Assembly (NCBI RefSeq): GCF_000021565.1
Contig: NC_012440.1
Location: 1,890,373-1,930,284, forward strand
Reading direction: 5' to 3'
DNA: 39,912 nucleotides
Origin: Persephonella marina EX-H1
GTDB taxonomy: Bacteria; Aquificota; Aquificia; Aquificales; Hydrogenothermaceae
Shown: piece by piece, positions 1 to 39,912 of the stretch
How positions within the stretch are numbered: position 1 is the first letter of the stretch
Layout: each line of letters opens with the position of its first letter
The notes under the pieces: generated by a model
The model's database searches: none
Seen by the model: the letters and a program-made list of their open reading frames with translations, nothing else
What the model was told of the DNA's origin: nothing
Position numbers and translations under genes: made by a program

Positions 1-1
1 T

Positions 2-904
2 GTTGGGAAGTTCTGGATAGAGAAGTTTGCAAGGATTCCTGTTGAAGTTGATTACGCATCAGAGTACAGATACAGAGACAGAATAATAGATAAGAAAACT
101 GTAGTTATGGGAATAAGCCAGTCTGGAGAGACAGCAGACACAAGATTTGCCCTTTTAGATGCAAAGAATGAGGGAGCGAAAACATTATCCCTTGTTAATG
201 TTGTTGGCAGTTCACTCTCAAGGGAAACAGACTTTGTTTTATACACTTACTGTGGTCCAGAGATAGGCGTTGCAGCAACAAAAACATTTACAGCCCAGCT
301 TGTTGCACTACTGCTTTTTGCCCTTGAGGCAGGACTGGGAAGAAAAACCATTACAAAGGACGACTATGAAAAAATACACAACGAGCTTTTACATATACCC
401 TCTAAAGTGGAAGAGATCCTGAAAAAAGATGATGAGATAAAAGATCTCGCCCACAGATATATGAATGCATCAGACTTTCTCTTCCTTGGCAGGAATATAA
501 ACTACCCTATAGCATTAGAGGGAGCATTAAAGCTGAAAGAGATCTCATACATTCATGCTGAAGGATACCCGGCAGGTGAGATGAAACACGGACCTATAGC
601 CTTAATAGATGAGAAACTTCCTGTAGTCTGTGTAATTCCTAATGATAGATATTACGAAAAGATGTTCTCTAACATACAGGAAGTAAAGGCAAGGAAAGGT
701 AAAGTTATATCAGTCGCAACAGAAGGTGATAAGCAGATAGAGAATGTATCAGATGAGGTTATTTATATACCGGAAACATTGGATCCCCTATACCCTATTC
801 TAACTGTTATCCCCCTTCAGCAGCTCTCATACCACATAGCAACCCTTCTCGGTAAAGATGTTGACCAGCCGAGAAACCTTGCAAAAACTGTGACTGTGGA
901 GTAG
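2..904 (+). CDS. glmS: Glutamine-fructose-6-phosphate aminotransferase, C-terminal part (cut by window edge)
   Basis: GlmS makes glucosamine-6-phosphate from fructose-6-phosphate and glutamine, the first step to UDP-GlcNAc for peptidoglycan and LPS. Only the isomerase half is present, about 300 residues; the frame is open from base 2, so the gene begins upstream and the N-terminal glutaminase domain lies outside the window. Two SIS domains are visible: the first with the sugar-phosphate motif GISQSGETADT, the second with FLFLGRNINYPIALEGA and the catalytic-loop region EGYPAGEMKHGPIAL. The C-terminus DQPRNLAKTVTVE is the family's conserved end, so the 3' end is intact. No terminator is obvious after it; an Uma2 remnant follows at once. 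Confidence 0.95.
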   Translation, partial: VGKFWIEKFARIPVEVDYASEYRYRDRIIDKKTVVMGISQSGETADTRFALLDAKNEGAKTLSLVNVVGSSLSRETDFVLYTYCGPEIGVAATKTFTAQLVALLLFALEAGLGRKTITKDDYEKIHNELLHIPSKVEEILKKDDEIKDLAHRYMNASDFLFLGRNINYPIALEGALKLKEISYIHAEGYPAGEMKHGPIALIDEKLPVVCVIPNDRYYEKMFSNIQEVKARKGKVISVATEGDKQIENVSDEVIYIPETLDPLYPILTVIPLQQLSYHIATLLGKDVDQPRNLAKTVTVE

Positions 905-911
905 TCCGCTC

Positions 912-1016
912 ATTGAAGAGGCCGGTTATAGGGATTGATACAAAAGCCGATACTAAATAGGAGACCTAATATTAAACCTGAAAGAGCTTTTAAAAGAAGA
1001 AGATATAGAGATCTAA
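912..1016 (+). pseudogene. Remnant of an Uma2-family gene with internal deletion
   Basis: This stretch looks non-coding but carries two pieces of the Uma2-like proteins found elsewhere in the window. At 925-957 one frame reads VIGIDTKADTK, matching VVIEVDTKADLKK of the intact gene at 2383. At 957-1016 a second frame reads IGDLILNLKELLKEEDIEI followed by a stop, matching the ends of the genes at 2383 (IEDIKLNLHQLLKEE) and 27339 (IDDIDLNLEDLLKKEGIDL). About 60 to 70 residues between them are missing and the frame is shifted, so this is a decayed copy. Its position just before sat places Uma2 sequences on both sides of sat. Confidence 0.7.
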
Positions 1017-1075
1017 ACCCCTTCAAGCCTCACAAAATCAATATTCCAACCCAATCAAATTCCTTAAAAACAGAT

Positions 1076-1091
1076 AATCTGATAAAATCTT
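1076..1091 (+). promoter_or_regulatory. Putative promoter element upstream of sat (16-mer shared with the porin gene)
   Basis: The sequence AATCTGATAAAATCTT lies 43 bases before the sat start. The identical 16-mer occurs on the minus strand at 36113-36128, 34 bases before the porin start. GATAAAAT resembles a -10 hexamer; no convincing -35 box was found. A promoter role is inference. Confidence 0.35.
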
Positions 1092-1134
1092 GTATTAGAA
1101 AAATATAAATAATCTAATAAGCAAGGAGGTATAA

Positions 1135-2295
1135 ATGTTAAATCCACACGGAGGAAAACTGATCAACAAAATCGCAACAGAAGAGGAAAGAAAGGATCTG
1201 ACTGAAAAGGCAAAAACTCTGAAAAAAATAGTTATAGCTGACAGATATGTTAGCGACTGTGAGATGATAGCCAATGGAGGATTTTCTCCTCTTGATGGTT
1301 TTATGACAAAAGAGGATGCAGAAAGTGTAATCAATGATATACAGCTGAAAAACGGCCTTTTATGGGCTATTCCTATAGTTCTTCCTGTTGGGGAGGATGT
1401 TTTTAACCAGATAAAGATAGGTGATGAGGTTGCCCTGTACGACAGACATAACAGACCTATAGCCATTATGGTTGTTGAAGACAAATACACACTTGATCTT
1501 GAAAACTACTGTAAGAATGTTTTTAAAACAACAGATATAGAACATCCAGGTGTAAAGGTTGTAAAATCAGCAGGAAATAAGTTTATAGGTGGAGAGATAA
1601 TAAGACTTTTAAACAGACCTGTAAGGGAAGGTATTGATGAGAAATACTACCTTGATCCTGCACAGGTAAGGGAAAACATAAAAAACAAAGGCTGGAAAAA
1701 GATTGTAGCATTCCAGACAAGAAACCCTATACACAGAGCACATGAATACATAATAAAGGTTGCCCTTGAGCCTATGGACGGTGTGATGATACACCCACTT
1801 GTTGGAGAGACAAAGCCAGATGATATCCCGGCAGATGTAAGAATGAAATGTTACGAGGTTCTGATAGATAACTACTTCAACAGGGAAAAGGTTCATCTAA
1901 GCGTTTTACCTGCATCTATGCATTATGCAGGTCCAAGGGAAGCTATACATCATATGCTTATGAGAAAGAACTATGGAGCTACACATATGATAATAGGCAG
2001 AGACCATGCAGGAGTGGGCGATTATTACGGAACATACGAGGCACAGGAGTTTGTTGAGCAGTTCGTTGATCAGCTTGAGATACAGCCTCTAAAGTTTGAA
2101 CACTCTTTTTACTGTACAAAATGTGAAAATATGGCTTCTTTCAAGACATGTCCACATCCAAAAGAGGATCATATACACCTCAGCGGAACAAAGGTAAGAG
2201 CCATGCTGAGGGAAGGGAAAAGGCCTCCAAAGGAGTTCTCCAGACCTGAAGTTGCAGATATCCTTATAAAATGGGCAACAGGTAAAAACGGATAA
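1135..2295 (+). CDS. sat: Sulfate adenylyltransferase (ATP sulfurylase)
   Basis: ATP sulfurylase joins sulfate and ATP to give APS and pyrophosphate, or runs in reverse during sulfur oxidation. The protein has 386 residues, the usual size of the single-domain bacterial and archaeal Sat/MET3 type; it is not fused to APS kinase. Visible motifs are the nucleotide-binding FQTRNPIHRAHEYI near residue 196, the loop HPLVGETKPDD, and GRDHAGVGDYYG near residue 285. A CTKCENM...KTC group near residues 323-337 resembles the zinc-binding site of thermophilic Sat enzymes, and the C-terminal HLSGTKVRAMLREGKRPP is also conserved. AAGGAGGT precedes the ATG by about 5 bases. The downstream cysQ and cysC suggest the APS is used to make PAPS, although a dissimilatory role cannot be excluded. 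Confidence 0.96.
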   Translation: MLNPHGGKLINKIATEEERKDLTEKAKTLKKIVIADRYVSDCEMIANGGFSPLDGFMTKEDAESVINDIQLKNGLLWAIPIVLPVGEDVFNQIKIGDEVALYDRHNRPIAIMVVEDKYTLDLENYCKNVFKTTDIEHPGVKVVKSAGNKFIGGEIIRLLNRPVREGIDEKYYLDPAQVRENIKNKGWKKIVAFQTRNPIHRAHEYIIKVALEPMDGVMIHPLVGETKPDDIPADVRMKCYEVLIDNYFNREKVHLSVLPASMHYAGPREAIHHMLMRKNYGATHMIIGRDHAGVGDYYGTYEAQEFVEQFVDQLEIQPLKFEHSFYCTKCENMASFKTCPHPKEDHIHLSGTKVRAMLREGKRPPKEFSRPEVADILIKWATGKNG

Positions 2296-2382
2296 GCAAC
2301 GAAAAAGTTTCGTAAGACTGAAATATTGTTATAAATAGAGGTTATATTTATATTAAAGTTACCAAAGTATCTGGAGGCTAAA

Positions 2383-3018
2383 ATGCCAGCTCTTGCAGAA
2401 AAGAAAAAACCAAAAACAACAGGGGAAAAGAAAAAAGGTCGTCCCAAAATACCGGACTATTTAGTATACGAAATACTGGGAAACAAAAAGATCTACTACA
2501 GGGACTACAAGAAGGTTTTATCTGGAGAACTTCCACCGGAGGCTGTTATGGGAAGCAGTGACTTACAGGCATGGATAATCTTTTTAATAACATCTTTTTT
2601 ATCAAAGAAAATTGACCTAAAGAAATATATGGTTCTTATCAACGAAGTAGGATACTTTTACACACCTTCCCGCTCAAAAAAATGGCTTAATCTTGATATT
2701 GCAATCATAAACAGAAAAAAACTGGGTAAACCTGCCGGAACTTATCTGAAAGTTCCTCCAGAGGTTGTTATTGAGGTTGACACTAAGGCGGATCTTAAAA
2801 AGTTTGGTTCGGAAATGGATTATTTCTTGAAAAAAACAGAAACACTTTTAGAGAGTGGTGTGAAAAAAGTTATATGGATCTTTACAAAAGAGAAAAAGCT
2901 CCTGGTTGGAGAAAAAGGAAAGAGATGGTTTATAACAGACTGGGATGACAATATTGATCTCATAGAAGATATAAAGCTAAACCTACATCAGCTTTTAAAG
3001 GAGGAATCCGGAGAATAA
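2383..3018 (+). CDS. Uma2-family putative restriction endonuclease (PD-(D/E)XK fold)
   Basis: This 211-residue protein belongs to the Uma2/DUF820 family, which is predicted to have the PD-(D/E)XK nuclease fold. Members are numerous in cyanobacteria and some thermophiles and their cellular role is unsettled. The candidate active site is LNLDIAIINRKK (Asp) followed by PPEVVIEVDTKADLKK (Glu and a nearby Lys). The N-terminus is very basic (KKKPKTTGEKKKGRPK), which would suit nucleic-acid binding. TCTGGAGG precedes the ATG. The stop is 3 bases before the MNT gene at 3022, so the two are probably co-transcribed. The closest relative in the window is the minus-strand gene at 27339, which shares the YYRDY...LSGE...EVMGSS and WFITDW segments. 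Confidence 0.8.
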   Translation: MPALAEKKKPKTTGEKKKGRPKIPDYLVYEILGNKKIYYRDYKKVLSGELPPEAVMGSSDLQAWIIFLITSFLSKKIDLKKYMVLINEVGYFYTPSRSKKWLNLDIAIINRKKLGKPAGTYLKVPPEVVIEVDTKADLKKFGSEMDYFLKKTETLLESGVKKVIWIFTKEKKLLVGEKGKRWFITDWDDNIDLIEDIKLNLHQLLKEESGE

Positions 3019-3021
3019 TTC

Positions 3022-3330
3022 ATGACTGATCTCAAAGAAAAGAGAGTTCGCCTTTCCGAAGAAGAGATAAAAGCCATAAAAGAAACAGCAAAAGAGATCT
3101 TTGGAGAAAAAACAAAAGTATATCTTTTTGGAAGCAGAACAGATATACACAAAAAAGGTGGAGATATAGACATCCTTATCGTTCCAAAGGAAAAAAAAGA
3201 CCTATTTAAGAAAAAGATAAAGCTATCTTCAAAACTTGAAAATATTTTAGGGAAACCTGTTGATGTAATAGTAAGCAGAGATAAAAACAAACCGATAGAA
3301 AGGGAAGCTTTAAAAGGGGTTAAAATATAA
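3022..3330 (+). CDS. MNT-type minimal nucleotidyltransferase (copy A)
   Basis: This 102-residue protein has the minimal nucleotidyltransferase core, YLFGSRTDIHKKGGDIDI, with the GS...DxD signature (nine residues between GS and DID) that binds nucleotide and metal. In the MntA-HepT toxin-antitoxin type, such proteins AMPylate and so silence a neighbouring HEPN RNase. Here the HEPN partner that should follow is only a fragment (3378-3487), so copy A is an antitoxin-like protein without an intact adjacent toxin. It starts 3 bases after the Uma2 gene, with a GGAG-type ribosome site inside the Uma2 end. It is clearly paralogous to the copy at 7039, sharing EEEIKAIKETA and FGSRTDI.KKGGDID. Confidence 0.82.
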   Translation: MTDLKEKRVRLSEEEIKAIKETAKEIFGEKTKVYLFGSRTDIHKKGGDIDILIVPKEKKDLFKKKIKLSSKLENILGKPVDVIVSRDKNKPIEREALKGVKI

Positions 3331-3351
3331 AGAAGACTAACCTATTTTTAA

Positions 3352-3381
3352 GAGACTAAAACACCAGGTATTTTGCTGTGA
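3352..3381 (+). pseudogene. Remnant of the C-terminus of another MNT gene
   Basis: This stretch reads ETKTPGILL then TGA, resembling the end ARETGVLL-TGA of the intact MNT gene at 7039-7350. The stop codon overlaps the GTG of the HEPN fragment as GTGA, exactly as in the intact pair at 7347. MNT copy A already ended at 3330, so this is the tail of a second MNT copy left by deletion or recombination. Confidence 0.5.
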
Positions 3382-3487
3382 AGGATATAGAAATACATCT
3401 ACTGAGACATAAAAAGCTTTATAACGAGATAGAAAAGCATATAAAAAGATTAGAGTATGCTATGCTTTTGATCAGCTAAAAGTATAA
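3378..3487 (+). pseudogene. Truncated HEPN gene, frameshifted by a 5-bp tandem duplication
   Basis: The GTG-initiated frame reads VKDIEIHLLRHKKLYNEIEK and continues HIKRLEYA, nearly identical to the start of the intact HEPN protein at 7347. The tandem duplication ATGCT-ATGCT at 3457-3466 then shifts the frame and a stop follows at 3477. Removing one ATGCT restores EYAFDQLKV, matching EYAFDELQK of the intact copy, but a stop follows at 3485-3487. The remaining roughly 120 residues, including the catalytic RX4HXY motif, are missing. The gene is therefore both frameshifted and truncated. Confidence 0.75.
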
Positions 3488-3497
3488 AAGGTGACTG

Positions 3498-3798
3498 ATG
3501 AACACTACTAAAAGACAGGCTTGAGGAAGAGGAGATAAAAATCATCAAAGATGCTGTGAAAAAATACGATCCAGATGCTGAGATCATAATCTTTGGAAGC
3601 AGAACTGACCTGACAAAGAAGGGAGGAGATATAGACATACTTGTTGTATCAGATAAAATAGATTACAGAAAAAGAAGAAAGATCCGCGTGGATCTTCTTT
3701 TAAAACTTGGAGAGAGAAAGATAGACCTGATAATTACGGACAATCCTGAAAAAAGCGAGTTCACAAAAATGGCGTATAAATACGGAGTAAGAATTTGA
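3498..3798 (+). pseudogene. MNT-type nucleotidyltransferase (copy B), probably frameshifted near its start
   Basis: From 3502 one frame is open to the stop at 3798 and encodes an MNT core with IIIFGSRTDLTKKGGDID. That frame has no ATG near its beginning; the first in-frame start is GTG at 3556, which would drop the N-terminal helix seen in the paralogues. An ATG at 3498 has a good ribosome site (AAAAGGTGA) but its frame stops after eight codons. Removing one A from the run at 3510-3513 joins them into MNTTKDRLEEEEIKIIKDA, which aligns with the N-termini of the copies at 3022 and 7039. A one-base insertion, or a sequencing error, is the likely explanation; a shortened product from GTG 3556 remains possible. 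No HEPN gene follows. Confidence 0.65.
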
Positions 3799-3809
3799 AG
3801 GAGTTACGT

Positions 3810-3817
3810 GGTATAAT
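3810..3817 (+). promoter_or_regulatory. Extended -10 promoter before cysQ
   Basis: TGGTATAAT (TATAAT at 3812-3817 with a TG one base upstream) forms an extended -10 element 20 bases before the cysQ start. No good -35 box is present, as is usual for extended -10 promoters. It would allow cysQ, the permease and cysC to be expressed independently of the broken MNT genes. Confidence 0.5.
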
Positions 3818-3837
3818 AAAATCAAAAAGAGACAGAT

Positions 3838-4647
3838 ATGAAGGATCTAATCAATGAACTTATAAAAATTTCTAAAGAAGCAGGAAAAGAGATATTAGAT
3901 GTATACAGCTCTTATATATCCGTTGAGTACAAGGAAGATAAATCACCTCTGACAGAGGCAGACAAAAGATCCCATCAGGTGATAACAGACAGTCTTGAAA
4001 AAATATCAAGCTACCCAGTTCTGAGTGAAGAAGGAAAAGATATACCATATAACGAGAGAAAGAACTGGGAATACTTCTGGATGATAGATCCGTTAGACGG
4101 AACAAAAGAATTCATAAAAAGAAATGGAGAGTTTACAGTCAATATAGCCCTCATACACAAAAACAGACCAGTTCTCGGTGTTGTTTACGCACCGGCAATT
4201 GATACACTCTATTACGGCGGTAAAGATATAGGAGCTTACAAGATCAATAACAATGAGACTGCTGATCTAAACAGTATAAAACCATCTGAAGAATATCCGA
4301 AAAGAATTACAGTTGTTGCTAGTAAATCGCATCTAAACGAGGAAACAAAAGAGTTTATAAAAATGCTTGAGAATTTTTATGAGAATGTTGAGACCACATC
4401 TATAGGATCTTCCCTCAAAATATGCCTGTTAGCAGAAAAAAAGGCTGATATATATCCCCGTATAGCACCGACTATGGAATGGGATACGGCGGCTGCCCAC
4501 GCAGTATTGAACGCAGCTGGAGGCAGAATTATCAGGTATGAAAAAATCCAGAACCTTCAAGATCTTAAAGACCTGCCAGAAATAGAGTACAACAAAGAAA
4601 ATCTTTTAAATCCACACTTTGTAGCCATAAGGTCAGATGTCTTTTGA
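3838..4647 (+). CDS. cysQ: 3'(2'),5'-bisphosphate nucleotidase CysQ
   Basis: CysQ hydrolyses PAP, the by-product of PAPS-dependent sulfotransfer or reduction, to AMP and phosphate; related enzymes also act on inositol phosphates. The 269-residue protein has the full metal-binding set of the inositol monophosphatase superfamily: EDKSPLTEADKRSH near residue 33, LSEEGKDI near 62, WMIDPLDGTKEFI near 80 and the C-terminal EWDTAAAHAVLNAAGG near 215. PLDGTKEF favours CysQ over plain inositol monophosphatase. The gene overlaps the permease at 4637 by 11 bases, so they are translationally linked. With cysC and sat nearby it points to real flux through PAPS. Confidence 0.92.
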   Translation: MKDLINELIKISKEAGKEILDVYSSYISVEYKEDKSPLTEADKRSHQVITDSLEKISSYPVLSEEGKDIPYNERKNWEYFWMIDPLDGTKEFIKRNGEFTVNIALIHKNRPVLGVVYAPAIDTLYYGGKDIGAYKINNNETADLNSIKPSEEYPKRITVVASKSHLNEETKEFIKMLENFYENVETTSIGSSLKICLLAEKKADIYPRIAPTMEWDTAAAHAVLNAAGGRIIRYEKIQNLQDLKDLPEIEYNKENLLNPHFVAIRSDVF

Positions 4648-6397
4648 AGTATTAATCTTACTTGCGGTTATATTATTCTTAATATCTGGTCTATATTTAG
4701 AGATCTTTCATCCTGCTGCTGTCTTTTTTATTGCAGTATCGGTTCTTGTACTGACAGGTGTCCTGACACCATCTGAGGCCTTATCAGGCTTTTCAAACGA
4801 ACAGATAGCCACAATAATCCTTCTCTTACTTGTCAGCAATCTCGTACAGAAGATGGGAATAGTGAACTACTATTTCTCAAAGATACTTAAAGAAAATCTC
4901 ACATACAGAAGTTTCTTAGGAAAAATGTTTATTATGGTCTCTTCCCTGTCTTCATTCCTGAATAACACACCTATCGTTGCTATGCTCATTCCATATGTTT
5001 ACGACTGGAGTAAAAAAAAGAAGATAGCCCCTTCAAAACTTCTCATTCCCCTATCTTATGCAGCTATCCTCGGTGGAACGGTAACACTTATAGGAACATC
5101 AACAAACCTTCTCGTAAACGGCCTTGTAGTTGAAAACGATCTTAAACCTCTTGAGATATTTGATTTTGCCTATGTGGGAATTCCCGCTGCTATAGCAGGA
5201 TTTTTATACATGTTTTTTATCGGATACAGGCTTCTTCCTGATAGAAAAGATGTTCTTGAGTCTTTTTTAGAAAGAAAAAAGGAGTATATAGTTGAAACTG
5301 TGATAAGAAAGGGTTCTCCCCTTATAGGAAAATCTGTAAAAGAAGCCCAGCTGAGAAATCTAAAAGGTTTATTTCTGATAGAGATAATTAGAAAACAAAA
5401 AAAGATATACCCTGTTTCACCACAGGAGATTCTGGAGGAAGATGATATTCTTATCTTCGCAGGCCAGACAGACTCCATCACAGATCTGATATCCTCAAAA
5501 ACAGGATTATCACTGCCCGATTTCTGTATAGTAAACAGCGAAAAAGTAGATGTTGTTGAGGTTGTTATATCAAATAACTCCTCTCTGATAAATAAAAAAG
5601 TAAGGGATACGGACTTTAGAGCAAAGTTTGATGCTGCTATACTGGCTGTTCACAGAAACGGGGAAAAACTGAGGGGAAAGATTGGAGAGATATCTTTAAA
5701 ACCTGGAGATCTCCTGCTTTTAATAACCGGAAAGGATTTCTGGAAGAGAGCCGAGGACACAACGGATTTTTATATAGTCTCTAAAATAAGGGAGATCTTC
5801 AACATTGACACAAAAAAGGGGAACCTCGTTTTTCTAAGTTTTATATCTGTTATTATTCTGTCAGCACTGAAAATCATTCCTCTGTTTACCGGTCTTATAA
5901 TTCTTATAGCAGGATTTGTTATATTCAGAATCACCTCTTATTCTGAGATAAAAAAGGGTCTGGATATAAACCTGATAATAATCGCAGCTCTTTCTTTAGC
6001 TGTAGGAAAAGCAATGATATTAACAGGAACAGCTGATCTGCTTGCTATGTATATAAACACATTATTCTCACCTTTAGGTGTTTTTGGTGCATTGTTCGGG
6101 ATATACATACTTACAAACATTCTCACAGAGTTTGTCACAAATATAGCAGCTGCATCAATAACATTTCCAATAGCACTATCTTTAGCTTACTCACTGAATA
6201 CAGATCCAACAGCTTTTGTTCTCGCTGTAGCTTACGGAGCTTCTGCAAGCTTCATAACACCGATAGGATACCAGACAAACCTTATGGTTTATGGGGTTGG
6301 TAACTACAGATTTAAAGATTTTGTCAAGGTAGGATTACCTTTATCTTTCATCTATGCGATAATATGTATATCATTATTATTTTTTATATTTTTATAA
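4637..6397 (+). CDS. SLC13/DASS-family permease with RCK_C (TrkA-C) domains, putative sulfate transporter
   Basis: This 586-residue inner-membrane protein has hydrophobic N- and C-terminal halves (about residues 1-200 and 400-586) around a soluble middle. The halves carry the family's paired substrate and sodium motifs: SSFLNNTPIVAML near residue 112 and IGTSTNLLVNG near 152, mirrored by TEFVTNIAAASITFP near 500 and ITPIGYQTNLMVYG near 540. The middle holds two RCK_C-like domains, with KGSPLIGKSVKEAQLR near 225 and NNSSLINKKVRDTDFR near 315. This architecture matches bacterial and algal SLC13 proteins that include sulfate transporters. Its position between cysQ and cysC supports sulfate as substrate, but sodium/dicarboxylate or other anion uptake is possible. 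It lies 15 bases before cysC in one operon. Confidence 0.85.
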   Translation: MSFEVLILLAVILFLISGLYLEIFHPAAVFFIAVSVLVLTGVLTPSEALSGFSNEQIATIILLLLVSNLVQKMGIVNYYFSKILKENLTYRSFLGKMFIMVSSLSSFLNNTPIVAMLIPYVYDWSKKKKIAPSKLLIPLSYAAILGGTVTLIGTSTNLLVNGLVVENDLKPLEIFDFAYVGIPAAIAGFLYMFFIGYRLLPDRKDVLESFLERKKEYIVETVIRKGSPLIGKSVKEAQLRNLKGLFLIEIIRKQKKIYPVSPQEILEEDDILIFAGQTDSITDLISSKTGLSLPDFCIVNSEKVDVVEVVISNNSSLINKKVRDTDFRAKFDAAILAVHRNGEKLRGKIGEISLKPGDLLLLITGKDFWKRAEDTTDFYIVSKIREIFNIDTKKGNLVFLSFISVIILSALKIIPLFTGLIILIAGFVIFRITSYSEIKKGLDINLIIIAALSLAVGKAMILTGTADLLAMYINTLFSPLGVFGALFGIYILTNILTEFVTNIAAASITFPIALSLAYSLNTDPTAFVLAVAYGASASFITPIGYQTNLMVYGVGNYRFKDFVKVGLPLSFIYAIICISLLFFIFL

Positions 6398-6412
6398 GAC
6401 AGGAGGGTTTTT

Positions 6413-7027
6413 ATGTTGACTGAGGGTAAAAAATTTATAATTCCTCACAAAGGAAAAATAAAAAAAGAGGACAGACAGAAATTAAAAGGACATAAATCAG
6501 CAATACTTTGGTTTACTGGGCTTTCTGGAAGTGGAAAATCAACACTTGCACACGCTGTAGAAGAAAAGCTTTTTGAGATGGGTGTTCATACTTATGTATT
6601 AGATGGAGACAATGTTAGAAGAGGAATAAATAAAGATCTTGGATTTTCTGAAGAAGACAGAAAGGAAAATATAAGAAGGATAGGTGAGATATCAAAACTT
6701 TTTGTTGATGCTGGGATAATAGTCCTTTCAGCATTTATATCCCCATACAGAAGGGATAGAGAGTTCGTGAGAAACCTCGTTGAAAAAGATGAGTTTATAG
6801 AGATATACGTAAAATGTCCTTTAGAGGTCTGTGAAACAAGAGATGTAAAAGGTCTGTACAAAAAGGCGAGAGAAGGGCTGATAAAAAATTTCACAGGTAT
6901 AGACGATCCTTACGAAGAACCGGAAAATCCAGAAATAGTTGTTGAGACAGACAAGGAACCTCTTGAGGAAAGCGTTGAGAAGATAATAGGCTATCTTAGA
7001 AAAAAAGGTTATCTGGAAAACCTGTAG
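6413..7027 (+). CDS. cysC: Adenylyl-sulfate kinase
   Basis: CysC phosphorylates APS on the 3' hydroxyl to give PAPS, the universal sulfuryl donor. The 204-residue length fits stand-alone bacterial CysC. The P-loop GLSGSGKST lies near residues 37-45, followed by the family's [18 protein letters not shown] near 62-79 and [10 protein letters not shown] near 104-113. The C-terminal half carries the lid and APS-contact segment, [19 protein letters not shown]. Strong AGGAGG precedes the ATG. It is the last gene of the cysQ-permease-cysC unit. No PAPS reductase is seen nearby, so sulfation is at least as likely a use for PAPS as cysteine synthesis. Confidence 0.96.
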
Positions 7028-7038
7028 TAGATTATCCT

Positions 7039-7350
7039 GTGGAAAACAAAATCACAAAAGTAAGGCTTACAGAAGAAGAGATAAAAGCAATAAAAGAAAC
7101 TGCTCAGGATATTTTTGGAAAAAAGACAGAAGTCTATCTTTTTGGTAGCAGAACGGATATAGATAAAAAGGGAGGGGATATAGATTTGTATATTATCCCA
7201 GAAAAAAGGGACAATCTGTTTGATAGAAAACTAAAGTTCCTTGTAAAGCTTAAAAGCAGAATCGGTGAACAGAAAATAGATGTTATAATAGCAGGCAGTT
7301 GTGACAAAGATATAGAAAAGGTAGCGAGGGAAACAGGGGTTTTACTGTGA
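7039..7350 (+). CDS. MNT-type nucleotidyltransferase antitoxin (copy C)
   Basis: This 103-residue MNT protein has the signature YLFGSRTDIDKKGGDIDL. GTG start at 7039, 11 bases after the cysC stop. Its TGA overlaps the GTG of the next gene (GTGA), the tight coupling typical of MNT-HEPN pairs. In the characterised MntA-HepT system the MNT protein adds AMP units to a tyrosine of the HEPN toxin and so neutralises it; that activity is inferred here from family and arrangement. It is paralogous to the copy at 3022, so the two form direct repeats on either side of cysQ-permease-cysC. Confidence 0.85.
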   Translation: MENKITKVRLTEEEIKAIKETAQDIFGKKTEVYLFGSRTDIDKKGGDIDLYIIPEKRDNLFDRKLKFLVKLKSRIGEQKIDVIIAGSCDKDIEKVARETGVLL

Positions 7351-7823
7351 AGGACATGGAAATACATATATTGAGGCATAAAAAACTGTACAATGAGATG
7401 GAAAAACATCTAAAAAGATTAGAATACGCCTTTGATGAGCTTCAAAAAAGAAACTACTTACCACTTTCTGCCCAAAAAGTAAAAGAAATCTTGCAGATTG
7501 AAGAACTGGTTCCCATCTTAGACCAAATTACTTACAGATATTCAAAGCTTCAGGAAACCCTTGGAAAATTAATAAGAAGTTATCTATACCTTAAAGGAGA
7601 AAATGTAGAAAACTTACCTATCATTGACGTCATAAATACAGCATCAAAATATGGAATTGATATAGATAAAGAAAAATGGTTTGAGTTGAGAGAGTTGAGA
7701 AATATTCTTGTACATGAGTATGAAGATGAAACTTATAAGATCGCCGATACACTGAATAAGATTTATGATGAGCTAAAATTTTTAGAAAAGCTTAAAAATC
7801 AGCTTGAGATTAAAGGAAACTAA
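7347..7823 (+). CDS. HEPN-domain RNase toxin, HepT-like
   Basis: This 158-residue helical protein contains RNILVHEY near residue 121, a complete RX4HXY motif. In HEPN toxins of the HepT group the Arg and His make the RNase site and the Tyr is the residue AMPylated by the partner MNT protein. This is the only intact member of the closely related MNT-HEPN copies at 3022-3487 and 7039-7823. GTG start overlapping the antitoxin stop. The next feature is a flippase stub at 7837, so the pair sits exactly at the border between the sulfate block and the O-antigen locus. Toxicity is inferred from family only. Confidence 0.85.
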   Translation: MKDMEIHILRHKKLYNEMEKHLKRLEYAFDELQKRNYLPLSAQKVKEILQIEELVPILDQITYRYSKLQETLGKLIRSYLYLKGENVENLPIIDVINTASKYGIDIDKEKWFELRELRNILVHEYEDETYKIADTLNKIYDELKFLEKLKNQLEIKGN

Positions 7824-7836
7824 AAAACAGGATAAG

Positions 7837-8073
7837 ATGACAGATATAATAAACAGAATAAAGAACAAACTAAACAAAGACATTCATCTAAAGGAGCTTT
7901 TAAAGGGTTCTTCTATAGCTTTTGTATTGAGGATCATTGGAATTATTGCTGGATATATCTTTACTCTCCTGATAACCCGTGGATACGGCGATAAAAAAGT
8001 TTTAATACAGTGCTATAAAATCATTTTTGATGTAAAATTATTACCTCAACGAAGGATCAATTTTAACGGTTAG
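7837..8073 (+). pseudogene. Truncated flippase (Wzx-like), N-terminal stub
   Basis: The first 51 codons encode a charged N-terminus followed by a hydrophobic helix, LLKGSSIAFVLRIIGIIAGY and then IFTLLITRGYG. This is the usual beginning of MATE/Wzx-type polysaccharide flippases and resembles the start of the intact wzx at 14339 (KIVGLIIGFLLTLYVSRYYG). After RGYG at about 7989 the similarity stops and 27 unrelated codons run to the stop at 8073. About 370 residues are missing. The break lies directly before rfbF, so it looks like the scar of a replacement that brought in the rfb genes. ATG 7837 is preferred over an upstream start at 7804 that overlaps the HEPN gene. Confidence 0.7.
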
Positions 8074-8092
8074 CTACGGCTGGAGGGATTAT

Positions 8093-8866
8093 ATGAAAGT
8101 AGTCATATTAGCAGGTGGTTTTGGAACAAGATTAAGCGAAGAAACAGATATAAAACCAAAACCTATGGTAGAAATCGGTGGAAAACCAATTTTATGGCAT
8201 ATAATGAAAATATATTCTTCCTATGGATTTAATGATTTTGTTGTATGTCTTGGTTACAAAGGTTATGTTATAAAGGAATATTTTGCAAACTATTTCCTAC
8301 ACATGTCCGATGTAACAATAGATCTGAAAAACAATCAGATAGAAGTCCACGATGTCAAAGCTGAACCGTGGAAAGTAACTCTCGTAGATACTGGTCTGAA
8401 CACAATGACCGGTGGCAGAATAAAAAGAATCAAAAATTACATTGGTAACGAAACATTTATGTTAACTTATGGGGATGGAGTAGGAAACATAAATATCAAG
8501 GAGCTTTTAGAATTTCATAAAAAACATGGCAGATATGCTACACTTACGGCTGTTCAGCCTTCAGGTAGATTTGGAGCTTTAGATCTTGAAGATGTTCAGG
8601 TAAAAGCTTTCAAAGAAAAACCAAAAGGTGATGGTGCCTGGATAAATGGAGGATTTTTTGTTTTAGAACCACAGATTTTTGACTATATAGAGGGCGATGA
8701 AACTATCTGGGAAAGAGATCCTTTAGAAAATCTCGCAAAAGACGGACAGCTTATGGCATATAAGCATACTGGTTTCTGGAAACCTATGGATACATTAAGA
8801 GATAAGAGGGAATTAGAATCTTTATGGCAGTCTGGAAATCCACCATGGAAGGTCTGGGAAGACTAA
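8093..8866 (+). CDS. rfbF: Glucose-1-phosphate cytidylyltransferase
   Basis: RfbF (DdhA) activates glucose-1-phosphate with CTP to CDP-glucose, the entry to all CDP-3,6-dideoxyhexoses. The 257-residue length matches the family. The nucleotidyltransferase signature [20 protein letters not shown] begins at residue 5, followed by [25 protein letters not shown] near residue 125 carries the metal-binding aspartate, and [15 protein letters not shown] near 182 is typical of the family. GGAGGG precedes the ATG. It opens a run of five genes that together make CDP-tyvelose. Confidence 0.95.
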
Positions 8867-8870
8867 ATAG

Positions 8871-9767
8871 ATGAAAACTATACTGATCACGGGAGCTACA
8901 GGCTTTTTAGGAAGTCATCTTACTGAAAAGTTATTAAATGATGGATTTAAAATTATTATTTTAAAAAGAAGTTTCTCAAATACATGGCGAATAAAACATA
9001 TATTAGATAGATTAACCAGTTATGATGTTGACAAAACACCTCTAGATGAGATTTTCAAAGAAAACCAGGTAGACGTAATAATCCATACCGCTACACTGTA
9101 TGGTAGAAAAAAAGAAACTATTTCACAGATAGCTGAAGCAAACTTCCTTTTTCCTTTAAAAATTCTTGAACTTACTATAAAAAATAATGTTAGATACTTT
9201 ATAAATACAGATACATCTCTTCCCAAGTATTTAAACTATTATTCCCTCTCAAAAAGCCAGTTTAAAGAATGGTTAAAATTTCTATCAAAAGATTTAACTG
9301 CTGTAAATATAAAATTAGAGCACTTTTACGGAGAAAAAGACGATCCAACTAAGTTCATTACATGGCTTATTGACCAGTTTTTAAAAAATACTGGTGAAAT
9401 CAAACTTACTGCTGGCGAACAAAAAAGAGATTTTATATACATAGAAGATGTAAAAGAGTTTTATTCCATTTTGATAAAATCTCTCGATAAATTTGACAAA
9501 GGATTTTATGAGTACGAACTTGGTTCAGGTCATGCGGTAAAGATAAAAGAACTTGTCTTAAAAATCAAAGAACTTACAGGAAATACAAAAACATACTTAA
9601 ACTTTGGGGCTATTCCCTACAGAGGAAACGAGATAATGCTTTCTCAGGCTGATATATCAAAGATAAAAAAAGATTTTAGCTGGGAACCTAAATGCTCACT
9701 GGAAGAGGGTCTTAAAAAAACTATAGACTGGTACAGGAGACACAGTGATGAAAAATCTCTTCAATAA
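8871..9767 (+). CDS. rfbS: CDP-paratose synthase (RfbS-like SDR)
   Basis: This 298-residue extended SDR has an N-terminal NAD(P) motif GATGFLGSHL near residue 7 and the active-site YSLSK near residue 125. Segments LEHFYGEKDDPTKF near 144 and LTAGEQKRDFIYIEDV near 177 resemble CDP-paratose/CDP-abequose synthases, which reduce the 4-keto group of the RfbH/RfbI product. Sequence alone does not fix the stereochemistry, but the CDP-tyvelose epimerase at 12294 needs CDP-paratose, so paratose synthase is the consistent choice over abequose synthase (RfbJ). It starts 4 bases after rfbF and overlaps rfbG by 20 bases. Confidence 0.8.
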   Translation: MKTILITGATGFLGSHLTEKLLNDGFKIIILKRSFSNTWRIKHILDRLTSYDVDKTPLDEIFKENQVDVIIHTATLYGRKKETISQIAEANFLFPLKILELTIKNNVRYFINTDTSLPKYLNYYSLSKSQFKEWLKFLSKDLTAVNIKLEHFYGEKDDPTKFITWLIDQFLKNTGEIKLTAGEQKRDFIYIEDVKEFYSILIKSLDKFDKGFYEYELGSGHAVKIKELVLKIKELTGNTKTYLNFGAIPYRGNEIMLSQADISKIKKDFSWEPKCSLEEGLKKTIDWYRRHSDEKSLQ

Positions 9768-10857
9768 CATATACGAAGGAAAAAGAGTTCTAATAACAGG
9801 TCATACAGGGTTTAAAGGTTCATGGATAACTTTATGGCTTAAACATCTTGGAGCAGAAGTAATAGGATACTCCCTTGAACCCCCAACAGAACCAAGCCTA
9901 TTTGAAACACTCCAACTTGATAGAGAAATTATTCATATCATTGGAGACATAAGAGATGAAAATAAACTAAAAGAAGTATTCAATAAATATCAACCAGATA
10001 TAGTGATACACATGGCAGCTCAACCACTGGTAAGATATTCCTACATTAATCCTAAAGAAACCTATGAGACAAATGTGATAGGAACATTAAACGTGTTTGA
10101 AGCTGTAAAAGAAACTGACAGCGTCAGAGTAGTAATAAATGTTACAAGTGATAAATGCTATGAGAATAAAGAATGGGTTTATGGCTACAGAGAAAACGAT
10201 CCTATGGGTGGTTATGATCCTTACAGTTCAAGTAAGGGTTGTGCAGAGCTATTAACCTCAGCTTACAGAAAATCATTTTTTAATCCTAAGGATTATGGGA
10301 AAACCCATCACGTTGCTTTAGCATCAGTAAGAGCAGGTAATGTTATTGGTGGAGGAGACTGGGCTGAAGATAGATTAATCCCTGACTGTATAAGATCTCT
10401 TTCAAAAGGAGAAACAATCCATATAAGAAACCCAAAAGCAACAAGACCATGGCAGCATGTTCTTGAACCTCTATCAGGTTATCTCTGGCTGGGAGCTTTA
10501 ATGTGGGAAGAACCTGTAAAGTACAGCGAAGGATGGAATTTTGGACCTAACGATGAAGATATCTTAACTGTGGAAGAGATAGTAAAAGATGTTATCAAAA
10601 TATGGGGAGATGGAGATTACACAGTAAATCCTGACAATAAATTTCATGAAGCAAGGCTACTTAAACTTGATATAAGTAAAGCCCATTCCTATCTTAAATG
10701 GAAACCTGTCTATAATGCAAGAAAAGCTCTCTTAGAGACAATAAACTGGTATAAAATCTATCTATCAAAGTCAGAAAATATTTATGACTATACTGTAAAA
10801 CAGCTTTCAGAATATGTAGAAAAAGCTCAAGAAAAAGAACTAATATGGACTAAATAG
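9748..10857 (+). CDS. rfbG: CDP-glucose 4,6-dehydratase
   Basis: RfbG (DdhB) converts CDP-glucose to CDP-4-dehydro-6-deoxyglucose. The protein is 369 residues, the normal length. The NAD-binding motif TGHTGFKGSW starts near residue 16, and MAAQPLVRYSYINPKETYETN near 90 is a hallmark of this dehydratase. VTSDKCYENKEW near 132 and YDPYSSSKGCAE near 155 contain the catalytic Thr-Asp and YxxxK-type residues. ATG 9748 is preferred over GTG 9745 because AGGAGA lies 7 bases before it. It overlaps the end of the paratose synthase gene, so the rfb genes are co-translated. Confidence 0.95.
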   Translation: MKNLFNNIYEGKRVLITGHTGFKGSWITLWLKHLGAEVIGYSLEPPTEPSLFETLQLDREIIHIIGDIRDENKLKEVFNKYQPDIVIHMAAQPLVRYSYINPKETYETNVIGTLNVFEAVKETDSVRVVINVTSDKCYENKEWVYGYRENDPMGGYDPYSSSKGCAELLTSAYRKSFFNPKDYGKTHHVALASVRAGNVIGGGDWAEDRLIPDCIRSLSKGETIHIRNPKATRPWQHVLEPLSGYLWLGALMWEEPVKYSEGWNFGPNDEDILTVEEIVKDVIKIWGDGDYTVNPDNKFHEARLLKLDISKAHSYLKWKPVYNARKALLETINWYKIYLSKSENIYDYTVKQLSEYVEKAQEKELIWTK

Positions 10858-10871
10858 AAAAGAGGGAAAAG

Positions 10872-12293
10872 ATGGGAAAAAAACCTAATCTTTTAAATCA
10901 AGAAGAAATCAATAAACTCTCATCCATAGAAAACAAGGAAGAATTAGACCAGATAATTAGAGAAAATATAAAACAACTAGCCAGAGTATATTTTGAACAC
11001 TGCAAAAAAGATATCAATAGAAAATACATTCCGCCATCTGGAAAGGTTCTGGATGAAAACGAACTTTTTTACATGATAGACGCTTCCCTTGATATGTGGC
11101 TTACAACAGGAAGATTTAATGACCAGTTTGAAAAAAAACTTGCAGAGTTTATAGGAGTAAAATACGCTCTGACTACGAACTCCGGTTCTTCTGCAAATCT
11201 ACTGGCAGTATCTGCTCTGACCTCTTATAAACTTGGTGAAAAGAGATTAAGAGAAGGTGATGAAGTTATTACTGTTGCCGCTGGATTTCCAACAACTGTA
11301 GCACCTATCATACAGAATAATCTTATACCTGTTTTTGTTGATGTAGAACTGGGAACTTACAACATAGATCCAGATCAGATAGAAAACGCCATTACAGAGA
11401 AAACTAGAGCCATATTTGTTGCCCACACTCTTGGAAATCCATTCAATTTAGATAAAGTTATGGAGCTTGCAAAAAAGTACAATCTCTGGGTAATAGAAGA
11501 CAACTGTGATGCTTTAGGCTCAAAATATAGAGGAAAGTACACAGGCTCATTTGGACATATATCAACGATAAGCTTTTATCCTGCCCACCATATAACAATG
11601 GGCGAAGGTGGAGCGGTTCTCACAAATGATGATGAGTTATTTAAAATAATAATGTCTATAAGAGACTGGGGCAGAGACTGCTGGTGTCCACCTGGAAAAG
11701 ATGATACCTGCGGAAGAAGATTTAATTGGAAACTAGGGAATCTTCCTAAAGGGTATGACCATAAATATATATACTCACACTTGGGCTATAACCTAAAAAT
11801 TACAGACTGGCAGGCTGCAATTGGTCTGACACAGCTTGAAAAATTACCAGAATTTATAGAAAAAAGAAAAGAGAACTTTAAACTCCTGCATGAAGGACTA
11901 AAAGAGTTTGAAGAATACTTAATTCTGCCTGAAGCCACACCAAACAGCGATCCTTCATGGTTTGGTTTCCCGATAACTGTAAGAGAAACTGCACCTTTCA
12001 GTAAGTTTGAACTGGTAAGATATTTGGAAAGTAATGGCATAGGGACAAGACAGCTCTTTGCCGGAAATATGCTCAGACATCCTGCCTTTATAGAAACAGA
12101 TATAAAGCTGAGAATAAAAGATTCAGGAATCATAAACTCAAAGGATTTATCCGAACAGCATTATAAACTACTGCCAAACACTGACGAAGTGTTAAAAGGA
12201 ACTTTCTGGATAGGCGTATGGCCAGGTATAAATAATAAAGATATTGAACACATCATAAATACATTTAAAACTTTTATAAAAGGAGTTAAATAG
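10872..12293 (+). CDS. rfbH: CDP-4-dehydro-6-deoxyglucose 3-dehydrase (E1), PMP and [2Fe-2S] enzyme
   Basis: RfbH (DdhC, E1) removes the C3 hydroxyl of CDP-4-keto-6-deoxyglucose using PMP and an iron-sulfur cluster. The 473-residue protein shows both diagnostic features. The usual PLP lysine is replaced by histidine in SFYPAHHITMGEGGAV, which marks the dehydrase rather than an aminotransferase. Cysteines follow the cluster pattern C-X57-C-X1-C-X7-C, from NCDALGS to RDCWCPPGKDDTCG; the spacing was counted in the translation and fits exactly. The electron-transfer reductase partner (RfbI/DdhD, E3) is not in the window and must be encoded elsewhere or replaced by another reductase. It is followed directly by the epimerase gene. 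Confidence 0.96.
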   Translation: MGKKPNLLNQEEINKLSSIENKEELDQIIRENIKQLARVYFEHCKKDINRKYIPPSGKVLDENELFYMIDASLDMWLTTGRFNDQFEKKLAEFIGVKYALTTNSGSSANLLAVSALTSYKLGEKRLREGDEVITVAAGFPTTVAPIIQNNLIPVFVDVELGTYNIDPDQIENAITEKTRAIFVAHTLGNPFNLDKVMELAKKYNLWVIEDNCDALGSKYRGKYTGSFGHISTISFYPAHHITMGEGGAVLTNDDELFKIIMSIRDWGRDCWCPPGKDDTCGRRFNWKLGNLPKGYDHKYIYSHLGYNLKITDWQAAIGLTQLEKLPEFIEKRKENFKLLHEGLKEFEEYLILPEATPNSDPSWFGFPITVRETAPFSKFELVRYLESNGIGTRQLFAGNMLRHPAFIETDIKLRIKDSGIINSKDLSEQHYKLLPNTDEVLKGTFWIGVWPGINNKDIEHIINTFKTFIKGVK

Positions 12294-13316
12294 ATGAAAT
12301 ATCTGATTACAGGAGGCTGTGGTTTCTTAGGTTCAAACCTTGCAACTGAAGTTTTAGGAAGGAATGAAGAGCTTATAATTTTTGATAATCTTTACAGAGT
12401 AGGTTCTTATAAAAATCTGGAATGGTTGAAAACAAAGGGAAACTTTAAATTTGTCCACGGCGATATCAGGAATAGAGAAGATATAGAGAGTGTAATAAAA
12501 CAAGAAAAACCAGATATTATCTTTCATCTGGCTGGACAGGTTGCTATGACCACCTCAATACAGAATCCAAGATTAGATTTTGAAGTAAACGCCCTTGGAA
12601 CTTTTAATTTGCTTGATTCTGTTAGAAAGTTTTCACCTGAAAGTATCGTAATCTACTCTTCCACCAACAAAGTCTATGGTGATCTGGAATGGGTTAATTA
12701 TGAAGAAACAGAAACCAGATACATAGCCCCACAATTTCCAAAAGGATTTCCTGAAAATATACCTTTAGAGTTCCACTCACCTTACGGATGTTCAAAAGGG
12801 TCGGCAGATCAGTATATGTTAGACTTTTACAGAATCTTTGGAATAAGAACAGTCGTTTTTAGACATTCTTCAATGTACGGTGGAAGACAGTTTTCAACAT
12901 ACGATCAGGGATGGATCGGCTGGTTCTGTCTAAAGGCTGTTGAAACAAAAAAAGGTATTTTGAAAGAACCTTTTACAATTCACGGCAATGGTAAACAGGT
13001 ACGAGATGTTTTATATGCAGACGACATGATAGACCTATATTTCAAAACGGTAGAAAACATAGAGAAAGTAAAAGGAGAAGTATTCAATATAGGCGGAGGA
13101 ATGGAAAACAGTTTATCTCTACTTGAACTTTTTAACCTTTTAGAAAGTATGTTAGATATAAAATTGGAGTATAAAAAACTGCCACCGAGAGAAAGCGACC
13201 AAAAAGTATTTGTTGCTGACATAACAAAAGCTGAAAAGTTAATTAACTGGAAACCTAAGGTTTCCAAAGAAGAAGGAATAAAAAGAATGATCAACTGGAT
13301 TGAAGAAATTATATAA
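12294..13316 (+). CDS. rfbE: CDP-paratose 2-epimerase (CDP-tyvelose epimerase)
   Basis: RfbE (Tyv) inverts C2 of CDP-paratose to give CDP-tyvelose. The 340-residue SDR protein agrees closely, from memory, with the Salmonella Typhi enzyme: [12 protein letters not shown] at the N-terminus, [15 protein letters not shown] near residue 79, [12 protein letters not shown] near 120, [17 protein letters not shown] near 161 with the YxxxK site, and [19 protein letters not shown] near 186. The ATG follows the rfbH stop with no gap, and AAGGAG lies inside the rfbH end. Its presence makes tyvelose, not abequose or paratose, the likely end product. Confidence 0.93.
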
Positions 13317-13335
13317 ATAAAATCTGAGGTAACTA

Positions 13336-14334
13336 ATGGAGAAACCTGTTCTATCCGTATGTATTCCAACTTATAACAGGGGAGAATTTTTAGACAAAAC
13401 AATTGAAAGTATAGTTAAACAGATTAGAGAATTAGGCTTAAATAATCAAGTAGAAATCTGTATCAGTGACAACGCATCTACAGATAATACAGAAGAAGTA
13501 GTAAATAGATGGTTAAATGAAAAAGATATAAGAATTGTGTATCATAAAAACCAGACTAATCTTGGTGCAGATAGAAACTTTATAAAAGTAATAGACATAG
13601 CAAATGGTGAATATTGCTGGTTTTTAGGAAGTGATGATATCGCAAAAGAGGACTCTATATTAATAATACTAAATCATATTGAAAATAAGCAATTTGATAT
13701 ATTTCTTTATGACAGATTAAATTTTGTATCAGATCTTTCTAAATCCAGATTAGAATCTTGGAAAAATGGAGAATTTGAGATAAATAAAAATAATCTAAAA
13801 GAATACATATCATATCTTGATAAACTTGGTGGACTTTTTTCTTATATTTCCGTGATAGTATTTAAAAAAGATAAATGGATGGAAATAATAAAAACAAAAA
13901 AAGAGGAAATAGAAAAATTTATCGGAACTCAATATATCCATTCCTACATTTTGCTTAGCATGATTGAAGCAGGTAGTTTTATGAAATATACAAATGTTCC
14001 TATTGTCTACAATAGGCTTGGTAACAGCGTGTTCCTAGAAAAAAGAAACTACTTTAAAAGGATAAAGCTTGATTACAATTACTTACCAATAGCCAGATCA
14101 ATATTTGGTAGAGAGATTGAAGAAGCCATAAAAGAACTTCTGAAAAGGAAAAACACAATCCCAAAACTTCTAAGAGCTAAATACTTTTTAGAATCCGCAG
14201 AACAAGATGAATTTTATAAATTTTTAACAGATTATGAATTGGTAAAAAATCCTTTAATTATAAAGCTTTTTCCAAATCCTTTAATAAAACTAATGCTCAC
14301 TATTTATGCTCAGATGAAAAAACAGAGAACTTAG
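13336..14334 (+). CDS. Family 2 glycosyltransferase, RfbV-like (3,6-dideoxyhexosyl transferase candidate)
   Basis: This 332-residue GT-A enzyme begins SVCIPTYNRGEFLDKTIESI, has ICISDNASTDNTEEVVNRW near residue 42, and carries the metal-binding GSDD in YCWFLGSDDIAKEDS near 100. The N-terminal third resembles Salmonella RfbV (abequosyltransferase), including NLGADRNFIKVIDIANGEYCW and GGLFSYISVIVFKK. It follows rfbE with a GAGG ribosome site. The context makes it the best candidate to add tyvelose as a side branch to the repeat unit; acceptor and linkage cannot be read from the sequence. Confidence 0.82.
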   Translation: MEKPVLSVCIPTYNRGEFLDKTIESIVKQIRELGLNNQVEICISDNASTDNTEEVVNRWLNEKDIRIVYHKNQTNLGADRNFIKVIDIANGEYCWFLGSDDIAKEDSILIILNHIENKQFDIFLYDRLNFVSDLSKSRLESWKNGEFEINKNNLKEYISYLDKLGGLFSYISVIVFKKDKWMEIIKTKKEEIEKFIGTQYIHSYILLSMIEAGSFMKYTNVPIVYNRLGNSVFLEKRNYFKRIKLDYNYLPIARSIFGREIEEAIKELLKRKNTIPKLLRAKYFLESAEQDEFYKFLTDYELVKNPLIIKLFPNPLIKLMLTIYAQMKKQRT

Positions 14335-14338
14335 AGAA

Positions 14339-15625
14339 ATGACTGATAAGATAGAAATTCTAAAGAAATCTTTATCTTCTCTATCTCTAAAAATAGTTGG
14401 ATTAATCATAGGATTTTTATTAACTCTGTATGTTTCTAGATATTATGGTGCTTCAGGAGCTGGTATATTAGGCATCAGTCTTACAGTTTTACAGCTTTTA
14501 AGTATTTTAGGAAAGTTTGGATCTGACACCTTTTTGCTGAGAGAAGTCGCTGCAAACGCTGAGAAAAAATACAAAATTAGTTTTATCTACTGGGAGATTA
14601 TTAAATATACATTTATCTTTTCTTCAATTCTATCATTAATTATGCTTGTTGCGAGCAAGCCTTTATCTGTTCTTCTTTATGACAGGGAAGAATACATATT
14701 TTCTGTTTTTCTCCTATCTATCGGATTTATATTTTATGTTCTTTTGAATATAAACTTCAACTTTCTGAAAGCTTTACGATACACAGGTTATTACTCTTTT
14801 TTCCATTTTGTTTCTCTATTTTTAATAAGTTTGCTACTTTTGGCAATATTTACAAATTTGGATAGAAATCCTAATTTTATAGTTCTTTCCATAACAATCT
14901 CAGCAATTTTAAGTTATATACTCAGCTTTCTAATTATAAAAAAAGAAATATATATTAATTCAAGAATCTTTTCTTCCCTATGTAGTCTGTCTTTAAAAAG
15001 ACTTAAACAGATAATCCAATACTCATTACCCTTTTTACTCGCATCATCTCTAATGTTAATTATGAACTGGATAGATACTATAATGATCAGTTTTTTTAAA
15101 TCAAATTTTTACACTGGAATTTATTATGTAGTCGCTAAGATCTCTATGATTATAACTATGCCGTCTGTTGCTTTAAATAACATCCTTGCCCCTAAGTTTG
15201 CAAAAATTGAAAAAGAAAAGAAGTACAAAGATATTCCTTCCATTTTAAAATGGGCTTTTAAAATTTCCATACCTTTAAATTTTCTAATTTTAATTTCTTT
15301 TATAATATTTGGTGATAAAATACTAATGTTATTTGGAAAAGATTTCACGTTAGGTTACAGCAGTTTGGTGATTCTAAGCAGTGGACAGTTTGTAAATTCT
15401 TTCGTAGGTGTTATTGCGACCCTTCTTCTTATGTCTCACAGAGAAAAAGTGTTTCTTAAAATTATGCTAGTAAGTTCAGCTACGAACATATTACTTAATC
15501 TAATTTTAATTCCCGAATATAACATATTAGGTGCATCTATAGCTAGCTTCATTAGTTTTCTGGTCTTGCTGCTTTTATCAATTAAAGCATACAAAACAGA
15601 AATAAAACAAAAGAGAGAAGTATGA
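14339..15625 (+). CDS. wzx: O-antigen flippase Wzx
   Basis: This 428-residue protein consists almost entirely of hydrophobic helices (about 12) and belongs to the polysaccharide biosynthesis/MATE-like exporters. Its N-terminus, KIVGLIIGFLLTLYVSRYYG and then ASGAGILG, is typical of Wzx. It would flip the undecaprenyl-linked repeat unit across the inner membrane. It starts 4 bases after the glycosyltransferase and overlaps the next gene as ATGA. The stub at 7837 is the start of a different flippase, so this locus has contained at least two. Confidence 0.88.
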   Translation: MTDKIEILKKSLSSLSLKIVGLIIGFLLTLYVSRYYGASGAGILGISLTVLQLLSILGKFGSDTFLLREVAANAEKKYKISFIYWEIIKYTFIFSSILSLIMLVASKPLSVLLYDREEYIFSVFLLSIGFIFYVLLNINFNFLKALRYTGYYSFFHFVSLFLISLLLLAIFTNLDRNPNFIVLSITISAILSYILSFLIIKKEIYINSRIFSSLCSLSLKRLKQIIQYSLPFLLASSLMLIMNWIDTIMISFFKSNFYTGIYYVVAKISMIITMPSVALNNILAPKFAKIEKEKKYKDIPSILKWAFKISIPLNFLILISFIIFGDKILMLFGKDFTLGYSSLVILSSGQFVNSFVGVIATLLLMSHREKVFLKIMLVSSATNILLNLILIPEYNILGASIASFISFLVLLLLSIKAYKTEIKQKREV

Positions 15626-16962
15626 AAAAGTTATACATAACCAACGCTGTTCTACTTCTGATGATTGCTTCTATATTTTTCTTAAAATTTAATTTAGTAA
15701 CAATTTTTTCTCTACTAGTTATATCCATTTCAATTATTCTAGTTATCGCAGATAAAATAACAAAACAGCTCAAGATATTACCCGTTGGCTTACTCATCTT
15801 GATAAATTATACCCTTTGGATTTCTTCAGGACTACTAATAGGTGGCATAGAACTTTCAATAGACATAGGCATTTTAAAAGAGTATCTTGAAGGAGAAGGA
15901 AGAATTTTTCTTTACTATCTTCCTCTTATATATTTTTCGTTAGTATATGCGAACTTCAGAAACATAAAATTTATGGACAAGATCTTGTATTTGGTAGTCT
16001 TTATCAGTTTTTTGTTCGTTATATTATGGAGTTTAGGTATTGGTAAAGAAATACTAAGTATCGGAAAGGACTTTTCAGGTCTTATTACTTCTCATACCGC
16101 AGCCGGAACATTTTTTGGAACAATTTTTCTATACATCTTTCTAAAAGCCTTAAGAAAAAATGAGAGAAAAGATTATATTATAAGTCTTATAGCTTTTATC
16201 CCTTTATTTCTGTCTGCGTCAAGACAAGCAATACTAGCTGTTATTACTGTGATATTTTTATATTTTCTTTTTGAAAAACAATTTAAAAAGTTTCTATTTC
16301 TTTTTTTAGCATTATGTATTATAGCTATTGCTGCCTCTGAAACAAGAGGAGTTGAGAGATTTAAAAGTCTTCTATCCCCAGAATTTTTTTATCTTATTCC
16401 CATTACAATAGAAAGAGTAGAATCCCATGAAATAGATAAATCTTTAGCGAGAGATTTATCAACTAATGAAGCAATCACAAATGCATTGAATAGGCTTATT
16501 CTATGGGGAAAGGCTATACTGGATTTCAAATCAAGTTCATTTATTGGCATCGGCTTTGGAAGATATAATGATAAAGATCTGGATTTCTGTGGTATCCCTA
16601 AATTCATATACATAGCTTGCAGTGCCAAAGAAAATGTATATGATGTGACTTCTGCTCATAATTCATATCTTCATTTTCTATCAGAACTGGGAATTTTAGG
16701 CTTGATCACAAATATGTTAATCTGGATTCATCTAATAAGAACATTAAATAAATTTGAACAAAAATTCCAGAAATATAGTATCCACTTTTCCGTTGCAAAA
16801 TATTTGGTAATCTTTACCCTGATTAACGCATTTTTTGGACACGCTTTAGCAGCACCAGCTATTGGATTTGTTTCATTATCTATAATTGGTTTAATATATA
16901 GTTTTGGATTTTATTTAGGGAGGAATGTTTATGAAACCAAACTTTATATTCATAGGACCTGA
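15622..16962 (+). CDS. O-antigen polymerase (Wzy / O-antigen_lig family membrane protein)
   Basis: This 446-residue multi-pass membrane protein has about ten hydrophobic segments and a large periplasmic loop near residues 240-345. The loop ends in TSAHNSYLHFLSELGILGL, the motif shared by Wzy polymerases and WaaL ligases, and LFLSASRQAILAVITVIFLY near residue 192 is a further family feature. Polymerase is favoured because it is coupled to wzx by ATGA, while a second protein of this superfamily (26123) sits at the end of the locus. The assignment between polymerase and ligase could be reversed. Confidence 0.75.
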   Translation: MKKLYITNAVLLLMIASIFFLKFNLVTIFSLLVISISIILVIADKITKQLKILPVGLLILINYTLWISSGLLIGGIELSIDIGILKEYLEGEGRIFLYYLPLIYFSLVYANFRNIKFMDKILYLVVFISFLFVILWSLGIGKEILSIGKDFSGLITSHTAAGTFFGTIFLYIFLKALRKNERKDYIISLIAFIPLFLSASRQAILAVITVIFLYFLFEKQFKKFLFLFLALCIIAIAASETRGVERFKSLLSPEFFYLIPITIERVESHEIDKSLARDLSTNEAITNALNRLILWGKAILDFKSSSFIGIGFGRYNDKDLDFCGIPKFIYIACSAKENVYDVTSAHNSYLHFLSELGILGLITNMLIWIHLIRTLNKFEQKFQKYSIHFSVAKYLVIFTLINAFFGHALAAPAIGFVSLSIIGLIYSFGFYLGRNVYETKLYIHRT

Positions 16963-17752
16963 CAAATCTGGTTCTTCTTGGTTATACAATATCTTTAAAG
17001 CTCATCCAGAAATTTTTGTTCCAGAGATAAAAGATATCTATTTTTTTGACAGATATTATGATAGAGGAATTGATTGGTATTTTTCTTTTTTTGAAGCTGC
17101 TCCCAAGGAATGTAAAGCAGTTGGTGAACTATCTCACGATTATTTATTTTCTGCTGAAGCTGCAAAAAGAATAAGAAAAGATCTACCTGATGTAAAAATC
17201 TTCACAGTATTAAGAAATCCTGTTGAGAAAATTTGGTCTCACTATCTATTTTTAATCAGAAGCGGTATAACCAAAAAACCATTTGAAATCGCTATAAACG
17301 AAATTCCTGAATTGATAGAGAAAAGTCTCTATTATCCGAATCTAAAGGTTTATTACGATCTTTTTGAACCTCATCAAATAGGTGTATTCTTGTTTGATGA
17401 TTTAAAAAAAGACAGTAGGAAATTTGCCAAAGATATTTTTGATTTTTTAGGAGTTAGTTATATAGATAATTTACCTTACGAAGAAAAAGTTCTTCCTGCG
17501 AGTAAACCAAGATCTTTTCTGGTTGCAAAAATTGTTAAGACTGGAGCAAACATTTTTAGACAAATAGGTTTAGAAACCGTTGTTGGAAAAGTTAAGTCAA
17601 ATAAAACGGTCCAAAAACTTCTATATAAACCGTACAAAAAGAAACCTAAGATGAGTGAAGAAACCAAGCAGAAACTAAAAGAAATTTTCAGAAACGACAT
17701 AGAAAAAACATCAAAACTTGTAAATTTGGATCTTAGTATGTGGTATAGGTAA
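16931..17752 (+). CDS. PAPS-dependent sulfotransferase
   Basis: This 273-residue cytoplasmic protein belongs to the sulfotransferase family that moves a sulfuryl group from PAPS to a hydroxyl or amine, often on sugars. The 5'-phosphosulfate loop is IGPDKSGSSWLYNIF at residues 6-20, equivalent to PKSGTTW. The 3'-phosphate site is VLRNPVEKIWSHYLFL near residue 94. GELSHDYLFSAEAAKRI near 67 also fits. ATG 16931 is chosen over an in-frame ATG at 16925 because GGGAGG ends only one base before the latter. The start overlaps the polymerase gene by 32 bases, so sulfation is built into the O-antigen operon. The acceptor sugar is unknown. It links to the PAPS genes sat, cysC and cysQ about 10 kb upstream. 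Confidence 0.88.
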   Translation: MKPNFIFIGPDKSGSSWLYNIFKAHPEIFVPEIKDIYFFDRYYDRGIDWYFSFFEAAPKECKAVGELSHDYLFSAEAAKRIRKDLPDVKIFTVLRNPVEKIWSHYLFLIRSGITKKPFEIAINEIPELIEKSLYYPNLKVYYDLFEPHQIGVFLFDDLKKDSRKFAKDIFDFLGVSYIDNLPYEEKVLPASKPRSFLVAKIVKTGANIFRQIGLETVVGKVKSNKTVQKLLYKPYKKKPKMSEETKQKLKEIFRNDIEKTSKLVNLDLSMWYR

Positions 17753-17803
17753 ATTTACGAAATATAAAGGCTTATTATTATGGTAAAAATACCTTCAATC
17801 ATC

Positions 17804-17832
17804 TTAAAAAACGCTGTATATACATTTATAAT
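17804..17832 (+). promoter_or_regulatory. Putative sigma-70 promoter before gmd
   Basis: TTAAAA (17804-17809) and TATAAT (17827-17832) are separated by exactly 17 bases, 47 bases before the gmd start. Together with the 127-base gap this suggests gmd begins a new transcription unit. Confidence 0.5.
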
Positions 17833-17879
17833 AGTTAAAATTTCAAAAATAATAACATATAAACTGGAGGAATACTTAA

Positions 17880-18905
<1,026 letters not shown>

Positions 18906-18912
18906 TCTAAAA

Positions 18913-20022
18913 ATGAAAACAGCCATAGTACATGACTGGATTGTAGATATAGGTGGTGCAGAAAATTGCTTAAAAGAAATATACTCTCTATATCCAATGT
19001 CAGATGTTTATACCTTACTTTCAAAAAAAGAAAGTGTTTCCAGGCTTTCTATACCTTTAGAGAAGGTAACAGAATCCTTTATAAAAAATCTTCCAAAAGC
19101 TGAAACAAAATACAGAAATTATTTAATGTTCTTCCCTTTGGCTATAGAACAGTTTGACCTTTCTGAATATGACGTAATAATTTCTTCTTCCCACGCTGTT
19201 GCAAAAGGCGTATTAACAAATGCAAATCAACTACATATATGTTACTGTTATACCCCAATCCGCTATGCATGGGATCTATATCATCAGTATTTAAAAGAAG
19301 CTAATCTGATCTATGGAATAAAGGGAAAAATCGCAAAAACCATATTACATTACATAAGAATATGGGATTTATCTACTGTAAATAGAGTGGATCATTTTAT
19401 AGCAATTTCAAATTATATTTCCAGAAGAATCAAGAAAGTTTACGGAAGAGAATCAACTGTCATTTATCCACCTGTAGAAGTTGATAAGTTTGAATTGTAT
19501 ACAAAAAAAGAAGACTTTTATCTTACAGCATCAAGAATGGTTCCTTATAAGAAGGTAGACCTTATCGTTGAAGCCTTTTCAAAAATACCAGATAAAAAAC
19601 TTGTTGTTATCGGTGACGGTCCAGACTTTGAAAAAATAAAGAAAAAAGCCGGAAAAAATGTAGAACTATTAGGTTATCAGCCTTTTGAGGTTTTAAAAGA
19701 TTATATGCAGAGAGCTAAAGCCTTTATTTTTGCAGCTGAAGAAGATTTCGGAATAATCCCTGTAGAAGCTCAGGCATGTGGAACACCGGTAATAGCCTTT
19801 GGAAAAGGTGGTGCTACTGAAACCGTTATAGATGGTGAAACCGGTATATTCTTCAAAGAACAGTCAGTAGAAAGTCTCATAGAAGCTGTAAAAACCTTTG
19901 AAGAGGTAGAAGATAAGTTTGATTTCCAAAAAATCAGAAAAAATGCCGAAAGATTTAGTAAAGAAAGATTTAAAAAAGAGATAAAAGAGTTCATTGACAA
20001 AAAAATTGAAGAATTTTTCTAA
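18913..20022 (+). CDS. GT4-family glycosyltransferase, WbaZ-like mannosyltransferase candidate
   Basis: This 369-residue GT-B enzyme begins MKTAIVHDWIVDIGGAENCL, a start typical of GT4 enzymes that use nucleotide sugars on O-antigen intermediates. The donor-binding C-terminal half shows SRMVPYKKVDLIVEAF near residue 212, LVVIGDGPDFEKI near 231, and EEDFGIIPVEAQACGTPVIA near 276 with the E-X7-E motif. It resembles Salmonella WbaZ (RfbZ), and manC directly downstream supplies GDP-mannose, so mannosyl transfer is likely. Use of a 6-deoxymannose made via Gmd is an alternative. It starts 7 bases after gmd. Confidence 0.82.
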   Translation: MKTAIVHDWIVDIGGAENCLKEIYSLYPMSDVYTLLSKKESVSRLSIPLEKVTESFIKNLPKAETKYRNYLMFFPLAIEQFDLSEYDVIISSSHAVAKGVLTNANQLHICYCYTPIRYAWDLYHQYLKEANLIYGIKGKIAKTILHYIRIWDLSTVNRVDHFIAISNYISRRIKKVYGRESTVIYPPVEVDKFELYTKKEDFYLTASRMVPYKKVDLIVEAFSKIPDKKLVVIGDGPDFEKIKKKAGKNVELLGYQPFEVLKDYMQRAKAFIFAAEEDFGIIPVEAQACGTPVIAFGKGGATETVIDGETGIFFKEQSVESLIEAVKTFEEVEDKFDFQKIRKNAERFSKERFKKEIKEFIDKKIEEFF

Positions 20023-20069
20023 AACCTATAAATTACTTTTATCTCTGCACCTTTAATGGAGGATAAACA

Positions 20070-21500
20070 ATGAAATCTATTATTTTAGCTGGGGGAAGCG
20101 GTACAAGACTTTTTCCATTATCCAGAAAAAAATTTCCAAAACAGTTTTTAAGTTTTGGTGACGATGAAACATTATTACAGAAAACTATAAAAAGAAATCT
20201 GAAAGCTGTTAATGATATAAATGAGTTAATCATTATCACAAACAACGACTATCAATTTCATGTAAAAAACCAGATCAGCGACATTATAGAACTGTCAGAA
20301 AAAGAACTCCACATAATACTTGAGCCTATAGGTAGAAATACAGCTCCAGCCATAGCACTGGCTGTAAAATATGCATTAGATAAACTTGGTTCTTCTGAAG
20401 ATGAGGTTCTGTTTATATCACCTTCAGACCATATAATTTCTCCTGATGATAAATTCGTAGAATATGTTAAGAAAGCTGAAGAACTTGCAAAAAAGGGACA
20501 TATAGTAACATTTGGAATAAATCCTGTAAAACCTGAAACCGGTTACGGTTACATAGAAGCAGATACTCAGAATAAGATAGATACTGCATACAAAGTCAGA
20601 CAGTTTCATGAAAAACCAGATTTGGAAACAGCACAAAAATACATAATGTCTGGAAATTATTACTGGAATAGCGGAATGTTCGCTTTCAGTATAAAAACGA
20701 TCTTAGAAGAATTCAGAAAGCATATTCCTGAAATATATAATCAGATAGAAAACCAGACATTTGAGGAAGTTATAATGAACTTTGAGGATATGCCTGACAT
20801 TTCTATAGATTATGCCGTTATGGAAAAAACAGATAAAGCTGTTGTTTTACCTCTTGATATAACATGGTCAGACGTTGGATCTTGGGACAGTGTATATGAT
20901 GTGTTAGAAAAAGATGAAAGTCAGAATGTAAAGATTGGCAATATTCTGGATGTTAATACTAAAGGATCTTTAATATTCGGAAACAAAAGATTAATATCTA
21001 CTATAGGACTTGAAGATCTGATAATAGTTGAAACGGATGATGTTTTATTGATCGCAAAGAAAGGAGAAGGACAAAAAGTAAAAGAGATTGTAAACAAGCT
21101 AAAAGAAAGTGAAGAGACAAAAGATCTTACAGAGTTTCATACAACAGTTTTCAGACCGTGGGGAAGCTACACGGAACTTGAAAAGGGGGAAAGATACAAA
21201 ATAAAAAGAATTACAGTTAAACCGGGTGAAGCTTTAAGTCTTCAGATGCATCACCACAGAAGCGAACACTGGGTAGTAGTAAAGGGAACAGCAAAAGTTA
21301 TACTGGAAGATAAAGAAGGAAATCTTAAGGAGTATTTTATACATGAAAATGAAAGTATATATGTTCCAAAATCCACAAGACACAGGCTTATAAACCCTGG
21401 GAAAATACCTCTTGAGATAATTGAGGTTCAGGTTGGAGAGTATGTAGAAGAGGATGATATAGTAAGATATGATGATAAATACAAAAGAAATTTAAAATAA
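20070..21500 (+). CDS. manC: Mannose-1-phosphate guanylyltransferase / mannose-6-phosphate isomerase
   Basis: This 476-residue bifunctional type II enzyme makes GDP-mannose. The N-terminal pyrophosphorylase domain has LAGGSGTRLFPLSRKKFPKQ at residue 6, EPIGRNTAPAIALA near 88 and FHEKPD near 180. The C-terminal cupin domain carries FRPWGSYTELEKGERYKIKR near 357 and the metal-binding ALSLQMHHHRSEHWVVVKG near 388. The full length means both activities are expected. Its product feeds gmd and probably the GT4 enzyme just upstream. It is the last gene of the gmd unit; no clear terminator follows. Confidence 0.95.
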   Translation: MKSIILAGGSGTRLFPLSRKKFPKQFLSFGDDETLLQKTIKRNLKAVNDINELIIITNNDYQFHVKNQISDIIELSEKELHIILEPIGRNTAPAIALAVKYALDKLGSSEDEVLFISPSDHIISPDDKFVEYVKKAEELAKKGHIVTFGINPVKPETGYGYIEADTQNKIDTAYKVRQFHEKPDLETAQKYIMSGNYYWNSGMFAFSIKTILEEFRKHIPEIYNQIENQTFEEVIMNFEDMPDISIDYAVMEKTDKAVVLPLDITWSDVGSWDSVYDVLEKDESQNVKIGNILDVNTKGSLIFGNKRLISTIGLEDLIIVETDDVLLIAKKGEGQKVKEIVNKLKESEETKDLTEFHTTVFRPWGSYTELEKGERYKIKRITVKPGEALSLQMHHHRSEHWVVVKGTAKVILEDKEGNLKEYFIHENESIYVPKSTRHRLINPGKIPLEIIEVQVGEYVEEDDIVRYDDKYKRNLK

Positions 21501-21626
21501 AAGCCATTATACAAAGTATCTGCACTATTTGATGTAAGAACACATATAGTTGACAGTATAAAACTGGCAAATGTGTAAAATGCACAATAAATTAGATTTA
21601 TAAATGAAAGTTTAATGGTGAACATT

Positions 21627-21845
21627 ATGAAAGTATTAGAAGATAAAGAATTAATCGGTTTAATAGAAAAATTACCCCCAAATTTAAGAGAAGAAGTTAA
21701 GGATTTTGTAAGATTCTTATTACAGAAAGAAAAGAAGAAGAAAAAACTAAAATTAAACTGGGTAGGAAAATTAAGTAAATATAAGAAAGATTACACCTCT
21801 CTTGAACTTCAAAAAAAAGCAATGGAATGGAGAGAAGATATATAG
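21627..21845 (+). CDS. DUF2281-family VapB-like antitoxin
   Basis: This short protein (72 residues from ATG 21627) begins MKVLEDKELIGLIEKLPPNL and ends YTSLELQKKAMEWREDI. Both ends are typical of DUF2281 proteins, which lie next to PIN-domain toxins. ATG 21627 has GGTGA five bases upstream; an in-frame ATG at 21615 is possible. The stop codon abuts the GTG of the PIN gene, so the two are translationally coupled. It should bind and inhibit that toxin and may repress its own promoter. The pair lies between manC and galE, at a junction between two sugar-gene units. Confidence 0.8.
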   Translation: MKVLEDKELIGLIEKLPPNLREEVKDFVRFLLQKEKKKKKLKLNWVGKLSKYKKDYTSLELQKKAMEWREDI

Positions 21846-22247
21846 GTGAAATATTTACTGGACACAAATATATGGCTTGAAGCTTTACTAAATCAGGAAA
21901 GATCAGAAGAGGTGATTAAATTTCTAAATAAATATAGTGGAGAGTCTTTGGCTATTTCAGATTTTTCTTTACATTCTATTATAATAATCTTAACGAAACT
22001 TAAAGAATTTGAAACCGCAGATCTCTTTTTAGATGATATCATTGATTCGGGAGTTAAAGTAGTTTCCATAGACTCTCATAACTTAAAAGAGGTTTTAATA
22101 GTTATGAAAGAATATAACATGGACTTTGATGATGCTTATCGGTATTTCATAGCTAAAAATTATAATTTAGTGTTGGTTAGCTTTGACAAGGATTTTGATA
22201 AAACTGATATGTTAAGAAAAACACCGGTAGAACTTATGCAGGAGTAA
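21846..22247 (+). CDS. PIN-domain RNase toxin, VapC-like
   Basis: This 133-residue PIN protein is predicted to be a metal-dependent RNase. The acidic active site is visible as LLDTNIWLEAL (Asp near residue 5), MDFDDAYRYFIAKNYN near 97 and LVLVSFDKDFDKTD near 113; an internal acidic residue would lie near 40. It starts with GTG directly after the DUF2281 stop. The target RNA cannot be inferred. The neighbouring surface-polysaccharide genes are not related in function, so it may be a stabilising passenger. Confidence 0.85.
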   Translation: MKYLLDTNIWLEALLNQERSEEVIKFLNKYSGESLAISDFSLHSIIIILTKLKEFETADLFLDDIIDSGVKVVSIDSHNLKEVLIVMKEYNMDFDDAYRYFIAKNYNLVLVSFDKDFDKTDMLRKTPVELMQE

Positions 22248-23384
<1,137 letters not shown>

Positions 23385-23390
23385 CGGCTG

Positions 23391-23399
23391 TGTTATAAT
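23391..23399 (+). promoter_or_regulatory. Extended -10 promoter before the wbaP-like gene
   Basis: TGTTATAAT (TG one base before TATAAT at 23394-23399) lies just after the galE stop and 35 bases before the next start. It would give the initiating transferase and the genes behind it their own promoter. Confidence 0.45.
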
Positions 23400-23434
23400 T
23401 TTTCTCTGCTAAAAAGTAAATAAAAGGTTAGGGA

Positions 23435-24865
23435 TTGGGTAAAGACTTAAGAGCTGCTATTTCTTTATTGGTAATAGATATAATCTCTTTTTATGTATCT
23501 CTCACACTGGCTTACTTTACGAGAAAATTTCTCAATATTCTTCCTGTTGATATTATAGTTTTCAATATAAAATATTCACATTTTTTAAAGCTCTGGTGGT
23601 TACCTCTTATTTACATAATATTTCTGGCTTATGAGAGATTGTATACAAAACGGTATCCTTTCTGGGATGAAACTAAAGAGATAGTAAAAGCCTTAACTAT
23701 GGCAACTGTCGTTGTTTTCGCTATAGTTTCTATTGGTAAAATAACAGGGCAGATCTCAAGACTTACTATAATTCTTCTCTGGTTGTACAGTATTTTTATA
23801 TTTCCTATCTTTAGACTTTATGGGAAAAGATTCTTACACAAAATTGGGATCTGGCAGAAAGATCTTCTCATTATAGGTGCTGGAAATGCTGGGATGAATA
23901 CTGCCACCGGTTTAATGCAGGATAAGCACACAGGATATAGAATAGTTGGATTCCTGGACGACTATAAAAAAGATTCTGTTCATGTAAAAGACAAAAAATT
24001 TCCTATTCTGGGAAAAGTCAACGATTTTGAAAAAGTTATAAATCAGCATAATATCGAAGCTGTAGTCGTTGCCATACCTACTATGGAAAAAGAAAAACTT
24101 TCCCAGTTAACAAATCAGATTCATAAATATGTAAGAAGAATCTTCATAGTTCCAGATCTTAAAGGGATAGCTCTATTAAATAGCGAACTATACCATCTTT
24201 TTATGCAACAGATATTCCTTATAAAAATAAATAACAATCTGGATTCTAGATTAAATCATATTTTTAAAAGAGCTTTTGATATTATTCTCTCGTTTATGAT
24301 GCTTCCTGTACTACTCCCTACTATAGGAATTATTGGACTTCTCATAAAATTAGACTCTCCCGGTCCCGTATTTTTTGCCCATACCCGTATTGGTAAAAAT
24401 GGTAAACCTATTAAAGTTCTGAAATTCAGAAGTATGTTTATAGATGCTCAGGAAAGATTACAGAAAATTCTTGAGACCGATCCTGAAGCAAAAAAAGAAT
24501 GGGAAACTTATTTTAAGCTTAAAAATGACCCAAGGGTAACCAGAATCGGCAAATTTTTGAGAAAAACATCATTAGATGAGCTTCCTCAAATATTCAATGT
24601 TTTAAAAGGAGATATGAGTCTTGTAGGACCTAGACCTGTTATAAAAGACGAAATCGATAAATATTACAAGGAATATGCTGAATATTATTACATGGTAAGA
24701 CCTGGAATAACAGGTTTATGGCAAGTAAGTGGAAGAAGTAACACAAATTATGACTTTAGAGTAAAACTTGACACATGGTATGTTCTTAACTGGTCTTTAT
24801 GGCTTGATATCGTTATACTATTTAAAACGATAAAAGTTGTTCTAAAAAGAGAAGGAGCATATTGA
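23435..24865 (+). CDS. Undecaprenyl-phosphate sugar-1-phosphate transferase, WbaP-like
   Basis: This 476-residue polyprenyl-phosphate hexose-1-phosphate transferase would begin repeat-unit assembly by loading sugar-1-phosphate onto undecaprenyl phosphate. It has about four N-terminal hydrophobic segments, a central Rossmann-like domain with DLLIIGAGNAGMNTATGLM near residue 142, and the C-terminal catalytic domain. That domain shows KRAFDIILSFMMLPVLLPTI near 278, KVLKFRSMFIDAQERLQ near 325, TSLDELPQIFNVLKGDMSLV near 381 and GPRPV. The long form with galE beside it fits WbaP (galactose-1-phosphate). TTG start; its stop overlaps the next start as TTGA. Confidence 0.88.
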   Translation: MGKDLRAAISLLVIDIISFYVSLTLAYFTRKFLNILPVDIIVFNIKYSHFLKLWWLPLIYIIFLAYERLYTKRYPFWDETKEIVKALTMATVVVFAIVSIGKITGQISRLTIILLWLYSIFIFPIFRLYGKRFLHKIGIWQKDLLIIGAGNAGMNTATGLMQDKHTGYRIVGFLDDYKKDSVHVKDKKFPILGKVNDFEKVINQHNIEAVVVAIPTMEKEKLSQLTNQIHKYVRRIFIVPDLKGIALLNSELYHLFMQQIFLIKINNNLDSRLNHIFKRAFDIILSFMMLPVLLPTIGIIGLLIKLDSPGPVFFAHTRIGKNGKPIKVLKFRSMFIDAQERLQKILETDPEAKKEWETYFKLKNDPRVTRIGKFLRKTSLDELPQIFNVLKGDMSLVGPRPVIKDEIDKYYKEYAEYYYMVRPGITGLWQVSGRSNTNYDFRVKLDTWYVLNWSLWLDIVILFKTIKVVLKREGAY

Positions 24866-25359
24866 ATAAAAAACTTCTTTTTTTAATACTGCTCTACATC
24901 ACAGTGATATATTTAACCCTTCCTGTAGGCAGGTATGCTGTTAATTTTCTTTACAGCTCTGTAGGTAAGGAAAATCTTAGCATCATAATGAATGCTCTCT
25001 TATTGATATCTGTTACTGGAATTGTTTATGTATTTAAAAACAGATTAAAAAAACTCCTGATTTTATTTCCTGTTATAGTTTTAATAGGTTTTCTTTTCAT
25101 AACATTAGACAGACCTGAAGAGAGGATACATTTTTTACAGTATGCTATTTTGGGTGTTATGTTTTTTAAGTTTTTTGAGTTTACAGACTCTGTAAAAAGA
25201 GCTTTTTTATCCCTTTTTTCAGTTGTCGTGGTTGGAGCTGTTGATGAAACGATACAGTATTTCTTACCGAATAGAGTTGGTGATCTGAAAGATGTTATGA
25301 TCAACTCAATAAGCGGAGTTTTAGGGGTATGTATAGGAAGATTATACTGGTTTTCTTGA
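24862..25359 (+). CDS. VanZ-like membrane protein
   Basis: This 165-residue protein has four to five hydrophobic segments. ERIHFLQYAILGVM near residue 91 and DETIQYFLPNRVGDLKDVMI near 129, followed by NSISGVLG, match the VanZ-like family. The biochemical role of such proteins outside the vancomycin-resistance context is largely unknown; they are common near exopolysaccharide genes. TTG start overlaps the WbaP-like stop, and the 3' end overlaps the MBL-fold gene by 31 bases, so it is part of a tightly coupled unit. Confidence 0.82.
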   Translation: MNKKLLFLILLYITVIYLTLPVGRYAVNFLYSSVGKENLSIIMNALLLISVTGIVYVFKNRLKKLLILFPVIVLIGFLFITLDRPEERIHFLQYAILGVMFFKFFEFTDSVKRAFLSLFSVVVVGAVDETIQYFLPNRVGDLKDVMINSISGVLGVCIGRLYWFS

Positions 25360-26138
25360 TTTTTATAGGTGTTATTTATGGAAAAGATTTAGATATCTTT
25401 TTTATAGACGTTGGGGAAGGTGAAGCTACGTTAATAGTAACACCGGATAACAGGAATATACTGATAGATACAGGGAATCTAATAACAGGTCATACTGTTG
25501 TAAAATTTTTAAGCTCAAAAAATATAAACACTTTAGATAGATTGATAATAACCCATCCACATCCAGATCACTCAGGGGGAGTTTTTGCGGTTATCCAGAA
25601 TGTAAATGTAATCCAGAAACATGATAACGGTCAGTCTTTGAACACAAACGACTGTAAGGATTTTTATATATGGTATGCTCAGATTTTCAGAACTGGTAAA
25701 TACTCTGTGTTAAAAAAAGGAGACAGAATTATTTACGGTAAAGTAACACTGGAAGTACTGTCTCCTGAACAGTTAACCAATGACTGGAATGAAAACTCCT
25801 TAGTAATAATGCTAATATACGGGAAGGTTAGAATATTACTGATGGCAGATGCAAATAAAAAAACAGAAAAATTCTTGATAAAAAAATACAGAAAACTTAA
25901 AGCTGATTTACTGAAAGTGGGTCATCATGGTGCAGATGATGTTTTACTTGAAGAATTTTTAAACAGAGTCAATCCAGAATATGCTGTAATATCAATTAAT
26001 AAGAACAATATCAGGGGCTATCCATCTGAAAGAGTTATAAATATGCTCGTAAATAAAGGGGTTAAGTTATACATCACATTTAGAGATGGAACAGTTCATT
26101 TCAGATCTGATGGAGAGAAGTTATGGCCGGAAAGATAA
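25329..26138 (+). CDS. Secreted metallo-beta-lactamase-fold hydrolase, ComEC C-terminal-domain-like
   Basis: This 269-residue protein has an N-terminal signal peptide (KIILVFLIFIGVIYG) and then an MBL fold. Metal ligands appear in ITHPHPDHSGG near residue 74 (HxHxDH), LLMADANKKTEKF near 172 and KVGHHGADDVLLEEFL near 196. LDIFFIDVGEGEATLIVTPD is the usual start of the MBL domain of ComEC and its stand-alone relatives. It is predicted to act outside the cytoplasm. The substrate is unknown: DNA, a phosphodiester in the polysaccharide pathway, or another ester. It is coupled by overlap to VanZ-like and ligase genes. The ComEC at 33234 appears to lack such a domain. Confidence 0.85.
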   Translation: MYRKIILVFLIFIGVIYGKDLDIFFIDVGEGEATLIVTPDNRNILIDTGNLITGHTVVKFLSSKNINTLDRLIITHPHPDHSGGVFAVIQNVNVIQKHDNGQSLNTNDCKDFYIWYAQIFRTGKYSVLKKGDRIIYGKVTLEVLSPEQLTNDWNENSLVIMLIYGKVRILLMADANKKTEKFLIKKYRKLKADLLKVGHHGADDVLLEEFLNRVNPEYAVISINKNNIRGYPSERVINMLVNKGVKLYITFRDGTVHFRSDGEKLWPER

Positions 26139-27313
26139 ATCTAAAGGAAATATATATTTATCTGCTGATTATTTCAGCCTTTGTATCTATATCTATATTT
26201 GAAGTTTTTGTGGTAATAGGAATACTTTGGCTTTTTTATGATTTTTTCAGAGAGAGAAAATTAAGCGGTGGCTTGAAAATACCTGTTTTGACATTCAGTT
26301 TTACAACTGTCATATCAACAGCACTCTTTTTTCCAAAAATGATCTCAAAGGCTGTAGAGGAAGGTCTCTTCCAGATTTTATATTTTTTGAAGATAGACAG
26401 TAATAGGGAAAGTATAAAAAGGGTTATCTTCACTTTTTTAACCATTGCCGTATTACTTATACCACTGGTTATTTATAACTACATTACATTGGGAAGAACA
26501 AAGCCCATATGGGGTGGTGAGTTTGAGGTTGGTCAGTTTTATGGGATGTTTACTCTAATCTCATTTTTTGTTGGGCTTTATTATTTTAAAGAAAAGAATA
26601 AAAAAGTATCTTCAGTTTTATTTATTCTATCTGTAATATTTTTTGCTGTCTTGATTATCTCTACAAAAAGATCCCCTATACTTGGATTTCTTTTGATCTC
26701 TTATCTTACTTTTTTTGTAATGTATAAAAATAGACTGGTAAACAAGATCGCCTTCTGGGGACTGAATTTGTTTCTTTCTATAGCCATAGTATCAGGATAT
26801 GCTTATCTGTCAAAAACGGACGAGAGATTTAAAGTTCTGAACAGTATAATACTTGGAAAGGAAAAAATATCTTATGAAACATTAAACAGATTTAGTAGCG
26901 GTAGAATTGGGATAGGATTAGATGGAATAAACATTATAAAAAATGATCTAAAAGAAGGAAGTTTTTTAAATCTGCTTATAGGCCATGGTGTCAGATCAGC
27001 AATTTATCTTCCCAAACACTACAGCCACGCTAAACTCCAAAGATACGAATCAGTTTTTATAATATCTGAATTCATAGAAAAAGGAGTTATAGGGCTTATT
27101 GCCATACTGGCTATATTTTATTTAGCTTTTAAAACATTCCTGACAGCCAGAATAACAGACAGTTTTGATATTCTGGCTCTTGGTCTATTTGTACCGCTAT
27201 TAATACATCTGATCGGCTCCATATTTACATTCTTCTGGGATGCTCTGCTTCCAATGTATCTGCTTCTGTTTAAGATAGGTGAGGTTTATTTCAGGAGTAA
27301 ATCAGAAACCTGA
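26123..27313 (+). CDS. O-antigen ligase-like membrane protein (WaaL/O-antigen_lig family)
   Basis: This 396-residue protein has about ten hydrophobic segments and a periplasmic loop near residues 240-310. The loop includes RFSSGRIGIGLDGINIIK and LIGHGVRSAIYL, then YESVFIISEFIEKGVIGLIA, the motif of the ligase/polymerase superfamily. It is the second such protein in the locus, so one of the two is probably the polymerase and the other the ligase that joins the chain to lipid A-core. The start overlaps the MBL-fold gene by 16 bases. It is the last gene of the surface-polysaccharide locus. Confidence 0.75.
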   Translation: MAGKINLKEIYIYLLIISAFVSISIFEVFVVIGILWLFYDFFRERKLSGGLKIPVLTFSFTTVISTALFFPKMISKAVEEGLFQILYFLKIDSNRESIKRVIFTFLTIAVLLIPLVIYNYITLGRTKPIWGGEFEVGQFYGMFTLISFFVGLYYFKEKNKKVSSVLFILSVIFFAVLIISTKRSPILGFLLISYLTFFVMYKNRLVNKIAFWGLNLFLSIAIVSGYAYLSKTDERFKVLNSIILGKEKISYETLNRFSSGRIGIGLDGINIIKNDLKEGSFLNLLIGHGVRSAIYLPKHYSHAKLQRYESVFIISEFIEKGVIGLIAILAIFYLAFKTFLTARITDSFDILALGLFVPLLIHLIGSIFTFFWDALLPMYLLLFKIGEVYFRSKSET

Positions 27314-27338
27314 GTTTTTTGATGCAGGATCACAGATC

Positions 27339-27953
27339 TTAAAGGTCTATACCTTCTTTTTTTAAAAGATCCTCAAGGTTAAGATCTATATCATCTATTA
27401 CATTAATGGTATCATTCCAGTCCGTTATGAACCATCTTTTATTCTTCTCTGCAACCATAACCTTTTTATCATCTGTTGTGTACCAGATAACCTTTTTCAC
27501 ACCTGCGTTTAAAAGATCTTGAATCTTTTCTTTCATGTATGAAAGCATATCTCCATATTTTCTCAGATCTGCCTTTGTATCAACCTCTATCACAACCTCT
27601 GGAGGAGTTTTTGTGTATTTATCTGTCAGTCCTTCTTTGAGAAGTTTTTTCTTATTGAAAATAGCTATATCTAAATTTCTCCATGTTCTTGGTGCCCACT
27701 GGAAGCCTGCCTCGTTTGCGAAAACTTTATATTTCTTACCATCCAAAACTTTCACTAAAAACTCTAAAATTGTTGATATTATCCATGCCTGAATTTTACT
27801 GCTTCCCATAACTTCCTCCAGAGTTTTCTCCCCCGATAAAACCTTATCATAATCCCTGTAGTAGATCGGTGAGCCGTATCTCATCTCGTATATAAGCTCT
27901 TTTGGAACTCTCTTTCTCTTTTTTGTTTTTTTATCTTCTAAAACTTTTGTCAT
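27339..27953 (-). CDS. Uma2-family putative endonuclease (minus-strand copy)
   Basis: This Uma2/DUF820 protein has 204 residues from the preferred ATG at 27953, which has GAGGA six bases upstream; an in-frame start at 28013 would add 20 residues. WRNLDIAIFNKKKLL carries the candidate Asp and PPEVVIEVDTKADLRKYGDM the Glu and following Lys. It is the closest relative of the gene at 2383, sharing IYYRDYDKVLSGE, EEVMGSSKIQAWII and KRWFITDWND. It runs toward the ligase gene of the O-antigen locus, convergent with it over a 25-base gap, and is divergent from the MNT gene at 28081. Confidence 0.8.
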   Translation of the reverse strand: MTKVLEDKKTKKRKRVPKELIYEMRYGSPIYYRDYDKVLSGEKTLEEVMGSSKIQAWIISTILEFLVKVLDGKKYKVFANEAGFQWAPRTWRNLDIAIFNKKKLLKEGLTDKYTKTPPEVVIEVDTKADLRKYGDMLSYMKEKIQDLLNAGVKKVIWYTTDDKKVMVAEKNKRWFITDWNDTINVIDDIDLNLEDLLKKEGIDL

Positions 27954-28019
27954 TTCCAGTCCTCGCATTATAAGATTTCTATTAAATTTAAAATAAACTG
28001 ACATGCTTTTCAAACCTTA

Positions 28020-28057
28020 TTGATTTTTCAGTTTAATTCTAATAAATTTGAACTGAA
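28020..28057 (+). promoter_or_regulatory. Promoter with overlapping inverted repeat before the MNT-HEPN pair
   Basis: TTGATT (28020-28025) and TAAATT (28043-28048) are 17 bases apart. An inverted repeat TTCAGTT (28027-28033) and AACTGAA (28051-28057) surrounds the -10 element and could be an operator for autoregulation of the following toxin-antitoxin-like pair. The same -35 and -10 hexamers with the same spacing recur at 28799-28827. The operator role is inference. Confidence 0.45.
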
Positions 28058-28080
28058 CACTTTTTAAACAACTTAAAAAA

Positions 28081-28446
28081 ATGCTAACGATAAAAAAATA
28101 TTCAAAAGAAGACTATATGAACATGATCGCCAGAGCAATACAGGATGTAGTTGGAGACAGATGCCTTATTATATTTTTTGGGTCAATTCTTACAGATAAA
28201 TTTGGTAGAACATCAGACATTGATGTGGCATTGTATTGCAAGGATGAGTTATCCAGCAAGGAGTATTTAAAAATTTTAGAACAGATAGAAAATTTACCTA
28301 TTTTGAGAGAGGTTGATCTTGTAGATATAAAGAGGATAAACAATGTAGAATTAATAGAAAATATCTTAAAGGGAAAGGTATGGAAAGATATACCAGAGCT
28401 TTTGAAAGATTTGAAAAAGCATACAGAAAATTTAAAGAGATCATAG
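28081..28446 (+). CDS. Nucleotidyltransferase-domain protein (MNT, larger type)
   Basis: This 121-residue protein has the nucleotidyltransferase signature IIFFGSILTDKFGRTSDIDV, with ten residues between GS and DID as in MntA-type proteins. It differs clearly from the three MNT copies at 3022, 3498 and 7039, so this is a second lineage. It overlaps the following HEPN gene by 67 bases, which suggests tight translational coupling. No ribosome site is visible before the ATG. The likely role is antitoxin by AMPylation of the HEPN partner, inferred from the family. Confidence 0.8.
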   Translation: MLTIKKYSKEDYMNMIARAIQDVVGDRCLIIFFGSILTDKFGRTSDIDVALYCKDELSSKEYLKILEQIENLPILREVDLVDIKRINNVELIENILKGKVWKDIPELLKDLKKHTENLKRS

Positions 28447-28793
28447 AAAATCCGTTATTTCCTGAAATTTTCAAGGAAGAGTTTGTTGTAGAGATCACAA
28501 CTAAAAGATTTGAATACACTTATGAATCCATGTGGAAAACAGTCAAAGAGTTTTTAAGATTAAGAGGCATTGAGTGTAACTCTCCAAAATCATGTTTTAG
28601 AGAACTTTTAAAAGAAGGCATTATATCCGAGGAGTTTGAAGGTATCTTATCTGATATTATTGTTTTACGTAACACTCTGGTTCATGTTTACGATGAAAAA
28701 CAGGCAAAAGATATTTATCAGAAATTAAGAACAAAGGAAATACTAAAAACTTTTGAAGCTTTGATAAGATCTTTGGAGAAAGAGAAACCTTAA
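28380..28793 (+). CDS. HEPN-domain protein, HI0074-like nucleotidyltransferase partner
   Basis: This 137-residue all-helical protein belongs to the group once called nucleotidyltransferase substrate-binding proteins (HI0074 type). It contains FEYTYESMWKTVKEFLRLRG near residue 42 and IIVLRNTLVHVYDE near 91; the RX4HXY motif of HEPN RNases is intact. It is encoded in a frame overlapping the MNT gene, and AAAGGGAAAGG precedes the ATG. The pair is probably a toxin-antitoxin module of the HI0073/HI0074 type. Toxicity has not been shown from sequence. Confidence 0.82.
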   Translation: MERYTRAFERFEKAYRKFKEIIENPLFPEIFKEEFVVEITTKRFEYTYESMWKTVKEFLRLRGIECNSPKSCFRELLKEGIISEEFEGILSDIIVLRNTLVHVYDEKQAKDIYQKLRTKEILKTFEALIRSLEKEKP

Positions 28794-28798
28794 ATTTA

Positions 28799-28827
28799 TT
28801 GATTTCACTTGAATTATTCCATAAATT
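28799..28827 (+). promoter_or_regulatory. Putative promoter before the Uma2 gene at 28857
   Basis: TTGATT (28799-28804), 17 bases, then TAAATT (28822-28827), identical in both hexamers and spacing to the promoter at 28020-28048. The start codon is 29 bases downstream with GAGG in between. Confidence 0.45.
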
Positions 28828-28856
28828 TGAAATAGATAAACACCGAGGTTTTTATT

Positions 28857-29393
28857 ATGGGAATTGCAGAAAAATTTTTACCAAAATATACAGTTGAAGA
28901 TTATCAGAAATGGGAAGGAGACTGGGAACTTATAAAGGGTATCCCCTATGCTATGGCTCCTTCACCTCTTGGTATTCACCAGAAAATCATAATGGAATTA
29001 GGCCGGCAGATCGCTAACCAGTTAGATAGCTGTACAAAAAAATGCTATGTATACCCTGAGCTTGACTGGATAATTGACGAAAATACAGTTTTAAGACCTG
29101 ATCTTATCGTTATATGTAAAGAGATCAGGGAATATCTCAAGGAAACACCTGAGGTTGTAGTGGAGGTTGTATCAAAATCAACAGCTCAGAAAGACGAGTA
29201 TCTTAAGTTCAGCATATATGAAAAAGAAAAAGTGCCTTTTTATATCCTTGTATATCCAGACATTAAGAAAGTAAGAGTCTTTCAGCTTGTTGATAGAGAA
29301 TACGATAAATATTTTGATGGAGAGGACGGGATACTGGAGATACATCTTAAAAACGGATGTAGTTTCAAAATTGATGTTGGAAAGCTGTTTTAA
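28857..29393 (+). CDS. Uma2-family putative endonuclease (third intact copy, different subtype)
   Basis: This 178-residue protein matches the common Uma2 layout: YTVEDYQKWEGDWELIKGIP at residue 12, then PSPLGIHQKIIMELGRQI near 37, VLRPDLIVICKE near 81 with the first catalytic Asp, and TPEVVVEVVSKSTAQKDEYL near 98 with the Glu and Lys. It is closer to the widespread cyanobacterial type than the other two Uma2 proteins here, so at least two Uma2 lineages coexist. It is last in this accessory block; a tRNA gene with its own promoter follows. Confidence 0.85.
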   Translation: MGIAEKFLPKYTVEDYQKWEGDWELIKGIPYAMAPSPLGIHQKIIMELGRQIANQLDSCTKKCYVYPELDWIIDENTVLRPDLIVICKEIREYLKETPEVVVEVVSKSTAQKDEYLKFSIYEKEKVPFYILVYPDIKKVRVFQLVDREYDKYFDGEDGILEIHLKNGCSFKIDVGKLF

Positions 29394-29418
29394 AACTGTT
29401 ATTCAGTAGTATAAAATC

Positions 29419-29447
29419 TTGACAAGAGCTGTTTTCGGATATAAACT
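29419..29447 (+). promoter_or_regulatory. Strong sigma-70-type promoter of tRNA-Phe
   Basis: TTGACA (29419-29424), a perfect -35 box, and TAAACT (29442-29447) are 17 bases apart and end 20 bases before the tRNA 5' end. It is the best sigma-70 match in the window. Confidence 0.75.
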
Positions 29448-29467
29448 ATTTAATCCAGAATATGTGT

Positions 29468-29543
29468 GGCCAGGTAGCTCAGTTGGTAGAGCACGCGGCT
29501 GAAAACCGCGGTGTCGGCGGTTCGATTCCGCCCTTGGCCACCA
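29468..29543 (+). tRNA. tRNA-Phe (GAA)
   Basis: The 76-base gene folds as a cloverleaf. The acceptor stem pairs GGCCAGG with CTTGGCC (one G-T pair), followed by A and an encoded CCA. The D arm is GCTCAGTTGGTAGAGC, the anticodon arm is CGCGGCTGAAAACCGCG with anticodon GAA, and the T loop is TTCGATT. The CCA ends exactly where the folK stop codon begins on the opposite strand. It lies at the edge of the accessory block, as tRNA genes often do, but no attachment-site repeat was found. Confidence 0.97.
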
Positions 29544-30029
29544 TTATAAAATCTTTCCTATCACAGATCTCTCCTTCAGATCCTCATATATATCTCTTAG
29601 GCTCTTATTAAAAATAGGATGTACAAAATCAGGATCTATATCTATCAGAGGCTTTAGAACAAAATCCCTCTCATGTAGTCTTGGATGGGGGATTGTAAGC
29701 TCTCTTTTTTCAATAATCTCATCCCCGTAAAAAAGTATATCTATATCTATCTCCCTTGGACCCCATCTGAATCTTTCTATTCTGCCTACCTTTTTCTCAA
29801 TCTCCTTCAAAAATAAAAAAAGCTCTTCAGGTGGAAGATCTGTAAAACCTGAGATAGCTGTGTTGTAAAAATCAGGCTGATCCTCAAAGCCTACAGCTTT
29901 TGATATGTATATACCTCCTATCTTTTCAATCTTAACCTTCTCACCGATCATACGGACAGCTTTCAGTATATTCCCCTTTCTGTCTCCAATATTGCTTCCA
30001 AGCCCTAAGAATATCCTTTTAATCCTCAT
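29544..30029 (-). CDS. folK: 2-amino-4-hydroxy-6-hydroxymethyldihydropteridine pyrophosphokinase
   Basis: HPPK transfers pyrophosphate from ATP to the pterin in folate synthesis. The 161-residue length is typical. FLGLGSNIGDRKGNI begins at residue 7, and GPREIDIDILFYGDE near 92 holds the two magnesium-binding aspartates. TIPHPRLHERDFVLKPLIDI near 113 is the conserved substrate loop. The stop codon abuts the 3' end of tRNA-Phe. The start is only 18 bases from the divergent L,D-transpeptidase start and has no ribosome site, so the mRNA may be leaderless. Confidence 0.95.
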   Translation of the reverse strand: MRIKRIFLGLGSNIGDRKGNILKAVRMIGEKVKIEKIGGIYISKAVGFEDQPDFYNTAISGFTDLPPEELFLFLKEIEKKVGRIERFRWGPREIDIDILFYGDEIIEKRELTIPHPRLHERDFVLKPLIDIDPDFVHPIFNKSLRDIYEDLKERSVIGKIL

Positions 30030-30047
30030 AATGTTAAAATTTTATCT

Positions 30048-31331
30048 ATGGTTTATATGATTATTTTAACAGTTCTGCTTACTAATATTTTCAGCAGTTT
30101 CGCAGTAACCATTGATGATCTTATTGAGGATGCCTATAAGGAAGTAAGGAAGGAGAAGTCTGAGGACAGCTTTAACCTTGCACTTAAAGCATTCAATGAG
30201 GGTATATTCTCAGTTGCTGTAAAAGAGGGAAAAAAATATCTGAAGCTCCACAGAAAAAAGGATATAAAAAGGGATATCATCATTGAGATGATAGCTGTAT
30301 CTTACTACAGAATGTACAGGAGAAAAGAGCTTTTTGACCATCTTATCTGGGCTGACAGACAGAATATATCAAGGGATATAAAGCTTAAGATCTTCCAGCT
30401 TGCAAACAATCTTTTTGTGGAGAAGAAGGACAGAAGAAGGCTGAAAATCATAAAAAAAAGATTCTCAAATCTTTTTAGATCTTCCCCTCCATTTTTTATA
30501 CATGACGAGAGATTTAAAAGATTCAAACCAAACATAAATATATTCAAGCTGAAATATGGAAACATAATAGGTGAAAACAGCCTTTACAGGGTAAAGAAAA
30601 ATACAACACTTATAGAGATAGCAAAGGAGCTTGATCTTGGGTATGATGAGATAAGGGTTGCAAACCCACATATAGATCCTTTTGATGTCCAGAAAGGTAT
30701 GGTAGTTCTCATCCCAAGGAAGAGACTTTTACCCGAAAAGGAGTTTAACTTTGGTGAGATATATCTCAATCTTTCAGAAAAGAGGCTTTACTACCCTGTT
30801 ATCATAGATGATGACCCTTACGTTATATCTATCCCTGTCGGGATAGGAACCGATGAGAACAGATCTCCTATAGGAGATTTCTTCATATCAGAAAAGAGAA
30901 AAAATCCGGCCTGGTATGTTCCGGACAATATTAAGGAAGAAGATCCTTCTCTTCCAGATATAGTTCCACCAGGTCCTAACAACCCACTTGGAACAAGGGC
31001 TATGAGACTTAGTAACACAACATACCTCCTCCACGGAACAAGTAAGAGATTTGGTATAGGTATGAAGGTTAGCCACGGATGTATAAGGATGTACAACGAG
31101 GATGTTGAGGCTCTTTTTGATCTTGTTGAGACAGGAACAAAAGTTCATATCTATGAAAAGAATTACAAGATATTTAAAAACAGGCATGTTTATATTGAGA
31201 TCTATGAGCTTGATAGAGAAAGCAGAAAAAAACTATTAGACGAACTTTCACAGAAAGGGGTGTTACTGAACAAAAACTTTATATCGTACCTTGAGAAGGA
31301 AAGAAGGGGATACGTCATCCCCCTCTACTGA
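30048..31331 (+). CDS. LysM and YkuD-domain L,D-transpeptidase
   Basis: This 427-residue exported enzyme would form 3-3 cross-links in peptidoglycan or anchor lipoproteins to it. It has a signal segment (MIILTVLLTNIFSSFAV), a helical region to about residue 175, then a LysM-like domain (LYRVKKNTTLIEIAKELDLG and onward to VLIPRK). The YkuD domain follows, with GDFFISEKRKNPAWYVP and the catalytic KVSHGCIRMYNEDVEALFDL near 343. The active Cys is in SHGCIRM. The adjacent convergent gene encodes a small coiled-coil lipoprotein that could be its substrate. No ribosome site is seen at ATG 30048 or at ATG 30057. Confidence 0.9.
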   Translation: MVYMIILTVLLTNIFSSFAVTIDDLIEDAYKEVRKEKSEDSFNLALKAFNEGIFSVAVKEGKKYLKLHRKKDIKRDIIIEMIAVSYYRMYRRKELFDHLIWADRQNISRDIKLKIFQLANNLFVEKKDRRRLKIIKKRFSNLFRSSPPFFIHDERFKRFKPNINIFKLKYGNIIGENSLYRVKKNTTLIEIAKELDLGYDEIRVANPHIDPFDVQKGMVVLIPRKRLLPEKEFNFGEIYLNLSEKRLYYPVIIDDDPYVISIPVGIGTDENRSPIGDFFISEKRKNPAWYVPDNIKEEDPSLPDIVPPGPNNPLGTRAMRLSNTTYLLHGTSKRFGIGMKVSHGCIRMYNEDVEALFDLVETGTKVHIYEKNYKIFKNRHVYIEIYELDRESRKKLLDELSQKGVLLNKNFISYLEKERRGYVIPLY

Positions 31332-31718
31332 TTATTTTCTAATTCCTTTCTTTAAAACCCTTTCAAGATTTACAGACTGTCTCTTGAGTTTTTCTTCAAG
31401 ATCTCTTATAGCCTGCTCATTAGCAACAGCTTTATTGTAAGCATCTGTTGCCTTCTCATCAATTCTGTCAAGTCTCTCAAGCTGTGCTTTTATATCAGCA
31501 TGCTCTCTCTTGATAGCCTCAATCTCTTTAGCATTGAGATCTGCCTTATCCTTGAGAGATTTTATCTGATTTTCAAGAGAGTTTAATCTATCTTCAAGAG
31601 ACGATACCTTTTCCTTAACCGGTGCCAGTTGCTCATCTACATAATCTTTTGTTGCGCATCCCGTTAGAATGAGAGCAGATATCCCTATTACAGCTCCCAC
31701 CTTAAAAAACCTTTTCAT
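31332..31718 (-). CDS. Small coiled-coil outer-membrane lipoprotein, Lpp-like
   Basis: This 128-residue lipoprotein has a signal peptide ending in the lipobox ILTGC, with Cys near residue 21 as the lipid site. The rest is a continuous heptad-repeat coiled coil (VSSLEDRLNSLENQIKSLKD and onward). The C-terminus RVLKKGIRK is basic and ends in lysine, like E. coli Lpp whose terminal Lys is linked to peptidoglycan by L,D-transpeptidases. It abuts the transpeptidase gene stop-to-stop. AAAGGAGG precedes the ATG. Attachment to the wall is inferred. Confidence 0.78.
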   Translation of the reverse strand: MKRFFKVGAVIGISALILTGCATKDYVDEQLAPVKEKVSSLEDRLNSLENQIKSLKDKADLNAKEIEAIKREHADIKAQLERLDRIDEKATDAYNKAVANEQAIRDLEEKLKRQSVNLERVLKKGIRK

Positions 31719-31790
31719 AACTTAAAGACCTCCTTTTTTTTATTTTTCGTTAATTAAAAAAATAAACTTAAATAATAGAGACAGTTAACT

Positions 31791-31819
31791 TTGAACAACC
31801 TTTCACAAATGAATATAAT
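31791..31819 (+). promoter_or_regulatory. Sigma-70-type promoter of kdsC
   Basis: TTGAAC (31791-31796), 17 bases, then a perfect TATAAT (31814-31819), 32 bases before the kdsC start. It lies in the divergent gap shared with the lipoprotein gene. Confidence 0.7.
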
Positions 31820-31851
31820 TAATTAAATCACTATTTACCATACGGTGTCAA

Positions 31852-32388
31852 ATGAAAATATTAAAACATAAAGCCCAGAAAATAAAATGGTTTATTATGG
31901 ATGTTGATGGTGTCCTTACAGATGGAAAGATAATATATGACAACATGGGAAATGAGCTCAAAAATTTTTCTGTCAAAGATGGTCTTGGGATAGCTCTTTT
32001 ACACAGAGCAGGTATAAAAACAGCCATAATAACAGGAAGAAACTCAGACATAGTCATAAAAAGGGCTAAAGAGCTTAAGATATCAGAGATAGCACAGAAT
32101 GCTGACAACAAGCTGAAGATATATAAAAGCCTTAAAGATAAGTACAGATTTAAAGATGAGGAAGCTCTGTATATAGGAGACGACTATAACGATCTTCCTG
32201 TTCTGAGGAAGGTAGGGTTCCCTGCAACAGTTCCATCAGCCCCTGATCTTGTGAAAAAGGAATGTATATACATAACAGAGAAGGATGGGGGAGATGGTGC
32301 TGTTAGAGAGCTCGCAGAGCTTATCTTAAACTTTCAGGGAAAATTAGAAAAAGCTATAAAGGATTTTTTAGGAGATGGAAGCAGATAG
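31852..32388 (+). CDS. kdsC: 3-deoxy-D-manno-octulosonate 8-phosphate phosphatase
   Basis: KdsC removes phosphate from KDO-8-phosphate in the path to the LPS inner core. This 178-residue HAD protein shows FIMDVDGVLTDGKIIYDNMG at residue 14 with the two catalytic aspartates, SVKDGLGIALLHRAGIKTAI near 37, then ITGRNS with the motif II Ser/Thr region, and ALYIGDDYNDLPVLRKVGFP near 103 with motif IV. It is evidence for a KDO-containing LPS, consistent with the O-antigen locus. It overlaps the methyltransferase gene by 14 bases. Confidence 0.93.
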   Translation: MKILKHKAQKIKWFIMDVDGVLTDGKIIYDNMGNELKNFSVKDGLGIALLHRAGIKTAIITGRNSDIVIKRAKELKISEIAQNADNKLKIYKSLKDKYRFKDEEALYIGDDYNDLPVLRKVGFPATVPSAPDLVKKECIYITEKDGGDGAVRELAELILNFQGKLEKAIKDFLGDGSR

Positions 32389-32926
32389 GGAAAAATGGAA
32401 CAGAAGGTATACTGAGGAAGAGTTTCCATGGAAAGAGCCTTCCCAGATACTCAAAAAGTTCTACAGATTATCAAGAAAGGGTAAAGCCCTTGACATAGCT
32501 GCAGGACTTGGGAGAAACAGCCTTTTTCTTGCAGAAAAGGGATTTGAGGTTGATGCTGTTGAGCTTTCAGATGTTGCAGTCGAGAAACTGAAAAATCTCC
32601 ATAAGAACATAAATGTTATTCAGGAGGATCTTGATTTTTTCAGTATTCCAGAGGAGAGATACGATCTTATACTGAACATTAACTATCTAAACAGAAGACT
32701 ATTTCCACAGATAATAGAAGGACTTAAAAAAGATGGTGTTTTAATTTTTGAGACATTCCTTTTAGAAGATGATACCCAGATGAAAAAAGATTACCTTCTG
32801 AGGGAAAACGAGCTTCTTCACAGCTTCTTAAAACTCCATATATTATTCTATGAGGAAAAGAAAAAAAGAAAACCTACAGGTGAGATCTCCTACACAGCTT
32901 CACTTGTAGGGATAAAAAGGTGTTAA
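32375..32926 (+). CDS. Class I SAM-dependent methyltransferase (TehB-like)
   Basis: This 183-residue protein has the SAM-binding motif ALDIAAGLGRNSLFLAEKGF near residue 39 followed by EVDAVELSDVAVEKL. The N-terminus KWNRRYTEEEFPWKEPSQIL resembles TehB-like and thiopurine methyltransferase-like proteins. The substrate is unknown. It overlaps kdsC and is 14 bases before the small membrane protein gene, so the three probably form an operon; a role in envelope or small-molecule methylation is only a guess. Confidence 0.75.
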   Translation: MEADREKWNRRYTEEEFPWKEPSQILKKFYRLSRKGKALDIAAGLGRNSLFLAEKGFEVDAVELSDVAVEKLKNLHKNINVIQEDLDFFSIPEERYDLILNINYLNRRLFPQIIEGLKKDGVLIFETFLLEDDTQMKKDYLLRENELLHSFLKLHILFYEEKKKRKPTGEISYTASLVGIKRC

Positions 32927-32940
32927 AGGGGGAATTTAAG

Positions 32941-33240
32941 ATGGCTCTTGAGGATCTTTATAAAACGGATAAGGAGGAGATAAAGAAAAAGATAGAGAAA
33001 GGTCTTGAGGAGAAAAAAAGTGAGATAAAGAAAAGTCTTGAAAAAATACTTCCCCAGCCCGCAAAAAATATGCTCCAGACAGATGAGGGAACCTATGCTC
33101 TGATAGCCATAACTATAGTTCTGGTTCTGCTTTTAGCAAGGGCAGCAGGTATGGCGTTTAAACTTCTATCAAAACTTATATTTCTCATCTCACTTGCAGC
33201 TGCCGTTTATTTCTCTTATGTGTACTTCACAAATTACTGA
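32941..33240 (+). CDS. Small membrane protein with charged helical N-terminus
   Basis: I do not recognise a family. The 99-residue protein starts with a highly charged amphipathic region (DKEEIKKKIEKGLEEKKSEI) and ends with two hydrophobic stretches near residues 52-70 and 75-95. ATG 32941 is preferred over a start at 32920 because AAAGGGGG lies eight bases before it. Such small proteins with a charged helix and membrane hairpin can be scaffold or stress proteins, but no function can be assigned. The 3' end overlaps the convergent comEC end by 7 bases. Confidence 0.65.
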   Translation: MALEDLYKTDKEEIKKKIEKGLEEKKSEIKKSLEKILPQPAKNMLQTDEGTYALIAITIVLVLLLARAAGMAFKLLSKLIFLISLAAAVYFSYVYFTNY

Positions 33241-34967
33241 AAGTTATAAACCACATCCCTATTCCTGATAAAAAAAGAGATATCCTTAAATCTTATAAAC
33301 AGTCCTGTTTTATACTCCTTTAGATACACGCCATCCTTTTCATCAGAAGGGGTGATATAATCATCAAAACCATCAAAATATCTGTTTCTCTGAACAAAAA
33401 GATACCTTTTTCTACAGGCATATCTGTCCATAAGGATGTTTATCCTGTATCTCTCATTTTTCCAGTAAACAAAACATCTCCTGTCATCTGTGATCAGTAT
33501 TATATCTGGTCTTTTAACACCTTTAAAACTGTAAACCCTGTATCCAACAATATCCGTTTTTGAGATATTAAGAAATACAAAAATAAGAATTATCACAGAT
33601 ATCAACTTCTTGTATATATTCATCCTTACCAGAATAAGAGCAGATAGTAAAGCTGTATACAGGAAAACTGACAGAAAAGAAGGGCTGTAGCCTGATGAAA
33701 AGAGATCAAAACTGTCAAATATCTCAGCTGTTTTTATAAAAAGTTTGCCAGAGATATTCATGATATAGATAAATGGCTCAATACTGAAAAATGTAAAAAG
33801 GTTTATAACAGAGAAGAAAAGGTAAGGATAAAGGAATATCATACCAGCAGGGGTGGAAATAACAGAGACAGGGGAAAACTTTCCAAAATGGTATATAACA
33901 ACAGGCATAGTAAAAAGAACGGCGATTAGAGATATCATAAAGGCTGAGTAAACTACACTCCAGTATCTGTTCTTTCCTTCAAAAACTATATACCTGAGAG
34001 AGATCAGTATACCGAAGACAGCTATAAATGAAAGCTGAAAACTTGGTGAAAATATTGAGTATGGTGAGATAAGAACAACAATGAAAGCGACAAAAAACAG
34101 TATATTCATAGAGTTTATCTCTATGTATCTGAGTTTTGAGAGGATATACATAAGACCCATTATTGAAGCTCTTAAAACCGGTATATGGAGGCCTGTAAAC
34201 AAAGGGTATATTGAAAGAACAAAAGCAGAAACTGTATAAACAGCTCTTTTACCGAGAAATGAAAATATGAAAAAAAGTATTGAAACTATAACGGCTATAT
34301 GGAGACCTGATATTGCAAGTAGATGTGTCAGCCCTGAATCTATAAATATATTTTTAATATCCCTATCAAGAAAACCCTTTTCACCAAATATAAGTGCAAG
34401 GCCGAGTGAGAAAAGCTCATCATCCCCGGTTTTCTCCCTGAAGCTCATTACAGAAAATCTTTTAAAATCCCAGATGTATGAAAATATACCACCTCTACTT
34501 TCAACCTTCAAAAATCCATCAGTGGGATAAGCTGTGATCCTTTTACCGTCTGATACTAAAAAACCTAAAAAGGATATCCTGTAACTGTAGAATATATCTT
34601 CTGAAAATGGATCTTCAGTTTTTAAAACAACATTAATCTGCTCTCCCTTTATGGATCTGATATCAGAATCTGAAACCCTGCATCTGAAGTATATCCTGCT
34701 TCTCATATACTTTGGGACTGAAGAGATCTCACAGCTTATAAAAGCACCGTTCCTTTTAAAAGGTTTTAACTCAGAAACCTCAGATATAAAAATACCTGTC
34801 AGAAAGATAGAGATAAGAAATAAGATATAGCCTGTAATACCTCTGAACAGAACAGAAACAAAAAAGAGTACTGCAGGTAAAAAGATAGACAGAGTAATCC
34901 CGGTGAACTTATGAAAAATAACACCGGCTACAAGAAATATAAAGGGAAGTATAAAAGGGGCATACAA
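33234..34967 (-). CDS. comEC: ComEC/Rec2-type DNA-uptake channel lacking the C-terminal MBL domain
   Basis: ComEC is the inner-membrane channel for single-stranded DNA in natural transformation. The 577-residue protein has N-terminal hydrophobic helices, an OB-like segment (KRNGAFISCEISSVPKYMRS) and the Competence domain core. The core includes LALIFGEKGFLDRDIKNIFI and then DSGLTHLLAISGLHIAVIVS near residue 210. Multiple membrane helices follow to about 475. The last 100 residues show no HxHxDH motif, so the usual metallo-beta-lactamase domain of full-length ComEC (about 750 residues) is absent. An MBL-fold protein of ComEC type is encoded separately at 25329, though linkage is speculative. 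Confidence 0.88.
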   Translation of the reverse strand: MYAPFILPFIFLVAGVIFHKFTGITLSIFLPAVLFFVSVLFRGITGYILFLISIFLTGIFISEVSELKPFKRNGAFISCEISSVPKYMRSRIYFRCRVSDSDIRSIKGEQINVVLKTEDPFSEDIFYSYRISFLGFLVSDGKRITAYPTDGFLKVESRGGIFSYIWDFKRFSVMSFREKTGDDELFSLGLALIFGEKGFLDRDIKNIFIDSGLTHLLAISGLHIAVIVSILFFIFSFLGKRAVYTVSAFVLSIYPLFTGLHIPVLRASIMGLMYILSKLRYIEINSMNILFFVAFIVVLISPYSIFSPSFQLSFIAVFGILISLRYIVFEGKNRYWSVVYSAFMISLIAVLFTMPVVIYHFGKFSPVSVISTPAGMIFLYPYLFFSVINLFTFFSIEPFIYIMNISGKLFIKTAEIFDSFDLFSSGYSPSFLSVFLYTALLSALILVRMNIYKKLISVIILIFVFLNISKTDIVGYRVYSFKGVKRPDIILITDDRRCFVYWKNERYRINILMDRYACRKRYLFVQRNRYFDGFDDYITPSDEKDGVYLKEYKTGLFIRFKDISFFIRNRDVVYNFQ

Positions 34968-35009
34968 AATAAAACCATTTTTATTTTTAATTTAAGATCA
35001 GATCAAGGA

Positions 35010-35026
35010 AAGGGCAAAAAGCCCTT
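35010..35026 (-). terminator. Hairpin between porin and comEC
   Basis: AAGGGC-AAAAA-GCCCTT on the plus strand. On the minus strand it reads as a 6-bp stem followed by TTTCC, so it may act as a weak second terminator behind the one at 35064-35077. Confidence 0.4.
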
Positions 35027-35058
35027 CAAAGATGATGAGTTCAGCATCAGCAGGAGAT

Positions 35059-35077
35059 AAAAAGGGGCAAAAGCCCC
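35059..35077 (-). terminator. Rho-independent terminator of the porin transcript
   Basis: On the minus strand GGGGC-TTTT-GCCCC is followed by TTTTTATC. It starts 6 bases after the porin stop, a short GC-rich stem with a T run. Confidence 0.75.
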
Positions 35078-35082
35078 ATATA

Positions 35083-36078
35083 TTAAAAGAGGAATCCAGC
35101 TTCAAATCCTATGAATGTTTTGTTGTCCTTTGGATTTCCTTTGTCATCAGCAAAAGCCTTCGCATCAGTTGAAACGTATGCGATCTCACATCTCACATAT
35201 GTGTTATCTGTAGGCTTGTAAGTAGGCGTAACAGTTACTGAATAAGCAGAATCGCCTATACCACCGTATATCCCGCTTGTACCCTGGTTTACATACTCAA
35301 GTCTTACAGGTACAGTTATGTTAGCTGCAACTGCCGGGTTGAGGTATATCGCTATACCATATGCGGTATCATCCTGTCCGGCTGTTTTTGTTGCATCATC
35401 TTTCCAGTGGTAGTCAAGGTTAAGACCTACATCCATTCCAGCTAATGAGTACCCAAGAACAACATCTATAAGATTCTGTGTTGCATTTCCATCATAGTAA
35501 GAAACAGCATAATCTATTCCACCTACAGATCCTATAGACCCGATAGCTAAAGAATCACTCTGTCCGTATGTACCGTCCTGATTGTACTCAGCATAGACAT
35601 CAATTCCTTCAGCTACAGAGTATGTAACCCTTGCACCTGGGTATGTAACAGGCTGTGCGTTCCACACCATACCGAATGTGTAGTTAAGATTGTCATAAGA
35701 GTGATAGAGTTCATAACCTATATTCGTTGTTAAGAGACCTGCATCTACAGTAAGACCTTCTACAGGATTTATAGAAACCCAGGCATATTTGACCTTAAAC
35801 TTGTTTGTTGTTCTTCCAAGGAGACCATCCCATGTGTTAGACCCAAAATAACTTACAAATCCGATAGTTCCCTTGTCCTTTGATTTTAATCCGACGGAGA
35901 AGTTGGAAACTGTGAAATAGTCGTTGTTGTTTCCAGCCCCTTCATTTGTTACATAAAAATAACCTGCTGTTACAGCACCTGACATCTCAATGTTTGAGTT
36001 TGCAACTGTAATACTTCCTGCAGAAGCAGCTCCTGCTAATAACCCGGCTGCTGCGAGACTTCCTAAAAATCTTCTCAT
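35083..36078 (-). CDS. Outer-membrane beta-barrel porin
   Basis: This 331-residue protein has a signal peptide (MRRFLGSLAAAGLLAGAASA) cleaved after ASA, followed by repeated amphipathic beta-strands rich in Tyr, Gly, Asn and Asp. The C-terminus ends in Phe (GFEAGFLF), the BAM recognition feature of outer-membrane barrels. It resembles the putative beta-barrel porin-2 (OmpL-like) group known in several deep-branching bacteria. Substrate is unknown. AGGAGG precedes the ATG. It lies 49 bases behind amtB with no terminator between, and a terminator follows it, so part of its expression may come from the nitrogen-controlled glnB promoter. Confidence 0.85.
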   Translation of the reverse strand: MRRFLGSLAAAGLLAGAASAGSITVANSNIEMSGAVTAGYFYVTNEGAGNNNDYFTVSNFSVGLKSKDKGTIGFVSYFGSNTWDGLLGRTTNKFKVKYAWVSINPVEGLTVDAGLLTTNIGYELYHSYDNLNYTFGMVWNAQPVTYPGARVTYSVAEGIDVYAEYNQDGTYGQSDSLAIGSIGSVGGIDYAVSYYDGNATQNLIDVVLGYSLAGMDVGLNLDYHWKDDATKTAGQDDTAYGIAIYLNPAVAANITVPVRLEYVNQGTSGIYGGIGDSAYSVTVTPTYKPTDNTYVRCEIAYVSTDAKAFADDKGNPKDNKTFIGFEAGFLF

Positions 36079-36112
36079 ACTTAACCTCCTGAGATTTTAT
36101 TTAATTTAGTTA

Positions 36113-36128
36113 AAGATTTTATCAGATT
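36113..36128 (-). promoter_or_regulatory. Putative promoter element before the porin (16-mer shared with sat)
   Basis: The minus strand reads AATCTGATAAAATCTT, identical to 1076-1091 upstream of sat. It begins within the amtB stop codon and is 34 bases before the porin start. If it is a -10 region the porin has its own promoter. Confidence 0.35.
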
Positions 36129-37426
36129 TAAAGGTTGAATCCTCTTTCACCGTGGACAGCTTCATCAAGACCCATAGTTTCTGTTTCGTCATCAACCCTT
36201 CCACCTTTAGTGAGAACAGAAGCTATAAGGTAAACAACAGCTGTAGCAATAGCGGTATATATAATAGTAAACACTACAGACTCTATCTGAACCATTATCT
36301 GTGCTATTCTATCCCCATTATCCTTAAGAGGACTTCCATCCCATGCAAGCGATTGGAGAGCAAAGAATCCTGTTGCTATAGCACCCCATATTCCAGCAAG
36401 TCCGTGAATACCAAAAGCATCAAGGGAGTCATCATAACCAAGAGCCTTCTTGAGAACAAAAACTCCAAACCATCCAACTACACCAGCAACGAGACCTATT
36501 ATAATGGCACCTTTAGCATCAACAAAACCTGCAGCAGGTGTTATGGCAACAAGTCCAGCAATCGCACCTGAAGCAGCACCGAGAAGTGTAGGCTTTTTAG
36601 CCACTATCCATTCTGTTAATGTCCATGAGATAACACCCATAGCTGTTGCAACATTTGTAGTTAAAAGTGCAACACCTGCAACATCATTCGCTCCAAAAGC
36701 AGAACCAGCATTGAAACCAAACCATCCAAACCACAGGAGAGCAGCTCCAACTAATGTGAGGATCACCGAAGAAGGAAGGATAGCTGTTTTACCGTAATCC
36801 TTTCTCTTTCCAAGAAGAATAGCAAGAACAAGTCCTGCAACCCCTGCATTTATATGAACAACAGTTCCACCTGCGAAATCAAGAGCTCCAGCATCAAAAA
36901 GGAAACCACCACCCCAGACAACGTGGGCTATAGGAGCATAAACAGCAGTAACCCATAAAACAACAAATATAAGCCATGTTGAGAACTTCATCCTTTCAAT
37001 AGCAGCACCGGATATAAGGGCTACAGTTATTGCAGCAAATGTTCCCTGAAATGCTATAAAAACAAACTCCGGATATGTTCCGCTAAGATCTGTATAACTT
37101 ATACCTGAGAGGAGTATCTTACTGAGATCACCAACAAAACTGTAAATAGCTCCCTCTCCATCTGTAAACGCAAGTGAGTATCCCCATAAGACCCATACTA
37201 CAGTGGCTGTTGCATAGGCGAGGAAAACCATCATAACTGTGTTAAGTATATTTTTTGTTCTTGTCATTCCCCCGTAGAAAAGTGTAAGACCACCTATGGA
37301 CATAAGAACAACAAATGCTGTAGCAACTATCATCCATGCTGTGTCACCTGTATCAAGTTTCGCCTCTTCAGCGAAAGATACTGCAGGAATCAAACTGCTG
37401 AAAAGAGCCAATAATCTGATATTCAT
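36128..37426 (-). CDS. amtB: Ammonium transporter
   Basis: AmtB conducts ammonium or ammonia across the inner membrane. From ATG 37426 the protein has 432 residues: a signal peptide (LLALFSSLIPAVSFA) and then about 11 membrane helices. GGLTLFYGGMTRTKNILN near residue 45 is the family start. The conserved twin histidines appear in GGTVVHINAGVAGL and FGIHGLAGIWGAIATG. This start is chosen because AAAGGAGG lies upstream; a TTG at 37471 would overlap glnB. It lies 31 bases after glnB in the classic glnK-amtB order, where the PII protein blocks the channel when nitrogen is plentiful. Confidence 0.96.
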   Translation of the reverse strand: MNIRLLALFSSLIPAVSFAEEAKLDTGDTAWMIVATAFVVLMSIGGLTLFYGGMTRTKNILNTVMMVFLAYATATVVWVLWGYSLAFTDGEGAIYSFVGDLSKILLSGISYTDLSGTYPEFVFIAFQGTFAAITVALISGAAIERMKFSTWLIFVVLWVTAVYAPIAHVVWGGGFLFDAGALDFAGGTVVHINAGVAGLVLAILLGKRKDYGKTAILPSSVILTLVGAALLWFGWFGFNAGSAFGANDVAGVALLTTNVATAMGVISWTLTEWIVAKKPTLLGAASGAIAGLVAITPAAGFVDAKGAIIIGLVAGVVGWFGVFVLKKALGYDDSLDAFGIHGLAGIWGAIATGFFALQSLAWDGSPLKDNGDRIAQIMVQIESVVFTIIYTAIATAVVYLIASVLTKGGRVDDETETMGLDEAVHGERGFNL

Positions 37427-37457
37427 TACATAACCTCCTTTGACTGATAGATATTTT

Positions 37458-37814
<357 letters not shown>

Positions 37815-37839
37815 CTATTGAAAACCTCCAGGATAAAAA

Positions 37840-37855
37840 GGCAAAAAGCGTACCA
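37840..37855 (-). promoter_or_regulatory. Sigma-54 promoter of glnB-amtB
   Basis: The minus strand reads TGGTACGCTTTTTGCC. GG and GC are separated by exactly ten bases, as the -24/-12 rule requires, and it agrees well with the consensus TGGCACG-N4-TTGC. Transcription would begin near 37829, leaving a leader of about 33 bases before glnB. Confidence 0.85.
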
Positions 37856-37919
37856 AAAGGGGAGAGTTATTGATAGTTAATAGTGAGGGGATATTACAGG
37901 GTTTTTAAACAGTTTGTGA

Positions 37920-37936
37920 TGCACCAATTTTATGCA
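37920..37936 (-). promoter_or_regulatory. NtrC-like enhancer site 1
   Basis: The minus strand reads TGCATAAAATTGGTGCA, 17 bases, closely matching the NtrC consensus TGCACY-N4-TGGTGCA known from enterobacterial glnA. Its centre is about 100 bases upstream of the predicted start of transcription, the usual enhancer distance. Confidence 0.75.
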
Positions 37937-37951
37937 TTGTGAGAGGTGAGA

Positions 37952-37968
37952 TGAACATATAATGTGCA
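37952..37968 (-). promoter_or_regulatory. NtrC-like enhancer site 2 (weaker)
   Basis: The minus strand reads TGCACATTATATGTTCA. The left half-site TGCAC is perfect; the right half keeps four of seven bases of TGGTGCA. It is 32 bases from site 1, three helical turns, the spacing needed for cooperative binding on one face of the DNA. Confidence 0.55.
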
Positions 37969-37971
37969 TAA

Positions 37972-37998
37972 AATAAAAAAGCCCCCTTAAAGGGGGCT
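37972..37998 (-). terminator. Rho-independent terminator of groES-groEL
   Basis: On the minus strand AGCCCCC-TTTAA-GGGGGCT is followed by TTTTTATTTTA. It is a strong 7 to 9 bp GC-rich stem with a T run, 23 bases after the groEL stop. Confidence 0.9.
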
Positions 37999-38021
37999 CT
38001 GGTCTATCTTAAAGGGGCTTC

Positions 38022-39659
<1,638 letters not shown>

Positions 39660-39687
39660 CTATGTCCACCTCCTTTATTTTTTTTTA

Positions 39688-39912
39688 TTACTCTACAATA
39701 GCGAGAATATCGTCTTCTCTTAATACGATAAGCTCCTCACCATCAACAACAAACTCATTTCCGGCATACTTACTGTATATAACTTTATCACCAACCTTGA
39801 CTTTTAATGGTGCTATCTCACCATTTTCAAGAAGTCTTCCTTCACCAACAGCCACAACTTCTCCTTCTGATGGTTTTTCCTTTGCTGTATCAGGGATTAT
39901 GATTCCTGAGGG
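39688..39912 (-). CDS. groES: Co-chaperonin GroES, C-terminal part (cut by window edge)
   Basis: GroES is the lid of the GroEL chamber. The visible 74 residues include the mobile-loop end [60 protein letters not shown] and the conserved end [11 protein letters not shown]. About 20 N-terminal residues and the promoter lie beyond base 39912, so heat-shock control elements cannot be judged. The gap to groEL is 28 bases with a strong ribosome site. Confidence 0.96.

Follow-up and report, generated by a model that had tools for sequence, protein, structure and literature searches.

The stretch of DNA that we analysed (the window, 39,912 nucleotides) lies at the end of a 1.93-Mb chromosome and takes up its final 39.9 kb; the genome as a whole has 1.98 Mb on two contigs. 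Here glnB and amtB form a single minus-strand operon, which is preceded by a sigma-54 promoter, two putative enhancer sites and the end of the groEL transcription unit, as follows.

36128-37426, minus strand: amtB, ammonium transporter, second gene of the operon (Pfam Ammonium_transp, 1.6e-113)
37458-37796, minus strand: glnB/glnK-type PII protein, first gene of the operon (Pfam P-II, 1.1e-34)
37840-37855, minus strand: sigma-54 (-24/-12) promoter TGGTACGCTTTTTGCC (pattern scan, 1 mismatch from consensus)
37920-37936, minus strand: putative proximal NtrC-type enhancer site TGCATAAAATTGGTGCA, centred at about -99, an exact match to TGCAY-N7-RTGCA
37952-37968, minus strand: putative distal NtrC-type enhancer site TGCACATTATATGTTCA, centred at about -131
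37971-37998, minus strand: terminator-like hairpin and T-run of groEL, read from the sequence

A reading made from the sequence alone had proposed a sigma-54 promoter with GG-N10-GC spacing and two NtrC-like 17-mers about 100 and 131 bases upstream, set 32 bp apart as in enterobacterial glnA, and our scans reproduced this arrangement throughout. The GG (-24) and GC (-12) of TGGTACGCTTTTTGCC are separated by 10 bases, and this element is the sole match to TGGYACRNNNNTTGCW with at most one mismatch in the window; most relatives have a TGGCA-type promoter at the equivalent position before their glnB. The two enhancer sites, whose centres are numbered with the C of the promoter GC set at -12, are each one mismatch from TGCAC-N7-GTGCA and start 32 bp apart, the distal one having a weaker TTCA half that is found in relatives too. 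When we measured E. coli K-12 glnA on its own sequence, its NtrC sites TGCACCAACATGGTGCT and AGCACTATATTGGTGCA were also 32 bp apart.

To place this region in context, we compared it with 81 Aquificota genomes, with families labelled f1 to f5 (f1 is the family of the window and f2 is taken to be Aquificaceae), and read 107 glnB upstream regions. The distal enhancer site abuts the groEL hairpin and T-run, as it does in several close relatives. The glnD gene lies at C2:431-2932 on the minus strand, a few hundred bases into the chromosome. On a circular chromosome it would be a neighbour of groES-groEL and glnB-amtB. In G057, too, glnD is near glnB, at a distance of about 2.4 kb.

Candidate regulators encoded in the genome

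Since control by NtrC and sigma-54 had been predicted for this operon, we searched the genome for the corresponding proteins. Both rpoN (Sigma54_DBD, E 3e-58) and glnD are present, together with nine sigma-54 activators. One of these (C2:751002-752381) is an intact response regulator encoded immediately behind a PAS-containing histidine kinase (C2:750028-750999), and a kinase gene adjoins the NtrC-type activator gene in all 30 orthologous loci examined. The genome thus holds rpoN and an NtrB/NtrC-type pair, where the lack of rpoN or of an NtrC-type activator would have refuted the predicted control.

Several comparisons bear on the family assignment of this pair. The best NCBIfam family of the activator is ntrC, for which it has the top score among the nine, at 462.8 bits against a curated cut-off of 558.6 (TIGR01818); an f4 ortholog reaches 493.9 bits against the same model, and the NtrB-type kinase is likewise under the NR(II) cut-off (129.9 vs 240). 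In alignment, the activator matches E. coli NtrC in the receiver phospho-Asp, the GAFTGA motif and the RNT..RK Fis-type helix, with the recognition-helix residues R442, N443, T444 and K448 invariant. A tree of 49 sequences groups it with proteobacterial NtrC and apart from AtoC, ZraR, GlrR and NtrX-like proteins with moderate support (92/96), while a smaller tree with few sequences placed it without resolution. The top structural relatives of its receiver and AAA+ domains are NtrC1 and NtrC4 of Aquifex aeolicus (1ny5, 4l4u, 3dzd), which also belong to the NtrC family but differ in their DNA-binding helices. A. aeolicus NtrC4 is reported to act at lpxC and not in nitrogen control.

It is conceivable that another sigma-54 activator reads the sites. 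Our first candidate was in fact the protein encoded at C2:465062-466432, which is Fis/NtrC-like and has a degenerate receiver, because its helix NQVKASQLLGINRATLRKKIQKYGL resembles the one in NtrC of alphaproteobacteria. In NCBIfam it, too, matches ntrC best, but with 384.4 bits it scores lower than the NtrC-type activator. On the other hand, just 7 of the 22 genomes of the family and none of the f4 genomes have close orthologs, whereas the sites are near-universal in both, and we rejected this protein as the reader on account of its scattered distribution. A sulfite-reductase-like gene, some 1.5 kb away from its gene, and cysH-like genes face each other, and the two sigma-54-like promoters between them contain none of these palindromes. 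We consider it very unlikely that this or another activator takes the place of the NtrC-type protein.

Two further observations concern sigma-54 in this genome. In the region of C2:465062-466432 and 470276-470515 (L017), the activator with the degenerate receiver has no Response_reg match, and the gap between the neighbouring sulfite/nitrite-reductase-like gene and the cysH-like set contains a divergent pair of sigma-54-like promoters (TGGCACATTCATTGCT and TGGCATGCCGTTTGCA), an arrangement suggestive of sigma-54-controlled sulfur assimilation. A different sigma-54 activator (C2:879975-881426, L024), which has no receiver, has a PilZ-like N-terminal part with a zinc-ribbon-like Cys cluster.

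Placement, pairing and conservation of the sites

Single 17-mers carry little weight in themselves. The window contains 6 of them at a tolerance of up to two mismatches, against 5.7 expected, which is no enrichment, and exact TGCAY-N7-RTGCA palindromes are not enriched genome-wide (5 among the matches listed vs about 4.5 expected) in a pattern search that may miss weak sites at 1.69-1.93 Mb outside the window. We therefore excluded genome-wide counts of single sites from the evidence. A 17-mer alone is no rarer than chance; what goes beyond chance is where the sites are placed, how they are paired and how they are conserved.

Four of the five exact palindromes among the matches listed fall at three sigma-54 promoter regions of nitrogen operons, namely glnB-amtB, glnB-glnA (glnB2-glnA) and a nitrite reductase/NarK-like operon (nirA/narK), and so include further copies near sigma-54 promoters, for which the sequence-only reading had proposed a genome scan. 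Two of them, at 1535198 and 1535229, are 31 bp apart before glnB2-glnA, which has the sigma-54 promoter TGGCAGGATATTTGCT and contains the only glutamine synthetase gene of the genome. Another, at 850762, has a partner with one mismatch 19 bp away and precedes two genes, the first ferredoxin-nitrite-reductase-like and the next for a NarK-like transporter, with TGGCACGCTTATTGCT as the sigma-54 promoter. The fifth (1629404) is inside a tRNA-synthetase-like coding sequence and was discarded as chance.

We then asked whether the sites are conserved upstream of glnB, accepting TGCAY-N7-RTGCA with at most one mismatch. By this measure, 39/41 f1 and 21/22 f4 promoters have a site, against 0/38 f2, 0/5 f3 and 0/1 f5 promoters, and shuffled sequences yield sites at 0-2.7%. 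The sole f4 promoter without a site is truncated by a contig end, and the two f1 promoters without sites belong to the two glnB genes of a single genome, G070. The consensus across Aquificota is TGCAY, seven A/T-rich bases and RTGCA. A second site is found 15-70 bp from the first in 46 of 60 glnB promoters, compared to 0.1% of shuffles. The spacings form three discrete clusters, with 14 cases at 18-23 bp, 34 at 30-33 bp and 3 at 44-47 bp, and no spacing falls in the gaps between them. Such spacing is what activators would require to bind on a single helix face.

These data also bear on the possibility that the palindromes are functionless chance matches in AT-rich DNA and that only the sigma-54 promoter is real. 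The chance-level frequency of single 17-mers in both window and genome is what such an account would expect, but it does not accommodate the placement of the sites at three nitrogen promoters, their conservation in 60/63 glnB promoters of two families or the excess of doublets over shuffled sequences, and we give it almost no credence.

The distribution of the regulator genes follows that of the sites. An NtrC ortholog is present in 20/22 f1 and 15/15 f4 genomes, the f1 exceptions being G070 and G044, and is absent from all f2 and f3 genomes. GlnD above the curated cut-off is found in all f4 genomes and in f1 except G070 (in one f1 genome, G073, it is a fragment at a contig end), and in none of the f2 or f3 genomes. 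In G070, then, GlnD, NtrC and the sites have been lost together. The single discordant genome is G044, a 120-contig assembly in which sites and GlnD are present with no NtrB/NtrC match. With this exception, the sites come and go with the NtrC and GlnD genes among the genomes compared. Since this pattern reflects few independent evolutionary events, it is strong but does not amount to a large statistical sample. Together, the alignment of related genomes and the gene content agree with the predicted NtrC-sigma-54 nitrogen control.

The core promoter shows variation of its own in these two families. Of the glnB promoters that were scored, 17/40 in f1 have T or A, and 13/21 in f4 have T, where the -12 GC would have its C (TTGT, TTGA); the promoters altered in this way retain the GG at -24 (loci L029-L193). 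We read these as promoters with a relaxed -12 element.

Probable enhancer exchange in Aquificaceae and the proposed circuit

The f2 glnB promoters retain the sigma-54 element in 37 of 38 cases, and 31 of the 38 have TGT-N10-ACA (NifA-type) boxes in the form of a conserved GTAAACAATTTTAC repeat. In these upstream regions (e.g., L085, L160 and L171), a conserved GTAAACAATTTTACAATTTTGTAAACAATTTTACA is seen and the boxes are about 100-140 bp upstream, replacing the NtrC sites. The NifA-like protein AQ_218 of Aquifex aeolicus reportedly binds upstream of glnBA, an operon said to be under sigma-54 control (Studholme et al. 2000, reference 69 of PMC12316311), and the f2 boxes would fit such binding.

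Since the A. aeolicus operon has its phylum, its glnB operon and a sigma-54 promoter at equal distance in common with the operon studied here, a NifA-type activator could also be proposed to drive glnB-amtB, and the boxes in most Aquificaceae glnB promoters lend this some appeal. However, TGT-N10-ACA boxes are found in 0/41 f1 and 0/21 f4 glnB promoters (0/62), that is, in none from the NtrC-bearing families, and nifA is the best family for 0/9 activators of the genome. The Aquificaceae also differ in that their genomes are without this NtrC ortholog and GlnD. A NifA-type activator at glnB-amtB is thus extremely improbable in our view.

In the remaining families, f3 and f5, glnB has no convincing sigma-54 promoter, and the genomes G067, G068, G076, G079, G080 and G059 have no match to the sigma-54 DNA-binding domain, which suggests loss of rpoN.

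Our preferred reading, in which we have high confidence, is that the glnB-amtB regulatory region is under nitrogen control via an enteric-like Ntr cascade of NtrC and sigma-54. The DNA elements, the genes, the sites common to three nitrogen promoters and the conservation and co-occurrence across Aquificota are read directly from the genomes; from these we infer binding, phosphorylation, the nitrogen response and the start site. Under nitrogen limitation, GlnD would modify PII (GlnB), and the NtrB-type kinase would phosphorylate the NtrC-type activator. NtrC-P would bind at both TGCAY-N7-RTGCA sites, which lie some 99 and 131 bp upstream in helical phase with each other, form an AAA+ oligomer and loop to sigma-54 RNA polymerase at TGGTACG-N4-TTGCC, leading to promoter opening. 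The glnB2-glnA and ferredoxin-nitrite-reductase/NarK-like operons would be under the same code.

Many features of this predicted circuit resemble the enterobacterial NtrB/NtrC-sigma-54 system (glnAp2, glnK-amtB), including paired 17-bp sites of the TGCAC-N7-GTGCA type at 32-bp spacing, their position some 100-140 bp before a GG-N10-GC promoter and the presence of PII, AmtB, glnA, GlnD and NtrB/NtrC. Unlike in the enterobacterial system, the spacer is A/T-rich and the fifth base is C or T, NtrC and NtrB are below the curated family cut-offs, glnA is behind a second glnB, and some relatives have T or A for the C of the -12 GC. The sequence-only reading had held that the DNA code is almost unchanged from enteric bacteria. 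This is supported for the site consensus and for the four recognition-helix residues, which are identical; it does not extend to the whole phylum, because Aquificaceae use another box.

Since f4 lies outside the order that holds f1 and f2, the simplest reading, and in our view a probable one, is that an ancestral Ntr circuit was lost in Aquificaceae, where a NifA-type activator took over at the same promoter. On balance we also favour, with less assurance, a fuller version in which the entire Ntr cascade (GlnD, PII, NtrB/NtrC and paired TGCAC-N7-GTGCA enhancers) was ancestral to the class Aquificia. In Aquificaceae, GlnD and NtrBC would then have disappeared together, and the sigma-54 promoter of glnB, itself unchanged, would have been rewired to an activator of the NifA type. 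If true, this would be a swap of the trans-regulator with core promoter and target operon held constant and the enhancer alone changed.

In the open-access literature that we searched, we found no NtrC regulon described for Hydrogenothermaceae. Our findings would extend the DNA code of enteric NtrC, in which sites are paired and in helical phase, to a thermophilic phylum that branches deeply, and they predict a small nitrogen regulon there. Altogether, NtrC site and NifA-type box are cleanly exchanged at the same promoter in sister families, and GlnD and NtrBC are gained or lost along with them, which would make regulatory rewiring testable with thermostable parts.
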